This document shows, piece after piece, positions 1 to 64,000 of a stretch of 64,000 nt of DNA. Under the pieces are notes generated by a model. The model saw nothing but the letters and a program-made list of their open reading frames with translations, was not told the origin of the DNA and did no database searches. This DNA is from Moorella glycerini (lineage in GTDB: Bacteria > Bacillota > DSM-521 > Neomoorellales > Neomoorellaceae): positions 3,298,909 to 3,362,908 of the forward strand of contig NZ_CP046244.1 in the NCBI RefSeq assembly GCF_009735625.1. Direction: 5' to 3'. Each line of letters starts with the position of its first letter. Within the stretch, counting starts at the first letter, position 1. The position numbers and the translations under genes are program-made.

Positions 1-677
1 GGAACGGGTAGAAGGACGCTTCCCCCGTTACTAACCGTAGCTGTAATTGTTCCCAAGAGCTGTTCATAAATATTATTCTGCCTTACAACAGCAACTCCAT
101 AGGCTGCGTCCAATACTATGGCGTCAGTATGGCCGCTGAACTGAACATGAGGAAATAGAAGGCTCGATGGACACCAATCACCTGTGTATATTATTCTTTT
201 TCCCTTTACCGCAATATCAAACCAGGCCGAACCCGGTACATGGCCACTGGAATTAAGGTAAATCTCACTTTCTTTAATTTCCACTTTCTCGCCAAAGCCA
301 ACTGCGCATAGGGGTAAAGAGAGTATATCCTCTGTTTGGTAAGGCTTTTTGTGCCCTGCATTATCAATTGCCTGCAACCAAGCAGTACAGCTTTTGGCAA
401 CCTCCGGTACGACCCAATGGTGCGTGTATATCGGCCTTCGAATTCCCAGTTTACTCAGTAGAGGCAGGGCACCACAGTGATCTTCATGAGCGTGGCTCAA
501 CAAAGTGGCTTCAATACCATTTAAAAGATTAACTTCCCAGTGAGGATATTCTCCCGCTTCAGAAGCAGTAAATGTACGTTTAACGCCGCAATCTAGTAGT
601 ATAAGGCAATTTCCTTCTTGCAACAAAAAACAGGAACGTCCTTGCTCGGATACTCCACCCCAGCAGTGTAATTTCAA
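1..677 (-). CDS. MBL-fold (beta-CASP-like) metallo-hydrolase, partial
   Basis: The first 225 residues are visible; the C-terminus runs off the left edge. A TTG start at 677 is chosen because AGGAGG lies about 10 bases upstream and no ATG fits. The metal-binding motif HAHEDH is at residues 62-67, followed by GHVPGS near 145-150 and YTGDW near 164. The GHxxGS plus YTGD order is usual in beta-CASP nucleases and the related archaeal-type exonuclease group. That assignment rests on family knowledge; the beta-CASP part itself is outside the window. The gene follows the phosphoglycerate-mutase-like gene on the same strand, separated by an R1 repeat. The substrate (RNA or small molecule) cannot be told from here. 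Confidence 0.75.
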   Translation of the reverse strand, partial: MKLHCWGGVSEQGRSCFLLQEGNCLILLDCGVKRTFTASEAGEYPHWEVNLLNGIEATLLSHAHEDHCGALPLLSKLGIRRPIYTHHWVVPEVAKSCTAWLQAIDNAGHKKPYQTEDILSLPLCAVGFGEKVEIKESEIYLNSSGHVPGSAWFDIAVKGKRIIYTGDWCPSSLLFPHVQFSGHTDAIVLDAAYGVAVVRQNNIYEQLLGTITATVSNGGSVLLPV

Positions 678-708
678 CGTACGTTTACCTCCTGTTACCG
701 CAAAGGTT

Positions 709-836
709 TAGCAAGAAAATAGCCCTAATCAAGTGCTATTTTCATGATTGATTGTGCCCCTCTGGGCATGGCCGGTTAGTACGAAAATAGCCCTATTTTC
801 ATGTTTGGTTGTGCCTCCCGGGCATGGCCGGGTAGA
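709..836 (+). repeat. R1 palindromic repeat, copy A (two tandem units)
   Basis: Two head-to-tail units. Unit 1 has the stem GAAAATAGC / GCTATTTTC with an 11-base loop, then TGCCC-CTCT-GGGCA, then GGCCGGTTAG. Unit 2 has GAAAATAG-CC-CTATTTTC and TGCC..GGCA. The same arrangement recurs near 55.4, 56.3 and 58.0 kb. It lies between two minus-strand genes and could act as a transcript-end structure, but no poly-T tract follows. Confidence 0.8.
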
Positions 837-932
837 ACAAAATCTCGCTTCATCCTACTTATTTGAGTGTTCTTTTGTTTATTATTCTTTTGGCAGCATG
901 CCGGTGAGTAACATTAAGGGCAAAACTCTATT

Positions 933-2177
933 TTATGCCCCCAATTTAGATGTAAAGCCTAGCAAATCCATAAGAACATTGAAAAAGGCCGAACCGGTAA
1001 TTCTACCTAGTCCACCCCCAGCGCAACTTCTCTCTCCGAAATAGGTCTGAAAGTCGCTGCGTACAGCAGGGCCCCATATAGCCGTTGGCACCGGGTCCCC
1101 TGAATGATCACGTACGCTACATGGAGTGGAGTGATCGCAGGTTATAGCTACGTGAACCCCTGCCGGCAAACCTTCCATCAAGGCCCCCACCAGCAAGTCT
1201 AATTTTTCTACGACCTTTATCTTGAGGTCCCATCTTCCATCATGGCCTGCTAAATCTGCGGCCTTAACATGAATTATTACTAGATCGACTTTATTTACTA
1301 AATCGAGAGCTAGTCGGGCTTTGGCGACAGGATCAAAATCATAGGAGCCGGTTATACCTTCACCTGAAAAAATATCTAACCCAACCATTTTTCCTATTGC
1401 AAGCACTGTCTTTTCACCGGCTACAAGAGCCCCTTTAATCCCTTTATAACGCTTGGCGAGAGGAGGGATAGTATTGATAATCCCCGCGCCGCGCGTCAGG
1501 ATGGCATTGGCTGGCGGCAATCCTGCCGCCTCTCTGGCGAGGTTGACCGGGTGCCTTCTTAATTTTTCTTGCGCTATATCGAGGAACTCTTGGAGTAATC
1601 GAGCAGTTTTGGCGGCTTCAGGCGTGTTGTCCAACGGGTAAATCTTACGCATTGGCCGTCCTTCACAAGCAGTACCGGGATCCGAATCGGAGACAGCCGG
1701 GCTTAATCCGGACCCGCGGAGTGCCAGTACAGCTCTATGTTCCGTCCCGGGAGCGAAAAAGGCGACCGTATCTTCACCCAAGCATATGTTGTTAAGGGAG
1801 GAGGCTAGCTCACTTGTTCCTTCCCTTATGCGGCCAGCCCTCCTGTCAACTACCAGACCCTGCTCATCGATGGTAGCAAAATTGCACCTAAAAGCCACGT
1901 CGCCCGCCTCAAGCTGTAACCCGGCCCCCAAGGCCTCAATAGGCCCACGACCTTTATAGTATTTAAAGGGATCGTACCCTAAAGCACACAGCGTTCCTAC
2001 ATCCGTACCACAAGGAACACCTGGAGCGTAAGGGTCCACTATGCCAACTATACCGCCATAAGCCAGCCGATCCAGGTTGGGGGTGCTGGCCGCTTCTAAT
2101 GGGGTCTTCCCGTCCAACTCTAAAATAGGACGGTCCCCAAGACCGTCCGCGATTATTAACATACCTCTTGTCTTCAC
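933..2177 (-). CDS. Cofactor-independent phosphoglycerate mutase-like protein (archaeal type), altered nucleophile
   Basis: At 414 aa this has the normal length of the archaeal-type, 2,3-BPG-independent phosphoglycerate mutase (ApgM), which interconverts 3- and 2-phosphoglycerate in glycolysis. It belongs to the alkaline phosphatase superfamily. Metal-ligand motifs are present: ADG at 10-12, DLAGHDG near 308-314, CDHST near 347-351 and DHSGDPVP near 357-364. The usual nucleophile motif GSDTAHLS is replaced by GTDVGTLC at residues 57-64, so the catalytic serine is a threonine. Threonine nucleophiles occur elsewhere in the superfamily, for example in phosphonoacetate hydrolase. The enzyme may therefore be a phosphohydrolase or mutase of another substrate, perhaps one imported by the nearby anion transporter. 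The fold is certain; the substrate is not. Confidence 0.8.
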   Translation of the reverse strand: MKTRGMLIIADGLGDRPILELDGKTPLEAASTPNLDRLAYGGIVGIVDPYAPGVPCGTDVGTLCALGYDPFKYYKGRGPIEALGAGLQLEAGDVAFRCNFATIDEQGLVVDRRAGRIREGTSELASSLNNICLGEDTVAFFAPGTEHRAVLALRGSGLSPAVSDSDPGTACEGRPMRKIYPLDNTPEAAKTARLLQEFLDIAQEKLRRHPVNLAREAAGLPPANAILTRGAGIINTIPPLAKRYKGIKGALVAGEKTVLAIGKMVGLDIFSGEGITGSYDFDPVAKARLALDLVNKVDLVIIHVKAADLAGHDGRWDLKIKVVEKLDLLVGALMEGLPAGVHVAITCDHSTPCSVRDHSGDPVPTAIWGPAVRSDFQTYFGERSCAGGGLGRITGSAFFNVLMDLLGFTSKLGA

Positions 2178-2205
2178 CGACTACATCTCCTTGTAAGTGT
2201 TATTA

Positions 2206-2970
2206 TTACCTGATTGAAAGAACCAGGTGCCTCCGGAAATATAAGAAAGCTCCGGCAATAAACACGCTTGCCACCCAAAAAACCACTGTCCGGGCAACGG
2301 ATAGGCCTTTAACATAGTTGAATTCAAGGCTGACAGAGGATCCCGTGGGAATGGCCGGAGTATCCTTTTTCCCGGACATATCTACAATTATGCTCCCCGA
2401 ATTCTTATCTCGTGTTACTTTAAAATCTTTCTTGGGCGAAGTGACGTTGAACACCTCATAACCTGGTGGCAAAACAACGCTAAAAGTGTATTTCCCTATA
2501 CCAAACGGAGTGTTGTTCTTAAAGTTGTAAGTAAAATTTCTGAGATCGCCCCTCGCTGTTGGACCACCTTCTGCGCTCGCTTCACTTTTCGTTTCTTTAA
2601 AGAGATCCGGCACAAGATAAATTACTCTAAGACTTATTTCTTTACCTTCGTTGTTGCCTGTGACATTCCATTGGTACCATTTATTGCCGCCATATTTTAC
2701 TTCCTTGGGATTGGGTTCCTCTATTGCTGCACCTGTAGCCTCAGTTTGCAGCCACTTAGCCTTTAAAGCAGGCTGGGGTAAAACTATAGTCCCTTCGGGT
2801 CCGAGCTTCCCTTTCCAGGTAACTTCTAGTTTTGCCTCACTGCCGGATGTAGCCATTATCTTTTCTTGTAGTTCACTGGTAATTTGCTCCGCTTGCGCCA
2901 CCGGTGCCTGCCAGACCAATAAAATCAGCACGAGGGGGATAACAATTAGTAATATAAATAGCCTCTTCAC
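2206..2970 (-). CDS. Secreted, C-terminally membrane-anchored protein of unknown function
   Basis: About 254 aa. A GTG start at 2970 is preferred because AAGGAG lies 10 bases upstream; an in-frame codon at 3015 would overlap the transporter gene. The N-terminus is a signal peptide (VKRLFILL, a hydrophobic run, cleavage near AQA-EQ). The exported part is beta-rich. A single hydrophobic segment (VVFWVASVFIAGAFLYF) followed by basic residues anchors the C-terminus, so most of the protein should face outside. It sits 26 bp after the DASS transporter and 28 bp before the mutase-like gene, so the three are probably co-transcribed. I do not recognise the family. A role as an accessory to the transporter is only a guess. 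Confidence 0.75.
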   Translation of the reverse strand: MKRLFILLIVIPLVLILLVWQAPVAQAEQITSELQEKIMATSGSEAKLEVTWKGKLGPEGTIVLPQPALKAKWLQTEATGAAIEEPNPKEVKYGGNKWYQWNVTGNNEGKEISLRVIYLVPDLFKETKSEASAEGGPTARGDLRNFTYNFKNNTPFGIGKYTFSVVLPPGYEVFNVTSPKKDFKVTRDKNSGSIIVDMSGKKDTPAIPTGSSVSLEFNYVKGLSVARTVVFWVASVFIAGAFLYFRRHLVLSIR

Positions 2971-2996
2971 GGTGCACCCTCTCCTTGTCTTGGCCT

Positions 2997-4472
2997 TTAA
3001 TATAAACCAATCCATCTAAACCACGTCAAAGCGGCCAGGCACATAAATGCCCATTTTACGAGCAACACGATTATTCCGTAGAAGAGCTGGTTAGTAACGG
3101 TGAACTGGCCTGTCGAATAGAAAATCAGATTCGGTTTGCAATTAGGAGGCAATGTAATGCTGTCAGCAATGGTGAAGGCTGCCGGCAGCGCTAAAGCCAG
3201 CGGGCTGTAACCCGTCACTTTGGCCAGTTGGATTATGGCCGGTATTAAAATCACAGTACGTACTGTCTTGGAGGTAAAAATTATATGGCTGAAACTCGCT
3301 ATAAATAATACTGCTGCGAATACCAGTATAAACGGCTGCTGTGATAAGTTGGCCACTCCAAAAATACGGTCGAGCGCCCAAGCAGCGATGTTCGATTTTT
3401 CTATGGCCATACCTGCCGCGTAGGCTCCACAGCTAAAAATCATAAGATCCCAGGGGATCTTGGTTTCTTTCCAGCTCAGCAAACCTGTCAGATACATAAG
3501 AGTTGCAGCCAGAATAGCCACCATCACGAGAGAGATATTAAATCCAAACATCTTTATATGATAAGGGCCCGTGGCCCATAGGAACACTGTAAGGACGAAG
3601 ATGCCAAGCGCCTTCCATTCCTCTTTATTCAAGTGCCCCATATTTTTCAATTCTGCTCCCATTTCTTCTATTCTTTGACCCCGGGGAGTGCTGACCTCTG
3701 GCGGATAGAGCAAAAGATCGATAAAGTAACTAGATATCAAAGTAATGAAAGCTATAGGCATGGAGGCCAGTAACCATTGCCCCCAGCTTACGTTAATACC
3801 TGCAAGGTCTTTAATCAGTCCTACGGCCATTATTTGCGGAGCGGTAGCCGTCAATATGCCGGAGGTGCTAATATTATTTGCCTGAAGCTCTTGAATCATC
3901 AATAATCTGCCAAAATTAGATCTGCCAGGGATAGCTCCATACGCCTCGGCCAGGACTACGGCCAGGGGCAACATGATAGCCGCTCGCGCCGTAGTGGAGG
4001 GGACAACAAAGGTAATTATAAAATTGGTAACAATCATTACCAAAAGAGCCATCTTGGCCGTCTTACCGAATCTCGTTATCATAAACAATGCGAACCTTTT
4101 GGCTAATCCCGTTTTTTCCTTACCCGAGGTAATAATAAAGGCCGCCACCATGAGCCATATCACGTCATACCCGAAAACACCAAGAATAGAGTTCTCATCC
4201 CACGCTCCTGTGACTGCCAGCAAAAAAATAGCTACCAGAGCTGTTACGTACACAGGAATAGCTTCTGAAACCCACAGAACCAGGGCTAAAGAGAATACCG
4301 CAGCGGCAGCTTTGCCCTGCATCGTTACTCCTACCGGCGTAGGCATAGTGTAAAATAAGGTAAAAACTATAACGGCTAGGGGCAAGCCTAAATAGGTGAG
4401 CCATTTTTCCAAAGGGCTCTTCTGCCTTTCTGGTAATAAATTTTTGGGGCCGATTTTTTCACTCATCGTCAT
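2997..4472 (-). CDS. DASS (SLC13/CitT) family anion transporter
   Basis: A 491-aa polytopic membrane protein with about 12 hydrophobic segments and the divalent anion:sodium symporter layout, including WVSEAIPVYVTAL in the first third. The two SNT-type substrate and sodium sites are atypical: PSTTARAAIMLP in the first repeat and LPPNCKPNLIFY in the second, rather than SNTATA. The family imports dicarboxylates, citrate or sulfate; the deviating motifs fit an unusual anion. The ATG at 4472 follows AAAGGAGGTAAGG; a second ATG six bases later is also possible. It is divergent from a LysR gene, as is common for anion transporters. An ISL3 element now lies between the two. Confidence 0.9.
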   Translation of the reverse strand: MTMSEKIGPKNLLPERQKSPLEKWLTYLGLPLAVIVFTLFYTMPTPVGVTMQGKAAAAVFSLALVLWVSEAIPVYVTALVAIFLLAVTGAWDENSILGVFGYDVIWLMVAAFIITSGKEKTGLAKRFALFMITRFGKTAKMALLVMIVTNFIITFVVPSTTARAAIMLPLAVVLAEAYGAIPGRSNFGRLLMIQELQANNISTSGILTATAPQIMAVGLIKDLAGINVSWGQWLLASMPIAFITLISSYFIDLLLYPPEVSTPRGQRIEEMGAELKNMGHLNKEEWKALGIFVLTVFLWATGPYHIKMFGFNISLVMVAILAATLMYLTGLLSWKETKIPWDLMIFSCGAYAAGMAIEKSNIAAWALDRIFGVANLSQQPFILVFAAVLFIASFSHIIFTSKTVRTVILIPAIIQLAKVTGYSPLALALPAAFTIADSITLPPNCKPNLIFYSTGQFTVTNQLFYGIIVLLVKWAFMCLAALTWFRWIGLY

Positions 4473-4527
4473 GCCTTTAAACCTTACCTCCTTTACATTT
4501 GTTGCATGATCGCAACCTCATTTTTCT

Positions 4528-5961
4528 GGCTCCTCGCTATTTCGTGTGGGTAAAACCAATTATCGAAAAGGAAGTAAATTATTTCTAGCATGTTGAGATT
4601 CCATAAATGGTAATTTTAGCCTACAAGACTTGCTAACATTTATGTAAATAAATGACAACAAGAAGGAATATCGCCTTATAGTGTAGAAATGCTGGTCAAT
4701 ACTGGTGGTAAAGGAAGTGGCCAGCATTGCCCGACCAAAACGCCTTATTTGCCCATGCCCTGGGTCTAACCCCTCCCTGGAAGGTTACCGAAGTTATTTT
4801 CTCAAAACAAAAAGGGTGCCTCGATATCCATGTTGATTTTGAGCGCGGTGCAAGCTTTAATTGTCCAGTCTGCGGCAAACCTGGAGCCAAAGCCTATGAT
4901 ACGGAGAAGCAGGTTTGGCGCCATCTGGACTTCTTTCAATATCAAGCCTTCATCATCGCCCGTGTACCCCGGGTAGAGTGTAAACACGGCTGCGGGGTCA
5001 GGCGAGTTGAGGTACCCTGGGCTCAAGGGGAGGGCGGGTTTACCCTCTTGTTTGAAGCCCAGCTCATGCGCCTGGCCAAAGATATGCCTATGGCTGCCGT
5101 AGCCAGATTATTAAACGAACACGATACCCGGCTGTGGCGGGTAGTAAAACATTACGTGGTGGCCGGCAGAGCCAAGGCCGACTTTAGTGGTGTAACCCGC
5201 ATCGGTATCGATGAAACCTCCGCCCGGAAAGGACACGATTATATCACCCTGTTTGTGGATTTAGATAAGGGCGCATTACTGTTTGCCACCCCGGGCAGAG
5301 CTAAGGATACCATTGCCGCTTTTGTAGAAGATTTTATCCAGCATAACGGTAATCCAGAAGCCATTAAGGAAGTGTGCTGCGACCTTTCACCGGCATTTAT
5401 TGCCGGCCTTAAGGAGCACCTTTCCCATGCCACCATAGTTTTAGACCGTTATCACCTCATGCAAATAGTCAATCAGGCCCTTGATGAAGTACGACGCCAG
5501 GAGAGCCGGGAGACAGACCTTTTAAAGAAGACCCGTTATCAATGGCTTAAGAACCCTGCCAATCTGACCAGTAAACAAAAAGCAAGCATAGAGGCCCTTA
5601 GCCGTTGCCATCTAAAAACCGGGCGAGCCTATCGCATCAAGCTGGCCTTCCAGGATCTTTTTAACCAGCCTGATCGGAAGAGTGGCGAAGCCCATCTCAA
5701 GCGGTGGTATTTCTGGGCGACCCATTGCCGCCTGCAACCGATGATTGAGGCTGCTAAAACGATTAAACGCCACTGGGAAGGAGTGCTAAGTTGGTTTAAC
5801 AGCCGTATTTCTAACGGCCTCCTGGAGGGTACCAACAGTCTATTGCAAGCTGGAAAAGCAAAGGCTCGTGGCTATCGTAATAAGGCTAACTTTATTACCA
5901 TCTCTTATCTTATTGCTGGTAACCTGGATTTTGGTTTACCCACTTGATGTAGCGAGGAGCC
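4528..5961 (+). mobile_element. Complete ISL3-family insertion sequence
   Basis: 1434 bp. Imperfect terminal inverted repeats begin GGCTCCTCGCTA at 4528 and end TAGCGAGGAGCC at 5961; the similarity continues inward through GTGGGTAAA. An exact 8-bp target duplication, ATTTTTCT, lies at 4520-4527 and 5962-5969, as expected for ISL3. Because the duplication is perfect and the transposase is intact, the insertion looks recent. Confidence 0.93.
4727..5947 (+). CDS. ISL3 family transposase
   Basis: A 406-aa protein of full length. It has the N-terminal zinc-binding region CPVCGKPG with a later CKHGCG, a helix-turn-helix stretch (PMAAVARLLNEHDTRLWRVV), and a DDE RNase H-like core: IGIDETSARKGH, VCCDLSPAF, VLDRYHLMQ, and a C-terminal SNGLLEGTNSLLQ. 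The reading frame is intact inside matched terminal repeats, so the element is probably active or only recently inactive. Confidence 0.95.
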   Translation: MPDQNALFAHALGLTPPWKVTEVIFSKQKGCLDIHVDFERGASFNCPVCGKPGAKAYDTEKQVWRHLDFFQYQAFIIARVPRVECKHGCGVRRVEVPWAQGEGGFTLLFEAQLMRLAKDMPMAAVARLLNEHDTRLWRVVKHYVVAGRAKADFSGVTRIGIDETSARKGHDYITLFVDLDKGALLFATPGRAKDTIAAFVEDFIQHNGNPEAIKEVCCDLSPAFIAGLKEHLSHATIVLDRYHLMQIVNQALDEVRRQESRETDLLKKTRYQWLKNPANLTSKQKASIEALSRCHLKTGRAYRIKLAFQDLFNQPDRKSGEAHLKRWYFWATHCRLQPMIEAAKTIKRHWEGVLSWFNSRISNGLLEGTNSLLQAGKAKARGYRNKANFITISYLIAGNLDFGLPT

Positions 5962-6040
5962 ATTTTTCTTCTGAAGCTACGTCATGTCCTTTCAAGTAAA
6001 AGTCTATTAGAAGGAATTTAGACGTACAATACCGAATTAT

Positions 6041-6068
6041 TTATCTGCGCGATAAGATAAATCTTATC
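6041..6068 (+). promoter_or_regulatory. Overlapping palindromes upstream of the LysR gene
   Basis: TTATC-TGCGC-GATAA (6041-6055) overlaps the perfect palindrome GATAAGAT-AA-ATCTTATC (6051-6068). Both lie 21-49 bases before the LysR start. LysR proteins usually bind interrupted palindromes of the T-N11-A type and repress their own gene, so an autoregulatory site is plausible. Confidence 0.5.
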
Positions 6069-6089
6069 AAACGGAGAGGGATACAGTAA

Positions 6090-7019
6090 ATGACTTTAAA
6101 ACAGCTACGCACTTTCTGTAGTGTAATGGAAGAGGGGTCTTTCCACGGCGCTGCGGACCGCTTGTTCATGACTCAACCTGCCGTAAGCCAACAGATAAGT
6201 GCTCTGGAACAATATTGTGGAACTAAATTATTAGTGCGGGGGGGTAAGAAACTTTCCCTAACCCCGGAAGGTCGCTTTTTGTATGAGCTAGCAAAACAAA
6301 TTTTATCCGCTATCGATGAGATTCCCATGAGGTTTGAAAAGGCCCGTAGTGCCGGTACGAAGGCTATATCTATAGGGGCTTCCAGTTTAACAGGAACCTA
6401 TATATTACCCCTTGCTATAAACAAATACAGGCAATTATACCCTGGCGACAAGATCTCTCTCGAGATTGGTTATGCCCGAGATATAATTGAAAAGCTTCGC
6501 GAGTGCAAACTTGATTTCGCCTTTTTAGGGGAAAATCCCGGCTGGGCAGAAGGCGAAGAATTAGAGTTTCTGCCGGTAGGGAAGGATAAACTGGTGTTTG
6601 TTGTTTGGCCCGGGCACAGGTGGGTCGACCGGGATATGGTTATGCCCGCAGAATTACTGGAGGAAACCTTTATCCATTCCAAGCAAGGTTCTGGTATGCG
6701 CGCGTTGGTTGAAGCCTATCTTCAAAAAGAGGGGGTAGGGAAGCCCAACTCAATAGTAGAAATGGGTAATATTGAAGCTATTAAAAAAGGAGTGGCAAGC
6801 CGACTAGGCGTAACAATTGTAAGCTATTTTGGCGTCCGCGAAGAAATCTTGAGAAAAGAATTAATATCGATACCTCTCTTCCGGTTAGATAAGGTATGCA
6901 GGGATTTCGTTTTGGTACACCATAAAAATCATAAAATGAACAGTTCTGATATTAACTTGTATGAAATATTGAGGGAGGTTGTAGTAAAAGCAGATCCAGT
7001 TTTACATGTTCCGTTTTAA
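6090..7019 (+). CDS. LysR family transcriptional regulator
   Basis: 309 aa, the usual LysR length. The N-terminal winged helix (MTLKQLRTFCSVMEEGSF..., recognition region AADRLFMTQPAVSQQISALE, about 17-37) is followed by a periplasmic-binding-like effector domain from about 90 to 295. GGAGAGGG lies 8 bases upstream of the ATG. It is divergent from the DASS transporter operon, whose substrate or a metabolite of it is the likely co-inducer. The ISL3 element now separates the regulator from that operon by more than 1.4 kb. Its last codons overlap, on the opposite strand, a decayed FmdE-like fragment. Confidence 0.92.
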   Translation: MTLKQLRTFCSVMEEGSFHGAADRLFMTQPAVSQQISALEQYCGTKLLVRGGKKLSLTPEGRFLYELAKQILSAIDEIPMRFEKARSAGTKAISIGASSLTGTYILPLAINKYRQLYPGDKISLEIGYARDIIEKLRECKLDFAFLGENPGWAEGEELEFLPVGKDKLVFVVWPGHRWVDRDMVMPAELLEETFIHSKQGSGMRALVEAYLQKEGVGKPNSIVEMGNIEAIKKGVASRLGVTIVSYFGVREEILRKELISIPLFRLDKVCRDFVLVHHKNHKMNSSDINLYEILREVVVKADPVLHVPF

Positions 7020-7310
7020 ATATTTCCTCCTCCGGCGCTTCCAGGATATGTTGTAAACGCTGTTGCTGGTAACGGCCGTAAAGCTCCTTTTCCACAGTTG
7101 TGGCCTGGCCGCTGAAAATGCGCGCCCGCAGGTCCCTGTAGGCCTCGTCTTCCTTACGGCCGCCACTTTTTAAAGCGACCCTGACGGCAGCGCCCGTCTT
7201 CCTATCGCCTATAGTAAATACATGCTTGCCGTAGTCCCGGTAAAGGAGATTGCCTTTCCCCAGGGTGCAGCCGGTAAGGACCTGGCTGGCATCCACGCCG
7301 TAGTAACGGG
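6952..7310 (-). pseudogene. FmdE-family fragment (formylmethanofuran dehydrogenase subunit E-like)
   Basis: The translation contains GVDASQVLTGCTLGKGNL and YRDYGKHVFTIGDR, the central signature of the FmdE family, then ILEAPEEEIFKTEHVKL. The N-terminal third (normally with a conserved Cys/His site) is absent: a stop codon lies in frame three codons before PRYYGVDAS. The C-terminal zinc-ribbon part is also missing. A residual open frame of about 114 codons remains from an ATG at 7296. It is a remnant, not a working gene. FmdE proteins are linked to molybdopterin enzymes, but no such gene is adjacent. Confidence 0.75.
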
Positions 7311-7320
7311 GTTAAATCAT

Positions 7321-7412
7321 ACTTAACCCTCCATCCCCCTTATTCTCCCCGCTTTTCCTCCACATCAACTCCGCTTTTGTGCTTGTTTTCACAATTAAGT
7401 ATGGTTTAATTT
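7321..7412 (+). repeat. R2 dispersed repeat, copy 1
   Basis: The shared core CATCAACTCCGCTTTTGTGC, then TTTTCACAATTAAGTAT and TTTAATT, is nearly identical to 58086-58150. The match begins loosely at the CCTCC tracts. Here it lies between the FmdE remnant and the agr locus. Its nature is unknown; it may carry the agr promoter, or be a remnant of a mobile element. Confidence 0.65.
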
Positions 7413-7541
7413 TCTCGCAAGAGCTGGTTAACGCCAATTGCCGAGGGGCAAGATAACTTTGCTTTTTTTTGGCAGGAGAAAAGTCTTTCCTGTCGAATAA
7501 GCTTTTCATGGGGAAAAAACCGGCGGTCGAGGTGTCCTAAA

Positions 7542-8012
7542 ATGTTTAAGGAAAGTTTTCCAAATATAATATATGCTTTGCTCCTCCAGGATTTTCCCGA
7601 GAGCCTGGTACTAACGATGGCGGTCTTTAGCCTTTTGAACCTGCGGATAAAAGATAGAAAGGTTCTTGCCATTGCCCTGTTGCAGACCCTCACCAACCTG
7701 GTACGCCTTCTGCCCATCACCTTTGGCGTGCATTCGGTAATTTTGATCTTATCCTTAGCTGCCTATACCCGGCTTTTCACCCGCGCCCAACTGTCCAAAA
7801 TATTTTTGGCCGTCCTGCTCTGCTTTGCTCTTATAGCCACCGCCGAGCTTATTTACTCGCAACCCCTTTTAAACCTTACCGGGTTGGAATATGAGGAAGT
7901 CTTCGCCAATCCTTTTTTGCGAGCAGCCTTTGCCCTCCCCTACACAGTACTATTGTTGATCCTGGCTTTAGTCAAGAATTATTATAACCAAAAGAGGGGA
8001 TTGGTTTGTTAA
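7542..8012 (+). CDS. Agr-associated membrane protein resembling a kinase-less peptide sensor domain
   Basis: 156 aa, almost entirely hydrophobic, with about 5 predicted membrane segments. The N-terminal part (FPESLVLTMAVFSLL...) and the stretch NLVRLLPITFGVHSVILIL resemble the membrane sensor half of AgrC-type histidine kinases in Clostridia, judged by pattern. The protein stops after the last helix (LVKNYYNQKRG) and has no HisKA or HATPase part. It overlaps agrB by 7 bases and is therefore translationally coupled. It could bind the mature AgrD peptide and signal through a partner, or assist AgrB. No homology search could be run. Confidence 0.7.
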   Translation: MFKESFPNIIYALLLQDFPESLVLTMAVFSLLNLRIKDRKVLAIALLQTLTNLVRLLPITFGVHSVILILSLAAYTRLFTRAQLSKIFLAVLLCFALIATAELIYSQPLLNLTGLEYEEVFANPFLRAAFALPYTVLLLILALVKNYYNQKRGLVC

Positions 8013-8626
8013 GGCTTAACCTGACCCGACCGGCGGCAGCCTACTTAAAGGAGAAGCTCAATTTAACCCCCGATGAAGAAGAGATCGCCATCTATGGGCT
8101 GCAAGTTATCATCTATCCCCTCATAAGCTTGCTGTCCATCAGCCTGGTAGGCTGGCTGTTAGGCTGCCTGTATACCACCCTGGCCGCTACCTTAACGGCA
8201 GCTTTCCTGCGCCTGTGGTCCGGCGGGGCCCACAGCCGGTCGCCCCTAACGTGCACCCTGCTGGGGGCATTTGTTTCCCCGGCCCTAGGGAAAATATCTC
8301 TAGTGTTGGCGCCTCTTTTGAGCCCTTTTCACCTATTATTAACAATTATCCTGGGTTCGCTCTTATCCTTGTTCTTCGTCGGGCGCCTGGCCCCGGTTGA
8401 TTCTCCGGCCAAACCCCTTCTTTCCCCCCAATACCGCCAGAGAATGCGGCGTTTATCCATCACCAGCGTTTTTTTAATCGCCGCCGTACAAATTACCCTG
8501 CTGGCTACGGCCGAGGCCCCGGCCGTAGTCCTGGCCCTGAGCCTGGGTCTATGGTGGCAGACCTTTACTTTGACCAGGGCGGGACACCGGTTTGCCACTC
8601 TCATAGACGAAATAATCTCAGCGTAA
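8006..8626 (+). CDS. agrB: AgrB-like peptide-processing membrane protease
   Basis: 206 aa with several hydrophobic segments. The catalytic pair is present as His76 and Cys83 in RLWSGGAHSRSPLTCTLLG, with the 7-residue spacing seen in AgrB enzymes. AgrB removes the C-terminal tail of AgrD in the membrane and forms the thiolactone ring. The start is TTG at 8006 with AGAGGGGA upstream, overlapping the end of the previous gene. agrD follows after 18 bp. Confidence 0.9.
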   Translation: MLRLNLTRPAAAYLKEKLNLTPDEEEIAIYGLQVIIYPLISLLSISLVGWLLGCLYTTLAATLTAAFLRLWSGGAHSRSPLTCTLLGAFVSPALGKISLVLAPLLSPFHLLLTIILGSLLSLFFVGRLAPVDSPAKPLLSPQYRQRMRRLSITSVFLIAAVQITLLATAEAPAVVLALSLGLWWQTFTLTRAGHRFATLIDEIISA

Positions 8627-8644
8627 GCAGGGAGGTGAAAGAGG

Positions 8645-8776
8645 ATGAAGCGTTTACTTAACCGCCTTTTGCCTGCCGCATTCAGCGTCTTGGTCTTTGC
8701 CGCTGCTATTGGAGTCAAGCCAACTTGTGTATTCTTTTTCCATCAGCCCGAGGTGCCCAGGTCCCTCCGCAAATAG
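8645..8776 (+). CDS. agrD: AgrD-like cyclic autoinducer peptide precursor
   Basis: A 43-aa peptide starting at the ATG at 8645, with GGGAGGTGAAAGAGG just upstream. It has a basic amphipathic leader (MKRLLNRLLP), a hydrophobic middle (AAFSVLVFAAAIGV), a ring-forming core KPT-CVFFF and an acidic/proline tail HQPEVPRSLRK. This is the AgrD plan: leader, Cys plus four residues, then a xQPE-type tail removed by AgrB. By analogy with clostridial AgrD the mature signal is probably a five-residue thiolactone starting at Cys28 (CVFFF). That prediction is inference; the precursor identity is well supported by position after agrB. Confidence 0.9.
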   Translation: MKRLLNRLLPAAFSVLVFAAAIGVKPTCVFFFHQPEVPRSLRK

Positions 8777-8796
8777 GTGGCTCTTCAGAATAATCT

Positions 8797-8833
8797 GTAC
8801 CGGGAAGCCCCGCCCTTCCCGGTACCCATTTTT
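8797..8833 (+). terminator. Hairpin with short T-run after agrD
   Basis: A perfect 11-bp stem, GTACCGGGAAG / CTTCCCGGTAC, with a 7-base loop is followed within three bases by TTTTT. It could end, or only partly attenuate, transcription between agrD and the GGDEF/HD-GYP gene. Confidence 0.65.
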
Positions 8834-8914
8834 GAGGAATTGCGGGGGCTCGCTGCTCCAGGCAAATGAAAGAGATGACGTCTCAGCTTTAACTCTGGCA
8901 AGGGAGAAGCGTCG

Positions 8915-10588
8915 ATGCGTAAATGGGAGCAAAAGAGGGCGCAAGAGATATCCGAGTATATTTTAGTTACCCATATCGTCAGCCTTTTGATTTTTTTAAT
9001 GATCGTTTTCAGCTTCTACAATCTACCCTTAGGCTTTCATCTGCGTTTGTACTTGCTATTTATGTTTATTATTTTCGCTGCAACAATCATAGCGTATACT
9101 GCCAGCAAACTCCTCCCCAGAATAACCAATCTGGAACAGCCGCAGATAGATGAGATTTTGCTGCTGGCCGTCATTTTCCCGTTGGCCTTTATCTTTCTCT
9201 GGTACAGCCATAATTTTTTCGGGGCCAAGGTTTTGATCTTGGTCCCCTCCATAATCGCCGCCACCAGCCTGGGCAAGCTGGGGGGGACAGCGGCCGCTGT
9301 TGTGGCCAGCGCACTCCTTTTTTTTCTGGATTACCGCTTGCACAACCACTTGCCTCCCGAAATTTTCCAAACGAACTCTCTCATCACCAGCGTTAATCTC
9401 CTGCTCACCTGGCTGGTGGGCGGGCTGATGGAAGTAGAAAGGAAAACCCGGCAGGAGTTGCTCCAGCTTGCCGATTACGATCAATTAACCGGACTGCACA
9501 ACCACCGCTACCTGCAAGAAAAGCTGGCCCTAACCTTGCAAAAAGCGGCAGCGGAAAATCTTCCTGTATCCTTTGCCTTATTAGACATCGATCAATTTAA
9601 GTACTTTAATACGGTTTACGGTTACCAGAAGGGGGATGAAATTTTAGCCAACATCGGGCAATTATTAGGGGAGGAAATCAAAGAGCCGTGTTATGCAGCC
9701 CGCTACGGCGGGGATGAATTCGCCCTTATTTTTCCAGGGAAAGAAAAAAGCGAGGCCGCCAGGGTGACTTTCTATATTAAAGAAAAAATAGTGAGCCGCG
9801 CCAACATCTCCTTGCTGGAGAACGAAAGCACGCCGCCTTTCAAGCCTTTTACCATTGTTGTTGGCTTAGCGAGTTACCCGGCTGACGCTGACGGGATTTC
9901 TTCTCTGGTGAGGGCGGCAGAAAATGACCTTTACAGAGGCAAGTACTCGCGAGGCGACGCTTACCTTTATTATTCTATAATCAGCGAGATAACCCACTTA
10001 AAAGTCAAGGAGGCCTTCCCTACCCTCCAGACCCTGGTGGCGCTGATAAATATCAAAGACCGCTACACCTTCGGTCATTCGGAGAGGGTTATGTCTTACT
10101 CTCTAGCCCTAGCGAAAAAATTACCCCTCTCCGAGGAAGAAAAAGATACCTTGCGCTACGGTGCCTATTTACACGACCTTGGGAAGATCGAAGTCGAGAG
10201 CGCCATCCTAAATAAAACAGGCTTTTTAACCGCAAGAGAATGGGAGATCATGAAAATGCATACAATATATGGTAGCGAAATAGTCAAACCTTTACTATTT
10301 TTCCAAGATATATCACCGATTATTCGCTCCCATCATGAAAACTACGATGGCTCTGGCTATCCGGATGGCTTAAAGGGAGAGGAGATCCCGCTCCCGGCGC
10401 GCATTGTGCGCCTGGCCGACAGCTTCGATGCCATGACTACCGACCGCCCCTACAAAAAGGCGCTGACCTTTTCCCAGGCCAGCCAAGAATTGCAGCGGTA
10501 TGCTGGTAGCCACTACGACCCCTTGCTCGTAGACCTTTTTCTGGAAGCGGTGAAAGAAGCATATGAAAAACGGCAGAACTATCTGTAG
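8915..10588 (+). CDS. Membrane GGDEF plus HD-GYP protein (cyclic-di-GMP turnover)
   Basis: 557 aa: about six membrane segments (residues 15-172), a GGDEF domain (185-350) and an HD-GYP domain (370-557). The GGDEF active site is intact (RYGGDEFAL, 263-271), so it could make c-di-GMP. An RxxD inhibitory site is not visible; the corresponding place reads KEPC. The HD-GYP part has HDLGK at 420-424 and HHENYDGSGYP at 473-483, so it could hydrolyse c-di-GMP. The gene starts 138 bp after agrD, on the same strand, beyond a hairpin. The membrane region is a candidate receptor for a signal, possibly the agr peptide. Which activity dominates cannot be decided from sequence. Confidence 0.92.
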   Translation: MRKWEQKRAQEISEYILVTHIVSLLIFLMIVFSFYNLPLGFHLRLYLLFMFIIFAATIIAYTASKLLPRITNLEQPQIDEILLLAVIFPLAFIFLWYSHNFFGAKVLILVPSIIAATSLGKLGGTAAAVVASALLFFLDYRLHNHLPPEIFQTNSLITSVNLLLTWLVGGLMEVERKTRQELLQLADYDQLTGLHNHRYLQEKLALTLQKAAAENLPVSFALLDIDQFKYFNTVYGYQKGDEILANIGQLLGEEIKEPCYAARYGGDEFALIFPGKEKSEAARVTFYIKEKIVSRANISLLENESTPPFKPFTIVVGLASYPADADGISSLVRAAENDLYRGKYSRGDAYLYYSIISEITHLKVKEAFPTLQTLVALINIKDRYTFGHSERVMSYSLALAKKLPLSEEEKDTLRYGAYLHDLGKIEVESAILNKTGFLTAREWEIMKMHTIYGSEIVKPLLFFQDISPIIRSHHENYDGSGYPDGLKGEEIPLPARIVRLADSFDAMTTDRPYKKALTFSQASQELQRYAGSHYDPLLVDLFLEAVKEAYEKRQNYL

Positions 10589-10601
10589 AAAGGGTGTGGG
10601 G

Positions 10602-11033
10602 GTGTCCGGCCCGAAAAAATCTGCTGCTATACCTTTTCGTCTCCTGCCCGATCCCGGTTCCTGGGCCATACCTTCCCCGGAAGCGCTTTTTTTGGTGCTC
10701 ACTGAACAAAACTATCAAACGTATTACCCTGCAGCCCCCGAGGGAGCAGACTTCCTCCAAAATGTTTATCTCCTAGCCTGCTGGGGAATAAAACCCAATC
10801 CCGGTTATAAGCTCTCCATTTCGCAGATAGCCCAACATGCGCGGGAAGTCATTATAAGCATAAAGTTTATCGAGCCGGAACCCCCTAAATTTTATCCCCA
10901 GGTTGTCACTAGCCCCCTCGTGGTCTCTGAGGTAGCTAAAGCTGCTTTTTCTCCCCGCGGGCTGCTAACTTTTATCTTTATGGCAGAAAAGGGTTTGGAA
11001 CTAGCCCGCCTCGAAACTAATGTTTCACCGTAA
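10602..11033 (+). CDS. PrcB-like protein
   Basis: About 143 aa. The C-terminal half (NPGYKLSISQIAQHAREVIISIKF, then EPPKFYPQVVTSPLVVSEV) matches the pattern of the PrcB C-terminal domain. In the Treponema dentilisin complex, that protein is needed for assembly of the PrcA-PrtP subtilisin. No signal peptide is visible. GTG at 10602 or 10596 is the likely start; an upstream ATG at 10563 would overlap the preceding gene. It converges on a subtilase gene and the two 3' ends overlap by 9 bases. The pairing supports a role in protease function, but this remains inference. Confidence 0.65.
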   Translation: MSGPKKSAAIPFRLLPDPGSWAIPSPEALFLVLTEQNYQTYYPAAPEGADFLQNVYLLACWGIKPNPGYKLSISQIAQHAREVIISIKFIEPEPPKFYPQVVTSPLVVSEVAKAAFSPRGLLTFIFMAEKGLELARLETNVSP

Positions 11034-12236
11034 AGCCTTATAGGCGTTAGCCCGCCCTATAGGCGGATCAAAGCCCCCTGCGGGATCCGCCCCTTCTTCG
11101 ATCCTCTTCCTTACCTCCACATTGCTCAAGCCAGGATACTTGGCCCAGACTAAAGCCGCTATTCCGGCCACGTGCGGGCTGGCCATAGAGGTCCCTGACA
11201 GGTAGTCGTAGCCCAGGGCTATGCCATAATTGTGAATATAGTTGTCGTGGTTGGGGGTGGTAGAAAAGATGTTTAAACCCGGTGCGGCAATGTCCACCCA
11301 GGGCCCATAATTAGAAAAGAACGTGCGGCTGTCGTTTTCGTCTGTAGCTCCTACTGCGATGCAATTGGTATAAAAAGCGGGATAAAAAGGAGCTGAAGAA
11401 TTGTCATTGCCGGCCGCGGCAACCAGGACCACTCCCTGGCTCCAAGCATAATTAATAGCTTTTTCTAATACCTTAGACGGCCTGTTGCTACCGGCGCTAA
11501 TATTAATAACCCTGGCCCCATTTTTTGTGGCCCATATAATACCTTTGGCCAGCCAGCTATAGTAACCGCTCCCGTCATCGCCCAATACTTTAACGTTCAT
11601 GAGGCTGCACTTAAAGCCGACACCTGCCACCCCTTTGCCGTTGTTGGTGGCTGCTGCAGCGATTCCCGCCACGTGAGTACCATGACCGAATTTGTCATCT
11701 ACCGTCTTGCTGCGGGTAAAATTAACGTTGGCCGCAATTTGGGAGCTCAGGTCTTCGTGATCCTGGTCAATCCCGGAATCTAGAATGGCGATTTTCACTT
11801 CCCGGCTCCCCTTGGTCACCTTCCAGGCATCCGGTGCCTGAATCTTGGCCATTCCCCACTGTTTCTCAAAATAGGGATCATCAGGAATGAAAACGGCGCG
11901 GGCTATGTAGTCTGGCTCGGCAAATTCTACCTGGGGGTTGCGACTGTAATTGGCCACCTTCTCCCCGGCTTTTCCCTTTGCTACTTTAACTACTTCTATT
12001 CCTATCTCAGGGATAGCGTCGATTATCTGGGCATCATTTTGAACATGCACCCTCTCCTTAACGTCTGGAGGGATGCCGGGTTTAAATTTAACGAGAATCT
12101 GCTCTGCCGCGTGGGTATCATCCTGCCCGGGAATTAAAAAGGGGTCGGTGGCCGAGAAACTGCTAGTAGAAGCGAATAGTAAAGTTAAAATTAAACCTGC
12201 TAAAGATAAAAACAAACGCGTCCACAACTTTTGCAA
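11025..12236 (-). CDS. Secreted subtilisin-like serine protease (S8)
   Basis: 403 aa. A signal peptide (LWTRLFLSLAGLILTLLFAST) is followed by an inhibitor-like propeptide with EQILVKFKPG (45-54) and a catalytic domain from about 125. The catalytic triad is visible: Asp153 in DSGID, His185 in HGTHVAG and Ser350 in GTSMASPHVAG; the oxyanion Asn lies in AAAGNDN. The start is TTG at 12236 with AAGGAGAGG upstream. The enzyme should be exported and self-processed, degrading extracellular protein. The convergent PrcB-like gene may encode a partner. It lies near the agr locus, and such systems often control secreted proteases, but no shared regulation is seen in sequence. Confidence 0.95.
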   Translation of the reverse strand: MQKLWTRLFLSLAGLILTLLFASTSSFSATDPFLIPGQDDTHAAEQILVKFKPGIPPDVKERVHVQNDAQIIDAIPEIGIEVVKVAKGKAGEKVANYSRNPQVEFAEPDYIARAVFIPDDPYFEKQWGMAKIQAPDAWKVTKGSREVKIAILDSGIDQDHEDLSSQIAANVNFTRSKTVDDKFGHGTHVAGIAAAATNNGKGVAGVGFKCSLMNVKVLGDDGSGYYSWLAKGIIWATKNGARVINISAGSNRPSKVLEKAINYAWSQGVVLVAAAGNDNSSAPFYPAFYTNCIAVGATDENDSRTFFSNYGPWVDIAAPGLNIFSTTPNHDNYIHNYGIALGYDYLSGTSMASPHVAGIAALVWAKYPGLSNVEVRKRIEEGADPAGGFDPPIGRANAYKALR

Positions 12237-12328
12237 AGCCTATCCTCTCCTTTCCGTTAAAACTGGATAGTGTCCTCAAGACAGCGCCCCTGCCGGGCGT
12301 GGTCAATAATAGCTTCCCGCCAGGGAAA

Positions 12329-14404
12329 CTATTCCTCTGCAGCACCGCGCCAGTAGTTAACTTCTTGCAAGAGAGATATTACTCCTGCATTCCGGGTGAA
12401 CTCTTCCAGGCTGTAGCGAGCTTTACGCCGCCAGTTGGGGTAATGGACCTCCGTGCCCGGGATATTCTGAGGCTCCGTTTCCAGCCACAGGTCCTCCAGG
12501 TTGACCAGGAGCAAATGCGCCGGGCTGGCGGCCAGGTACGCCAGGCATCCCCGCAGGAGACTATCGGTCGCTGTAGTCGGCACCTGCAAAAAGCCGCGGT
12601 TATATAAGAAGACCGGTAAGGCCGCGCGCTGGCGGCCGCTCTTTTGCCCTTCCCGCCTGAAGGCGGCAAAGGGCGGCATATCATGGGTGTTCAGGCAGGC
12701 CAGGCTCTCGCGAGGTACCGGCCTCAGGGCCCGGCCCGGATTTCCTGTATGCTCCGCGGCCAGGACATACATGCGCTTAATCTTGTGCCTGGTCATGGCC
12801 TGGCGCACGTAACCCGGCACTGTTCCCAGGTCTTCGCCCACCAGGATAGCCTTGTGGCGCCGGGACTCCAGCGCCAGGATGGCGTAAAATTCCCCGGCGT
12901 GGTAGCGAACATAAACTCCCTCCGTGGCCGCCAGCCCCTGGGGTATCCAATAGAGGCGGTGGAGCCCCATGACGTGGTCGAGGCGCAAGATACCGGCGTG
13001 GCGCAGGTGATGGCGCAGGCAGGCGATGTAATAGCGGTAGCCGTCTTCCCGGATCCCCTCCGGGTGCAGGGGGGGAAACCCCCAGTCCTGCCCCTGGCGA
13101 AAAAAGGTATCCGGCGGGGCGCCGCTGCTGGCCGCCAGGACGAAATTCCGGCGATGGCGCCAGACATCATAACCCTCACGGTGAACCCCCAGGGGCAGGT
13201 CCAGGTATAAGCCCGGGCCGGAGCGCCGCGCGCGGGTCGCCAGGGCTTGCACCTGCCGCTGGGCCTGCCACTGGACGTAGAGGTGATATTGCATGGCTTC
13301 CGTATCGTAATCGCCTTCTTTAAGGCAACCCTCCCGCATGCGGGAGGGCCACTCAGTCCAAGCGGCGCGCTGTTTTTCGACGGCGGCCCGGAAACGGGCG
13401 TAGTCCCGGGCTGCCGGCTTGCCGGCCAGCCAGGCCTCCATCTCCGCTCGCCCGCCGGTGTCGCTGGCAAAAAAATGGCGGGCACAAAGGGCCAGCAACC
13501 GTCTTTTCAGGCCCATCCCCCGGCGATAGTCGACCAGGCGCCCGGCCCGCAGAGAGGCGATCTCCTCCCGTACCGCCGCCGAGTTCAGCAAATCTCCAAC
13601 TTCCCGGCACTGCCGTGCCTCTTCCAGGCGGGAAATATCCAGGTAAAACTCGTTCCAGAAAAGGCGGCTGACCGGCTGGTAGGGGCTGGGATCAAAGGGT
13701 TCATCCAGGAAAGCCGCCAGCAGCGGTAAAGTGCCGGTGAAGCTGCCCCCCAGTTTTTTGACCCAGAGGGATAAGGCCTCCAGGTCGCCAAAATCCCCTG
13801 CCCCTATGCTCCGGCGTGAATGAAGGGCATAGAGGGGCAAAAAACAGCCCCAAAGGTGTTCTCCCTGGCCTGCTGCCGGGTACCAGGCTTGGGCAGGGGC
13901 GGCAATAATCAATACCTTCCTGGTAAGGCCGGGCAGGGATATTTGGAGGTGGTGGTAGCCCCAGGGCAACCGCGCGGGAAGGTTGAGCTGCCGGGCTACA
14001 AAGGCTACCCCTTCCACCTCGCTGACCCGGATTAGCGGTAGGCGGTCCAAGTCGATTACCTGCTGCCACAAGCGCCCGTCTTCCAGGCGCAGCCTGCATT
14101 CCAGGGGTCCGGCCGCCCTCCCGGCGGGGAGGCGCAGCTCCAGGCGCGGCGGCCGGCCGGCCCAGGCCACGGCTACCGGCTCGCAGAAACGCCGCCAGTA
14201 TTGCAGCCGCCCTTCCCGCAGGGCGCCGGCAAGGTCCCCCGGACGCGCCACCGCCACCCCCAGGGCCCGCAGCACCGCCAGTAACGCTTCCGGGCCGGCC
14301 GCCCGCAATTTACCCTCCACGTCGCAATAGGCTGGCTCTACCCCATACAGGCGGCATAACCGGTACAAAAGACGCAACCATTTTCCTGACGAAATCTCCT
14401 TCAT
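12329..14404 (-). CDS. malQ: 4-alpha-glucanotransferase (amylomaltase, GH77)
   Basis: 691 aa. Transfers alpha-1,4-glucan segments between maltodextrins, releasing glucose. The GH77 catalytic motifs are present: the nucleophile Asp in ILRLDHVMGLHRLYWIP, the acid/base Glu in LVGEDLGTVP, and the third acid in CLNTHDMPPF. The length is that of the long bacterial MalQ form, with an N-terminal extension of about 150 residues. It is the last gene of a minus-strand glycogen cluster, 36 bp after the CBS gene. GC is locally high. It works with the phosphorylase to recycle short oligomers. Confidence 0.94.
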   Translation of the reverse strand: MKEISSGKWLRLLYRLCRLYGVEPAYCDVEGKLRAAGPEALLAVLRALGVAVARPGDLAGALREGRLQYWRRFCEPVAVAWAGRPPRLELRLPAGRAAGPLECRLRLEDGRLWQQVIDLDRLPLIRVSEVEGVAFVARQLNLPARLPWGYHHLQISLPGLTRKVLIIAAPAQAWYPAAGQGEHLWGCFLPLYALHSRRSIGAGDFGDLEALSLWVKKLGGSFTGTLPLLAAFLDEPFDPSPYQPVSRLFWNEFYLDISRLEEARQCREVGDLLNSAAVREEIASLRAGRLVDYRRGMGLKRRLLALCARHFFASDTGGRAEMEAWLAGKPAARDYARFRAAVEKQRAAWTEWPSRMREGCLKEGDYDTEAMQYHLYVQWQAQRQVQALATRARRSGPGLYLDLPLGVHREGYDVWRHRRNFVLAASSGAPPDTFFRQGQDWGFPPLHPEGIREDGYRYYIACLRHHLRHAGILRLDHVMGLHRLYWIPQGLAATEGVYVRYHAGEFYAILALESRRHKAILVGEDLGTVPGYVRQAMTRHKIKRMYVLAAEHTGNPGRALRPVPRESLACLNTHDMPPFAAFRREGQKSGRQRAALPVFLYNRGFLQVPTTATDSLLRGCLAYLAASPAHLLLVNLEDLWLETEPQNIPGTEVHYPNWRRKARYSLEEFTRNAGVISLLQEVNYWRGAAEE

Positions 14405-14440
14405 CCCCCCAGGCAGCTATATCCTCGCAGACATTATTAT

Positions 14441-14797
14441 TTATCTCCTGGCCATGGCGGCCACAATGTTGGCCCGGCTAATGATGCCCACCAGGCGGCC
14501 GTTACTGTAAACAGGTACCCGTTTGATTTTATTTTCATGTAAAACAGCGGCCACCTCTTCTACCGGCGTCTCGGCGTCGACGGCGATGACCTCCCGGGTC
14601 ATAATATCCCGTACCAGCTCGCCATTCTTTAAACCGATTAAATCCCCTTCCGTTACGATTCCCACCACGCGATTGCCCTCATCGCATACCGGCACCCCGC
14701 TGATCTTGTGCTCCGCCAGCAATCTGGTCAGCTCGTAAATCCGGGCCGAGGCATTGATTACTATTACTTCCGTGGTCATGATATCCCTGGCCAGCAT
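14441..14797 (-). CDS. CBS-pair domain protein
   Basis: 118 aa, consisting of two CBS motifs and nothing else: ARDIMTTEVIVINASA...SGVPVCDEGNRVVGIVTEGDLI and VRDIMTREVIAVDAET...RVPVYSNGRLVGIISRANIV. CBS pairs bind adenine nucleotides such as AMP or ATP. It is sandwiched between the glucan phosphorylase and amylomaltase genes with 31- and 36-bp gaps, so it is probably co-transcribed. An energy-sensing role for the glycogen enzymes is an inference from position. Confidence 0.9.
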   Translation of the reverse strand: MLARDIMTTEVIVINASARIYELTRLLAEHKISGVPVCDEGNRVVGIVTEGDLIGLKNGELVRDIMTREVIAVDAETPVEEVAAVLHENKIKRVPVYSNGRLVGIISRANIVAAMARR

Positions 14798-14828
14798 AAT
14801 ATTTTCCCCCCTTTCCGCAAAAAAATTT

Positions 14829-17384
14829 TTATCCCCACAGGATCAGACCGGCCTGCAGCGGATGGGCCAGGTCAACATGGTAGGGTAACACCCGCACGTT
14901 ATAGCCCTGGCGCCCGGCCCGGCGGCAAGGAATCGCGCCGCTATATAAGTACCTGCCTTCACCCAGCTCCTCTTCCAGCTTCATTGTTTCCTTTTCGGCA
15001 GCCGTTATTTCTGCCGCCGCCTCCAGCAAGCCGTAGTAGATTTCTACCTTTACGTCAGGCGGCTGCAATTCACCCAAAAAAATCCAGGCGCGCACGGTTA
15101 AAGTGCTCCCGAGATCCAGCTCCCCACCCCCATCATCTTCTACCCTTTCGACTCGCACGCGGGGCCAACCCGCCTGCACCCTGTTCTTCCAGGCAGCGAG
15201 ATTCCTGGCCCTCTCCTGTCTCCCCGCTTCCAGGCGCTGGTAAAGGGCGGCCGCCGGGAGGTAAAACTGCCGGCTGTACTCCTGCACCATGCGGTGGGTG
15301 TTGAAAACAGGCCCGTAGGTCTTGATGGACTTTTTCATCCTCTCCAGCCAGCCTGCCGGCAAACCTTCCTCGTCGCGCGTGTAAAAAAGAGGGATAATCT
15401 CCTTTTCCAGCAAGTCATAAAGCTGTGCTGCTTCCACGGCATCCTGGTAAGGAACATCATCAAAAACCTCTCCCCGGCCGATGGCCCATCCTGTAGCCGG
15501 GGTCCAGGCTTCATCCCACCAGCCGTCCATGGTGCTGACGTGAAGGGCGCCGTTGAGAACCGCCTTCATGCCGCTGGTACTGCTGGCTTCCAGGGGCCGG
15601 CGCGGGTTGCCCAGCCAGATATCGACGCCCCCGACAAGGCAACGGGCCATCTCCAGATCATAATCTTCCAGGAAGACCACGGAGCGACGAAACTCTTTCC
15701 GCCCGGCATAAGCTACAATTTGCTGGATCAGTTTTTTCCCTTCTTCATCACCGGGATGGGCCTTGCCGGCAAAAATGATCTGGACCGGCCGCTGCGGGTC
15801 GCCGAGAATCCGCGCCAGGCGTTCCGGGTCGCTGAAAAGAAGGGCCGGCCGCTTGTAAGCAGCAAAGCGGCGGGCAAAGCCAATGGTTAAGGCGCGAGGA
15901 TGCAGGACTTCCGTCGCGGCGGCAATCTCCAGCGAGCCCGACCCCCTGGCCTCCAGTTGCGCCGCCAGCTTTCTCCTGGCATAAACCACCAGTTCTTCGC
16001 GCTGCTCTTCGTGGGCTTGCCACAGTTCCCGGGCCGGTATATGCTCCACGCCGGCCCAACTGGCCGCCTCCGCCGGTTCTTCCCGCCAGCCGGGGCCAAG
16101 GTAGCAGTCGTAAAGGGCGGCCATCCTGCTTCCTACCCAGCTGGGGGTATGAACGCCGTTGGTAATGGCCCCGATAGGGATCTCTTCTTCCGGTACTTCT
16201 GGCCACAGGTTCCGCCACATCCTCCGGGCCGTCCTGCCGTGGAGGCGGCTGACGCCGTTGGCCCAGGCCGACAGGCGCAGGGCCAGGACGGCCATATTGA
16301 AAGGCTCCTGCTGGTTATTGGGATCCTGGCGGCCCAAAGCCAGGAATTCCTGGCGGGAAAGCCCCAGCGACTGGTAGTAGCCGGTAAAGTACTTGTCCAT
16401 CAAATAGGGTGGAAAGAGGTCGATACCGGCTGCCACCGGGGTATGGGTGGTAAAGATGTGGCCGCTGGCGGCCAGCTCCCGGGCCGCGGCAAAATCCAGG
16501 CCGTGCTTTTCTTTTAACTGGCGGATGCGTTCCAGGGCGAGGAAAGCCGAATGGCCTTCGTTTAAATGGCAGATTGTTGTTTCCCTGCCCAAAGCCGCCA
16601 GCGCTCGTACCCCGCCAATACCCAGGAGGATTTCCTGCTGGATGCGCTTTTCCAGGTCACCGCCGTAAAGCCGGTCGGTAATGCCGCGGTCGCTTTCCCA
16701 ATTGTCCCGGCAATCGGCGTCCAGGAGGTAGAGGTTCAGGCGGCCGACCCTGGCCCGCCAAACCTGCGCCTTAACCTCCCGGTCGGGGAAAGCCACCTGA
16801 ACGGTAAGGGGAGTGCCGTCGGCCCGGCGTTCCAGTTCCAGGGGCAAGTCATAGAAATTATAACGGGGATAAAGCTCCTGCTGCCGGCCCTGGCGGTCGA
16901 GGCGCTGGCGGAAGTAGCCTTCCCGATACAGGAGGCTGACGCCTGCCAGGGGCAGGCCTAGATCGCTGGCTGATTTCAAAAGATCCCCTGCCAGAAGGCC
17001 CAGGCCTCCGGCATAAATGGGCAGGGCCGCGCTCAAGCCAAACTCGGCTGAGAAATAGGCGATAGCCACATTTCCGCTCAGGTTATGCTCTTGGAGCCAG
17101 GTAACCTGGCGCTCCTGGTAGGCCAGGTGCTCCTGCCAGACCCTTTCCACTTCCCTGGTATAATCGCCGTCCCCGGCGTAGGCCTGTAACCTTTCCTGCG
17201 GCAAGAGGTGCAGGAAGAGGACGGGATTGTGTCCGGCTTCTTCCCACAGCCCGGGATCAAGGCGACGGAAAAGGTAGGCTGTTTCCTGTTCTCGACGCCA
17301 GTAGAGGTTTAAGGCCAGTTCCAGGAGGGGCCGGAGCTTCTCCGGTAAACTTAGCCGCACATAAAACGAATGGGGTGGATGCAT
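14829..17384 (-). CDS. glgP: Alpha-glucan (glycogen) phosphorylase
   Basis: About 851 aa. Degrades alpha-1,4-glucan with phosphate to glucose-1-phosphate using pyridoxal phosphate. The cofactor-lysine region is SSTSGMKAVLNGALHVST, followed by DGWWDEA. Other family blocks are FSAEFGLSAALPIYAGGLGLLAGD and HLNEGHSAFLALERI. It belongs to the short type whose N-terminus (YVRLSLPEKLRPLLELALNLYW) is common in thermophiles and archaea. ATG at 17384 is chosen because AGGAGAGG lies 5 bases upstream; a codon at 17414 lacks this. It lies 60 bp after the GH57-GT4 gene. Confidence 0.94.
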   Translation of the reverse strand: MHPPHSFYVRLSLPEKLRPLLELALNLYWRREQETAYLFRRLDPGLWEEAGHNPVLFLHLLPQERLQAYAGDGDYTREVERVWQEHLAYQERQVTWLQEHNLSGNVAIAYFSAEFGLSAALPIYAGGLGLLAGDLLKSASDLGLPLAGVSLLYREGYFRQRLDRQGRQQELYPRYNFYDLPLELERRADGTPLTVQVAFPDREVKAQVWRARVGRLNLYLLDADCRDNWESDRGITDRLYGGDLEKRIQQEILLGIGGVRALAALGRETTICHLNEGHSAFLALERIRQLKEKHGLDFAAARELAASGHIFTTHTPVAAGIDLFPPYLMDKYFTGYYQSLGLSRQEFLALGRQDPNNQQEPFNMAVLALRLSAWANGVSRLHGRTARRMWRNLWPEVPEEEIPIGAITNGVHTPSWVGSRMAALYDCYLGPGWREEPAEAASWAGVEHIPARELWQAHEEQREELVVYARRKLAAQLEARGSGSLEIAAATEVLHPRALTIGFARRFAAYKRPALLFSDPERLARILGDPQRPVQIIFAGKAHPGDEEGKKLIQQIVAYAGRKEFRRSVVFLEDYDLEMARCLVGGVDIWLGNPRRPLEASSTSGMKAVLNGALHVSTMDGWWDEAWTPATGWAIGRGEVFDDVPYQDAVEAAQLYDLLEKEIIPLFYTRDEEGLPAGWLERMKKSIKTYGPVFNTHRMVQEYSRQFYLPAAALYQRLEAGRQERARNLAAWKNRVQAGWPRVRVERVEDDGGGELDLGSTLTVRAWIFLGELQPPDVKVEIYYGLLEAAAEITAAEKETMKLEEELGEGRYLYSGAIPCRRAGRQGYNVRVLPYHVDLAHPLQAGLILWG

Positions 17385-17444
17385 CTTCACCTCTCCTAAA
17401 ATGAAAGTCGGCAACCGTTGCGTAAGTAGGCGGAACCCGGCCGG

Positions 17445-20255
17445 CTACTTTGGAAAATGCCGGTCGCCCTCCGGCGAGGGTTCCCGGAGGAGTTCCTGGT
17501 AAAGGCTCAAGGTTTGCCGGGCTACTGCGGTCCAGGTATAGTCCCGTTCCACCCTGGCCCGGGCCTGCCGGCTCAGTTCAGCAGCCAACTCCGGGTTCTG
17601 GAAGATAGTCACCAGGCAGCGTAATAAATCTTCTACATCGCCCGGGTTAAAGACTAAGCCGGTTACGCCGTCCTCAACAACCTCGGCCAGCCCGCCGGTG
17701 CGGGCGACAATCACCGGTACCCCGGCGGACATAGCTTCCAGGGCCACGATGCCAAAGGGTTCATAAAGGCTCGGGAAAACGGCGACCCGCGTCCGCGCCA
17801 GGAGCTGGTTGCGCTCAGCCTCCGAGACAAAGCCGGTGAACTCGACCTGACCCGCCACCCCAAGGCGGGCGGCCAGGGCCTGCAACTCCCCGGCGTAGGG
17901 GCCGGCGCCGGCTATGATCAACCTGGCCTGGGGGTAAAAACCGCGCAGCCTGGCCAGGGCTTCCAGGAGTACCTGGACCCCCTTCTCCACCACCAGACGG
18001 CCGATGAACAAGATGTCGTGCCCCGAGCCGGGATTGGCCGCCACTTTGATAGGCACGACGCCGTTGGGAATCACCTTTACCGCCGCTCGGGGCTGAAAAA
18101 GTTCCCGGATTTCCTCTTCCATATAGCGGCTGCAGCAGATTACCCGGTCGGCCCTGGCCACCAACCCGGCCTCGATCTGGTGAATAGTCCTCTGGATGCG
18201 GTTATGTAGACCTTTGTTACGGCCGTACTCCGTGGCATGGATAGTTGCTACCAGGGGCACCCCACATGCTTCCTGCAGCTCCCCGGCCGCCCAGGCCACC
18301 AGCCAGTCGTGGGCGTGAAGGAGCATTGGTGTTCCCGGCAGGGCGGCCCGCAACTCGCGTCCATAGTCGGCTAAAGCCATATTGAACTGCAGGACCCAGG
18401 AAAGAAAATCAATTTCTACCCCCGGCTGCTGGTAGGTAGGCAGATGGTGGATGGCTACTCCTTCTTGCACCGTCGTGAACGCTTCCCGGCCCGGTACCCG
18501 GGTGATAACGTGGACCCTTACCCCCATTTGGGCCAGGGCTGCCGCCAGATCGCGAACGTGGATGCCCAGGCCGCCGACATGATGGGGAGGAAACTCCCAG
18601 CTCAACATGAGGAGTACCGGCCCTTCCCCGCCCGGCCAATTCAACGCCTGCCGCTGCCTCTCCGGGCGATAAAGGCGGAAATCCAGGCGTGGGAAAAGGT
18701 TGTCCTTAACTTCCAAAATACGTATGAAATCCTCTTGCAGGTCGCCCTTTTGATAATCCCGGCAGATTTTAAAAAAATTACCTAGATGTTCCTCCAGACG
18801 ACGGTGGGCATAAGCCGCCGTCGTCTGGCTGGTAAGGATAAAGGGCCAATCGCTGCTCTGGGCCAGGAGCAACTCCCTGGCGGCCTGGTTTAAGGCCCGT
18901 TCCTGCAACGGTGTGGGTTGAAAGCAAGTAGCAGCCAGGTTGACCATTGTTTTTTCCGCCCTATGAAGGTGAGGGTACAGCCAGTCATTGGCAGGATTCA
19001 GCCAGACCCGGTTGTAACCGCCTTCTCCCCAACTGGAAAGCCCTAAAGCCACCTCCTGGCGGGGCGGGTATTGCTCCAGGTAAGCGGCCAGGGTAGTCAA
19101 CCCGGTCTGGTAATCTTGTCCGGCTGCCAGGCGTAAAACTTCTTCCAGCCATACCGGTCCTTCAAACCACCAGTGTCCGAACAATTCGGCGTCATAAGGT
19201 GCAACTATCACCGGTTTGTCAGGTATAATACCGGCCCAATAGCTTAGCTGCCGGTCCCTGGCGGCCAAAAAATCACGGGCGTGTTCGCGGGCTCGCTCCC
19301 GGGCGGCCTGAAAGTCATAGGGCTCCTTGTATTCGGTCTTGCCGGTGATGCGGTAGTATTTGAAACCGGTATCACCCCGGATGCCGCCAATGAGGTAAGG
19401 CTCGAGATAGCTAAACTCCAGGTCGTAGCCGATATCGCGGTAAAACTCCCGATACAGAGGATCGCCGGGATAGCCCTCCGTCCGGCTCCATACCTGGTGA
19501 GAGGTCTCCCAGTCCCGGCCAAAAACGGCTACGCCGCCGGGGAGTTTGACCGGCGCATAAACGGCCGTTTTCACCCGAGGAACGGCGTTTAACAACCCGT
19601 GGCTGGCGACAATAAAGTATTTAATGCCTTCGGCTTGCAGGCATTTCTCGATACCGGGAGTGTAGCCGCACTCCGGCAGCCACATCCCCGCCGGCAGGCG
19701 ACCAAAGATATCGGCAAAAAGATCTAAAGCTGCCCGGACTTGCACCCGCCAGGATTCCCTGGTCAGCATCAAGGGAAGGTAGCCATGAGTGGCGCAGGTT
19801 GTTATAATTTCCAGATGCCCCTGCTCCTGTAATCTTTTTAAGGGCGAAAGCAGATCGCCCCGGTAAGCTTCATTGAAGGCTCCCTCTATATCCGCAAGGC
19901 GCCGGTGATAAAAATCGGCCACGGGGGAAAAGACGGGATCATTTTGCGTCCGCTCCACCTCCCGGGCGGCCAGTCTTTTAAGGTTATCCAGGTAGCGGCC
20001 ATAACGCTCCGGGAGGCGCGGGTCAATTAACATGCTGATTAAAGGCGGGGAGAGGGACAAGGTGAGTTTAAAGTTTATTCCCTCACGGGCCAAGCGTTCC
20101 CAGCTCAAGATGAGGGGAAAGTAAGATTCCGTCAGGGCCTCGCAAAGCCATTTTTCTTCCAGGCTTATATAGTCCTCCTGATTCCGCACGAAAGGCAGAT
20201 GGGCATGGAGCAGGAGGGCCAGGTAGCCGGTATGATTGTCTGCCAGGGCAGCCAT
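17445..20255 (-). CDS. GH57 glucan-branching-type enzyme fused to a GT4 glycosyltransferase
   Basis: 936 aa with two enzymes in one chain. Residues 1-530 form a GH57 domain with the start LALLLHAHLPFVRN, the nucleophile region MWLPECGYTPGIEK and the second acid in APYDAELFGHWWFEGP. This is the type of GH57 branching enzymes. Residues 545-936 form a GT4 (glycogen-synthase-like) transferase with HHVGGLGIHVRDLAAALAQ and the EX7E motif in YEPFGIVALEAMSAGVPVIV. Together they could elongate and branch glycogen. It is the second gene of the cluster, after DUF4912. Separate genes are the usual arrangement; fusions are known in some thermophiles. The acceptor and donor (UDP- or ADP-glucose) are not readable. 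Confidence 0.9.
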   Translation of the reverse strand: MAALADNHTGYLALLLHAHLPFVRNQEDYISLEEKWLCEALTESYFPLILSWERLAREGINFKLTLSLSPPLISMLIDPRLPERYGRYLDNLKRLAAREVERTQNDPVFSPVADFYHRRLADIEGAFNEAYRGDLLSPLKRLQEQGHLEIITTCATHGYLPLMLTRESWRVQVRAALDLFADIFGRLPAGMWLPECGYTPGIEKCLQAEGIKYFIVASHGLLNAVPRVKTAVYAPVKLPGGVAVFGRDWETSHQVWSRTEGYPGDPLYREFYRDIGYDLEFSYLEPYLIGGIRGDTGFKYYRITGKTEYKEPYDFQAARERAREHARDFLAARDRQLSYWAGIIPDKPVIVAPYDAELFGHWWFEGPVWLEEVLRLAAGQDYQTGLTTLAAYLEQYPPRQEVALGLSSWGEGGYNRVWLNPANDWLYPHLHRAEKTMVNLAATCFQPTPLQERALNQAARELLLAQSSDWPFILTSQTTAAYAHRRLEEHLGNFFKICRDYQKGDLQEDFIRILEVKDNLFPRLDFRLYRPERQRQALNWPGGEGPVLLMLSWEFPPHHVGGLGIHVRDLAAALAQMGVRVHVITRVPGREAFTTVQEGVAIHHLPTYQQPGVEIDFLSWVLQFNMALADYGRELRAALPGTPMLLHAHDWLVAWAAGELQEACGVPLVATIHATEYGRNKGLHNRIQRTIHQIEAGLVARADRVICCSRYMEEEIRELFQPRAAVKVIPNGVVPIKVAANPGSGHDILFIGRLVVEKGVQVLLEALARLRGFYPQARLIIAGAGPYAGELQALAARLGVAGQVEFTGFVSEAERNQLLARTRVAVFPSLYEPFGIVALEAMSAGVPVIVARTGGLAEVVEDGVTGLVFNPGDVEDLLRCLVTIFQNPELAAELSRQARARVERDYTWTAVARQTLSLYQELLREPSPEGDRHFPK

Positions 20256-20372
20256 TTTTAGAAGCCCCCTCTACAACGCTCTCTACTTTTCGGTTCTACC
20301 TTTTTCTGGAAGTTGCTCAGCCTTCCAAAGAAAAACTTAAGAAAAACTTGTAGCCAAACCCGAAACGCTTTT

Positions 20373-20834
20373 TCAGGACCAGCTAAAAATTCTGTCCGTT
20401 GACCACTTTTCCGGGGGAAGCGGCCGGCACTTCTCCTCAAGAAGCCCCTGGCTGTCAATTGGCGGTTGGGGGAGGCTTTCTGCGGCGAGCGGGCTTGCTG
20501 ATACCAACGTCTGATAAAAGAGGACGAATTCACCTTCCTGGCTTACGGCGCCAAGCTCGACGTAGTAACCCGGATGGATCTCGAGGTTGTAAAAATAGCA
20601 TCCACCAGATTGAAGGGTAGTTAGGGTTAGTTCTTGCTCTGGGAGGAGGGCATCCAACCGGCGCAGGCGTAAGGTTAACTTCATTTCCGGCTTTACTATC
20701 CTGAAAAAGTACTCTAAGGTCTGGATTCTTTGAGGAGTAAAGTCCCAATATACGTAGAGGGTGTGTAAGTCCTGGGGTAAACAGACCAGCGCATTTTGAC
20801 GGAAACCGTCACCAAGTTCCAGCACCCCTTTCAC
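20373..20834 (-). CDS. DUF4912 domain protein
   Basis: 153 aa. The block LPQDLHTLYVYWDFTPQRIQ near residues 19-38 and the later PGYYVELGAVSQEGEFV are typical of DUF4912. This small beta-rich domain of unknown function often sits beside GH57 and glycogen genes. It begins the minus-strand cluster, 117 bp before the fusion gene. A carbohydrate-binding or regulatory role is inferred only from the neighbourhood. Confidence 0.85.
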   Translation of the reverse strand: MKGVLELGDGFRQNALVCLPQDLHTLYVYWDFTPQRIQTLEYFFRIVKPEMKLTLRLRRLDALLPEQELTLTTLQSGGCYFYNLEIHPGYYVELGAVSQEGEFVLFYQTLVSASPLAAESLPQPPIDSQGLLEEKCRPLPPEKWSTDRIFSWS

Positions 20835-21049
20835 CCCCCTTTAGGCATTTTCCTTTTCATTTTTACCTTGATTTAATCTCACTTAACTTAAATGTAACTT
20901 AATGATAATTATAACCATTCGCTATTTATATCGTACCATATTTTTCTTGGCCCGTCAAACTCCTTTAGGCTTGCTTTTTTCTGTCTTTTCCGGCATAATA
21001 ATCTCTACCGGTTTACCAGGTTCATCTCAACGAAATACCCTGGCAGGAG

Positions 21050-22822
21050 GTGCATCTGACCTTGTTCTTCCACCGTACTTCGCCGCGTTTTTGCCAGCCC
21101 CTGGCGCCCGGTAAACTCCTCTTGCGCTTGAAAACCCGCCGTCGGGAACAACAACGCTGCCAGGTAATCTATGAAGACCGGGGCCTAAAGACCGCCAACA
21201 TGCATATCTGCGCCCGTACCCCTCATTACCTCTATTACCAGGCAGAAGTCGAGCTTTCCCGGCCGTGGGAGTGCCGTTATTTTTTCAGGCTGCAGATAAA
21301 AGGGGAGGAGCCTGGGTACCTATTTGCCGGCAATAACAAGCAGGTACACCGGCCTTTTTCTTATCATTGGACGCCAGCGGATATATTTACTGTACCGGAA
21401 TGGATTTATGACGCCGTCTCCTACCAGATATTTTCCGACCGCTTTTATAACGGCAACCCGGCCAATGACCCTCCCGGGACGCGGCCCTGGGGTGAAGCCC
21501 CCACCAGAGAAAACTTCTTCGGCGGGGACCTGGAGGGCATCCAGGCCAAAATACCTTATTTAAAATTTTTAGGGGTCAACGTCCTCTGGCTAAACCCCAT
21601 CTTTGCTTCTCCTTCCAACCATCGCTATAATACCAGCGATTACCTGGCCGTTGATCCCGCCCTGGGGGATACGGCTACCCTCCGCCGCCTGGTGGAGTCT
21701 CTCCACGCTAATGGCATGCACCTGATCCTGGATGGAGTGTTTAATCATACGGGCACGGAGTTCTGGGCCTTTAAGGATGTAGTCGCCCGTGGAGCTGATT
21801 CTCCCTATAAAGACTGGTATTATTTCCATGACTTTCCCGTAAGGAGCGAACCCCAGCCAAATTATACCTGCTGGTGGGATATACCCAGCCTTCCCAAGCT
21901 AAAAGTCAGCAACCCCGACGTGCGCAATTACCTGCTCCACGTCGCCACCTACTGGCTGCGGGAGGCGGGTACCGACGGCTGGCGCCTGGATGTCCCTAAC
22001 GAGATTGAACCATCCTTCTGGCGGGAATTCCGGCAGCAGGTTAAAGAAACCGATCCCCAAGCCTATATTGTGGGTGAAATCTGGCGCGATGCCCGCTTCT
22101 GGCTCCAGGGTCGGCTTTTCGACGGCGTCATGAACTATCTCTTTCGCGACCTGGTCCTTGATTACTTTGCCAGGCGGCGTTTTCCCATTTCTACCCTGGA
22201 CTTCCTGCTGGGCCTTATCCGCCTGCGCTACCCTGAGGCAGCCAACTTCGCCCTGCTAAACCTCCTGGGCAGCCATGACACGGCCCGGGTGCTTACCGCC
22301 TTTCAAGAGGGTCTGGGCAGGCTCCCCGGCCATACCGGCAGCTATGCCGAAGCCGTCGCCCACCTGCGGCCGGCGCTAATCCTGCAGTTCACCTATCCCG
22401 GCGCCCCTTTGATTTACTACGGGGATGAGGTGGGAATGACCGGCGGCCCGGATCCCGACTGCCGCCGGACCATGCCCTGGGAACCCCGGGCCTGGAACCA
22501 GGACCTGCTCAACTTTTACCGGCGCCTGATTGTCCTGCGGCACCGCTTGTTACCTTTAAGGCGCGGTTATTTCCAGCCCTTGTTTACCGATGACCGGGCC
22601 GAGGTTTACGCCTATGCCCGCCGTCTGGCCGGGGAAAAGGTGATCGTGATTTTAAATGCCGGCGATTCCCCCCAAACCATCACCCTGGCAACAGGAGAAC
22701 TGGAAATAGCCGATGGTACCTTCTGGCGGGAAGTCTTAAGCGATCGTTGTTTTGAGGTCCAGGAAGGACAACTCAGCCTCCCCCTGGAAGCCAATTCGGG
22801 GGCTATACTCATTGCCTGTTAA
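21050..22822 (+). CDS. GH13 alpha-glycosidase (neopullulanase/cyclomaltodextrinase type)
   Basis: 590 aa. An N-terminal beta domain of the CBM34 kind (HLTLFFHRTSPRF...) precedes a GH13 barrel with all conserved regions: DGVFNH, GWRLDVPNE (nucleophile Asp), VGEIW (acid/base Glu) and LLGSHDTARV. The length and domain order fit enzymes that hydrolyse cyclodextrins, pullulan or short maltodextrins. No signal peptide, so intracellular. GTG at 21050 is the first usable start after an in-frame stop at 20999; no well-spaced ribosome site precedes it, and AGGAGG overlaps it, so a start a few codons later is possible. Divergent from the glycogen cluster. Confidence 0.92.
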   Translation: MHLTLFFHRTSPRFCQPLAPGKLLLRLKTRRREQQRCQVIYEDRGLKTANMHICARTPHYLYYQAEVELSRPWECRYFFRLQIKGEEPGYLFAGNNKQVHRPFSYHWTPADIFTVPEWIYDAVSYQIFSDRFYNGNPANDPPGTRPWGEAPTRENFFGGDLEGIQAKIPYLKFLGVNVLWLNPIFASPSNHRYNTSDYLAVDPALGDTATLRRLVESLHANGMHLILDGVFNHTGTEFWAFKDVVARGADSPYKDWYYFHDFPVRSEPQPNYTCWWDIPSLPKLKVSNPDVRNYLLHVATYWLREAGTDGWRLDVPNEIEPSFWREFRQQVKETDPQAYIVGEIWRDARFWLQGRLFDGVMNYLFRDLVLDYFARRRFPISTLDFLLGLIRLRYPEAANFALLNLLGSHDTARVLTAFQEGLGRLPGHTGSYAEAVAHLRPALILQFTYPGAPLIYYGDEVGMTGGPDPDCRRTMPWEPRAWNQDLLNFYRRLIVLRHRLLPLRRGYFQPLFTDDRAEVYAYARRLAGEKVIVILNAGDSPQTITLATGELEIADGTFWREVLSDRCFEVQEGQLSLPLEANSGAILIAC

Positions 22823-22837
22823 CCTACAGGCCGTTTC

Positions 22838-23257
22838 TTATTGCTTCCCCTTCCTGCACCTGCTGCACAAGCCGTAAACCTCGAAGCAGTGTCCCGTCGG
22901 GAGAAAACCCTTCCTGCCCAGCTCTTTGGCCAGGCTTTCCATAGGACAAAAATCAACAGCGATGGAAGCCCCGCAAGTTTTACATACCGCGTGGTGATGG
23001 TGCCCTTCCTCCCGCCGCAGTTCATATAAATCAGCGCCGCTATCCGAGGGAACGCGGCACAAAAGGCCCTTCTCCAGCAATACATCCAGGTTGCGGTAAA
23101 CCGTGGAAAAATTTGTCCCCGGGAGGATCTTGATAACCTCCTGGAACAACCCCTGGGCGCTGATGAAGGAGTGAGTATTTTTTAGTACCGCCAGGATGGC
23201 CTTGCGCTGGGGGGTTACCTTGAGCTCATTTTGCTTTAACAATTCTTCTATTTCCAC
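22838..23257 (-). CDS. zur: Fur-family repressor, probable Zur
   Basis: 139 aa. An N-terminal winged helix (LKVTPQRKAILAVL..., STVYRNLDVLLEKG) is followed by a metal-binding dimer domain with HHHHAVCKTCG and CSRCRKG; the two CxxC pairs form the structural zinc site. It overlaps the 3' end of the zinc-type permease gene by 10 bases, as the last gene of that operon. This strongly suggests zinc-responsive control of the same operon. Assignment as Zur rather than Fur or PerR is from context. Confidence 0.88.
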   Translation of the reverse strand: MEIEELLKQNELKVTPQRKAILAVLKNTHSFISAQGLFQEVIKILPGTNFSTVYRNLDVLLEKGLLCRVPSDSGADLYELRREEGHHHHAVCKTCGASIAVDFCPMESLAKELGRKGFLPTGHCFEVYGLCSRCRKGKQ

Positions 23258-24057
23258 CTGTTTATTGCTCCTTTCGCTACCATGGCTGCTACCAGGATGG
23301 CCGCGGCAATAAGCACAATGGTTCCTCCTGGAGCCAGGTCAAAAATAAAGGAGGCATAAAGGCCGGTAATGACCGCCAGGCAAGCCACAACGACGGCTAT
23401 CCCAAAAGCCGCCTTGAAACTGCGGGCAATCTGCAGGCTGACTGCCGGCGGGATAACCATCAGAGCTGATACCAAGAGCGTTCCCACCACCCGTACCGCC
23501 AGGGCCACCGTAAGGGCCGTGAGCAGGGTAAAATATATGCTTACGGCGGTTACCGGGATCCCCACGAGGCGGGCCGCCTCTTCGTCGAAGGTAATGGCAA
23601 AAAGCTCGCGATAAAGAAAAGCTAAAGATGTAAGAATAAATATACCCGCGCCGGCAATGAGTGCCACGTCGGCAGGGGATACGGCCACCAGGCTGCCGAA
23701 TAAATAAGAAAAAAGATCGGCATTAAAAGCTTTCTTCCAACTGATCATTACCACCGCCAGGGCCATGGCGCTGGCCATGACTACCGCCAGCGCTACTTCA
23801 GCATATCTGGGGAAAGCCCGGCGGATGAACTCAATCAGCAGGGCGGCGCCGGCGGCGGCCAGCAGGGCGCCGTAAAAGGGGTAAAAACCTAAAAGCATAC
23901 CACCGGCCACGCCGGCCAGGCTGGCATGGGACAGGCTATCTCCCACCAGGGACAGGCGTCTTAAAACTATAAAAACACCCAGCGTGGCAGCCAGAACAGC
24001 GGTAATCAGGCCGGCTATGAACGCCCGCTGCATGAAATCGAAACTAAAGATAACCAT
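23248..24057 (-). CDS. znuB: Zinc/manganese-type ABC transporter permease
   Basis: 269 aa with about 8 hydrophobic segments, beginning FDFMQRAFIAGLITAVLAATLGVFIVLRRLSLVGDSLSHASLAGVA. This is the ABC-3 family block of metal permeases, with GDSLSHAS conserved. It forms the membrane channel with the ATPase encoded just upstream, whose gene it overlaps by 14 bases. The zinc substrate is inferred from the Fur-family repressor in the operon; manganese or iron cannot be excluded. Confidence 0.92.
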   Translation of the reverse strand: MVIFSFDFMQRAFIAGLITAVLAATLGVFIVLRRLSLVGDSLSHASLAGVAGGMLLGFYPFYGALLAAAGAALLIEFIRRAFPRYAEVALAVVMASAMALAVVMISWKKAFNADLFSYLFGSLVAVSPADVALIAGAGIFILTSLAFLYRELFAITFDEEAARLVGIPVTAVSIYFTLLTALTVALAVRVVGTLLVSALMVIPPAVSLQIARSFKAAFGIAVVVACLAVITGLYASFIFDLAPGGTIVLIAAAILVAAMVAKGAINRWK

Positions 24058-24805
24058 GGTTCTCCCCTATCCGGTAACCCAGTACCTCGGCAATGTGGTC
24101 CTGGTCCACTTCGCTGAGCTTTTCGTGGATATAAACGCCCCGGTCACGCACGCAGCCTATCTTTTGCGCCCTGGCAAAAGCAGCTCCTATATCATGGGTA
24201 ACGATAATTACCGTCAGGCCCTTTTCGCGGTTCAGATGCGCCAGGAGCCGGTAAAATTCTTCCCGGGAAGCAGCATCTATGCCGGTGGTAGGTTCATCAA
24301 GAAACAGGGCCGCCGGCCTTTTTACCAGGGCTCGCGCCAGGAAGACCTTCTGGCGCTGGCCGCCGGAAAGTTCCCCGATAAGGTGGCCGGCCAGCTCCTT
24401 AATGCCCGCCAGTTCCAGCGCCTCAGCAACCATTCTTTTTCTGGCGCGCCCGTCAAACAGCCCCTTTAAGCCGCTGTAATATCCCGAAGCCACCACCTCA
24501 GCCACGGTTGCGGGAAAGGAGGTGTTGATGTGGCCGGCATTCTGGGCAATGTAACCTATCCTGTGCCAATCCCGGAAGCGCCTGATATCCCGGCCAAAAA
24601 GCCTTACTTCTCCGACTTTTGGTCGCAAAAGACCCACCATAATCTTGAGCAGGGTGGATTTAGCAGCCCCGTTGGGGCCAATGAGAGCCAAAAATTCCCC
24701 TGCCTCTACCGCCAGGTTGACTCTCTCGAGGACAGGGCTACTGTTATAGGAAAAGGTAACATCCACCAGCCGTACTACTTCCCTTTTTTCGTGCAGATAG
24801 GACAT
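24044..24805 (-). CDS. znuC: Metal ABC transporter ATP-binding protein
   Basis: 253 aa. Walker A is GPNGAAKSTL, with Ala in place of the usual Gly before the Lys. The signature is LSGGQRQKVFLARAL, Walker B is ALFLDEPTTGID and the switch His is in VTHD. It powers the metal permease encoded next to it. The start is 61 bp after the binding-protein gene. Confidence 0.93.
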   Translation of the reverse strand: MSYLHEKREVVRLVDVTFSYNSSPVLERVNLAVEAGEFLALIGPNGAAKSTLLKIMVGLLRPKVGEVRLFGRDIRRFRDWHRIGYIAQNAGHINTSFPATVAEVVASGYYSGLKGLFDGRARKRMVAEALELAGIKELAGHLIGELSGGQRQKVFLARALVKRPAALFLDEPTTGIDAASREEFYRLLAHLNREKGLTVIIVTHDIGAAFARAQKIGCVRDRGVYIHEKLSEVDQDHIAEVLGYRIGENHGYL

Positions 24806-24866
24806 GCCGTCATCAACTCCCAGCCGGCGCGCCCTGTTAACGGGGGCTATGAAAAGCCTTTGAGCG

Positions 24867-25772
24867 CTATTCCAGGGCTTGCTTCAGTGAGGCCAGATTT
24901 TTAGCCATTATGGAGAAGTAGTCCTCGCCCGCCTTTATCTCTTCGGGTGTAAGTCCACCGATAGGATTTAAGACCAGCGTCCCGGCTCCCGTTTCCCGGG
25001 CCAGGGTTTCGGCCAGTTTGGGGCTGGCCAGGGTTTCAAAAAAGATATACTTTACACCTTTGCTCCGGCAAAGGGTAATAAGCTCTGCCATCTGCTGCGC
25101 CGAGGGCTCTTGCTGGGGGGAAAGCCCGCTGATGGGTATCTGTTCAAGGCCATACCTTTTGGCAAGATAACCAAATGCCGCATGGGAGGTTACAAAATCT
25201 TTCCTCGTCACGCCGGCCAGGGCTTCCCGGTACTGCTTATCCAGCATAGTAAATTTCTGCTCCAGCTCCTGCAGGTTTTTTTCATAATACCCTTTATTGT
25301 CCCCGTCGACTTTTACTACCGCTTCATATATCCGCCGGGAAATCTCCCCGGCAAGGACAGGGTCCAGCCATATATGCGGGTCGTTGTTTTCTATAAGGCC
25401 CTTGCCCGCTTCCAGGGTCATAACCCCTTTGGCATTAAGCTGGCCTTCTATTTTCTTGGCCCAGGGGTCCATAGGTTCACCCAAAAAAATAAATAATTTA
25501 CCGGTGTAAATTGAAGCAATCTGCTGGGGTGAAGGTTCATAACCGTGGGGTTCGACGCCTACCGGCTGTAGATTCTCTACTACGGCCCTATCGCCGACGA
25601 TTTTTTGGGTAAAATCATAAAGCGGGTAGAAGGTAGTATAAATCTTTAACGGACCTGCAGCGCTCTCCGGCTGGAGTGGGCTTTTGCTTGCCCGGCAACC
25701 TCCGGCAAAAAAAATAAGGCTAAAAATAAGTAAGACCAGGGCAACACTGCTTAATCTACGCCAAACATTCAT
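24867..25772 (-). CDS. znuA: Metal ABC transporter substrate-binding lipoprotein
   Basis: 301 aa. A lipoprotein signal ends in FFAGGCRAS. The cluster A-I metal-binding fold carries ligands His76-type (VEPHGYEPS), NDPHIW, VTSHAAFGY and the final acidic site near FFETLASP. The long His/Asp-rich loop seen in many ZnuA proteins is absent, so zinc or manganese are both possible. It starts the operon and has a well-formed promoter upstream. Confidence 0.92.
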   Translation of the reverse strand: MNVWRRLSSVALVLLIFSLIFFAGGCRASKSPLQPESAAGPLKIYTTFYPLYDFTQKIVGDRAVVENLQPVGVEPHGYEPSPQQIASIYTGKLFIFLGEPMDPWAKKIEGQLNAKGVMTLEAGKGLIENNDPHIWLDPVLAGEISRRIYEAVVKVDGDNKGYYEKNLQELEQKFTMLDKQYREALAGVTRKDFVTSHAAFGYLAKRYGLEQIPISGLSPQQEPSAQQMAELITLCRSKGVKYIFFETLASPKLAETLARETGAGTLVLNPIGGLTPEEIKAGEDYFSIMAKNLASLKQALE

Positions 25773-25800
25773 TTATGTTCCTGGCCTCCTGCAAGTAATT

Positions 25801-25846
25801 TGCATTTGCATTATAATTATATACCTTCACATTGAAATAATGTCAA
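25801..25846 (-). promoter_or_regulatory. znuA promoter with Fur/Zur-like operators
   Basis: On the minus strand, TTGACA (25846-25841), a 17-base spacer, then TATATA (25823-25818). An imperfect palindrome, TGACATT-ATTTC-AATGTGA (25827-25845), covers the -35 and spacer. A second short one, TGCA-NN-TGCA (25801-25810), falls at the expected start of transcription. Both are placed where a Zur repressor would act. Confidence 0.65.
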
Positions 25847-25895
25847 GTAAGGATGTAAAGAGCGCTGTTGCTTTAAGCACATTTCGCCCCTCGGT

Positions 25896-26318
25896 TTATT
25901 CACGACAGGTCGGACAATAACCAAAGAAGATCATCGACGCACTGATAACCTCAAACCCTTCTTTTTTTATTTTCCTGTCAATTACAGGTTCCTGTTGCCT
26001 GTGAAATTCGTAGGTACGGCCACACTTCAGGCACACAAAATGATTATGGGGGGTTTTATTCATCTCATACCGGGCTGTCCCATTCAAGGTTGGGGCCTTG
26101 ACAATAATACCCATCTGCACGAAGAGCTCCAGCGAACGGTAGACGGTGGCCATCCCTACCGTCGGGCAATGCCGGCGTGCCGCCTGGTAAATAGCTTCTG
26201 CCGTCGGGTGTTCCTGGGATAATTCCAGGAAGGCCTTAAGTACCGCCTGGCGCTGGGGTGTTAAACGCCGCTCACTTTCTTGAAACTTCTCCAGGTCTAA
26301 AATTGCTCCGGCAGGCAT
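25896..26318 (-). CDS. Second Fur-family regulator (PerR/Fur-like)
   Basis: About 140 aa from ATG 26318; a GTG at 26330 overlapping the previous stop is also possible. The winged helix (RRLTPQRQAVLKAFLEL, MATVYRSLELFVQMG) is followed by NHFVCLKCGRTYEF and GYCPTCRE, giving the two structural CxxC pairs. It follows the IscU-like gene so closely that translation is probably coupled. The metal or peroxide it senses is not readable. It is distinct from the Zur-like protein of the zinc operon (140 against 139 aa, with low similarity outside motifs). Confidence 0.87.
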   Translation of the reverse strand: MPAGAILDLEKFQESERRLTPQRQAVLKAFLELSQEHPTAEAIYQAARRHCPTVGMATVYRSLELFVQMGIIVKAPTLNGTARYEMNKTPHNHFVCLKCGRTYEFHRQQEPVIDRKIKKEGFEVISASMIFFGYCPTCRE

Positions 26319-26322
26319 TTTT

Positions 26323-26700
26323 CTAACCACCAGCCTTCATCCTGGTTTGATAATTGCGGATGGCTTCATGAAGGGCGCTGGCGCCCAGATTAGAGCAGTG
26401 CAGCTTGATTTCCGGTAAACCCCCGATGGCTGCCGCCACATCGGCATCCGTGATCTTAAGGCCTTCCTCCAGGGTTTTCCCTTTAGCCATTTCCGTAAGG
26501 ATACTGCTGGTAGCTATGGCTGCCGGGCACCCGTACACCTGAAACTTAACGTCAACCAGGCGGTTATCCTGAACTTTGATATAGATACATAGGTAGTCGC
26601 CGCAGCCAGGATCGCCTATACTGCCAATTCCATCTGCGTCTTTAATGATGCCTACATTACGCGGATTTATAAAATGATCGAGAAGCAGTTCGCCGTACAT
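26323..26700 (-). CDS. iscU: IscU/NifU-type iron-sulfur cluster scaffold
   Basis: About 125 aa from ATG 26700, with AGGGGG upstream. It has the three cluster cysteines of the family in GDPGCGDYL, VYGCPAAIAT and LHCSNLGA, and the start MYGELLLDHFINPRN. It assembles Fe-S clusters for transfer to apoproteins. No cysteine desulfurase (iscS/nifS) is adjacent; instead, a Fur-family regulator follows. A cysteine-degrading enzyme lies upstream but is a separate unit, ended by a terminator. Confidence 0.9.
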   Translation of the reverse strand: MYGELLLDHFINPRNVGIIKDADGIGSIGDPGCGDYLCIYIKVQDNRLVDVKFQVYGCPAAIATSSILTEMAKGKTLEEGLKITDADVAAAIGGLPEIKLHCSNLGASALHEAIRNYQTRMKAGG

Positions 26701-26795
26701 TATCTCTTGCCCCCTGAAAATCAGCTTCAACCTGCTTATGAGCATTTGTTCATTAATATTATACCCGCATTATGACTTCATGTCAATAAACATTA

Positions 26796-26819
26796 AAGGC
26801 CTTACCCTTGTAAGGCCTT
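26796..26819 (-). terminator. Hairpin after the cysteine desulfidase gene
   Basis: A perfect 10-bp stem, AAGGCCTTAC / GTAAGGCCTT, with a 4-base loop begins 6 bases beyond the stop codon on the minus strand. It is followed by TTTAATGTTTATT, a weak T-tract. A likely terminator. Confidence 0.7.
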
Positions 26820-26824
26820 GCCGT

Positions 26825-28093
26825 CTATCCTAAATTAAGATAATCAATCTTGCCTAAATAATAATCAACCTCATCCATCCCTATTTGGAGGACCGTTTTA
26901 ATTAAACCCAGTGTATCTTCCAGGCTCTTGCCAATAATACCCGCCCCTGCTTCCGGGTTTATACCCAGGTGGGCCATCTGCCCCGCCTGAACGGCTTCAA
27001 CTGCGGCGGTACTGATTTTTAAAGAGCAATTTTCTTTGGCGCCATCACATAAAACACAGCACAGGTTCCCCAGCAAGATTTGAGCGGCATTTATCATCTG
27101 CTGGCGGCTACCCCCCAACAGCCAGGACACTGCCGCCGCCACACCCGCCCCGGCGGTTACGGCGCCACACAGGGGGGATAGCTTCCCGGAATAAGCCCGC
27201 AGGTACATATTGGTGTAATGCGCTACGGCCAGGGCCCGGCTTAGAAGTTCCCGCTTCGTTTCCAGCGCCTCTCCTACTAAAAACAAAGGTACGGCTATCA
27301 ATATCCCCTGGTTGCCGCTGCCGGCGCTGGTTAAGACCGGGTAAACAGCCCCGCTCATGCGTTCAGCAACGGCAATACCCGTCAGGGTACGGATCTGCTC
27401 CGCCGGCGCACCAGTTTTTGCACCTGCCCGCCGGAAAAACCGGCTTAAGCTAGACCCTGGAACCTTTATTCCCTCTGCTACCTCACGGGCGAAGATTACA
27501 ATTCCTCTTGCGCCTTGATATAAAAAATCAATTTCTTGCCCGGGCAAAGTTAAAACCGCAGCCAAAAGCGACGGGTAGTCCTGCTTAAGCAATGCTTTCA
27601 GACTTAAATTGAACTGCTCCCCGGGTTTGTCGATTAATTTACCGTTTTTCCACACACCGCTAAAGTTTTTATGGTTGTCCTGCATTTCTACCCGGACTTC
27701 GTTGTTGCCCGCCCGGGCCCAGACCCCGGTATACAAGCCTTCTTTATTCAGGAGCACCCTTGCCTTTACCGCTCCTTCCAGGACGAGCTTTTTAGCCTGC
27801 GTTATTTGTCCAGGTTCTAAAAAGGCCAGTAACCGCTGGCCTTCCTCCAGAGGGGCCAGCAGGCCCATTGCTGCGGCCATGTCCAGGCCCCTCTCCCGCG
27901 TTCCTGGTAACCCCACCCGGCGGCCATTCTTCCAAACCGCCGGGCTGACAACTACCTCTACTTGTTCCGGCAAAACACCCAGGACCTGCCTGGCCCGCGC
28001 GGCGGCCATAGCTACCATCACCGGTTCCGTGCATCCGATTGCCAGATCGGCTTCCTGGTGCAGCAAATTAACTAAAGCTCGCTGGTCAAGCAT
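26825..28093 (-). CDS. cyuA: L-cysteine desulfidase family protein (CyuA/YhaM, UPF0597)
   Basis: About 422 aa. Releases sulfide and ammonia from L-cysteine to give pyruvate, using an oxygen-sensitive Fe-S cluster. Family marks are the early IGCTEPVMVAMAAA and the C-terminal cysteine set in LCCVLCDGAKENCSLK, the expected cluster ligands. ATG at 28093 is chosen for GAGGAGG eight bases upstream. A sigma-54 promoter and three palindromes lie upstream, next to a sigma-54 activator gene. This is a strong sign that the enzyme is switched on by that activator. Confidence 0.9.
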   Translation of the reverse strand: MLDQRALVNLLHQEADLAIGCTEPVMVAMAAARARQVLGVLPEQVEVVVSPAVWKNGRRVGLPGTRERGLDMAAAMGLLAPLEEGQRLLAFLEPGQITQAKKLVLEGAVKARVLLNKEGLYTGVWARAGNNEVRVEMQDNHKNFSGVWKNGKLIDKPGEQFNLSLKALLKQDYPSLLAAVLTLPGQEIDFLYQGARGIVIFAREVAEGIKVPGSSLSRFFRRAGAKTGAPAEQIRTLTGIAVAERMSGAVYPVLTSAGSGNQGILIAVPLFLVGEALETKRELLSRALAVAHYTNMYLRAYSGKLSPLCGAVTAGAGVAAAVSWLLGGSRQQMINAAQILLGNLCCVLCDGAKENCSLKISTAAVEAVQAGQMAHLGINPEAGAGIIGKSLEDTLGLIKTVLQIGMDEVDYYLGKIDYLNLG

Positions 28094-28138
28094 AATTCTT
28101 TTCCTCCTCACATTAGCCCACCCTCTTAGCAATAATCT

Positions 28139-28156
28139 AAGCAAGAATCATGCCAG
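28139..28156 (-). promoter_or_regulatory. Sigma-54 promoter of the cysteine desulfidase gene
   Basis: On the minus strand, TGGCAT-GATTC-TTGCT matches the -24/-12 consensus TGGCAC-N5-TTGC(A/T), with GG and GC 10 bases apart. It lies about 50 bases before the start codon. Confidence 0.85.
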
Positions 28157-28207
28157 CGAGCTGATGGGGACTAAAAACACCGCTTCACGGCTTCATTATC
28201 CATCGTT

Positions 28208-28307
28208 TTATCACTTTGATAACGGCTGCGGGAAAGGCTTTCCCCTTCTCCTCCTCCCCTTCTCATCAACTTCTTGTCAATCTGATAACGGTTTATCAAT
28301 TTGATAT
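28208..28307. promoter_or_regulatory. Three activator-binding palindromes
   Basis: TTATCA-CTT-TGATAA (28208-28222), TTGTCA-ATC-TGATAA (28274-28288) and TTATCA-ATT-TGATAT (28293-28307) share one pattern, TTATCA-N3-TGATAA. They lie 50-170 bases upstream of the sigma-54 promoter, the normal range for enhancer sites. The last overlaps the stop codon of the activator gene. Confidence 0.8.
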
Positions 28308-30058
28308 TATTGCTCCAGGCCATACTTCTTTAACTTGCGGTAGACGGTAGCCAGGCCGATACCCAGGGCCCGCGCTATCTGCTCTTTCCCTTCTTTACTG
28401 GTACCATAAACGGCCAGAGCTTTTTGCAGTTCCCGACGCTCCAGCTCGCGCAACGGCGTGAGGCGATTATTGCCTTGCGTCGATAAATTTTCCTGCAACC
28501 ATAAAGGTAAATGGGCACAGGTTATGACCGTACCGCTAAACATATTGACGGCATATTCAACGGCATTTTCCAGTTCCCGGACATTACCCGGCCAATCATA
28601 AGCCAGGAAAGCTTTTTCCACCTCCGGTACCAGCCTGGGTAAAGGTTTTTGCAGCCGCCGGCAATACAGGGGCAAAAAATGAGCCAGCAAAGCCGGGATA
28701 TCCTCTTTGCGCCGGCGCAACGGGGGAATTTCAATAGGAATAACATTTAAACGATAATACAGGTCAGCCCGGAATTCCCCTCGCTGCACCTTCCTGGGTA
28801 AATCCTGGTTGGTAGCCGCAATAATCCTTACATCTACCGGTATCTTCTCCAGGCCGCCAAGGCGTTCAATAGCTCCTTCCTGGATAACCCGTAGCAGCTT
28901 CACCTGCAGGAAAAGCGGCATATCGCCAATCTCGTCTAAAAAAAGGGTACCGCCGTCGGCAAGCTGGAATTTGCCCGGCTTGCCTCCCCGTTTGGCCCCG
29001 GTAAAGGCGCCTTCCTCATAACCGAAAAGTTCACTTTCCAGTAAAGTTTCCGGGATAGCCCCGCAGTTAATGGCAATAAAAGGTTTTTCCCGCCTGGAGC
29101 TGGCAGCATGAATGGCCCGGGCCAACAATTCTTTGCCGGTTCCTGTCTCCCCGGTAATCAAAACAGTAGAATTCCCTGCCGCCGCAGTGGCAGCCTTTTC
29201 TTTACATTTTGCCAGGGCAGGGCTCGCGCCTATTATATTCTCAAACCCGTGGCCCGCATGGCCGCCGGTGACTTCTCCCACCAGGCGATGCACATCCTGA
29301 AGGGAAGTAAAGGTTAAAACCGCCCCGGCATAACTACCGTTGGTAATTACAGGCTCGAGGGAAGCCAGGCACCTGATCGTCGCCCTTTTGTTTATGCGGG
29401 CAACTTCCCGGCGCCACCGCCTGGTAAGATCAAAGCTGGTGCCGTTAAAAATCTGCGTTATTTCCTTGCCGGTTAGACCTTCCTGTTTTAACCCCAGGAT
29501 GGAGGCTGCCGCCTGGTTGCCAGTAACCACTCGCCCTTCCTTATCTAAAAGGAGCATCCCTGCGGTGACAGTCTGGAAAATGGTTTCAATCTGGCTTTGG
29601 GCAATTTTAAGCTGCTCGATCCTGCTGTCTTCGGCCATTTTGCTGGCGATAAGGGCTGACATCTGCCCGATAAAATCCTTGTAATCCTCTACCCTGGCCA
29701 GGAGTTGCTGTTTTTGCAGCCCATCAAAGGCAATCAAGCCTATAACTCCGGCCGGTCGCCCTTCAATAATAATGGGACTGCACACATGAGCCGTTTCTAC
29801 GCATTCCTGCCGCCACTGGCAGGCATGGCAGATCCCCTGGCCGGCTTCACATACTATTGCCTCCTGGCCCGTCCGCAAAGCATAAGCAAAAGATGAGCCC
29901 TCTGGTAGCCGGCAACCTATTTTTTGCTGGTATTTACCTGTCCCGGCCACCCGGACCAGCTCATGGTTCACAATGGTGACATCCAGTTTTAAAATGCTGG
30001 CCATGATCACGGCTATTCGTTGTAAATAATCGTAATTTAGAACGGTCAAGTCTACCAA
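28307..30058 (-). CDS. Sigma-54-dependent transcriptional activator with Cys-rich sensor domain
   Basis: 583 aa. Residues 1-140 form a GAF-like sensor with an unusual cysteine group, CEAGQGICHACQWRQEC, then C again (VCSPI). Residues 155-260 form a PAS domain. Residues 285-520 form the AAA+ domain with GETGTGKE, the sigma-54 contact loop GAFTGAK and LFLDEIGDM. A Fis-type helix-turn-helix ends the protein (KEQIARALGIGLATVYRKLKKYG). It is followed by palindromic sites and a sigma-54 promoter for the cysteine desulfidase gene. The cysteine set could bind a metal or Fe-S cluster or sense thiols; this is inference. A sigma-54 activator controlling a cysteine desulfidase is, as I recall, described in Clostridioides difficile. 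Confidence 0.93.
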   Translation of the reverse strand: MVDLTVLNYDYLQRIAVIMASILKLDVTIVNHELVRVAGTGKYQQKIGCRLPEGSSFAYALRTGQEAIVCEAGQGICHACQWRQECVETAHVCSPIIIEGRPAGVIGLIAFDGLQKQQLLARVEDYKDFIGQMSALIASKMAEDSRIEQLKIAQSQIETIFQTVTAGMLLLDKEGRVVTGNQAAASILGLKQEGLTGKEITQIFNGTSFDLTRRWRREVARINKRATIRCLASLEPVITNGSYAGAVLTFTSLQDVHRLVGEVTGGHAGHGFENIIGASPALAKCKEKAATAAAGNSTVLITGETGTGKELLARAIHAASSRREKPFIAINCGAIPETLLESELFGYEEGAFTGAKRGGKPGKFQLADGGTLFLDEIGDMPLFLQVKLLRVIQEGAIERLGGLEKIPVDVRIIAATNQDLPRKVQRGEFRADLYYRLNVIPIEIPPLRRRKEDIPALLAHFLPLYCRRLQKPLPRLVPEVEKAFLAYDWPGNVRELENAVEYAVNMFSGTVITCAHLPLWLQENLSTQGNNRLTPLRELERRELQKALAVYGTSKEGKEQIARALGIGLATVYRKLKKYGLEQ

Positions 30059-30337
30059 CTCCAGTGGAGGAATCGTATCTCATTTTTCAGGTTCTCAGCT
30101 CAGGCTAAATATTCATAAAGTGCTCTATTTCACCGCCGGCCTGCAGTAGCATATTAACGACGCCTTTTTATATTTTTTTTACGCCGGAGCGGAGTTTTTT
30201 AATAGCTAATTAACAGGTAAAGGGGTTAAAATAATCCTGCCGCTAATAATGCTGGGTGTATGTTGGCGGCCGGAAGGTTAATACCCGCCCGTGTCCTTGC
30301 CATACCGTCAAAAACGATAATTAGCAGGGAGTGATTT

Positions 30338-30427
30338 ATGATGTTGGATCTTATCCTGGGTGGTCTAGTTACCCTGGGATTACTCATTTACTTAATTTAC
30401 GCCTTAATGAAAGCGGAGGGACTCTAA
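30338..30427 (+). CDS. kdpF: KdpF, small subunit of the potassium-pumping ATPase
   Basis: 29 aa, [20 protein letters not shown] then YALMKAEGL: one membrane helix with the KdpF pattern. AGCAGGGAG lies upstream, and the stop TAA overlaps the kdpA start as TAATG. It stabilises the KdpABC complex. Confidence 0.92.
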
Positions 30428-32133
30428 TGCTCAGCATCGATATCCTGCAAATGACTTTTTTCCTGCTGTTACTTATCCTTTTAGCTATACCGGTGGGTTT
30501 TTACATGGCCCGCGTTTTCAACGGCGAGAAGACTTTTTTAGACCCGGTGCTGAAACCCCTGGAACGACTGGTCTACCGTCTTGCCGGGGTTGAAAGCGGG
30601 CGGGAGATGAGCTGGCACGAGTATGCCGCAATGCTTCTGGTCTTTAATTTCCTGGGAATGGTCGCTGTTTACCTGATCCAACGCTTCCAGGGGCTACTGC
30701 CCTTTAATCCACAACATTTGGGTGCCGTGCCCCCAGACCTGGCCTTCAACACCGCGGCCAGTTATATGACCAATACCAACTGGCAGGCCTACAGCGGTGA
30801 AAGTACCATGAGCTACTTTACCCAGATGGCCGCCTTGACGGTGCAGAACTTTCTCTCCGCCGCTACGGGCATAGCGGTGGCCATCGCCCTGATTCGCGGC
30901 CTGGCCCGGCGGACAGCCACGACCATTGGCAATTTATGGGTTGATCTGACCCGCAGTATCCTTTGGGTTTTATTACCCCTTTCCCTGGTGTTGGCCCTGA
31001 TCCTGGTTTCCCAGGGAGTCATCCAGAACCTGTACCCGTACCTTACCGTAACTACCATAGAAGGTGGTCGACAGACCCTGGCCATGGGACCAGTTGCCTC
31101 CCAGGAGGCCATTAAGCTGCTGGGCACCAACGGCGGTGGTTTCTTCAACGCCAACTCCTCCCACCCCTTTGAAAACCCTACTCCCCTGACCAACTTACTG
31201 GAGATGCTGGCCATCCTGGTCATCCCGGCGGGATTAACCGTTACTTTTGGCCAGATGGTAGGCAATCGCCGCCAGGGGCTGGTGATCCTGGCCGCCATGC
31301 TGCTCCTTTTTGTCTTCGCTTTAAGTGCGGTTTACGGCAGCGAGCGTTATGGCAACCCCCAGGTTGCTGCCCTGGGTATCAGTGGTCCTACTGCCATGGA
31401 GGGTAAAGAGGTCCGGTTTGGTATCGGTAACTCTTCCCTCTTTGCCACCGTTACTACCGCCGCTTCATGCGGTGCCGTTAACGCCATGCATGATAGCCTT
31501 ACCCCCCTGGGAGGGCTGTTCCCTATGCTACAGATGATGCTAGGGGAAGTGGTTTTTGGCGGGGTAGGTGCCGGCCTGTACGGGATGCTGGTCTTTGTCA
31601 TCCTTACTGTGTTTATCATCGGCCTGATGGTAGGCCGCACGCCAGAGTATCTGGGTAAGAAAATTGAAGCCCGGGAGATGAAAATGGCCACCCTGGCGGT
31701 ACTTATCCCGGCAGCCACCATATTGCTGGGCAGTGCCCTGGCGGCGGTAACCAAGGCTGGCAACTCCTCTATCTTAAATCCCGGCCCTCACGGCTTGAGT
31801 GAAATACTCTATGCCTTCGCCTCCGGGGCTGGCAATAACGGGAGCGCCTTTGCCGGCTTAAACGCCAATACTCCCTTTTACAATATAGCTCTGGGTCTGG
31901 TCATGCTCATTGGCCGTTTCGGCGTCATTCTGCCGGTACTGGCCATCGCGGGGAGCATGGCGGGTAAAAAAGCTGTACCGCCCGGCCCCGGCACTTTTCA
32001 AACCACCAGCTTACTATTTACCGGCTTGCTGGCGACGGTGGTACTCATCGTCGGCGCCCTTACCTTCTTCCCGGCCCTGGCCCTGGGACCCGTGGTGGAA
32101 CAACTATTAATGCTGGCCGGTAAAACTTTTTAA
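30427..32133 (+). CDS. kdpA: Potassium-transporting ATPase subunit A
   Basis: 568 aa from ATG 30427, translationally coupled to kdpF. A polytopic channel-like subunit with the four selectivity-type loops of the SKT superfamily, e.g. [57 protein letters not shown] and [13 protein letters not shown]. It selects and binds K+ for high-affinity uptake. Confidence 0.96.
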
Positions 32134-32150
32134 AGTGAGGAGGAACACTA

Positions 32151-34214
32151 ATGCCCCGTAAAGACAATCTCGCCCCCAGGTTGGCCGGAGGCAGGGGCGG
32201 TTTTAACCGTGCCCTCCTCATACCGGCCATTAAAGACGCTTTTCGCAAGCTCGATCCCCGGCTTCAGTCGCGCAACCCGGTAATGTTCGTCGTTGAAATC
32301 GGCGCCTTGCTAACGACCTTTTTCACATTGCGTGATTTAGCGACCGGCATGCGCACCCTGGTTGCTCTAAATATCCAGTTGACCGTCTGGCTGTGGCTCA
32401 CCGTCCTTTTTGCCAATTTTGCCGAAGCCCTGGCCGAAGGCAGAGGCAAAGCCCAGGCCGAATCCTTACGCCGTACCCGCCGCGAAACCATAGCTAAAAA
32501 GCTGATTAACGGTAAGGTGCAACAGATCCCGGCCTCTCAGCTTCGCAAAGACGACATTGTCCTGGTCGAGGCCGGGGATATTATCCCGGGTGACGGCGAG
32601 GTTATCGAAGGCATCGCTTCGGTTGATGAGAGCGCGGTAACCGGCGAATCGGCGCCGGTTATCAGGGAGTCGGGCGGTGATCGTAGCGCCGTCACCGGTG
32701 GTACCCGCGTCCTATCGGACAGGATCAAAGTACGCATAACGGCTAATCCCGGGGAAACTTTCCTCGACCGCATGATCAACCTGGTGGAAGGGGCGCGGCG
32801 GCAAAAAACGCCCAACGAGATCGCCCTGACCATCCTCCTGGTGAGTTTGACCATAATCTTCCTGCTGGCAGTAGCCACCCTGGAGCCCTTTGCCCTGTAC
32901 TCTGGCGCCCTGGCGCCGGTACCCATTTTAATCGCCCTGCTGGTGTGCTTGATCCCGACCACCATCGGTGGCCTTTTGAGCGCCATCGGCATCGCGGGTA
33001 TGGACCGCTTGCTCAAGCGCAACGTCCTGGCCATGTCCGGCCGGGCCGTGGAAGCTGCCGGCGACGTTGATGTCCTGCTCCTGGATAAGACCGGGACTAT
33101 TACCCTGGGCAACCGCATGGCAACGGCTTTTTTACCGGCACCGGGAGTCACGGAAGCAATCCTGGCAGATGCTGCCCAGCTCGCCTCCCTCGCCGATGAG
33201 ACGCCGGAGGGGCGAAGCATCGTTATCCTGGCAAAAAACAAATTCCAGCTCCGGGAAAGAGATTTGAGCAGCTTAAAAGCCACTTTCGTACCTTTCAGCG
33301 CCCATACCCGCATGAGCGGTGTTGACCTAGAGGGAAGGGAGATTCGTAAAGGTGCTGCCGATGCCATTGAGGCCTACGTCCGCGAACGTGGCGGTACCCT
33401 GCCCCCGGAAGTTAAAGCTGCCGTAGAAAAGGTGGCCAAAGAAGGCGGTACTCCCCTGGTAGTGGCGGAAGGCGCCCGGGTCCTGGGTGTCATTTACCTT
33501 AAAGATGTGATTAAAGGCGGTATAAAAGAGCGTTTTAACGAACTGCGCCGCATGGGGATTAAAACGGTAATGATTACCGGTGATAACCCCCTTACAGCGG
33601 CGGCTATTGCAGCCGAAGCCGGCGTGGATGATTTCCTGGCCGAAGCCACCCCGGAAACCAAGCTGAAACTAATCCGCGATTACCAGGCCAGAGGACACCT
33701 GGTAGCCATGACCGGGGACGGCACCAATGACGCTCCCGCCCTGGCCCAGGCCGATGTGGGCGTGGCCATGAACAGTGGCACCCAGGCGGCCAAAGAAGCC
33801 GGCAACATGGTTGACCTGGACAGCAACCCCACCAAGCTCATTGAAGTGGTGGAAATCGGCAAGCAGTTGTTGATGACCAGGGGGGCCCTGACTACTTTCA
33901 GCATTGCCAATGACGTAGCCAAATACTTTGCCATTATACCGGCCCTGTTTGCCACCACCTACCCTGAACTCAAGGCCCTGAATATAATGGGCCTGGCCAC
34001 TCCGCAGAGCGCGGTTCTTTCGGCCGTAATTTTTAACGCCCTGATTATCATTGCCCTGGTACCCCTCGCTCTACGGGGAGTTGCTTACCGGCCCCTGGGA
34101 GCCAACGTCATCCTCCGCCGCAATCTCCTCCTCTACGGCCTGGGGGGGCTGATTGTACCCTTTCTCGGCATCAAAATCATCGACCTTTTGTTAACAGCGC
34201 TGCGGCTTGTCTAA
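32151..34214 (+). CDS. kdpB: Potassium-transporting P-type ATPase subunit B
   Basis: 687 aa. The phosphorylation motif DKTGTIT is in [14 protein letters not shown], the actuator motif is VTGESAPV, and the hinge is [26 protein letters not shown]. It hydrolyses ATP to drive K+ entry through KdpA. GAGGAGG lies 8 bases upstream of its ATG. Confidence 0.96.
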
Positions 34215-34249
34215 AAGTCTTAAAACTGTTATGAAAGGAAGAAAAGCCC

Positions 34250-34828
34250 ATGACCAGAAAGGTCCTTTCTGCTTTCTTAATGCTGATAATAATGACGGCC
34301 CTGACAGGCATCGTCTATCCCCTGGTTACAACCGGCCTGGCCCGGGTGCTATTCCCCCACCAGGCCAGCGGCTCCCTGGTTTTACAGGGCGGGCAGGTGA
34401 TAGGGTCGGCCTTAATCGGCCAAAAATTCACCGGCCCGCGCTATTTCCACGGTCGGCCCTCGGCAGCAGGAGAAGACGGTTACGATGCCGTCTCTTCCGG
34501 CGGTTCCAATCTTGGGCCCACAAACAAAAAACTGCTAAAAACTGTTAAAGAACGCTTGGCTGCAATAAGGGCTGAAAATGACCTGTCGCCCGATACACCG
34601 GTACCATCCGACCTGGTAACTGCCTCGGCCAGCGGTTTAGATCCAGATATCACCCCCCAGGCAGCCTATTTACAAGTACCCCGCGTTGCCCGGGCCAGAA
34701 ATCTCCCCGAGGATAAGGTCCGGCTCCTGGTTGACAGGAATATTACCGGACGGCAGTTCGGCATTTGGGGTGAACCCCGGGTAAATGTGTTAAAATTAAA
34801 CGTGGAGCTCGATAACCTCTCCCCTTAA
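34250..34828 (+). CDS. kdpC: Potassium-transporting ATPase subunit C
   Basis: 192 aa. One N-terminal membrane helix ([23 protein letters not shown]) then an extracytoplasmic domain with the family blocks [45 protein letters not shown] and [11 protein letters not shown]. It completes the KdpFABC complex. Confidence 0.95.
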
Positions 34829-34852
34829 GTAAAATGGAAAGAGGTGAACCGG

Positions 34853-37570
34853 ATGGAGAAAGAAATATCCCGTCCCGATCCTGACGACCTGCTGGCAGAA
34901 ATAAAGGCGGGACAACGCGGCCGGCTGACCGTTTTCCTCGGGGCCGCTGCCGGCGTCGGCAAGACCTATGCCATGCTGGAAGCTGCCCACGAGCGCCTGG
35001 CCGATGGCATTGACGTGGTCATCGGCTGGGTGGAAACTCATGGCCGCCCGGAAACCGAAGCCCTGGTTAAAGGCCTTCCGGCCATACCACCCAAACAACT
35101 GGTCTACCGAGGCAAGATTTTCCAGGAAATGGACCTCGACGCCCTTTTAAAACGCAGGCCACAGTTGGTCCTGGTAGATGAGCTGGCCCATACTAACATC
35201 CCCGGCTCACGTCATAGCAGGCGTTATCAGGATGTAGAAGAATTACTGGCCGCAGGCATCAATGTTTATACTACCCTAAACATCCAGCACCTTGAAAGCC
35301 TCAACGATATCGTCGCCCAGATTACCGGCGTCCGGGTGCGAGAAACCGTACCCGACCGACTGCTGGAAGCAGCCGACCAGATCCAGCTCATTGATGTACC
35401 TCCGGAAGAACTAATCGAACGTCTTAAAGAAGGCAAGGTCTACGTACCGCATCAGGCCGAACGGGCTCTGCAAAAATTTTTTCGGCCGGGAAATATCAAC
35501 GCCTTGCGGGAACTAGCCTTGCGGTACACAGCCCGGCGGGTAGAAGGGCAACTGGATCACTATATGCGCCTGCACGGCATTGTCGGCCCCTGGCCGGCCG
35601 GTGAACGGGTTATGGCCTGCATCAGCCCCAGCCCCTTTTCCGCCCAGGTCATCCGCACGGCCAAACGCATGGCTGCCGGCCTCAAGGCAGAATGGCTGGC
35701 CGTCTATGTGGAAACACCCGAGGGCCTTCCTACCGATGAAAGCCGGCGGGACCAGCTGGCGCGAAATTTGCACTTGGCTGAAGAACTGGGAGCGGAAGTA
35801 ATTACTTTGACGGGCAACGATGTCGCCCAAGAATTGCTGGCATTGGCCTGTCGCAAAAACATTACCCAGATTGTCATCGGTAAACCTTTACATCCCCGCT
35901 GGCAGGAGTTGTGGCAGGGCTCGCTGGTGGACAAAATTGTTCGCGGCAGCCAAGGGATCAGCGTGCATATCATTCCGGGAAAACCCAGACCCCGGGAAGG
36001 CCACCGGGCACCTAAATGGCGTTACCGCCCGCAGGCCTCTTCCTGGCCCTATGCCGGGATGCTGATAGCCGTCCTGCTGGTTACCGTCCTCAATAAAGCC
36101 TTACAACCGGTTTTTGATTTAACTAATATCGCTCTACTTTATTTATTACCGGTACTGTTCAGTGCCGCCCGCTGGGGCCGGAAACCTTCAATCCTGGCGG
36201 CGGTGCTGGGTGTCCTGGCCTTTGATTTTTTCTTTGTACCACCAGTCTTAAGTTTTACCATCTTTGATCTCCGCTACTTGCTCAGCTTCGGGGTCTTTCT
36301 GGTAGTTGCCGTTATCACCAGTACCATGGCTACCCGGCTTAAAGCTCAAGCTGAAAACGCCCGGCGCCGGGAAACAAGGACGGCCGCCCTCTACGCCCTG
36401 AGCCGGAAAATAGCGGCGGAGACTGATATCGACGGCATATTAAAGACCGTAGTTCAAGCGGTAGCAGAAACAATTAACGGCGAAGCCGTTATCTTCATGC
36501 CCGACGCTACAGGCAAGCTGGCGGCCAGGGCCACAGCACCTTCCCCACCCGAGAAATGGCTGGACAGCAATGAATACGCTGTAGCCGGGTGGGTTTTTGC
36601 CAACGGCCAGCTTGCCGGTAGGGGAACCGATACCCTGGCGGGCGCAGAGGGCCTGTACCTGCCCCTCAAGGCAGAAGAAAAAAGCTTGGGTGTCCTGGGA
36701 GTAAAAGTTAGCCAGCCTGAGCGCCACCTGGCGCCGGAGCAGCGCCGGCTGCTAGAGGCTTTTGCCAGCCTTGCCGCCCTGGCTATCTTACGCGTGCAAC
36801 TGGCGGCCGAAGCCCAGCAGGCCCGCTGCCTGGCGGCATCAGAAAAATTACGCACGGCTTTGTTTAATTCCATTTCCCATGACCTGCGGACACCCCTGGC
36901 TTCCATTACGGCAGCGGTTACCAGCCTCCTAGAAGGCGGGGAGGTCTACCAAACGGAGGCCCGACAGGCCCTCCTCCAGACTATAAAAGAGGGTGCGGCG
37001 CGCATGAACCGTTTGGTCGGTAATTTACTTAACATGGCCCGCCTGGAAAGCGGCATGCTGCAATTAAACCAGGAATGGTGCGACGTTGAAGATATTATCG
37101 GCGTGGTGTTGCGCCAGATGCGAGAAACCTTGCAAAATCGCCCCTTGAAGGTTGAAATTCCTTCCGGAATTCCCCTGGTGAAGATGGATTTTTCCCTCAT
37201 TGAGCAGGTCTTGGTCAACCTGCTGGATAATGCCGTTAAGTATTCTCCACCCGGCAGTGAAATCGCCATTACCGTACGCCAGGAAGAACAAGAATTGCAG
37301 GTGGCCATCGCCGACCGGGGTACCGGCATTCCTCCAGGGGACCTGGAGCGGGTTTTCGATAAGTTTTATCGCCTGCATTCTCCCCGCCACGTCAGCGGCA
37401 CCGGGTTGGGACTTTCCATCTGCAAGGGGATTATCGACGCCCATGGCGGTAAAATCTGGGCTGCACCGCGTGCCGGAGGTGGGAGCGTGTTTACCTTTTC
37501 CTTGCCGCTGAATGAACCTCCCCCGACCCGTGTCCCCTCTGCCAGAGGAGGTGTTGAGGGTGACCGCTAA
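34853..37570 (+). CDS. kdpD: KdpD osmosensitive K+ sensor histidine kinase
   Basis: About 905 aa. The N-terminal KdpD domain has Walker A FLGAAAGVGKTYAML and a second motif VLVDELAHTN. A universal-stress-protein-like domain follows, then four membrane helices (about 405-500, DUF4118), a GAF domain, HisKA with the phospho-His in NSISHDLRTPLASI and HATPase with NLLDNAVKYS and GTGLGLSICKGI. ATG at 34853 is favoured, with AAGAGGTG seven bases upstream. It controls kdpFABC through KdpE, downstream of the pump genes on the same strand. Confidence 0.95.
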   Translation: MEKEISRPDPDDLLAEIKAGQRGRLTVFLGAAAGVGKTYAMLEAAHERLADGIDVVIGWVETHGRPETEALVKGLPAIPPKQLVYRGKIFQEMDLDALLKRRPQLVLVDELAHTNIPGSRHSRRYQDVEELLAAGINVYTTLNIQHLESLNDIVAQITGVRVRETVPDRLLEAADQIQLIDVPPEELIERLKEGKVYVPHQAERALQKFFRPGNINALRELALRYTARRVEGQLDHYMRLHGIVGPWPAGERVMACISPSPFSAQVIRTAKRMAAGLKAEWLAVYVETPEGLPTDESRRDQLARNLHLAEELGAEVITLTGNDVAQELLALACRKNITQIVIGKPLHPRWQELWQGSLVDKIVRGSQGISVHIIPGKPRPREGHRAPKWRYRPQASSWPYAGMLIAVLLVTVLNKALQPVFDLTNIALLYLLPVLFSAARWGRKPSILAAVLGVLAFDFFFVPPVLSFTIFDLRYLLSFGVFLVVAVITSTMATRLKAQAENARRRETRTAALYALSRKIAAETDIDGILKTVVQAVAETINGEAVIFMPDATGKLAARATAPSPPEKWLDSNEYAVAGWVFANGQLAGRGTDTLAGAEGLYLPLKAEEKSLGVLGVKVSQPERHLAPEQRRLLEAFASLAALAILRVQLAAEAQQARCLAASEKLRTALFNSISHDLRTPLASITAAVTSLLEGGEVYQTEARQALLQTIKEGAARMNRLVGNLLNMARLESGMLQLNQEWCDVEDIIGVVLRQMRETLQNRPLKVEIPSGIPLVKMDFSLIEQVLVNLLDNAVKYSPPGSEIAITVRQEEQELQVAIADRGTGIPPGDLERVFDKFYRLHSPRHVSGTGLGLSICKGIIDAHGGKIWAAPRAGGGSVFTFSLPLNEPPPTRVPSARGGVEGDR

Positions 37571-38270
37571 TGGCGCCCGCGTCCTCATAATTGACGATGA
37601 GCTTCCCATCCGGCGTCTATTAAAGGTAGCCCTGGCGGCTTACGGTTACGAGCTTGCCGAAGCTTCTTCAGGGCAGGAGGGGCTCCAGCAGGCTGCCGTC
37701 TTGCACCCGGATTTAATTATTCTTGACCTGGGTTTGCCTGACGTGGACGGTTTGGAGGTAATCAAACGCTTGCGGGAATGGTCCCAGGCCCCTATCATCA
37801 TTCTTTCCGTGCGTGAACAAGAGAGTGAAAAAATTAAAGCTTTGGATGCCGGCGCAGATGATTATGTCACTAAACCGTTCAGCATGGGGGAACTCCTGGC
37901 CCGGATGCGAGTAGCGTGGCGGCACGCAGCTAAAACCACCGATGAACCCGTACTTTCCCTTGGCGAACTCACCATTGACCTGGCCCACCGCCTGGTAAAA
38001 ATGAAGGGGCGCGAGGTAAAGCTGACGCCCATAGAATATGAGATTCTGAAAAATTTAGCCCTCCATGCCGGGCGGGTATTGACTCACCACCATCTCCTGC
38101 GTACCATCTGGGGCCCGGAATACGAAGAAGAAACCCATTACCTGCGCGTTTATATAGGCCAGCTTCGCCGTAAAATTGAACCCGACCCGGCTAACCCCCG
38201 CTATATTATCACCGAACCGGGTGTCGGCTACCGGCTAGCAGTTAAGGAAGAAGGTGCCAATCCGTGCTAG
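37560..38270 (+). CDS. kdpE: KdpE response regulator
   Basis: About 236 aa, OmpR class. The receiver domain has IIDDELPIRR, phospho-Asp in LIILDLGLPDVDG and KPFS; the C-terminal winged helix has HHHLLRTIWGPEYEEETHYLRVYIGQLRRKIE. GTG at 37560 follows GAGGAGGTG with 6 bases spacing and overlaps the end of kdpD by 11 bases; a farther upstream codon at 37512 is less likely. Confidence 0.94.
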   Translation: MTANGARVLIIDDELPIRRLLKVALAAYGYELAEASSGQEGLQQAAVLHPDLIILDLGLPDVDGLEVIKRLREWSQAPIIILSVREQESEKIKALDAGADDYVTKPFSMGELLARMRVAWRHAAKTTDEPVLSLGELTIDLAHRLVKMKGREVKLTPIEYEILKNLALHAGRVLTHHHLLRTIWGPEYEEETHYLRVYIGQLRRKIEPDPANPRYIITEPGVGYRLAVKEEGANPC

Positions 38271-38365
38271 GCGCCGGATGCCAACCCATGCTCTCCATAT
38301 TTTTGCCCTGTCTTCGGGGTGGCGCCCGCCCACCCTTCGAGCCGGCATTCTGGGGTCCTCATTTT

Positions 38366-39103
38366 CTATTTCCACCTCTTTTTTGCCATGGTGAGCAACC
38401 TTACGCCCCGCCCATGCAACTGCTTGAATACCACGCCTTCAGAAACAAACCTGAGCACCACTTCCGGCTCCAGCACCCGCGTCCCGGAAATCAGGTCCAC
38501 GCCGTAGTCAAACCACAAGGGTGTAAGGGGTGTAGTCGGACCAAGCACCATTACCAGGCTGTCTTTCCGGCAGAGCTTCAGGAGACTTTCCATAGTGCCG
38601 TTAATAAGGGCGGTGCCGGTTATGGCCACCACGTCGGCCCTTGGAATAACGATCCCCGCTGTATCAGCCGGGAGATCGCCGCTTTGGGGCCTTCTTTCTA
38701 GCACCCAGAGTTCTTTTGCTACCCGCCGTAGTCGTGGAACGAAAGGAAAATGCCCCACCACGGCAACCCGCTTCCCCGCCCCCCTTTCTATCAGTAATTC
38801 TCCGGCATTAATATCTTGGCATTGCTCTATATCCACCTCTAACAAAGAGTTGATCGCAGCTAGCCCAATAGTGGCTTCCAGGAGACTTGCCGAGGTAGCA
38901 TAGCGGCAGAGCTCGCGGGCGCTTCTACCTGTCAAAGAGCCTGCTTCGCCTACGGGAAAACAGTTTTCATGTTCATGATTAAAAGTTGTCGAGGCCAGGC
39001 CGCAGTAACGGCTCCACACGCCGGTCCAAAAAGGACCAACTCGTACTTCCTTTACAACCTCATCGCCCGATAGGCCGGCAATAATAGCATCAATAAGGCT
39101 CAT
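38366..39103 (-). CDS. DUF364 (putative heavy-metal chelation) family protein
   Basis: 245 aa. Blocks TTFNHEHENCFPVGEAGSLTGRSARELC, GHFPFVPRLR and ADVVAITGTALINGTMESLLKLC match the DUF4213/DUF364 family of Rossmann-like proteins. They are suggested to bind or insert metals, and their biochemistry is poorly known. Immediately downstream (24 bp) of a radical SAM gene, so probably the last gene of that operon. It converges on kdpE. No known cofactor motif beyond the family blocks. Confidence 0.82.
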   Translation of the reverse strand: MSLIDAIIAGLSGDEVVKEVRVGPFWTGVWSRYCGLASTTFNHEHENCFPVGEAGSLTGRSARELCRYATSASLLEATIGLAAINSLLEVDIEQCQDINAGELLIERGAGKRVAVVGHFPFVPRLRRVAKELWVLERRPQSGDLPADTAGIVIPRADVVAITGTALINGTMESLLKLCRKDSLVMVLGPTTPLTPLWFDYGVDLISGTRVLEPEVVLRFVSEGVVFKQLHGRGVRLLTMAKKRWK

Positions 39104-39127
39104 GCATTCGCCTCCTTGAAGGTAATG

Positions 39128-40216
39128 CTACAAACCAAAGAGTTTATAGCAGTTAGTGCAGGGCAGGGGCGGCAGGGGTACTTCCGGGTTATCCAGGAGA
39201 AAAGGTTTAGTCAGGTCCAGGCGGTAACGAAAGGGCTGTTTAAATTCCCGGGCGGCTTTATTGTTAGTCACCCTGGTCAGGCCTTCGGTAATTTTACCAT
39301 AATTAAGAGGTGTAAAGGGCGCTTCCTGGCGGCAAAAGTAACGGGGTACCACACCTTTATAAGGCAGTCCCAGGTAAACACAAGGGGCTACCTCGCCGTG
39401 GCTATTAATGAAAATGTGTTTTAAGGGCCAGGCATCGCAGACCATGACGTCAGGATTAAACTGCAGGGGATAAACTCTTAAAGAAAGACCCAGACGTCCG
39501 GCCTGTTCTTCAGCCTCCTGGACGGCAAGAAGATAGTCTTCAGGAATTACTTCTCCCGGGCAGGCAAAGGCCCTTAACTCTTCCATCTCCGGGGAAAGGG
39601 TGAAATCCAGGTTGGTGGCCACCACTTCATCGGCCCCGGCGCCGGCAGCCAGTTCCACGAAAGCCGGCAGTTCATGTAAATTTCTCCTGGTCATCAGATA
39701 AGAACAGATAATTTTGGGCAAAGGGCTACCTTGCTTTTGTTTGATATCCGCCAGGCGGCTAATATTAGTGAGCAATCGCTTGAGATTGGAGCCGGAACGT
39801 AACATAGCATGGGTAACCTGGTTGCCGCCGGCTACGGAAAGGCCCAGGATGTCACTTTGTATTTCCACCAGCCGCTCCAAAACAGCGGGTCCCAGGAGGA
39901 CGCCATTGGTGGTAAAGCCTACCCGGCAGCCTTGTTCCTTGGCCAGCTGCAACATGTCAAAAAGCCGCGGGTGCAGCAGGGGTTCGCCCCAGCCCTGGAA
40001 GTAGATTAGCCCCACCTGGCGCAAGTAGGGTACAATATAGCGTTCAAAAACATCCCACCGGATGTCAGTATCATACCAGCCGTCTTGCAAAAGAGTGTGG
40101 GGACAAAAAGAACATTCCAGCTGGCAGCGGCTGGTGACCTCCAGTTGGAGGACCGGTATTTTCCGTTTTGATGGGAAAAGTCTTTGGAAAAAAGTTTTGA
40201 GATTTGGCCATGGCAT
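39128..40216 (-). CDS. Radical SAM protein with SPASM-type C-terminus
   Basis: 362 aa. The radical SAM cluster motif CQLECSFC (CxxxCxxC) is in VTSRCQLECSFCPHTLL, followed by QGWGEPLLHP (the GGE-like SAM motif) and FTTNGVLLG. The C-terminal cysteines (VCDAW, HGEVAPCVYLG, PCTNCYKLF) fit an auxiliary Fe-S cluster domain of the SPASM/twitch type. Such enzymes modify peptides or other enzymes. It is followed by DUF364 and preceded by an MBL hydrolase. No peptide substrate gene is visible next to it. Confidence 0.87.
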   Translation of the reverse strand: MPWPNLKTFFQRLFPSKRKIPVLQLEVTSRCQLECSFCPHTLLQDGWYDTDIRWDVFERYIVPYLRQVGLIYFQGWGEPLLHPRLFDMLQLAKEQGCRVGFTTNGVLLGPAVLERLVEIQSDILGLSVAGGNQVTHAMLRSGSNLKRLLTNISRLADIKQKQGSPLPKIICSYLMTRRNLHELPAFVELAAGAGADEVVATNLDFTLSPEMEELRAFACPGEVIPEDYLLAVQEAEEQAGRLGLSLRVYPLQFNPDVMVCDAWPLKHIFINSHGEVAPCVYLGLPYKGVVPRYFCRQEAPFTPLNYGKITEGLTRVTNNKAAREFKQPFRYRLDLTKPFLLDNPEVPLPPLPCTNCYKLFGL

Positions 40217-40272
40217 CAGCTATCATACTGCTTTCTTTTGTGTTTAAATGAGCCTCACAAGTCAGTATTGCC

Positions 40273-41115
40273 TTAACGGGCAAACCTGAAGGTACGTCCT
40301 GCTTCATTGTAAATAAATTTATCTCCCAGGGCCTGGTAGAGGCTGGCGCTGGCCCGAAAACCGGTGCAGTGGCAGGCTACTAAGTACTGGAGACCAAAAC
40401 GCGGCAGGGCCTTGATTGTCTCCTCCAGCCGTTCCGGGCCGGCGTCCTTCAAGTGGGTGCCGCCGATGACGGCGAAGATGCGGCCGGCACCGGTAAGGTC
40501 CAGGACGTGCTCCAGGGTGCTGATTAGCCCGGAGTGGGCGCAGCCCAGGAGCACCACAGGCCCTTCTCTCGTAGTAATAATTAAAGACTGGTCGTCCCAG
40601 AGGCTGTCCTGGAGGTACTCGCCACCGGCAAGGAGGCGAAATTCCCGGCTCAAGGCTTCAAAAGCCTGCCGGCGACGGACTTCACCGGTCAAAATAACTC
40701 CTCCGGTCAACTCGACCGGCTGCCGGGAGAGGTGGAAAACCGCCCCGCTTGTTTCTAATTCTGCCCGCGACCAGGGGATACCAATATACCTGGCTTCCTC
40801 TCCTTCCCGGAGGCGGTATTTGGCCGTGAAGACATCGGGGTGGGCGTATACGGGAAGGGGTCCGGTAATCTCACAGATCTTTTTCAGGCCACCGGTATGG
40901 TCGTCATGACCGTGGCTTAAGGCAATAGCTGTAATTTCCCGGGGATCGAGGCCCAGGCTCAACATGTTCTGGACAACGGCACCCCCGGCCCCGGTATCGA
41001 AAAGGATGGTCCTTTCCCCGGTTCGTACCAGGAAAGCCAGGCCATGCTCGGCTATCAAGCCCCTAGCGGTGACCGTATTGTCTACCAGGCTGATGATTTC
41101 AACGGTTCCAGCCAT
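40273..41115 (-). CDS. MBL-fold metallo-hydrolase
   Basis: About 280 aa from ATG 41115, chosen for GGGAGGGG upstream. The metal motif is HGHDDH in ALSHGHDDHTGGLK; LLGCAHSG and GGTHL supply later ligands. The closest pattern is the subgroup annotated as beta-ribofuranosyl-aminobenzene phosphate synthase-like, from methanopterin or folate-type chemistry; the substrate here is unknown. Between FmdB-like and radical SAM genes on the same strand. Confidence 0.85.
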   Translation of the reverse strand: MAGTVEIISLVDNTVTARGLIAEHGLAFLVRTGERTILFDTGAGGAVVQNMLSLGLDPREITAIALSHGHDDHTGGLKKICEITGPLPVYAHPDVFTAKYRLREGEEARYIGIPWSRAELETSGAVFHLSRQPVELTGGVILTGEVRRRQAFEALSREFRLLAGGEYLQDSLWDDQSLIITTREGPVVLLGCAHSGLISTLEHVLDLTGAGRIFAVIGGTHLKDAGPERLEETIKALPRFGLQYLVACHCTGFRASASLYQALGDKFIYNEAGRTFRFAR

Positions 41116-41209
41116 ACTTATTTCCCCTCCCGCAGGTATTTTCCCCATTAAACTTTTACCCCGGCAGGCAGTAGCCATTTCCTACCCGGGGTACAAACAT
41201 AAGGGTTTT

Positions 41210-41434
41210 TTAAGCGCGGCAGCAACCGCCGGGCGGGCAGCTATCCGGCCGGGAATCCCTCCCGCAGCACAGCGTTTTCCCGCCAGCCCCCGAACGGCCT
41301 TTTACTATATGCGGCGCCGAGAATATCCTTACTAATCTCGTGCTGCCGCAGTTAGGGCAGCTATTAGCGTCCTCCCGCTTGTTAAAAGTACTTATTGCCC
41401 CGCACTCGCTGCATTTGAATTCAAATTCCGGCAT
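41210..41434 (-). CDS. FmdB-type zinc-ribbon protein
   Basis: 74 aa. CSECGAISTFN and CPNCGSTRLVRIFSAP form the CxxC...CxxC zinc ribbon of the FmdB putative regulatory family. The tail is Cys- and Gly-rich (CCGRDSRPDSCPPGGCC). GGAGGTGA lies 7 bases upstream. A strong promoter lies only 26 bases before the start. Confidence 0.88.
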   Translation of the reverse strand: MPEFEFKCSECGAISTFNKREDANSCPNCGSTRLVRIFSAPHIVKGRSGAGGKTLCCGRDSRPDSCPPGGCCRA

Positions 41435-41459
41435 TTACTATTCACCTCCGGCTGCTTCT

Positions 41460-41488
41460 AGTATAAATCTATAAAGAACATACGTCAA
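41460..41488 (-). promoter_or_regulatory. Sigma-A promoter, first copy of the duplicated cassette
   Basis: Minus strand: TTGACG (41488-41483), 17-base spacer, TATACT (41465-41460). It lies just downstream of a terminator and is identical, spacer included, to 47981-48009. Confidence 0.88.
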
Positions 41489-41499
41489 TATTGTGTTGC

Positions 41500-41529
41500 A
41501 AAAAAGCCCCCTTGCCACACAAGGGGGCT
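41500..41529 (-). terminator. Terminator, first copy of the duplicated cassette
   Basis: A 10-bp stem AGCCCCCTTG / CAAGGGGGCT with a 5-base loop followed, on the minus strand, by TTTTTT. It ends the MOSC/zinc-ribbon unit 20 bases after the stop codon. Confidence 0.92.
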
Positions 41530-41549
41530 ACCGGGAAAATTATACTCCT

Positions 41550-41801
41550 TCAATTCCCCTTAATCATTCTTGCCCCACATTGGGGGCAGATTGTGTCAGT
41601 ACAGGGCTTCCCCAATTGGTGCGGCACCTGCAGGCCACACTGAGGACAAACGCAATTTCCGGCCCAAGAGCTCTGGCCCTTCCCGCCTGTTGGTGAGATG
41701 CCTTGGCCCCTACCCCTGCCTCCTCCCATTCTTCTCCCTCTGCCGCCACCTGTACCCCTTCCCCATCCGCTCCCCATTCCTGCACTCCAACCGCCTGGCA
41801 T
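41550..41801 (-). CDS. Small Gly/Arg-rich zinc-ribbon protein (DUF5320-like)
   Basis: 83 aa. The N-terminal half is Gly/Arg/Met-rich without charge balance; the C-terminal half is a zinc ribbon CVCPQCGLQVPHQLGKPC plus CPQCGARMIKG. Similar small proteins accompany Fe-S or molybdenum-cofactor genes in anaerobes. It starts 24 bp after the MOSC gene and ends at a strong terminator, so the two form one unit. Function unknown. Confidence 0.8.
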   Translation of the reverse strand: MPGGWSAGMGSGWGRGTGGGRGRRMGGGRGRGQGISPTGGKGQSSWAGNCVCPQCGLQVPHQLGKPCTDTICPQCGARMIKGN

Positions 41802-41825
41802 ATTTATTCTCCCTTCGTTTTAAGT

Positions 41826-42260
41826 TTACGTAATTATGGTCACCCAGTCACCTGTTTTTACCCAGCCGCTTTTTGCCACCCGGCAATAAATACCTTCGGT
41901 CTTTAAAGGAGCCGGCTCTAGAAACGAGAAAGATGACGATTCATCGTCCTTTTTCCCAATTTGTGTGACTTCAACAATCGCTTCTCCCACCAAAATCCTG
42001 CGCCCAACTTTAATCCCTTCCAAATTAATGCCTTGAACGGTAATGTTTTCGGCAAAATCACCCGGTTGAAAGGGAAGGCCTAAGGCCCCGGCCAATTCTT
42101 CGGCCCTTTCACCCATAAAAATGCTCACCTGCCGGCTTGTTCCCGCATGGGCGTCCCCTTGCAAACCGTAATCAGCAAGCAAGTAGCCTGACCCAACGTT
42201 AATTTTCTTCGCTCCTCTCCGCGCGCTAAGATTAACACCGATAACTTTGCCTGTCGACAT
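41826..42260 (-). CDS. MOSC domain protein
   Basis: 144 aa. The single MOSC domain has the family blocks GLQGDAHAG and FQPGDFAENITVQGI. MOSC domains handle the molybdenum cofactor or transfer sulfur. The stand-alone form is common in molybdopterin-using anaerobes. It fits with the modABC operon at the right end and the FmdE remnant, but no molybdoenzyme gene is present in the window. Confidence 0.88.
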   Translation of the reverse strand: MSTGKVIGVNLSARRGAKKINVGSGYLLADYGLQGDAHAGTSRQVSIFMGERAEELAGALGLPFQPGDFAENITVQGINLEGIKVGRRILVGEAIVEVTQIGKKDDESSSFSFLEPAPLKTEGIYCRVAKSGWVKTGDWVTIIT

Positions 42261-42475
42261 ACCCTCTACCTCACCTTTACAAATTAAAAATTAGCAGGGT
42301 TCTAAGGTTCGTAGATTTTAAAGGGTCGTTTATAGGCGACCTGAATATTTACTGTATGCGCTGCCAGTTTAAAAATAGCGCCTCCCAGAGCCATCCAGAT
42401 AAAGCGCCCAGCACGCCACTATAACCGCGACCACTACCGGAGAAACGGTTGCCAGTGATAAGGGCCATAAAAATA
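42261..42475 (-). other. Possible decayed membrane-protein end
   Basis: No intact gene. Minus-strand translation shows hydrophobic pieces in different frames, such as PVVVAVIVACWALY and then FIWMALGGAIFKLAAH..., as if a membrane-protein gene had suffered frameshifts. Weak evidence; it could also be simple spacer. Confidence 0.25.
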
Positions 42476-43105
42476 TTACAAGCGATGACTGCTTAATTTC
42501 TTTTGAAAATAGTGGCTTGCATAGACCGCACCCAAAGGATTATGCGCTAAAACACGATCTTTAGCCGCTAAAACCGTCACCGGAGCCTTGGAGTACTTGA
42601 TAAATAAGGTATCGTGCCCTACACACAGGCAGACAATCACGTTCAAATCGGTCCCGGCCGCATTTAAAAGCTTAGCCTGACCTATGGGATTGCACATGGG
42701 TTCATAAGAACCGGGGCGCACTTTTTCTTCGTTGGTAATACCCAATTCTTCTTTAGGCAGCGACCCTGTTTTGCAGATAAGCGAGTAGACCTCAAAGCCG
42801 TTACTTTGCAAAACGGCTGCAATACGTTTGGTCTCTTCTCTTACGCCCGCACAAAAAGCCAAACCTAACTTACGAAAACCTGCCCGCCGGGAAAACTCCA
42901 TGATTTCTTCCAACCGTGTCCAGACGCCATAGCCGGCAGCCTCTGTTCGAGCGGCGTTCAAGGCAATATTATTTATCTCCGGCTTTTGGTATTCAGCCCT
43001 GGCTTCCTGGTAAATGGTGTCGTTCTCCTGCATGGGACAATTAGCCGGTAACCGCTGCAGTTCCCCAGTCCTACAGGCATAAACTCCACATTGATCACAG
43101 CGCAT
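42476..43105 (-). CDS. DUF1847 family protein
   Basis: About 209 aa. It starts MRCDQCGVYACRTGEL at 43105 with AAGGAGG 12 bases upstream; the open frame runs farther but that part overlaps the MFS gene in another frame. Cysteine blocks (CDQCGVYAC, NCPMQ, LAFCAGV, VCLCVGHD) and the end NPLGAVYASHYFQKKL are typical of DUF1847, a metal- or Fe-S-binding family of unknown role in anaerobes. It follows an MFS transporter by 17 bp. Confidence 0.85.
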   Translation of the reverse strand: MRCDQCGVYACRTGELQRLPANCPMQENDTIYQEARAEYQKPEINNIALNAARTEAAGYGVWTRLEEIMEFSRRAGFRKLGLAFCAGVREETKRIAAVLQSNGFEVYSLICKTGSLPKEELGITNEEKVRPGSYEPMCNPIGQAKLLNAAGTDLNVIVCLCVGHDTLFIKYSKAPVTVLAAKDRVLAHNPLGAVYASHYFQKKLSSHRL

Positions 43106-43122
43106 TTTTTTAAAAAGCCTCC

Positions 43123-44283
43123 TTAATTGTGTTGATAGTCCGTTATACCCGGTCGCAGGATCCACCACATGCCCAGGGAAGCTAGCATACCTGCTACGCC
43201 TCCGAAGTAGAAGGGCGCCTGGGGACCGAAGGTATCCCACAAAAAGCCGGCCAGGGTGGAAGCCGGCAGGAGGCCTATGCCCACAATGGTGGCGTGGAGG
43301 CCGATAAGGGTAGCCTTCTGCTCCGGAGGCGCGATATCCGCCACCAGGGCCTTTTCTACACCTTCGGTAAAACCGATATAGAGGCCGTATATGGGAAAGA
43401 GCCACCACATAGCCGACGGGTTTTTGGCCACCGCAAAACTTAGATATACCAGGCCATAAGCCAGGTAACCGAGGACCAGCAACGTCCGCCGGCCGATGCG
43501 GTCCGACAGGCGACCGGCGGGGTAAGAAACCAGGCTGTAGACGAGGTTATAAACGAGGTATAAGAGTATGACCGTTTCCGGGGCAAATCCCAGATTCTCG
43601 GCCCGCAACAGCAAAAATTGGTTAGAGGAGTTACCCAGGGTAAAGAGGAAAACAACCACCAGGAGGGATCGTAAGCGCGGGTCAAGGACCCGCCAGTTAA
43701 AGGATATTTTCTTTGCCTGGAGCCCGGCGGAGCCCCTTTCCCGCACCAGGAACAGGACAGCAACCCCTAAAACAGCGGGGATAAGGGAGTACAGGAAAAC
43801 CGCCCGGTAATCTCCCCGGTAACCTGTTAAGAAATAATAAGCCAGCACCACCCCCAGGCTGGCCCCTAGGGTATCCATGAGCCGGTGCAAGCCAAAGGCG
43901 GCCCCGCGCTGCCCCACCGCGGCAGCTTCAGCGATAATGGCATCTCTGGGAGCAGTGCGCACCCCTTTGCCAAAGCGGTCGGCCAAACGGCCGGCCAGCA
44001 CCCAGCCCCAGGAGGTCGCCAGGACGAGAAAGACCTTACCCAGGGCCGAAATGCCGTAGCCGCCGATAGCCAGGGGTTTTCTGCGTCCCAGACGATCGGA
44101 AATAGCACCGGAAAAAACCTTGAGGAGGCTGGCCAGGCTTTCGGCCAATCCTTCAATAACACCGACGATAGCAGGGCTGGCCCCCAGGGCCGTGGTCAGG
44201 TAAAGGGGTAACAGAGGATAAACCATCTCCGTGGAAATATCAGTTAGCAGGCTAGTGAGGCCGGTGATGAGGACGTTAAACAT
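43123..44283 (-). CDS. Major facilitator superfamily transporter
   Basis: About 386 aa with 12 hydrophobic segments. MFS signatures are GAISDRLGRRKPL (loop 2-3), GRLADRFGKGVRTAPRDAI (the central repeat) and YPAGRLSDRIGRRTLLVLGY. ATG 44283 has AAGGGG upstream; a TTG at 44301 is less likely. Substrate unknown; the subgroup with VRTAPRDA is often annotated as drug or heavy-metal efflux. It is downstream of an ECF S component and upstream of DUF1847. Confidence 0.9.
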   Translation of the reverse strand: MFNVLITGLTSLLTDISTEMVYPLLPLYLTTALGASPAIVGVIEGLAESLASLLKVFSGAISDRLGRRKPLAIGGYGISALGKVFLVLATSWGWVLAGRLADRFGKGVRTAPRDAIIAEAAAVGQRGAAFGLHRLMDTLGASLGVVLAYYFLTGYRGDYRAVFLYSLIPAVLGVAVLFLVRERGSAGLQAKKISFNWRVLDPRLRSLLVVVFLFTLGNSSNQFLLLRAENLGFAPETVILLYLVYNLVYSLVSYPAGRLSDRIGRRTLLVLGYLAYGLVYLSFAVAKNPSAMWWLFPIYGLYIGFTEGVEKALVADIAPPEQKATLIGLHATIVGIGLLPASTLAGFLWDTFGPQAPFYFGGVAGMLASLGMWWILRPGITDYQHN

Positions 44284-44322
44284 GAAAAGAACCCCTTGCA
44301 ATTTAATGAGCCGTCCAAAGAT

Positions 44323-44805
44323 TTAACGGTTCTTCCCCATCTCTGGCAAGGCTTTATACACTATAACCGCTATAACCCCTCCTGCCAGGGCCGTGAGCAA
44401 TTGGGGAATCTGGAAAGCCTGCGCCAGCTTGGGGGGCAAGACCAGAATGAATTTCAGCGCTAACACGAAGACCCCATACTTGCATACCGCGGCTGCAATG
44501 ACGCCGACCCAGGGGTTAAATCTTACCAGCAGGCCGAAGACTATCACCAGCGTAGCGTTGGCTGCCATTATGAACGGCGTTATGGGCTGGGCGAGCGGGG
44601 GCACGATGCCCCGCATGAGGGCGATCCACGGCGTCAGGGCGCCTATGACGACCCCGCCCCCTATACCTACAGTAAAAGTCGCTAAAAACAGCATCGCGTT
44701 TACCAGCGGGCCTGTCACCGGCTGCGGCAGCCCGACCATCTGGACGGCGACCGTCAGCGCCAAAAGCATGGCGGTCGTAGTCAGAAACCTGGTATTTCGC
44801 CACAT
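44323..44805 (-). CDS. ECF transporter S component (substrate unknown)
   Basis: About 160 aa, five to six hydrophobic segments, beginning MWRNTRFLTTTAMLLALTVAVQMVGLPQ. This is the ECF substrate-binding pattern, with small residues early in helix 1 and an internal GVVIGALTPWIALMRGI. Such proteins bind a vitamin or cofactor precursor and share the ECF ATPases encoded elsewhere. No riboswitch that would name the substrate was seen upstream. Confidence 0.78.
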   Translation of the reverse strand: MWRNTRFLTTTAMLLALTVAVQMVGLPQPVTGPLVNAMLFLATFTVGIGGGVVIGALTPWIALMRGIVPPLAQPITPFIMAANATLVIVFGLLVRFNPWVGVIAAAVCKYGVFVLALKFILVLPPKLAQAFQIPQLLTALAGGVIAVIVYKALPEMGKNR

Positions 44806-44913
44806 GACACACCTCGCCTCCTCCGAAATCACTAAGGCTTACAGTTCAGCCCATATTTCACTTTAGTGGAAATAATTAGTGTGCGTTATTGCTGTATAAA
44901 CTTTACTCTGGCG

Positions 44914-44925
44914 GTATAGCTATAC
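44914..44925. promoter_or_regulatory. Perfect 12-bp palindrome upstream of the ECF gene
   Basis: GTATAGCTATAC is self-complementary. It lies about 110 bases before the ECF gene and 70 bases beyond the IS110 transposase stop. A second inverted repeat (TTTCAC-TTTA-GTGGAAA) lies between them. Possible operators; no regulator is known. Confidence 0.35.
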
Positions 44926-44993
44926 TAAAATGTGTCTTTTTACCATTGCATGCTTGCACCTAGCATTTATCTTTCCTTTGGCTTTTTTTAAAA

Positions 44994-46232
44994 CTAGGCA
45001 ACAGAAGGCTTTTCTTCTAGAGTTACTGTGTAACCTTGGGCTTCTATTTGCTTTACTAACCGCCTTATTCGGCGTTCTCGTTCTTCTTTGGTATAGTAGT
45101 TTGGTCCTGGATCCTGGTAATGGGCTTTATCTTTTAGGAGATGGTAGATAATTTTTATCAGACTATGGGCGATGGCTAGCAGGGCTTTTTTCTTGCCTAG
45201 TCGTGGCGCTAATCGACGATATTTCGCGGAGAGATAGCTGTCTTTTGTTCGTATTGCGGCCCAGGAACATTGGACTAATATTGCTCTTAAGTGTTGATTT
45301 CCTTTACGGGTTTTCCCACTCTTTCGTTTACCGGCACTTTCGTTGTTACCGGGACAGACCCCTGCCCATGAGGCTAAATGGTCAGCATCAGGAAAGGGGG
45401 TCATGTCGACGCCTATTTCGGCAATTATATCCTGGGCTGCTTCTTTTTTTATGCCGTTTACTTCAGCTAGTCTCCCCGCTTCTTCGAAAAAAGGCTCCAT
45501 CCTTTTTTCGATTTCGGCATTTAGTTCTTCGATTTGTTGCTCTAAAAACTCCAGGTGCTCTAGTTGTTGTTTCAACAATAGCCGGGTATGTTCTTCTATT
45601 TTCCCCTCCAGGGCTTTTTCTAGTTCTGGTATCTTCTTGCGTAATTTCCCCCTGGCCATTTGCGCTAGTTCTTTTGGATCTTCGTTCCCGTTAAGCATCG
45701 CTTTTAGTATCTCTCGCCCTGATACGCCCATGATATCTGTGGCTACTGAACTTAATTTGATATTGCTGTTTTCTAGCTGCTTTTGGACCCTTTGCACCTC
45801 GCGGCTGTGTTCTGCTACCAAAGCCGCCCTATACCTGGTTAACTCCCTTAATTCCCTTATTTCTTTCGGCGGGATAAAGCTTCCTGCTAGCAGGCCATGC
45901 CTTAAAAGTTCGGCTAGCCACACCGCGTCTTTGCAGTCGGTTTTCTTCCCCTTTAAGGCTTTAAAGTGTTCGGGGTTGATCAATATTAATTCTGGTATTT
46001 GGCCTTCTAAAATGTTGTATATCGGTTTCCAATATACTCCGGTGCTTTCCATGGCTACGGCAGTAACTCCGTTTTCTAAAAGCCATCCCCGTAACCCTTC
46101 TAAGTCTTCGGTCATGGTGCCAAAGGTTCTTATTTCTTGTTTTAGTTGTTTTTCTCCTGGCGTGATCAGACACGCCACTACCTTTTTCTTGTGGACATCT
46201 AGCCCACAGCAGCGTTCATACACTACTTCCAT
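44994..46232 (-). CDS. IS110 family transposase (DEDD recombinase), intact
   Basis: 412 aa, full length. The N-terminal RuvC-like domain has CGLDVHKKKVVACL, VAMESTGVYWKPIYN and KTDCKDAVWLAELL. A coiled-coil middle (EHTRLLLKQQLEHLEFLEQQIEELNAEIEKR) is followed by the Tnp20 domain with NGIKKEAAQDIIAEIGVD and the serine motif PGNNESAGKRKSGKTRKGN. IS110 elements lack terminal repeats, so exact ends are not set here. It differs clearly from the second IS110 copy near 57 kb. Confidence 0.95.
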   Translation of the reverse strand: MEVVYERCCGLDVHKKKVVACLITPGEKQLKQEIRTFGTMTEDLEGLRGWLLENGVTAVAMESTGVYWKPIYNILEGQIPELILINPEHFKALKGKKTDCKDAVWLAELLRHGLLAGSFIPPKEIRELRELTRYRAALVAEHSREVQRVQKQLENSNIKLSSVATDIMGVSGREILKAMLNGNEDPKELAQMARGKLRKKIPELEKALEGKIEEHTRLLLKQQLEHLEFLEQQIEELNAEIEKRMEPFFEEAGRLAEVNGIKKEAAQDIIAEIGVDMTPFPDADHLASWAGVCPGNNESAGKRKSGKTRKGNQHLRAILVQCSWAAIRTKDSYLSAKYRRLAPRLGKKKALLAIAHSLIKIIYHLLKDKAHYQDPGPNYYTKEERERRIRRLVKQIEAQGYTVTLEEKPSVA

Positions 46233-46480
46233 TTCGTGGTTTCTTGCTTTCCCCTCTTTCTTTTTTATTTTTTATTTAACTACTGCCAAGAGACACCTCC
46301 ATGGTCTAAGAATCTCCTCCACGTGCTCAGCCTTCCAAGGCGGGTACTTTACCTTGTTGAGGCCTGCTTTACAGTTCGTGGTTCCTAAAGGTGTCTGGAT
46401 CAGACTCCTCCTCGGGCTCCTTGTCCGGCACCAGAGCGAAATCGATCCTTTTCATGGCAGTGTTTTAACTTATACTATCA
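46233..46480 (-). ncRNA. Candidate IS110 left-end non-coding (bridge RNA) region
   Basis: About 240 bases upstream of the transposase hold no gene. On the minus strand they contain several short stems, e.g. around CCGGACAAGGAGCCCGAGG and AAGGTAAAGTACCCGCCTT. In IS110-type elements this side encodes the bridge RNA that pairs with donor and target DNA. The assignment is from position and family knowledge; folding was not run. The rest of the gap to 46672 holds only a GC-rich hairpin with TTTTT (46498-46538). Confidence 0.4.
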
Positions 46481-46672
46481 CCTATTTCATGTGTCGTGGA
46501 GGGGGCGCCAGCCCCCATGGGGGGCTCCTCAGTTTTTCCAGCAGCGTCCCATTTCCTTCCAAACGCCTGCAACAGCGCTTCTACGTCTCCCTCCTCCACC
46601 GCTTCTGGTCTATGGACAGGCGGCCGGGAACCAGCGCATCATCTCATAAACACGTTCTAACAGTTGCCATCT

Positions 46673-47596
46673 TTACTGTCGAACCCTATAATAAACCTCT
46701 TCCTTGTAAACCACTTGGATAAGGCCAGCTTCTACCAACCGGCCAATATATTTTGTAACCTCCGCCTGATGTAAGCCGGTTAAAAAAGCAATTTCCGTCA
46801 AGGTACAGGGGCGCCGCCCCAAAAGGGTCACAATCTCCCTTTCGATATCCTGCTGGCTCCCGTCCCCGTACACCTTGCCGGCAAAATGGCCAATAATCTC
46901 TGTCCTATTACCCAGCCGGGCAGCTATTCTTTCCATTTGCTCCCGTTCCAGGGGCCTGGCAAATGCCTCCGCCGGGGGGCGACTAACGGTATTAAGCTGG
47001 ATCTTCTCTGCCGGCAGATCTTTTAAAACGGCAGCGAGGGCAGCAATCTCTTCTTCCCCATCATTGAGCCCGCGGACCAGCATCACTTCTATCCAAAGGC
47101 GGCCCCTGAACATGTCTGCGAAATCTTGCAACCCTTTGATAACCTGCTCTAAACTAATCTGATCGCAGGGTCGGTTGACCCGCTCAAATACCGGAACTGT
47201 AGCCGCATCGAGGGAAGGTATCACCACATCTGCCGTCGCTAACTCTTCCCGTATATTCTGATCATGCAGGAGTGATCCATTGGTTAGCACGGCCACCGGT
47301 ATGGACGTTAATTTTTTTAAACCCCGGATTACCCGGCCGAGCCCTGCATTAAGGGTGGGCTCACCGGAGCCAGAAACTGTTACATAGTCCGGCCGGGGAT
47401 TTCCTTTAAGTTTTGTCTCTATTTCCTGTAGCACAGCCGCTACCGGTACATATTCCTTGCGCTGGACGGTATGTAATGTGGTTCGGCCCAACTGGCAGTA
47501 AATGCAATCATAGCTGCAGGTTTTAAAGGGAACAAGGTCGATACCCAGGGACCACCCCAGCCGTCGCGACGGGACAGGGCCAAAAACATAACTCAT
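46673..47596 (-). CDS. Radical SAM protein with C-terminal winged-helix domain
   Basis: About 307 aa. It begins SYVFGPVPSRRLGWSLGIDL, a block shared by a family of small radical SAM proteins; the cluster motif is CSYDCIYC, and SGSGEPTLN serves as the SAM-binding GGE-like motif. The last 60 residues (LGRRPCTLTEIAFLTGLHQAEVTKYIGRLVEAGLI) form a winged helix. The substrate is unknown. The ATG at 47596 matches family starts; an ATG at 47620 overlaps the previous stop. It is cotranscribed with the DUF4405 gene. Confidence 0.87.
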   Translation of the reverse strand: MSYVFGPVPSRRLGWSLGIDLVPFKTCSYDCIYCQLGRTTLHTVQRKEYVPVAAVLQEIETKLKGNPRPDYVTVSGSGEPTLNAGLGRVIRGLKKLTSIPVAVLTNGSLLHDQNIREELATADVVIPSLDAATVPVFERVNRPCDQISLEQVIKGLQDFADMFRGRLWIEVMLVRGLNDGEEEIAALAAVLKDLPAEKIQLNTVSRPPAEAFARPLEREQMERIAARLGNRTEIIGHFAGKVYGDGSQQDIEREIVTLLGRRPCTLTEIAFLTGLHQAEVTKYIGRLVEAGLIQVVYKEEVYYRVRQ

Positions 47597-47619
47597 TTTC
47601 CCTCTACCCCTTTTTTGCA

Positions 47620-47928
47620 TTAGCGCAACTTATCCCTGCCGCCGAAAACACGCCTGGTCATACCTGCAATCCAGTCCCAATGCAAGTAAAGATGGACTAA
47701 AACCAGGACCACCGTCACTATCGCCAGCCAGCGGTGTATCGCTCCCCATTCCTGGCGGCTAAAAATAAAAGTGGGAGCAAAAGCTTGACGGCCATATCTC
47801 CCTGCCGGCAGAATCAGCCACGGAATAAAACCAGAAAGGGCTACCCCCAGGGCACTCAGGAAAAGGGCTAAATCGACAAAATAATTAACTTTCCATTTAT
47901 ACAACTTCCCACTTCCTTCCCGGATCAC
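47620..47928 (-). CDS. DUF4405-type small membrane protein, possible haem-binding
   Basis: 102 aa, three hydrophobic segments. Histidines in IHRWLAIVTVVLVLVHLYLHWDWI are spaced as in cytochrome b561/DUF4405-like proteins, which bind haem between helices. It is driven by the duplicated promoter at 47981-48009 and translationally coupled to the radical SAM gene. Its role is not known. Confidence 0.75.
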   Translation of the reverse strand: MIREGSGKLYKWKVNYFVDLALFLSALGVALSGFIPWLILPAGRYGRQAFAPTFIFSRQEWGAIHRWLAIVTVVLVLVHLYLHWDWIAGMTRRVFGGRDKLR

Positions 47929-47980
47929 ATTCTCAATTCAGGATGGCATATAACTTTGCTATATCTCCCTACCTGCTTCC

Positions 47981-48009
47981 AGTATAAATCTATAAAGAAC
48001 ATACGTCAA
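47981..48009 (-). promoter_or_regulatory. Sigma-A promoter, second copy of the duplicated cassette
   Basis: TTGACG (48009-48004), 17-base spacer, TATACT (47986-47981) on the minus strand, identical to 41460-41488 including the spacer. Confidence 0.88.
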
Positions 48010-48020
48010 TATTGTGTTGC

Positions 48021-48049
48021 AAAAAAGCCCCCTGCCAAAAAAGGGGGCT
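48021..48049 (-). terminator. Terminator, second copy of the duplicated cassette
   Basis: Stem AGCCCCCT / AGGGGGCT followed on the minus strand by TTTTTT. It ends the flavoenzyme gene. The loop differs from the first copy (41500-41529) while the outer sequence is the same. Confidence 0.88.
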
Positions 48050-48111
48050 ACCAGAAAAAATTGTATCCCTGAAAAATCGTGCTCCCTGAAGGAGAGTTTG
48101 ATAGGCTGGAA

Positions 48112-49455
48112 TTAGCTCCTTAACTTTAGCACGGCATCCTCGGCGGCATTGGTTACCTGATAGGCAATAGGCGAAGCGGTAAGGGCCGGGTGGGTCCCGA
48201 CCTGCATGGTTTCCAGTTCGTCGGCCCGCATCTTGTGCTGCACGGCAGCCGCCAGCAGGTTGGTCAGTTCGCCCACCGCAGTACCGCCATAAGCCTGTCC
48301 GCCTACAAGAATCCCCGTATCTTTAGTGAAGATCAATTTTACACCCATCTCCCTTGCCCCCGGCATACTCCCCGGGTGCCGGTCAGGCGCCTTCGCGTTG
48401 CCTGTAACGACCTCTATACCTGCTTCCCGGGCCGCCCTTTCCGTCAGGCCTACCGACCCTAGGGCCAGGTCGCCCACAATTGTCGAAAACACCCCTACAG
48501 CCGCCCCCCTGGCCCGCCTGAGGCCAAACAGGTTGGCTCCAGCCACCCGGGCTTCATGGGTGGCTACGGAAGCCAATTTAATCATAGACGGCCCGTGACC
48601 GAAAAACGAGCTTTTTTCGGCGCAATCGCCAATGGCGAAGATACTGGCGTCACTGGTGCGCATATAATCGTCAACCCAGATACCAAAGCGTTTATCAACT
48701 TTCAGCCCAGCATTTTGGGCCAGTTCAATATTAGGCACCACGCCGATACTAAAGATAACTGCGTCGGCAGGCAGGCTCCGGCCGCTTTCAAGTCTAACTT
48801 GCTCTACTTTACCTTCACCCAGAAATTCTTCTACTTTAGTCCCGGTGATAATGTTTATCCCCTGAGAACGCAGCTTTTCCTCTGCCAGGGAGCAAATCTC
48901 ATCATCAAATGCCAGGGCCAGGCAATGGGGCAAAAGCTCGACAATAGTAATATTCAATTCTCGCCCCTTCCTGCACTCATCAGCAAACTCAACTCCAATA
49001 AAGCCGCCGCCGACGATAACCAAATTTTTTGCTTTGTCCAGGGCCTTTTTTAGCTGTTCAAGATAGGCCACGTCTTTTTTGACTACGAAAACGCCCTCCA
49101 GGTCGGCACCCTTTATCGGGGGGACGATAGGAGATGAACCTGTCGCCAGGACCAGTTTGTCATAGGTGATATCGCCAGAATTTGATGTAGAAACCGCCTT
49201 TTTTTGATGGTCTATACCGGTAACTTCATCGACTATCAAGTCAATGCCGCTGTTAATCACCATGGCGTCCGGGATGAGGTTTTTATCAGGGCTTCCCACG
49301 GTTCCAAAAATGTAAGGAATACCGCAGGGCACCAAAACCTTTTCTTCTTTCCGTACCACGGTAACCTTCTTGTCCTTAAAATACCTTTTGGCCGTAATGG
49401 CTGCCGTAAGACCCGCTGCACTCCCACCGATAACCAATACATCTGTTTGCTTCAA
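48112..49455 (-). CDS. FAD-dependent pyridine nucleotide-disulfide oxidoreductase (CoA-disulfide reductase/NADH oxidase type)
   Basis: 447 aa. The FAD motif is VIGGSAAGLTAAITAKR, the NAD(P)H motif is LVIVGGGFIGVEFADE, and the second FAD block is SDASIFAIGDCAE. The single active-site cysteine lies in KVLVPCGIPYIFG, as in CoA-disulfide reductases, NADH oxidases and CoA-persulfide reductases. The C-terminal dimer domain is present; no rhodanese domain is fused. The start is TTG at 49455. It has a long leader with its own promoter. A CstR-like regulator gene lies upstream, which favours a sulfane-sulfur role over oxygen reduction; this is inference. Confidence 0.9.
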   Translation of the reverse strand: MKQTDVLVIGGSAAGLTAAITAKRYFKDKKVTVVRKEEKVLVPCGIPYIFGTVGSPDKNLIPDAMVINSGIDLIVDEVTGIDHQKKAVSTSNSGDITYDKLVLATGSSPIVPPIKGADLEGVFVVKKDVAYLEQLKKALDKAKNLVIVGGGFIGVEFADECRKGRELNITIVELLPHCLALAFDDEICSLAEEKLRSQGINIITGTKVEEFLGEGKVEQVRLESGRSLPADAVIFSIGVVPNIELAQNAGLKVDKRFGIWVDDYMRTSDASIFAIGDCAEKSSFFGHGPSMIKLASVATHEARVAGANLFGLRRARGAAVGVFSTIVGDLALGSVGLTERAAREAGIEVVTGNAKAPDRHPGSMPGAREMGVKLIFTKDTGILVGGQAYGGTAVGELTNLLAAAVQHKMRADELETMQVGTHPALTASPIAYQVTNAAEDAVLKLRS

Positions 49456-49478
49456 ACCTGCCGCCCCTTTCCATGTAA

Positions 49479-49548
49479 TTTGTGGGTTTTAGAACTTAGG
49501 ATGCTAAACCCCTTCCTCTGTTTTGTGGGTTTTGAACTTAAGATAGCT
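49479..49548 (+). repeat. Direct repeats in the flavoenzyme leader
   Basis: TTTGTGGGTTTT-AGAACTTAGGATGCT (49479-49505) and TTTGTGGGTTTT-GAACTTAAGATAGCT (49522-49548) match at most positions. AAGATAGCTTAAAA is then repeated at once. All lie in the untranslated leader. Function unknown. Confidence 0.7.
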
Positions 49549-49587
49549 TAAAAAAGATAGCTTAAAAAGGACTCTCTCTTGGTAAGC

Positions 49588-49658
49588 AACGCCCCCCACC
49601 CCCGGGGGAGGGGTGTTATCTAATTCCCATTCTAACGGCTATCCCAAGTTATTGTCAA
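49588..49658 (-). promoter_or_regulatory. Flavoenzyme promoter with GC-rich operator-like palindrome
   Basis: Minus strand: TTGACA (49658-49653), 18-base spacer, TAGAAT (49634-49629). Just downstream, 49588-49617 is a near-palindrome centred on CCCCC/GGGGG, flanked by AAC and GTT. CsoR/CstR proteins bind G-tract palindromes of this look, so repression at the start of transcription is plausible. Confidence 0.7.
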
Positions 49659-49673
49659 GTGTTCTTTATATCT

Positions 49674-49706
49674 AAAAAATAAAAAGACCTGATATCCCTC
49701 TCAGGC
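49674..49706 (-). terminator. Terminator of the CstR-like gene
   Basis: A short CCTGA...TCAGG stem followed on the minus strand by TCTTTTTATTTTTTAG, about 45 bases after the stop codon. Confidence 0.6.
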
Positions 49707-49750
49707 CTTCCCCTTTCTTCCCTGTCTAAAAGATCTTTGCAAACACGGAT

Positions 49751-50017
49751 CTATTTTAAAAACTGGCATAAAAGTTTTACCAGTTCCTGGGCGCTAGAAC
49801 CGGTGCCTTCTTTTTCTTGAGAAAGCTTATCCAGACAATCATCCGCGTAAATTACTAGTACCATCTCCGTAATTTTATACACAGCTGAGCGAATGGCCGC
49901 GAGTTGGTGCAAGACGGTGGGACAAGATTCCCCCCTCTCTACCATGCGCACCAGGCCGGCCACATGCCCCTGGACAATGTGCAAACGTTTTATTATCTCT
50001 TCACGTGTCTCATCCAT
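49751..50017 (-). CDS. CsoR/RcnR-family regulator, CstR-like
   Basis: About 88 aa, all-helical DUF156 fold (EEIIKRLHIVQGHVAGLVRMVERGESCPTVLHQLAAIRSAV). Cys32 and Cys61 are kept, but the copper-ligand histidine four residues before the second cysteine is Tyr57 (IYADDC). This two-cysteine, no-histidine pattern is that of CstR, which senses persulfides by forming a di- or trisulfide bridge between the two cysteines. Start ATG 50017 or TTG 50023. It probably represses the flavoenzyme and itself; both have GC-rich, TACCC-type sites. Confidence 0.85.
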   Translation of the reverse strand: MDETREEIIKRLHIVQGHVAGLVRMVERGESCPTVLHQLAAIRSAVYKITEMVLVIYADDCLDKLSQEKEGTGSSAQELVKLLCQFLK

Positions 50018-50103
50018 CAGCAACTAAGCCCCCCCTTTTTCCATCACCTCTTGGCCGGCAATTCCCTAACCTTAAAGCTCCCTCTTGCACCGCCAAATAT
50101 CTA

Positions 50104-50156
50104 TGAACCATACCCTTACCCTAATGTATTATATCACGACCAGCAGGCTTTGAAAA
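50104..50156 (-). promoter_or_regulatory. Promoter of the CstR-like gene
   Basis: TATAAT (50133-50128) with a weak TTTTCA -35 (50156-50151) on the minus strand. TAGGGTAAGGGTAT, a possible G-tract operator, follows the -10. The ISLre2 end lies only about 16 bases beyond the -35. Confidence 0.6.
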
Positions 50157-50235
50157 TGGAAAAGGGGAACGTGTACGTGTCAAGATGTAGTAGGCAAAAA
50201 GAGACCTCACATAAAAATCCCATATATATCCAACA

Positions 50236-50361
50236 CCTTTTCCGGCTCCGGAGTATTGTGCAGTAATTCTCTGCGCCTGTCAAGGTTAAAGCCTGCGGCC
50301 GCCTACGGCGACCTTGACAGGCTTCGCGAATTACTGCCTGCTCTAATTAAGCCGGAAAAGG
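50236..50361. repeat. 126-bp nested inverted repeat
   Basis: Three nested complementary pairs: CCTTTTCCGGCT with AGCCGGAAAAGG, AGTAATTC with GAATTACT, and CTGTCAAGGT with ACCTTGACAG, around a GC-rich centre. It lies inside the ISLre2 element beyond the transposase stop. It may be the element's terminator or a second small element nested in it. Confidence 0.75.
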
Positions 50362-50363
50362 GG

Positions 50364-51794
50364 TTAGAATATAGCTCCACTAATTCTTGTTAGTTGCCTC
50401 AAGGTATATTTAACCCAATCTGTTCCCGCCTCAGGGCCAACAAGGGCTGGTACTCTCTTCCTTAACCATGCTTCTACGTCTTCTTTAACTATCTTCTTTT
50501 CTTTTATTACTTTAACGGGATTCTTTTCTACTTGTGGCATCTTCTTTTCTAGCCATGCGGCTAATTCTCCATTGGCTTTGAGCATAAGTAATGCTACCAT
50601 GGCCGTTGCTCCTGCTTCGCTCCAGCTCATTCCCCTCTTTTTCATGCGAATGGCTATTTTTTTGTCTACTGTTGTTTCGGCTACGCCCATCCCGTATAAC
50701 TTTAGCCCTTCCAGTTGTCGTGGTAACCGCAAGCGGTAATCTAACAGGTTATCGCGATATCTTTGACAGTAGTCATATACTTTTTGGCGTTGTTGCTTGT
50801 TTTTGCGGTTCGGTGCTTCTTCTATGAGTGCTTCCATGGTGTCCAAAAAGACCTGCTCTTGACCTTTGGCTAAAATCTCCATTAATCCTCGCGCTGTTTC
50901 GTTCCCATAAGCCTGCCTTATATCCCGGTGGAGGTGGTAGCGGTCCAATTGTACAATGGCTCCTGGTAACTGTTCTTTGGCTGTCTTCTGGATCCAGCTG
51001 GCTCCGTCGCCATTGACCACATATATTGTTTTTTCGTCTATCTCGTAGTACCTGGCTATTTCCGTGGTGAGGGCTTCCCAAAATTGTTCTCCATCTTCAT
51101 AGATGCCCATTACTACCCGCGGGTTCTTGAGATGCCGGGCATTCCCTTTTTCTATCCACCCTTCGTATACTATTCCTACTTTTACTTCTATCCGCTCTTG
51201 CTTGCTCCTTTGCAGGGGAATCATTATGCCATCGGCTTCGATAAATAGTGCCGGTACTTTTTTCTTTTTGCCTTGGGGCTCTTCCCCGCTCACGAATAGC
51301 TTGTTGCGCAGGGCTTCTTGCAGTCCTTTTTGTTCCAGTCCATTTCGTTTTACTTCGCTATGGATGGTCATATGGCTTAATTGGCCCATCCCTGCTTCGG
51401 CCATTATTTCCGCTGCCTGCCTGAAGGGTAACCGGGTTGCCAGCGATACGGCTAATTTGAGCAGTCTTCCTGTCAGGCGCTTTCCTTGGCGTAAGTTCAG
51501 GGCTTCGTCTAACAGAAACCTTCCCTCGCCTCTTTTCTTTTTGCGCGTCGCTTTGACATATAGTCGGCGCTTAAAGGTTATATCCCCGTACAGGCAGGTG
51601 ATTGTGCGGTAGCGGAAGCCAGCTATCCTATATCTCTTGGGTTTTGCTGGCATAAGGGCATCATCCAGGGCTTCCAGTACGGCTACCAATAATCGCCTGG
51701 CTATTTGCAGGATAACTTCTTCTAGAGTGTTGAAATTCTCGATACCATCTAATAAACTAAAGATGGTAGCGGTACTGGTATTACCGTTTACCAT
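50364..51794 (-). CDS. ISLre2 family transposase (UPF0236)
   Basis: 476 aa, intact. Family features: FIEADGIMIPLQR, VVNGDGASWIQKTAKEQLPGAIVQLDRYHLHRDIRQA (DDE-type acids) and the end MSWSEAGATAMVALLMLKANGEL. It sits between matching terminal repeats and a target duplication. Confidence 0.94.
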   Translation of the reverse strand: MVNGNTSTATIFSLLDGIENFNTLEEVILQIARRLLVAVLEALDDALMPAKPKRYRIAGFRYRTITCLYGDITFKRRLYVKATRKKKRGEGRFLLDEALNLRQGKRLTGRLLKLAVSLATRLPFRQAAEIMAEAGMGQLSHMTIHSEVKRNGLEQKGLQEALRNKLFVSGEEPQGKKKKVPALFIEADGIMIPLQRSKQERIEVKVGIVYEGWIEKGNARHLKNPRVVMGIYEDGEQFWEALTTEIARYYEIDEKTIYVVNGDGASWIQKTAKEQLPGAIVQLDRYHLHRDIRQAYGNETARGLMEILAKGQEQVFLDTMEALIEEAPNRKNKQQRQKVYDYCQRYRDNLLDYRLRLPRQLEGLKLYGMGVAETTVDKKIAIRMKKRGMSWSEAGATAMVALLMLKANGELAAWLEKKMPQVEKNPVKVIKEKKIVKEDVEAWLRKRVPALVGPEAGTDWVKYTLRQLTRISGAIF

Positions 51795-51974
51795 AAAGAG
51801 ACCTCACTCCTTTTACGGTGTTTTTCTTCTTGTGAGGTCTCTTTTCTCTTTTTTGCTCCTTTTTCCTCCTGCCTACTGTAATTTTACACTAACGGGGAAC
51901 GCTCCATCACCCCTACCCAGTATCATCCAGCCGCATCAGAAAACCGCAGCCCTTGCTCTGCCAAATGTTCTCAC

Positions 51975-52595
51975 TTACCCCGCCTTTTCCGCTGACCACT
52001 TTTCCTCCCACATGGGCCACAATGCCTCCGCCGCTTCCACCAGCACCGCATCGAACTGGATGGCTTTGTTGGCCACAACTTCTTCCCAGCAGTGGTGCCA
52101 GGTAAATGCCGGGCGGTAAGGTCTTTCTGAGGTCATGGCGTCGATGGCATCGCATAAGGCAATAATCCGTGAACCTAAAGGAATAGCCTCGCCTTTTAAA
52201 CCAGCCGGATAACCCTTACCGTCCCAGCGTTCGTGATGGTACAGGACCAATCGAGCTATCGAGCTCAATCGCCGCGATTTGGTCAAAATGTTAAAACCTA
52301 TTTCCGGGTGGCGTTGGATAACTGCCCATTCGTGAGGTAAAAGGCGGCCCGGTTTGCGTAAAATCTGCTCCGGGACGCCAATTTTCCCGATATCATGCAA
52401 ATGGGCGGCCATATGTATATTCTCGAGTTCTGCGCCTTTAATCCCAATTCTCCTAGCAAGGTCCAAGGACATATCGGCCACGCGCACTGAATGGGCTTTA
52501 CAATAAGGATTCTTGACTTCCAGGGCGGCCGTTAAACATTCAATAATGTCATGGTAGATTCCATACAGTTCACGCCCGCATATCCAAGAAAGCAT
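51975..52595 (-). CDS. Stand-alone HD-GYP domain protein
   Basis: 206 aa consisting of one HD-GYP domain: AHSVRVADMSLDLARRIG, AAHLHDIGKIGVPEQIL and YHHERWDGKGYPAGLKGEAIPLGSRIIALCDAIDAM. The metal-binding His/Asp set is intact, so c-di-GMP phosphodiesterase activity is likely. No receiver or membrane domain. It is downstream of a DUF2325 gene and next to the iron operon. Both c-di-GMP proteins of the window are thus in different neighbourhoods. Confidence 0.9.
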   Translation of the reverse strand: MLSWICGRELYGIYHDIIECLTAALEVKNPYCKAHSVRVADMSLDLARRIGIKGAELENIHMAAHLHDIGKIGVPEQILRKPGRLLPHEWAVIQRHPEIGFNILTKSRRLSSIARLVLYHHERWDGKGYPAGLKGEAIPLGSRIIALCDAIDAMTSERPYRPAFTWHHCWEEVVANKAIQFDAVLVEAAEALWPMWEEKWSAEKAG

Positions 52596-52620
52596 CCCGG
52601 TTCCCCCCGTCGCCGCTATT

Positions 52621-52905
52621 TTAGCCGTTTATAAAGCCCTGCCAGGCTTTAGCTATATAGGCCCAAGAGCGCCGAGCAAAAATAGTTCTAACCCCCTTTT
52701 TCCGGGCATCCTTTTTGATCTTTGCGGCCAGCCCATGATTGACATAGTCAGTAAACACCAGCACGACATCAATCTCGTGGGGCAAATCTACAGCTATATG
52801 GCCAATTTTACGCCCGCTTAAGTGTTCGATTTCAGTGAAACCCAGGCTTTTAAGGTTATCAGGGATGTTCCCCAAACGGTCACCGCCAACGATTAAAATA
52901 GACAA
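52621..52905 (-). CDS. DUF2325 family small protein
   Basis: 94 aa. SILIVGGDRLGNIPDNLKSLGF, VDVVLVFTDYVNHGLAAKIKKDAR and RTIFARRSWAYI fit DUF2325, a Rossmann-like domain of unknown function. It is often near iron transport and Fur-controlled genes. TTG start at 52905 with AAAGGGGG upstream. Between the FeoB-associated protein and the HD-GYP gene. Confidence 0.82.
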   Translation of the reverse strand: MSILIVGGDRLGNIPDNLKSLGFTEIEHLSGRKIGHIAVDLPHEIDVVLVFTDYVNHGLAAKIKKDARKKGVRTIFARRSWAYIAKAWQGFING

Positions 52906-53047
52906 AGCTATGTCCCCCTTTGCCTAATTGATAATTCTTCTCATTTGTTCCTGTTAAAATATGGGGTTAATTTCCTCAGCAGAGAAGGCTGGGATTTCAG
53001 GCTTCCCTGCTGAGGTCCCCTTCAGACTGTAAAGGCTACAGGTTGTA

Positions 53048-53191
53048 TTATCTTCCCGATCTGGCTCCTTTACCACCGTTACAAACCTGATCACAACCTG
53101 GGCAGCCTGCACCTCTGGCAGTTTCCAACAGATGACGCGCCAAGATAGCACCCGCTATAATACCTGCTCCGGTTAAAATGGCTATCGCCAT
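53048..53191 (-). CDS. FeoB-associated Cys-rich membrane protein
   Basis: 47 aa: one membrane helix (IAILTGAGIIAGAILARHLL) then a short cysteine tail CPGCDQVC with basic end GARSGR. This is the small protein often found after feoB in Clostridia. AAGGAG lies 10 bases upstream of the ATG, 49 bp after feoB. The cysteines could bind iron during transport. Role inferred from position. Confidence 0.87.
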   Translation of the reverse strand: MAIAILTGAGIIAGAILARHLLETARGAGCPGCDQVCNGGKGARSGR

Positions 53192-53239
53192 CGCTCTCCG
53201 TCTCCTTTAGCCGCACGCTTAAACATCCCCGTTCCCCTT

Positions 53240-55291
53240 TTAGCCAAGCCCGAGGAGCCTGCCTGCCTGGAAAACCAGCACCGCCATCACCCAACCCAGT
53301 ACCAAACTGTAGCCGATGGCAAAGGCAGTCCAGCCCCAGAAATTGGTTTCCCGGCGTATGGCCGCGATGGTAGCTGCGCAAGGAATGTAAATCAGGGTCA
53401 TAACCATAAAAGCGTACGCTGAAAGGGGTGTCCAGGAATGTGCAATGGCGGCTGTCAAGCCGTTTTCCTCTACTCCGTAAAGCACCCCCAGGGTGCCGAC
53501 GACCACTTCTTTAGCCAGGATGCCAAATACCAGGGCTACCGCCGCTTCCCAGGTGCCAAAACCGGCTGGTTTAAAGACCGGCGCCAGTATAGTTCCTAGT
53601 CTCCCGATCAGGCTCTCCTGGCTGGCGTATGCCACGCCCAGGGGCAGGTTAGAAAGGACCCAGATCAGCACCACGACACCGACAATAACGGTGCCGGCTT
53701 TGCGGACAAAAGAACTCCCTCGTTCCCACATGTGGATCAAAGTGCCTTTTAGAGTCGGTACCCGATAAGGCGGCAGTTCCATGACAAAGGGAGCCGTTTC
53801 TCCTTTAAATAGAAAGGTCTTAAAGATTTTGCCCATGATAATGGCCAGCACGATACCTAAAAGGTACAGGGAGAAGATTACCCAGCCCTGGTTGGCGGTA
53901 AAGAAGGCGCCCGTGAAAAGGACGTAAACCGGCAAGCGGGCCGTGCAGGACATCAAGGGGTTAATAAGAATAGTGATCAAGCGGTCCTGCCGGCTTTCCA
54001 GGGTTCTGGTAGCCATGATGCCCGGTACGTTGCAGCCAAAGCCAATCAAAAGCGGGACAAAGGATTTGCCGTGCAGGCCCAGGGCATGCATCAAGCGGTC
54101 CATAATATAAGCTGCCCGGGCCATATAACCGCTGTCCTCCAGGAGAGAAATGGCCAGGAAGAGCAAGAAGATGGGGGGGATAAAGACAAGCACCGAACCC
54201 AGACCGCCGATTATCCCATCCGCTATGAAGGAAGTCAGGAGTTGCGGGGCACCCAGGGCTTCCAGCCAGCCGGCAGCAAGGCCTTTTAAACTCTCAAAGG
54301 CGCTTTCCACCAAGCCAATCATGGGGTCACCCAGCTTAAAGGTAAATTGAAAGACAGCCCACATAGCCAGGAGAAAGATCGGCAACCCCAGGTAACGATT
54401 AGTTACTACGCTGTCAATCTTATCAGATATAGTAAGCCTTTGCTCCAGGGTCTGGTGTCTGATAACAGCCTCTTTAACCAGGCCGTTGATAAAACCATAG
54501 CGCCGGTCGGCAATAATGGCTTCTACTTCTTCTCCTAAAATCTCGTGTAGTTGTTTTTTGCTTTTAGCTACCGCCTCCAGAACCGGCCTGGATCCTTCTT
54601 TTTGGAGCTCTGCCTCTAGGCGCTCATCGTCTTCCAGGAGTTTTATGGCGAGCCACCTGGCAGGGTATCTCATTGCCAGCTTAGCGTCCTGCTTAATGAT
54701 TTGTTCCAATTTATCTAACTCGTTTTCAATTTCCCTTCCATAGTTTACTTTTAACGGCCGGCATGTTGACTCTTGGATCTGCTTCGCAACCGTAGCCACA
54801 AGTTCCTTTATGCCCTCGCCACGCGTGGCAACGGTCGGCACCACCGGCACTCTTAAAGCTTGCGCCAGGCGGGGGATATTGATTTCGATGTTGCGTGCCC
54901 GGGCCTCATCAACCATATTTAAGGCGACAACGACGTTGGCCCCCATTTCCAACAACTGAATAGTCAAATATAAGTTGCGTTCCAGGTTCGAGGCGTCGAC
55001 GACATTGATAACGGCCTCGGGCTTATCAAAGAGGATAAAATTGCGAGCGATAAGCTCGTCCTCGCTGTATGCCCCAAGGCTGTAAGTCCCGGGCAAATCA
55101 ACAATATTGAAAGTTTGTCCTTGATAGCCGAGCTTGCCCTCTTTTTTCTCTACCGTCACGCCTGGCCAATTGCCGACATGCTGGCGTGCTCCGGTCAAAT
55201 CATTAAAAATGCTGGTCTTACCTGAATTGGGATTGCCGACCAGGGCGATAACCTTTTCCCTTTCAGGTTTAGCCAGTGCTGCTATACCCAT
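53240..55291 (-). CDS. feoB: Ferrous iron transporter FeoB
   Basis: 683 aa. The N-terminal G domain has GNPNSGKTS (G1), [15 protein letters not shown] (G3), [10 protein letters not shown] (G4), then a helical spacer. The membrane part (from about 290) carries gate motifs [15 protein letters not shown] and [16 protein letters not shown], and [11 protein letters not shown] near the C-terminus. It imports Fe2+ under anoxic conditions. It lies about 300 bp after two feoA genes; that gap holds an R1 repeat. Its own ribosome site is GGAGGGAG. Confidence 0.95.
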
Positions 55292-55360
55292 GATTTCTCC
55301 CTCCTTAAAATACCAGTTTAAATACCGGTCACCAGGAAATTATTAAGTATGCCTTTTCTT

Positions 55361-55490
55361 AACTAACCCGCCATGCCTGAAAGGCACAACCAACTATGAA
55401 AATAGAGCTATTTTCGTGCTAACCGGCCATGCCCAGAGGGGCACAATCAATCATGAAAATAGCACTTGATTAGGGCTATTTTCTTGCTAA
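55361..55490 (-). repeat. R1 palindromic repeat, copy B (two units)
   Basis: Two units in the opposite direction to copy A: TGCCTGAAAGGCA and GAAAATAG-AG-CTATTTTC, then TGCCCAGAGGGGCA and GAAAATAGC...GCTATTTTC. It fills the feoA-feoB gap. Bases 55491-55591 hold nothing recognisable except a short direct repeat of CTCCAAACGTTATCCTCC. Confidence 0.8.
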
Positions 55491-55591
55491 ACAAATCCTC
55501 ATCCTCCAAACGTTATCCTCCTCCAAACGTTATCCTCCCATCAACTCCAACCTCCTGCGGAGACTGGCTGTGCTTTCAACCTTACTTCTTC

Positions 55592-55849
55592 TTATACTTC
55601 TTTTACCATTTCAACCATAATCTTATGGGCCATGCCTCTGCCGATTGCCAGGCGACCGCTTCCTGTGCCGTTCCCTAGCGAAATGATTATGGGTCCAAAG
55701 TTGTCATTGCGAATAATCTTAATGGTTGACCCGCGGACTAGTCCCAGCTCTGTTAGCCGGCGACGCAAGCTCATGCCACCAGCGACTTCTTTAATAACTG
55801 CCTCCTGGCCCGGACTTAAAAATTCCAGGGGCAATAACCCGTTGCTCAT
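55592..55849 (-). CDS. feoA: FeoA domain protein (second)
   Basis: 85 aa with the SH3-like FeoA fold: LEFLSPGQEAVIKEVAGG, MSLRRRLTELGLVRGSTIKIIRN, GPIIISLGNGTGSGRLAIGRGMAHKIMVE. AAAGAGGTG lies seven bases upstream. It is 19 bp after the first feoA. FeoA proteins assist or regulate FeoB. Confidence 0.92.
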   Translation of the reverse strand: MSNGLLPLEFLSPGQEAVIKEVAGGMSLRRRLTELGLVRGSTIKIIRNDNFGPIIISLGNGTGSGRLAIGRGMAHKIMVEMVKEV

Positions 55850-55868
55850 ACCCGAACACCTCTTTACA

Positions 55869-56123
55869 TTATTTAAGATGCTCTACAAGAATAGCGGCCG
55901 CTTCTTTTTTGCGCAGGCTCAAGTGGTAACCCTTAACTTTCACTTCTATCGGGTCGCCTAAAGGAGCTACTCCTGCGATGGCTACTTCCGTGCCGGGAAC
56001 TACTCCCATGTCCAAGAGCCGGCGACGGAGTTCCCCCTTTGCGGCGATTTTAATCACCCTGGCGCGGGCGCCTTTCCCCAATTCGCTCAAGGCCCGTGTG
56101 CTAACGGTTTCTAAAGCCTCCAT
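55869..56123 (-). CDS. feoA: FeoA domain protein (first)
   Basis: 84 aa from ATG 56123, with AAGGAGAG upstream. KGARARVIKIAAKGELRRRLLDMGVVPGTEVAIAGVAPLGDPIEVKVKGYHLSLRKKEAAAILVE is a standard FeoA domain. It leads the iron operon and has a Fur-type box upstream. Two different FeoA proteins before one FeoB is common in anaerobes. Confidence 0.93.
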   Translation of the reverse strand: MEALETVSTRALSELGKGARARVIKIAAKGELRRRLLDMGVVPGTEVAIAGVAPLGDPIEVKVKGYHLSLRKKEAAAILVEHLK

Positions 56124-56186
56124 GATAACACTCTCCTTTCTCTCTTTAAGCAAATCAAGGCTGCTTAATTTTTCATTAAAAGATAA

Positions 56187-56201
56187 TGACATTCATTCTC
56201 A
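56187..56201. promoter_or_regulatory. Fur box upstream of feoA
   Basis: TGAGAAT-G-AATGTCA (minus strand) is close to the Fur 7-1-7 consensus TGATAAT-N-ATTATCA. It lies about 65 bases before the feoA start. Confidence 0.75.
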
Positions 56202-56269
56202 TTAGGTTAATAAAAAAATACCACACAGGTAAATAAATTGTCAAGCCCCTTCTTGGTTAATCAACTTAT

Positions 56270-56408
56270 TAGCAAAAAAATAGCCCTAATCAAGTGCTAT
56301 TTTCATGATTGATTAGCAAGAAAATAGCCCTAATCAAGTGCTATTTTCATGATTGATTGTGCCCCTCTGGGCATGGCCGGTTAGCACGAAAATAGCTCTA
56401 ATCAAGTG
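56270..56408 (+). repeat. R1 palindromic repeat, copy C, left part of interrupted array
   Basis: The stem GAAAATAGC...GCTATTTTC occurs twice in tandem, then TGCCCCTCTGGGCA. A third stem is cut after its loop sequence CTAATCAAGTG at 56408. The missing second half of that stem resumes at 57999, beyond the IS110 element. Confidence 0.85.
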
Positions 56409-57998
56409 ATCTTTGCCAAGTAAATATGTCTGCTGAGTAAGCATAAAAAGGCAATAACAAACTAACAGATGCATGAGCTTGCATCAGCGGGGTTAATCAT
56501 TTTGGAAGATATAGCCTTACTTTTATTAAACGACCTGGGTGACTTCCCTTATCTCGAGACCCAGCTTCCGGGCCTCTGCAATAATTTTTTTGATCCGAAA
56601 CCTTTCTTGCTTTTGTTTGGCTTTCTCAAATGAAGTCTCGTCGTAGTCTGTACCGTTTTTTAGTAAGTTGTAAATAATCACCAAAAGCTTTCTGGCTAAG
56701 GCAATGAGGGCTTTCTTGGCCCCGCGGTGTTGCTTGACCTTCCAGTACCAGGACGATAAATAGCTGTCGCGTACCCGGGTGATGCACCAAGCAACTTCGC
56801 AGAGGATCCGCTTTAGATAGGTGTTACCGTGGGTGGTGCGAGTGGACTTTTTTTTCCTGCACTTTCATTATTGCCGGGACTTAAGCCCGCCCAGGAACAG
56901 ATATGTTCCGCGGTTTTAAAGCGGCTCATATCGATGCCGATTTCCGCCAGAATAGCGGCGGCAGCGGTTTTGTCAATCCCCGGGATGCCATCCAGTTGTT
57001 CCAGTTGTCTTTGGTATTGATTAAGTTTTTCCTCTAGCTTTTGTTCTACCTGGCGAAGATGCTCGTAGTGCTGATCCAGCCAGCCCAGCAAAAGCTTGAG
57101 GAACTCCCTTTGGTGAACATCCATTTTGCCATTGACAGCCTGCTTGATTTCATGGAGCTTGCACCTGGCACGACCCTTTACCAAAGTCTCTACTTCCCGG
57201 GCGGATATCTTCCCGTGACGGCAAAGGTGTTCCATAATCGCCCGGCCCGATACCCCGAAGATATCGGTGAGGAAGGTGGAGAGCTTGAAACCGCAGCTTT
57301 GTAAGTGCTTTTCGATGCGGTTCTTTTGCGACGCAATCTCTTCGATAATACTTTTGCGGTACCGGGTCAGATTACGGAGCTCCCGGATAGGTTTGGAGGG
57401 GATAAAACTTCCTTCCAACAGTCCGGCGCGCAAAAGGGTGGCTATCCATTCGGCGTCCTTCATGTCGGTCTTTTTCCCGGGAACGTTTTTCATGTGCCGG
57501 GCGTTGGCAACAATTAAAACCATACTGCCGTCAAAGGCTTCTTCCAGGACGTTATATACAGGCTGCCAATAAACCCCGGTGCTTTCCATGGCCACATGCC
57601 GGCAGTTCTCCGCTTCCAGCCAGGCTTTCAGTTCTTCCAGCCCGGCCAGAAGGGTGGAAAAGGTGCGGATGGTTTTTGTCGGTTCCTCGCCAACATTGCC
57701 TTTTAATAGGCAGGCGACGACAGTTTCTTTGTGGACATCGAGACCACAACAGATTTCCAGGATGTCTTGCATGAGCTTCCTCCTGTCTCATTGGATTTCA
57801 GGGATGATTGCCCGAGAAAGTAAGAAGTTTAGCACCCGTGCTGTTCCCAAGTCCTTAAGAACAAGGGGCGACAATTGGCTGTGCTCAAAGGCAATCAGGT
57901 TAGGTTAGAACACGAGGTTATACCATCAAAATATACTCAACCTTTGTCCCTGATAAGTCCAATGTAGCAGAAAATCTAGCCGTTGTAATCACTTCTTC
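56409..57998 (-). mobile_element. IS110-family element inserted in an R1 repeat
   Basis: About 1590 bp. Intact R1 units read ...AATCAAGTG-CTATTTTCATG...; here the left side stops after AATCAAGTG (56408) and the right side starts CTATTTTCATG (57999). Everything between is therefore the insert, with no target duplication and no terminal repeats, as expected for IS110. The transposase (two frames) occupies 56526-57772. The 226 bases upstream of it are non-coding and are the place where a bridge RNA would lie. Confidence 0.85.
56526..57772 (-). pseudogene. IS110 family transposase, frameshifted at an A8 run
   Basis: The first frame (57772-56813, 319 codons) has CGLDVHKETVVACLL, VAMESTGVYWQPVYN, KTDMKDAEWIATLL and ends soon after PGNNESAGKK. 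The missing C-terminal part continues in another frame (HGNTYLKRILCEVAWCITR... to EIREVTQVV, stop at 56526). The break is at a run of eight A on the coding strand, near 56849-56856; nine would restore one frame. It is either a decayed gene, a sequencing error, or slippage-dependent expression. Confidence 0.9.
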
Positions 57999-58051
57999 CT
58001 ATTTTCATGATTGGTTGTGCCCCACTGGGCATGGCCGGTTAGTAAGAAAAG
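57999..58051 (+). repeat. R1 palindromic repeat, copy D, right part of interrupted array
   Basis: Starts CTATTTTCATGATTGG, then TGCCCCACTGGGCA, GGCCGGTTAG, and a truncated next unit TAAGAAAA. It continues the array broken at 56408. Confidence 0.82.
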
Positions 58052-58085
58052 TTAAATTGCACTTTAATCACATCCTCCCTATTTC

Positions 58086-58150
58086 CCCCGCTTTCACTCC
58101 ACATCAACTCCGCTTTTGTGCTTATTTTCACAATTAAGTATAGCTTAATT
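58086..58150 (+). repeat. R2 dispersed repeat, copy 2
   Basis: CATCAACTCCGCTTTTGTGC, then TTTTCACAATTAAGTAT and TTAATT, match 7348-7412 almost base for base. It directly follows R1 copy D. Confidence 0.65.
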
Positions 58151-58286
58151 CGCTTTTGCTGGTATACCGCCTCTCAGGCGCCCGGTACTTAATAAATCCA
58201 AAAAAGAAGATTGGCAGCAGATACTTGAAGAAACAGCAGGAATCTGGCCACATGTAGACTCAACTCTAGCAAGGCCTCTGCGCTAG
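58149..58286 (+). pseudogene. Remnant possibly of a small antitoxin gene
   Basis: An open stretch without a start codon ends in KSKKEDWQQILEETAGIWP and then VDSTLARPLR. The acidic, Trp-containing tail resembles the end of VapB/RelB-type antitoxins, but the match is by eye only. No partner toxin is adjacent. The rest of 58287-58337 shows nothing. Confidence 0.3.
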
Positions 58287-58337
58287 CCATTGATTTAATC
58301 CTGCCAAAAACATCCGAGGCATAATTTATACATTTAA

Positions 58338-60278
58338 GATTCTGGTGCAAGAACCCCAAAATAACTAACTCACTCCAAGTACGTAATAGCTCTTTGACAT
58401 CAAAAATGGCATTTTATAGGTGATATAGTCGCATTAGTGGCGAGCCTAAAACTGCAATCCGCCCCTTTTTCCTGGTTTTTCCATCAAATAGGGATACTAA
58501 CCCCTTGCAAAGGCATTTTTGTTTTGACAGATATTTCCTTAACCTCTTTGGCTTTAATCTGAAACCAGCTTTTAAGCTGCTGGAAATTATGGGCGATACA
58601 TTTCAGGCCCATTACCAGGGCACTCTTTACTTGACCACGTACGGCCAGCTTGGTGGCGCCGCGACCGCGTTTTATGGCCGAAACGGTTCCTTCGATGGCC
58701 GCCCGTTTGCTGGTGTTTTGCCGCCGGCATTCGCCACTGGCCAATTCTTTACGAGTCTCTGCTGCCAGCAGGGCGCTTTGATTAAATTGCAGCAAAGCTT
58801 TTTTCTTCTGGATCTTCACCGGGCACTGTTCCCGGCGAGGGCACTCCCGGCAAGTTTTCGGGTCAAACCAGGCCGTAATTTTTCCTTTGGGTTCGTCATA
58901 AAAGGTGTGGGTGGGGGTCTGCCCTTGCGGGCAGGCTAAGACCTTCTTATGGTTTTCTACGTTAAAGTCAGTCAGGGGTATTTTATCTGCCGCCGGCTGC
59001 CGTCCGGTTAGATTGGTATAGTGCATCTTCACCCCGAGCTCTTCTGCCTTACGGTGGGTGTCTTCGCCGAAAAAGCCGCCGTCGGTGTAGAGATCGGTTA
59101 CTCCGGTGCGCTCTTTAATTTCGGGTAGCCTTTCGGCGGCCATCTCGACATCGGCTTTGTTGTTCTTCTCCAGGGCGTAGTCGGTGAGGAACTGGACGTC
59201 ATTTTCTTCACTGCAGGTCTCGGTAAGGTTACAGGTGTAACCCACCTGCTCTTTGTGTCCTTTCTTGCGAAAGGTGGCGTCCGGGTCAGAGGCCGACTGT
59301 AAGGAGTCCGGGCCGATGTCTTTGTTTTCTTTGACTACCCGCCGCTTTTGTTCCGGGTCATAGGTGGTCTGCTCGGCAATGAAGCGCTGGACGAGTTTGA
59401 GCTCCGGTTTGCTGGCGAGCTCCGGTAAGGTAGCGGTCCAGGCCACCAGCTGCTCCTGCAGTTCCAGGAGCTTCTCCAGCCTGGCTCCTGCCTCCTGGCT
59501 GCGGGAGCGATAGAGGACCTCGGTTTTAAAGGCTGGCTCTAAAACCTTTTTGAGGGTCTCCGGCAACAGCTCCTGGGGGCAGGCGGCCACCCCTTGTTTT
59601 AAGACGTCGAAGGCCAGGGCCAACCTGCCGGCGCGTTTGATATTGGGCATGATGGCGGTGGAATCCATGCGCTGTTCGTTGGTCTTGATTTTGGTGATGG
59701 CGATGAAGTGGTCAAGGAGTCCTTGGAATTGCTGGCATATCAGGTCTTCTTCTTCAGGATGCTGAATGGTATACTCATAAAGCCGGCGGCGGAAGTCATA
59801 AAGGGTCCTTTCGCAAATATAGAGTTCGCCCAGGTTACGCTGGCCCAGGGCATAGGCTATCTGGTAGTTGAAGTAGTACTGCTCCAAAAGTTGCTCGTCG
59901 GTATAGTCGTAGAGGTGCTTGATAAACTCCAGGGAGAGGAGGATGTTCACCGGTTTGTTAGGGCTGCCGTTATCCCGGCAATATAGGGGCGCAAACTTCT
60001 TCTCGTCGATCCGGCAAAATACGTGCTCATAGTAGATGGGCACCCAGCTCTTCTTTAGTTGCGCCATTGTCCTGGGGTGCATTAAGGTGGTGGTATTGAA
60101 CAGCTCGGTTTGTAAGTGTGATTTGTTCTCCCTGAACATGACCTATCCTCCTGGAACTAAACGTGGTTACTATTGCTTCGCGTATCTTGCTATATCTTTA
60201 TGATTCGCCATGATGGCAAATATTCCTGCTACATTATGTCGATTTGTAGATATTTTGAGAGGTTTTTGCACCGGAATC
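58338..60278 (-). mobile_element. Complete IS1182-family insertion sequence
   Basis: 1941 bp. Ends: GATTCTGGTGCAAGAACCCC at 58338 and, reversed, GATTCCGGTGCAAAAACCTC at 60278, an imperfect inverted repeat. ATTTAA flanks both sides (58332-58337 and 60279-60284) as a 6-bp target duplication. Confidence 0.85.
58484..60139 (-). CDS. IS1182 family transposase
   Basis: 551 aa, full length. N-terminal FCRIDEKKFAPLYCRDNGSPNKPVNILLSLEFIKHLYDY, middle QRMDSTAIMPNI (first acid), LYTDGGFFGED (second), and the cysteine group CRECPRREQCPVK before KRAAIEGTVSAIKRGRGATKLAVRG with the last Glu. No frameshift seen. Inside matched ends. Confidence 0.95.
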   Translation of the reverse strand: MFRENKSHLQTELFNTTTLMHPRTMAQLKKSWVPIYYEHVFCRIDEKKFAPLYCRDNGSPNKPVNILLSLEFIKHLYDYTDEQLLEQYYFNYQIAYALGQRNLGELYICERTLYDFRRRLYEYTIQHPEEEDLICQQFQGLLDHFIAITKIKTNEQRMDSTAIMPNIKRAGRLALAFDVLKQGVAACPQELLPETLKKVLEPAFKTEVLYRSRSQEAGARLEKLLELQEQLVAWTATLPELASKPELKLVQRFIAEQTTYDPEQKRRVVKENKDIGPDSLQSASDPDATFRKKGHKEQVGYTCNLTETCSEENDVQFLTDYALEKNNKADVEMAAERLPEIKERTGVTDLYTDGGFFGEDTHRKAEELGVKMHYTNLTGRQPAADKIPLTDFNVENHKKVLACPQGQTPTHTFYDEPKGKITAWFDPKTCRECPRREQCPVKIQKKKALLQFNQSALLAAETRKELASGECRRQNTSKRAAIEGTVSAIKRGRGATKLAVRGQVKSALVMGLKCIAHNFQQLKSWFQIKAKEVKEISVKTKMPLQGVSIPI

Positions 60279-60409
60279 ATTTAAATATAATAAAATTTTC
60301 TTGTATAAAGATAGCCATGTAGAATATCGACGTTAAAATATTAGTAGGCTAGCAGATAGAACTTATCCAGTTTATGGATGCGGAGGGATGTAACTATGCT
60401 ATTTGTAGA

Positions 60410-60438
60410 TTGTAAAAAGTATATCCATGGTGTATTAT
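60410..60438 (+). promoter_or_regulatory. Promoter of the hicBA pair
   Basis: TTGTAA (60410-60415), 17-base spacer, TATTAT (60433-60438). It lies about 95 bases before hicB. Bases 60279-60409 are AT-rich and hold no gene. Confidence 0.6.
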
Positions 60439-60532
60439 AAGTATATAGAAGGAAACCTTATGGTTATAGATTTGTTTCCCAAAGATTTTACGAGAATCGA
60501 AAGCGAAAAAACAAAAAGGGAGCGACACTGAA

Positions 60533-60739
60533 ATGAAATTCCCGGTAACTATTTATCCTGGTGAAGATGGCTGGCTTATAACTGAATGTCCCATTATTCC
60601 TGGATGTGTATCCCAAGGAAAAACAAAAGAAGAAGCCCTGGCAAACATCAAAGAAGCCATAGAACTCTGTCTCGAAGTCCGTAAAGAAGAAGGACTCCCA
60701 CCCTTCCTGCCCCTGCACGAAATTGAGGTGGCCATTTAA
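60533..60739 (+). CDS. hicB: HicB-type antitoxin
   Basis: 68 aa. MKFPVTIYPGEDGWLITECPIIPGCVSQGKTKEEALANIKEAIELCLE is the partial RNase H-like fold of HicB antitoxins. No separate DNA-binding domain, so it is the short form. GGGAGCG lies upstream. Its stop overlaps the hicA start (TAATG), so the order is antitoxin first. Confidence 0.92.
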   Translation: MKFPVTIYPGEDGWLITECPIIPGCVSQGKTKEEALANIKEAIELCLEVRKEEGLPPFLPLHEIEVAI

Positions 60740-60960
60740 TGGCCCAATTACCTGTAATATCCGGCCTTGAGGCAGTGCAAGCCTTCCAGAGGGCCGGCTG
60801 GAGGATTTCCCGTCAGAAAGGTAGCCATATTATCCTTGTCAAGCAAGGCGAGATAGCCTCCCTTTCTATCCCCGATCATAAGACCCTTGATCGCGGTACC
60901 CTGCGCAGCTTAATTCGCAAAGCAGGAATGTCAGTAGAAGATTTTATAGAGTTCCTCTGA
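60739..60960 (+). CDS. hicA: HicA-type mRNA interferase toxin
   Basis: 73 aa, double-stranded-RNA-binding-like fold. The catalytic His is in QKGSHIILVKQG; SIPDHKTLDRGTLRSLIRKAGMS is the usual C-terminal half. It cleaves mRNA unless bound by HicB. Intact length, so likely functional. Confidence 0.92.
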   Translation: MAQLPVISGLEAVQAFQRAGWRISRQKGSHIILVKQGEIASLSIPDHKTLDRGTLRSLIRKAGMSVEDFIEFL

Positions 60961-60965
60961 CTTTT

Positions 60966-61355
60966 CTACACCTGCGATGACGATGCGGATGTGGGGGTAA
61001 GCACTTCTAGCCCGGGTACCCGTTTAAAATGTTCTACATTTAATGTAAACAGGGACAGGTTGCGCGCCAGGCAGATGCCGGCAATAAGGGTATCAGGCAC
61101 CCCCATGACCTCTCCACCAGACCGCAATCTATTTTCGATCATAGCCGCCGCCAGAGCTGCCTGGCCATCAAAAGGCAAGATGGTAACCTGCTGAAAAAAT
61201 TTAGCCAGCAGCCTTTCCCTTTTACTGTTGGCAGCAAGACCTACCTTAAGTTCAAAAACTGTTATAGCTGTTATGGTAAGCGTACCATCTCTTAAAGCAT
61301 GTTCGACATAATCAACTTCCGGCTGGTGCCCTTTCCTGCGGCATCCCGGCAGCAT
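60966..61355 (-). pseudogene. 5'-truncated PIN-domain (VapC-like) gene
   Basis: A 129-codon frame has the middle and end of a PIN toxin: ITVFELKVGLAA, then GGEVMGVPDTLIAGICLARNLSLFTLNVEHFKRVPGLEV. The N-terminal strand with the first catalytic Asp (normally LLDTxxxI) is absent, replaced by MLPGCRRKGHQPE. It starts only 8 bases after modC and has no antitoxin gene. It is probably inactive. Confidence 0.7.
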
Positions 61356-61363
61356 TCAGGATT

Positions 61364-62428
61364 TTAAAGCGGGAAAACATTAATGGCAGCCGGCGGGATA
61401 GAACAGTAAACTATACTACCCGGTAATAAGAAGCAACCTTTATCTTCCCCGGCCACAACCAGGGCGACGAGCCTTTCACCGGCGTCGATTATTACCCTGG
61501 CCAGTAAACCCCGGGGATAAATCGCGAGCACCTTTCCCGGCAGGCAGTTTCCAGGCTGCGGCAAACTGCTCACCAGGACATGCTCCGGCCTGACGGAAAA
61601 ACCCGCCCGGCCGGTTAAATCCGTCTCTACTTGCAGCAGCGTCTCTCCCAGGGTCACGTATTTCCGGCCGCCGCGCAGGATAATCTCGCTGTGATAAATA
61701 TTCTCCGCCCCGACAAAGCGGGCTACAGCGGTCGTCCGCGGCCGGGTAAATATTTCCTCCGGGGAACCCACCTGGAGCAAACTGCCTCCCATGATGACGC
61801 CAATGCGGTCGCCCAGGTATAAGGCTTCTTCAAAATCGTGGGTTACATGAATAATCAGGGTGCCGGTAAGCCGGTGCAGGCGCTTCAGCTCCTGCTGGAG
61901 CGTCTCTTTTGTACAGGGATCCAGGGCAGATAAAGGTTCATCCAACAAAAGAACCTCAGGTTTCATTATGAGTGCCCTGGCCAGGGCAACCCGCTGTTGC
62001 TCGCCGCCGCTTAAGGTATAAGGAAAACGCCGGAGAAGACGATCGATGCCCAACAAAACCACAACGGCATCTAATTCTCTTTCCATCTGCCCGGGAGGCA
62101 GTTTTTTATTTTTAAGCCCAAAGACAATATTTTCCCTGACGTTTAAATGGGGAAATAAAGCATAATCCTGGTAAACAAAACCGAAGCACCTTTTTTCCGG
62201 CGGCCAAGCGGTAATATTATCTTCCCCCAGCCATATTTCACCGGCATCCGGCGCATACATGCCGGCAATAACCTCTAAGAGGACTGTTTTACCGGCACCC
62301 GTGGGCCCCAGAATAACGAAGTACTCTCCCGGGAAAAATTCCAGGGAGATGTCCCGGAGCTGAAACTCCCCTATCTTTTTAGTTATCCGGGATAGCCGCA
62401 GCGAGCGCGCGGGCAATCGTTCTTTCAC
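61364..62428 (-). CDS. modC: Molybdate/tungstate ABC transporter ATP-binding protein
   Basis: 354 aa. Walker A GPTGAGKTVLLE, signature LSGGEQQRVALARAL, Walker B VLLLDEPLSALD, switch HVTHD. The C-terminal TOBE-type region (about 255-350) binds oxyanion or regulates transport. Its GTG start overlaps the permease stop (GTGA). With modB and modA it forms an operon; molybdate against tungstate cannot be told. Confidence 0.9.
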   Translation of the reverse strand: MKERLPARSLRLSRITKKIGEFQLRDISLEFFPGEYFVILGPTGAGKTVLLEVIAGMYAPDAGEIWLGEDNITAWPPEKRCFGFVYQDYALFPHLNVRENIVFGLKNKKLPPGQMERELDAVVVLLGIDRLLRRFPYTLSGGEQQRVALARALIMKPEVLLLDEPLSALDPCTKETLQQELKRLHRLTGTLIIHVTHDFEEALYLGDRIGVIMGGSLLQVGSPEEIFTRPRTTAVARFVGAENIYHSEIILRGGRKYVTLGETLLQVETDLTGRAGFSVRPEHVLVSSLPQPGNCLPGKVLAIYPRGLLARVIIDAGERLVALVVAGEDKGCFLLPGSIVYCSIPPAAINVFPL

Positions 62429-63222
62429 AGGCCCGGCACCCGTTCGTAAAGCTTTACCCCTGCCCGTTCAAAAACGGCCAGGGAAATCACGGCGATCAGG
62501 ATCAGGATGGCCGCCGAAGCCATCAGGGCTTCCATATCACCGGTAGCCATATTCAAATAGATAGAAATAGGCAGGGTTTCCGTTTTAAACCTGGTAGCGC
62601 CGGCCAGCATAAGCACCGCCCCAAATTCCCCCAAGGCCTTACCCCAGGTAAGAACCAGCCCTGCGAGGATATTATTTCGTATTAATGGTAAAGTAACCTT
62701 TAGAAAAGCCCGGGCCGGAGTACAGCCCAGGGTCCTCGCCACATATTCGAGGCGGATATCCACGGCCTCGATAGCAGCCTTCAGGACGGTAATCAAGGCA
62801 GGAAGATTGACGAAAAATTGGGCCAGGATGATCCCGGTCACGGTAAACACAAAACGTAAACCCATCCTGGCCAGGATTTCGCCAAAGGTCGTAGTGCCAA
62901 AAAGCAGGAGCAGGCAAACGCCGGAGACAATGGGCGGCAGGGTTAAAGGGATTCTGAGAAGATTGGCTGCTATACCCCGGCCCGGCAGATTGTAACGAGC
63001 CAGGGTATAGGCCACCGGCATAGCTACCAGCAGGCAGGCGGCTGTTGAAACAATGGAGGTCAAGAGGCTGAGCCTGATGGCGAAGACCAGTTCCGGCATC
63101 TTTAGCGATAGAGGTATAAAGGGCAAACCCCTTACCAGGACGGTACCTACGGCGGCTAAAATAAATAGCAGTACCAGGAAAGTTACCAGCACGTTAAAGG
63201 TTTTAAACAACCTTGAACCCAA
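62425..63222 (-). CDS. modB: Molybdate/tungstate ABC transporter permease
   Basis: About 265 aa from TTG 63222, chosen because GGGGAGG lies nine bases upstream; upstream codons to 63267 lie inside modA. Six hydrophobic segments; the ATPase-contact loop is LECTPARAF-like (TLGCTPARAFLKVTLPLIRNNILAGLVLTWGKALGEFGAVLM). It forms the channel with ModC. Confidence 0.9.
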   Translation of the reverse strand: MGSRLFKTFNVLVTFLVLLFILAAVGTVLVRGLPFIPLSLKMPELVFAIRLSLLTSIVSTAACLLVAMPVAYTLARYNLPGRGIAANLLRIPLTLPPIVSGVCLLLLFGTTTFGEILARMGLRFVFTVTGIILAQFFVNLPALITVLKAAIEAVDIRLEYVARTLGCTPARAFLKVTLPLIRNNILAGLVLTWGKALGEFGAVLMLAGATRFKTETLPISIYLNMATGDMEALMASAAILILIAVISLAVFERAGVKLYERVPGL

Positions 63223-63239
63223 GTTTTCGCGCCTCCCCA

Positions 63240-64000
63240 CTAACGGGCCACCGGTTTGTATCCCCATTTTTGCCAGATCTGGTAGGCCGCCGACGAAGTG
63301 AAAAATTCGGCCAGTTGCTGGGCCAATTCTTTTTCCTTGGAACAGGTCAGTACTGCCACCGGAACTGTTTTGACATATTCCTTTAGTTCGGGCACTGGTA
63401 CCAGCTCAAGCTTGTCTTTTGCCCCCTGGCAATTTTCTTCCCAGATCACGGCAGCGTCGGCCTGCTTGGTGCTTAGATACACCACCAGCTCGTTTGCCGT
63501 CGGCGTCCTGACTACCACATTTTTATTGACGTTTTCCAGAAGGCCGTGCTTTTGCAGAAGCTGGTCGGCCAGCTTGCCGATAGGATTGGCCTGGGGGTCC
63601 CCCAGGGCTACTTTCACTCCCGGACGAGCCAGGTCGGCTAACTTGCGGATGCCGGCAGGATTCCCCTTGGGAACAGCCAGTACCGGTAGGTGATAAACGA
63701 CATTCTTTTCCCATGCTACCAGGTTTTTTTCTTTAACAGGCTTTAATTCCGCTATATCCCCCGGCAGGTAGACGTCTCCCTGCCCGGTTAACAGGATCTG
63801 GTTGTTAAGCTGCGCTGCGCCGCCAAAGGTATAGGTAAGCTTTAACCCGCTTTGAGCTTGAAAAGCGGCACCGATTTCCTCGACCGGGTTTTTCAGGCCG
63901 GCGCCGCTATAAACTAAAAGGGAGCGCCCGGCCGCGTTGTCCGCCTTATCATTCGTTCCTGCCTGGCCCTTCGGACTCTCATCTTTACTGCTACCGCAGC
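63240..64000 (-). CDS. modA: Molybdate/tungstate-binding lipoprotein, 5' end off the window
   Basis: About 252 residues are visible. Near the right edge CGSSKDESPKG looks like the lipid-attachment cysteine and tail. The mature part has LLVYSGAGLKNPVEEIGAAFQAQ, LTYTFGGAAQLNNQIL, TGQGDVYLPGD and VALGDPQANPIGKLADQLL, typical of ModA/WtpA-type oxyanion binders. Its stop sits at the start of modB. The signal peptide is beyond 64000. Confidence 0.9.
   Translation of the reverse strand, partial: CGSSKDESPKGQAGTNDKADNAAGRSLLVYSGAGLKNPVEEIGAAFQAQSGLKLTYTFGGAAQLNNQILLTGQGDVYLPGDIAELKPVKEKNLVAWEKNVVYHLPVLAVPKGNPAGIRKLADLARPGVKVALGDPQANPIGKLADQLLQKHGLLENVNKNVVVRTPTANELVVYLSTKQADAAVIWEENCQGAKDKLELVPVPELKEYVKTVPVAVLTCSKEKELAQQLAEFFTSSAAYQIWQKWGYKPVAR

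Follow-up and report, generated by a model that had tools for sequence, protein, structure and literature searches.

The locus in Moorella glycerini is a four-gene unit, located in a window of 64,000 nucleotides (the whole stretch of DNA that was analysed). The genes encode a short membrane protein (to be referred to as SEN), AgrB, AgrD, and a membrane enzyme with a TM6 input domain followed by GGDEF and HD-GYP domains (TM6-GGDEF-HD-GYP). The features of the locus are:

7542..8012, + strand: SEN, a membrane protein of 156 aa with five helices; it corresponds to the sensor half of an AgrC-like receptor, as a separate protein
8006..8626, + strand: agrB, peptide protease/cyclase, with a TTG start and a 7-nt overlap with SEN; PF04647 match (E=1.9e-35, 122 bits)
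8645..8776, + strand: agrD, 43-aa cyclic peptide precursor; TIGR04223 match (E=2.2e-10, 40.4 bits, cut-off 19)
8726..8740, + strand: predicted five-residue ring, Cys-Val-Phe-Phe-Phe, agrD codons 28-32; placed by comparison with the AgrD layout, an inference
8797..8825, + strand: terminator-like hairpin in the agrD/enzyme gap; 11-pair stem, then a T run
8915-10588, + strand: enzyme gene, 557 aa, starting 138 bp after agrD
8915..9442, + strand: TM6, the input domain, covering roughly residues 1-176 of the enzyme; no Pfam match
9443..10588, + strand: GGDEF plus HD-GYP output domains of the enzyme (GGDEF 3e-31; HD_5 1.1e-40), with the catalytic motifs

The unit is preceded by a LysR gene, an ISL3 transposase and an FmdE fragment, as identified by profile search, and is followed by a gene for a PrcB_C protein. 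The two opposite-strand genes past PrcB_C resemble a subtilisin-type protease and a glucanotransferase, as judged without a profile search. No kinase or response regulator was seen from 4.7 to 14.4 kb of the window. An earlier note, made from the sequence alone, had described these features and the lack of AgrC and AgrA near the locus. The features are all confirmed at the positions listed above, and the lack of AgrC and AgrA also holds. The profile matches support its assignment of AgrB (His76/Cys83) and of a 43-aa AgrD, and the membrane part of the enzyme, noted as six helices, is retained as the multi-helix TM6 domain, modelled with moderate confidence. Two adjustments are needed: the GGDEF domain has no RxxD inhibitory site, and SEN is modelled with five helices.

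The residues His76 and Cys83 of AgrB are shared without exception by the 81 AgrB proteins aligned. The layout C-x4-[HY]-Q-P-E-V-P of AgrD is common to its homologues. Among close species, variation falls on the ring codons (CVFFF, CSVCF and CNFFF), and the flanks are fixed. All coding parts except the 43-codon AgrD have dN/dS values of 0.07-0.38, indicating purifying selection.

The GGDEF, HDLGK and HHENYDGSGYP motifs are intact in the enzyme of the window, and neither a PAS nor an EAL domain was found there by profile search. The position of the RxxD site is occupied by KEPC, and a regular-expression match to this site is present in only 1 of 49 homologues. HDxGK is conserved in all 49 homologues and HHExxDGxGYP in 48 of them, and GGDEF is intact in only 34, with GSDEF in seven near relatives. 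The earlier claim that both sites are intact holds for the window, and its GGDEF part fails in several close orthologues. As the GGDEF motif is degenerate in these orthologues and the HD-GYP motif is kept, HD-GYP is the conserved activity.

The predicted model of TM6 has a pLDDT of 74.8. Its best structural match has a Z score of 13.7 over 182 of 186 residues, to the six-helix anchors of adenylyl cyclases. The top ten matches are all membrane cyclases, with Z scores from 13.7 to 9.4, and the next unrelated row has a score of 6.8. The Foldseek E-values are not significant, and no sequence relation was found between TM6 and solved structures, nor between TM6 and CqsS or the cyclase anchors. The resemblance of the TM6 fold to the six-helix adenylyl cyclase anchors is a prediction, resting on a model of moderate confidence.

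There are only two copies of TM6 in the genome of M. glycerini, both within agr loci. In other genomes, TM6 is joined to unrelated PAS/GAF-HisKA hybrid kinases at the same agr position, and these kinases are unlike the AgrC kinases. This exchange onto unrelated proteins makes TM6 look like an input module. Five TM6-kinases have no SEN or agr genes nearby, and therefore TM6 can work without this peptide.

SEN did not match any Pfam or NCBIfam family. Its AlphaFold model contains five helices, with a mean pLDDT of 84.9, and the chain in the window has no kinase domain. Homologues of SEN are fused to 2TM-histidine kinases in four loci (L004, L006, L011 and L013), and others stand immediately before a separate 2TM-kinase gene. 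The SEN profile spans residues 8-137 of the fused HATPase_c_5/SPOB_a kinase in L011, and also matches the N-terminal parts of the other three kinases. These fused and split homologues identify SEN as the sensor half found in AgrC-like kinases, as the earlier note had suggested in calling it sensor-half-like. That it senses a peptide is inferred. No sequence match to solved structures was obtained for SEN, and the fold search (Foldseek/VIA) gave nothing convincing. A phage AgrC, used as an outside yardstick, gave kinase-domain matches only, and there is no comparison of SEN with the canonical staphylococcal AgrC.

SEN also directly precedes TM6-kinases where no agrB intervenes, with a 4-nt overlap in one case (L140; also L151 and L154). 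In a tree of SEN proteins, those with a TM6 partner and those with a 2TM-kinase partner are cleanly separated (support 99/95). The control tree of AgrB separates into the same two operon kinds (92/76), and the SEN tree was thus rejected as proof of contact between SEN and TM6. The split may reflect inheritance of the whole operon, and shows only that there are two old operon kinds.

The order SEN, agrB, agrD and GGDEF-HD-GYP gene is strongly conserved in the genus, family and order, and across the phylum, where sister units adjoin agr genes in 26 family-level groups. In the named relatives, a profile search from a narrow alignment gave 12 loci. An unbiased scan with TM6 over 398 genomes gave 39 strongest matches (below 1e-30), of which 38 adjoin agrB or SEN on the same strand. 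The remaining match is at a contig end, with agrD directly upstream. Of 54 TM6-GGDEF-HD-GYP genes (some loci counted twice), 52 have an agr or SEN gene no more than 1.6 kb away, and the other two start at a contig end. Units without a recognised SEN or AgrB also exist (L149, L173 and L189), and a few loci have lost AgrB yet retain SEN and AgrD (L189). The recurrence of the same order in many families, together with the purifying selection, indicates more than chance.

The 11-bp hairpin at 8797-8825 is followed by CCATTTTTGA. It is kept in three close relatives (M. stamsii, M. mulderi and a third genome, G010) with a longer T run of 6-7 T. Most relatives lack it, and it does not occur where agrD and the enzyme gene are 31-45 nt apart. 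The idea of a repeated element was rejected, as there is a single copy in its own genome. With conservation limited to the four closest Moorella genomes, the hairpin is a local refinement and not a part of the system. The earlier note was correct on its existence, and it is not a core feature.

The genome of M. glycerini contains three agr loci, two of which have a TM6-GGDEF-HD-GYP enzyme. The third (L034) has a split AgrC-type kinase, the only one of this type in the genome, with its own SEN and its own agrBD. The three LytTR proteins of the genome either accompany LytS/YehU-type kinases or stand alone. Scans of this genome for LytTR and HATPase_c_5 revealed no agrC-agrA pair. Such a pair elsewhere as the true receptor was rejected, as these scans gave only the LytS/YehU-type pairs, the orphan LytTR and the split AgrC-like kinase with its own agrBD. 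The genome also has seven c-di-GMP-I riboswitches and one PilZ protein.

The earlier note had proposed that SEN and/or the helices of the enzyme sense the peptide and thereby control c-di-GMP. It had asked for the gene order to be searched for across Moorellales; this was done, and the order is conserved and extends across the phylum. It had also named two observations that would refute its reading, an agrC-agrA pair elsewhere in the genome and a lack of conservation of the enzyme gene next to agrBD. Both were looked for, and neither was found. The proposal is supported, with the sensing step still an inference.

The locus is likely a complete peptide quorum-sensing unit in which the output of the receptor is a c-di-GMP enzyme, not a kinase and response regulator. 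The gene set, conservation, motif integrity and domain swapping are shown by computation, as is a similarity of the predicted fold. Peptide processing, secretion, signalling and binding, the contact between SEN and TM6, and the direction of the enzyme response are inferred, with no experiment. In the proposed mechanism, AgrB would cut and cyclise AgrD to give a small ring peptide, which is inferred for this strain. Outside the cell, SEN and/or TM6 would detect the peptide, probably within a single membrane complex. The signal would run down the last TM6 helix to the GGDEF/HD-GYP part, and the level of c-di-GMP would change, most likely by HD-GYP breakdown, with GGDEF being regulatory or weakly active. 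The c-di-GMP would then act via the riboswitches and the PilZ protein of the cell. In a more specific version, which may equally prove right or wrong, SEN and TM6 are the two parts of a cyclic-peptide receptor, in which a domain of the six-helix adenylyl cyclase anchor kind receives its signal via a second membrane protein, its partner, and controls a c-di-GMP enzyme directly.

Other explanations can be considered. The enzyme alone could be the receptor, through TM6, with SEN serving peptide export, AgrB support or receptor assembly. This would fit the resemblance of TM6 to stand-alone six-helix receptors of the CqsS type, and SEN occurs in the agr loci of every output kind, as an export factor would. 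However, the four fused SEN domains are at the place of the AgrC sensor, and in L140, which has no agrB close by, SEN immediately precedes a TM6-kinase, leaving no role for export or AgrB support. We consider this explanation improbable. Also doubtful is the possibility that another kinase senses the peptide, such as the split AgrC-like one in the third locus, and that the enzyme is a co-transcribed target sensing something else. An AgrC-type kinase with its own SEN is indeed present in the genome, and agr loci could in principle cross-talk. However, that kinase is accompanied by an agrBD of its own, the enzyme remains beside agr genes across the 26 families, also at gaps of 31-45 nt, and TM6 has been exchanged among different outputs at the agr position.

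The least probable explanation, and a very unlikely one, is that the AgrBD peptide is not a signal and the enzyme is linked to it for unrelated reasons, such as operon hitch-hiking. In its favour, the chemistry and activity of the ring are undemonstrated, and a few loci without AgrB keep SEN and AgrD. However, the ring residues vary among close species between fixed flanks, as in peptide signals with matched receptors, and hitch-hiking would not account for a linkage so specific and so old.

The reading of the locus as a peptide-controlled c-di-GMP unit can be compared with known systems. Cyclic-peptide quorum sensing is understood as a kinase and regulator system. The Moorella unit shares with agr (AgrBDCA) the AgrB protease with its conserved His and Cys, the cyclic AgrD precursor, and a sensor part akin to the AgrC-like N-terminal half. 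In contrast, it has no kinase or LytTR regulator, its output is a membrane GGDEF/HD-GYP enzyme, and the sensor half is a separate protein. In Clostridium perfringens, an AgrBD peptide with a five-residue ring is likewise read by a membrane receptor that is not a classic AgrC, VirS (PMC7492741). However, VirS is a histidine kinase acting with VirR, and the presumed Moorella receptor is kinase-free and lies in the agrBD unit.

A quorum signal also acts directly on a c-di-GMP enzyme in RpfR, the BDSF receptor (PMC9684580), where the signal is a fatty acid and the host Gram-negative, compared to a cyclic peptide, a membrane receptor and HD-GYP in Moorella. RpfR is a soluble PAS-GGDEF-EAL protein. 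The AI-2 dCACHE receptors are membrane proteins that read a quorum signal (PMC7584622), and such receptors can carry a c-di-GMP enzyme. They differ in having a furanone signal and an extracellular dCACHE domain, in place of a peptide and an intramembrane helix domain. The six-helix domain of CqsS is a quorum-signal receptor, and a chimera has joined it to a cyclic-nucleotide enzyme (PMC4821796). TM6, a presumed receptor with a predicted fold of this kind, would share this use of a six-helix membrane domain on a nucleotide enzyme, but the natural output in Moorella is c-di-GMP and SEN is a separate partner. No description of agr coupled to c-di-GMP or HD-GYP, in Moorella or with orphan receptors, was found in the open-access literature searched. 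Most subscription papers were outside the search, and an earlier description is not excluded.

The locus points to a second design of wide occurrence, with cyclic peptides of the same kind acting directly on c-di-GMP, a messenger for surface life and motility. This design would connect two areas of signalling that have only indirect links in Gram-positive bacteria. If the two-part receptor is true, there would be a widespread kinase-free route of peptide quorum sensing in these bacteria, with an input part exchanged between c-di-GMP enzymes and hybrid kinases. The modular exchange, with the same SEN and AgrBD and different TM6 outputs, is a natural experiment on how membrane sensors and enzymes talk. 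The peptide is also a candidate for the natural input of six-helix cyclase-type anchors, whose role as receptors has long been an open question. Since Moorella is an industrial acetogen, a peptide that sets c-di-GMP, if true, would be a practical control handle.

Open reading frames, profiles and motifs bear out the four genes that the earlier note had placed at this locus.

7542-8012, same strand as agrB, agrD and the enzyme gene, SEN (small membrane protein upstream of agrB)
8006-8626, same strand as SEN, agrD and the enzyme gene, agrB
8645-8776, same strand as SEN, agrB and the enzyme gene, agrD
8915-10588, strand common to all four genes, membrane GGDEF/HD-GYP protein of 557 residues (the enzyme), with a multi-helix N-terminal domain (TM6)

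agrB starts 7 nt before SEN ends, and gaps of 18 and 138 nt follow agrB and agrD, respectively. Peptide production would be of the ordinary agr type. His76 and Cys83 of AgrB are invariant across 81 aligned AgrB proteins, and AgrD matches the cyclic-lactone autoinducer model in a profile search. The AgrD ring is predicted from its layout to be Cys28-Val-Phe-Phe-Phe32. The ring codons differ between the window and close species (CVFFF, CSVCF, CNFFF), while the flanks are constant. Against three close relatives, dN/dS is 0.07-0.38 for SEN, AgrB, the TM6 part and the catalytic part, and 0.08-0.54 for AgrD (only 43 codons). In some other fetched loci (for example of the L034, L044 and L055 kind, not individually traced), Ser replaces the ring Cys of AgrD, and such precursors may give lactone rather than thiolactone peptides.

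The SEN-agrB-agrD-enzyme unit is found in most agr-bearing genomes of the genus, family and order. The named records that have it are Moorella stamsii, M. mulderi, a Thermanaeromonas, Syntrophaceticus schinkii, an Ammonifex and a Syntrophomonadaceae genome. The earlier note had staked its proposal on the enzyme gene being kept next to agrBD in relatives, and this held from genus to order and in the wider phylum. A TM6 profile scan of 398 genomes of the phylum, with neighbors ignored when searching, gave matches in 79. Among the 39 matches below 1e-30, 38 have agrB or SEN as a same-strand neighbor, and the last (locus L137) is at a contig end with agrD directly upstream. Over all fetched loci, some entered twice, 52 of the 54 TM6-GGDEF-HD-GYP genes lie within 1.6 kb of an agr or SEN gene, and the remaining two begin at contig ends. 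By our reading, such genes adjoin agr genes in 26 family-level groups.

Other arrangements were also observed. An Ammonifex MAG (L195) has a tandem pair of agrBD units, one without the enzyme. L189 (and genome G012) has SEN, AgrD and a broken enzyme frame with no recognized AgrB, and could be decaying or served by the AgrB of another locus. In Moorella relatives (L037, L045, L063), a sigma-factor-like gene is located just 5' of agrB, with SEN and a kinase 3'.

TM6 is found in GGDEF-HD-GYP proteins and also in PAS/GAF-HisKA hybrid kinases (which do not resemble AgrC kinases) at the same agr position or right after SEN (L158, L172, L145, L140, L151). In L140, SEN overlaps the TM6-kinase by 4 nt, and agrB is absent nearby. 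Because outputs are swapped behind a constant front, TM6 probably behaves as an input domain, as inferred from sequence alone. When the predicted TM6 fold (pLDDT 74.8) is compared with adenylyl cyclase 5, 182 of 186 residues align to the six-helix anchor (Z 13.7, rmsd 3.4). The ten best structural matches are all membrane cyclases; Z drops to 6.8 at the next unrelated row. As the Foldseek E-values are not significant and some helical bundles reach Z ~13 by chance, this likeness of the model is merely suggestive. Six-helix cyclase anchors have been shown to be interchangeable with CqsS, a quorum receptor (PMC4821796).

SEN matches no named family in profile searches, and structure searches found no solved fold convincingly resembling its model (five helices, mean pLDDT 84.9). 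It is present in 153 of the 398 genomes, and the agr loci that have it cover all kinds of output. In L004, L006, L011 and L013, SEN forms the N-terminal part of a longer protein (450-470 residues) running into kinase domains (Pfam check made for L011, where direct reading gives SEN, two more helices and an HATPase_c_5 kinase). Many Moorella loci have the two helices and the kinase, and nothing more, as a protein of their own after SEN; a LytTR regulator is present in some of these loci and missing from others. On account of these fused and split homologs, SEN is best read as the likely sensor half of a split AgrC-like receptor, and the earlier guess that it is sensor-half-like held.

M. glycerini itself has three AgrB genes. 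Two of its three agr loci, the window locus and L033, have the SEN-AgrB-AgrD-enzyme design, and its two TM6 copies, each in an agr locus, are only 28% identical. The third locus, L034, has SEN, a separate 2TM histidine kinase (SPOB_a and HATPase_c_5), AgrB and AgrD, with no regulator adjoining it. The only other HATPase_c_5 protein is an unrelated NtrB-like kinase, and the three LytTR proteins are in LytS/YehU-type pairs or stand alone. Therefore, genome-wide inspection of both protein kinds found no agrC-agrA pair; a pair responding to this peptide would have refuted the earlier note. In most family genomes, the split-kinase locus (L034 and relatives) lies between rsmB-like and rlmN-like genes, with FHA-domain genes adjoining and no response regulator beside it.

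The enzyme had been described as having intact GGDEF and HD-GYP sites, which holds for the window enzyme but, as regards GGDEF, not for several close relatives. All 49 aligned homologs have HDxGK, and 48 have HHE...GYP, the remaining one being gapped there. GG(D/E)EF is kept in 34 of the 49, seven near relatives (M. stamsii and M. mulderi among them) have GSDEF, and RxxD is essentially absent across the alignment. With the HD motifs near-universal and GGDEF degenerate in several relatives, the conserved activity is likely to be HD-GYP breakdown of c-di-GMP; the GGDEF domain of the window enzyme may still be active. Seven c-di-GMP-I riboswitches and one PilZ protein provide readers for c-di-GMP in this genome. 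Another HD-GYP domain protein is encoded in the window at 51975-52595 (-).

A hairpin had been proposed to set the ratio of agrD to enzyme.

8797-8825, between agrD and the enzyme gene, hairpin stem, single copy in the genome

Four close Moorella genomes retain the stem and have T runs of 5-7, so partial termination is plausible there. No comparable stem is present in L190 and L192, where the gap is 31-45 nt.

The locus has the following neighbors.

6952-7296, (-), FmdE fragment, matching profile positions 44-133 of 133
10563-11033, (+), small PrcB_C-domain protein, frame overlapping the enzyme gene end by 26 nt, also found in close relatives

In M. stamsii, M. mulderi and G010 (L038, L041, L053), a CHASE4-PAS-GGDEF gene (789-819 aa) is located 50-61 bp upstream of SEN on the same strand. 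Synteny with these relatives ends at 7454. Upstream of this point the window instead has an ISL3 transposase, a LysR gene and the FmdE fragment, which is probably a gene remnant at a rearrangement border. No close copy of the CHASE4-PAS-GGDEF gene exists elsewhere in the M. glycerini genome.

One split in the SEN tree is well supported (99/95). It separates TM6-protein partners (52 rows) from 2TM-kinase partners (35 rows), with kinase and GGDEF-HD-GYP outputs mixed inside the TM6 side. This probably reflects two old operon kinds, mostly inherited whole. An AgrB control tree splits likewise with weaker support (92/76), which rules out the SEN split as sole proof of SEN-TM6 contact.

The computation shows the parts, their conservation, the swapped outputs and the integrity of the motifs. 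Other readings of the signaling can be considered. TM6 alone could be the receptor, with SEN auxiliary, or sensing could go through the L034 kinase; both are unlikely, and they predict different outcomes for SEN and kinase deletions. That the AgrBD peptide is non-signaling is less probable still.

Direct action of a quorum signal on a c-di-GMP enzyme is known in the case of BDSF (PMC9684580) and has been proposed for AI-2 (PMC7584622). No counterpart based on a cyclic peptide and a split membrane receptor turned up in the open-access literature searched, most subscription journals being outside its scope. In the preferred reading, AgrBD would make a peptide that SEN and/or TM6 may sense, and this sensing would shift c-di-GMP, most likely through HD-GYP breakdown.
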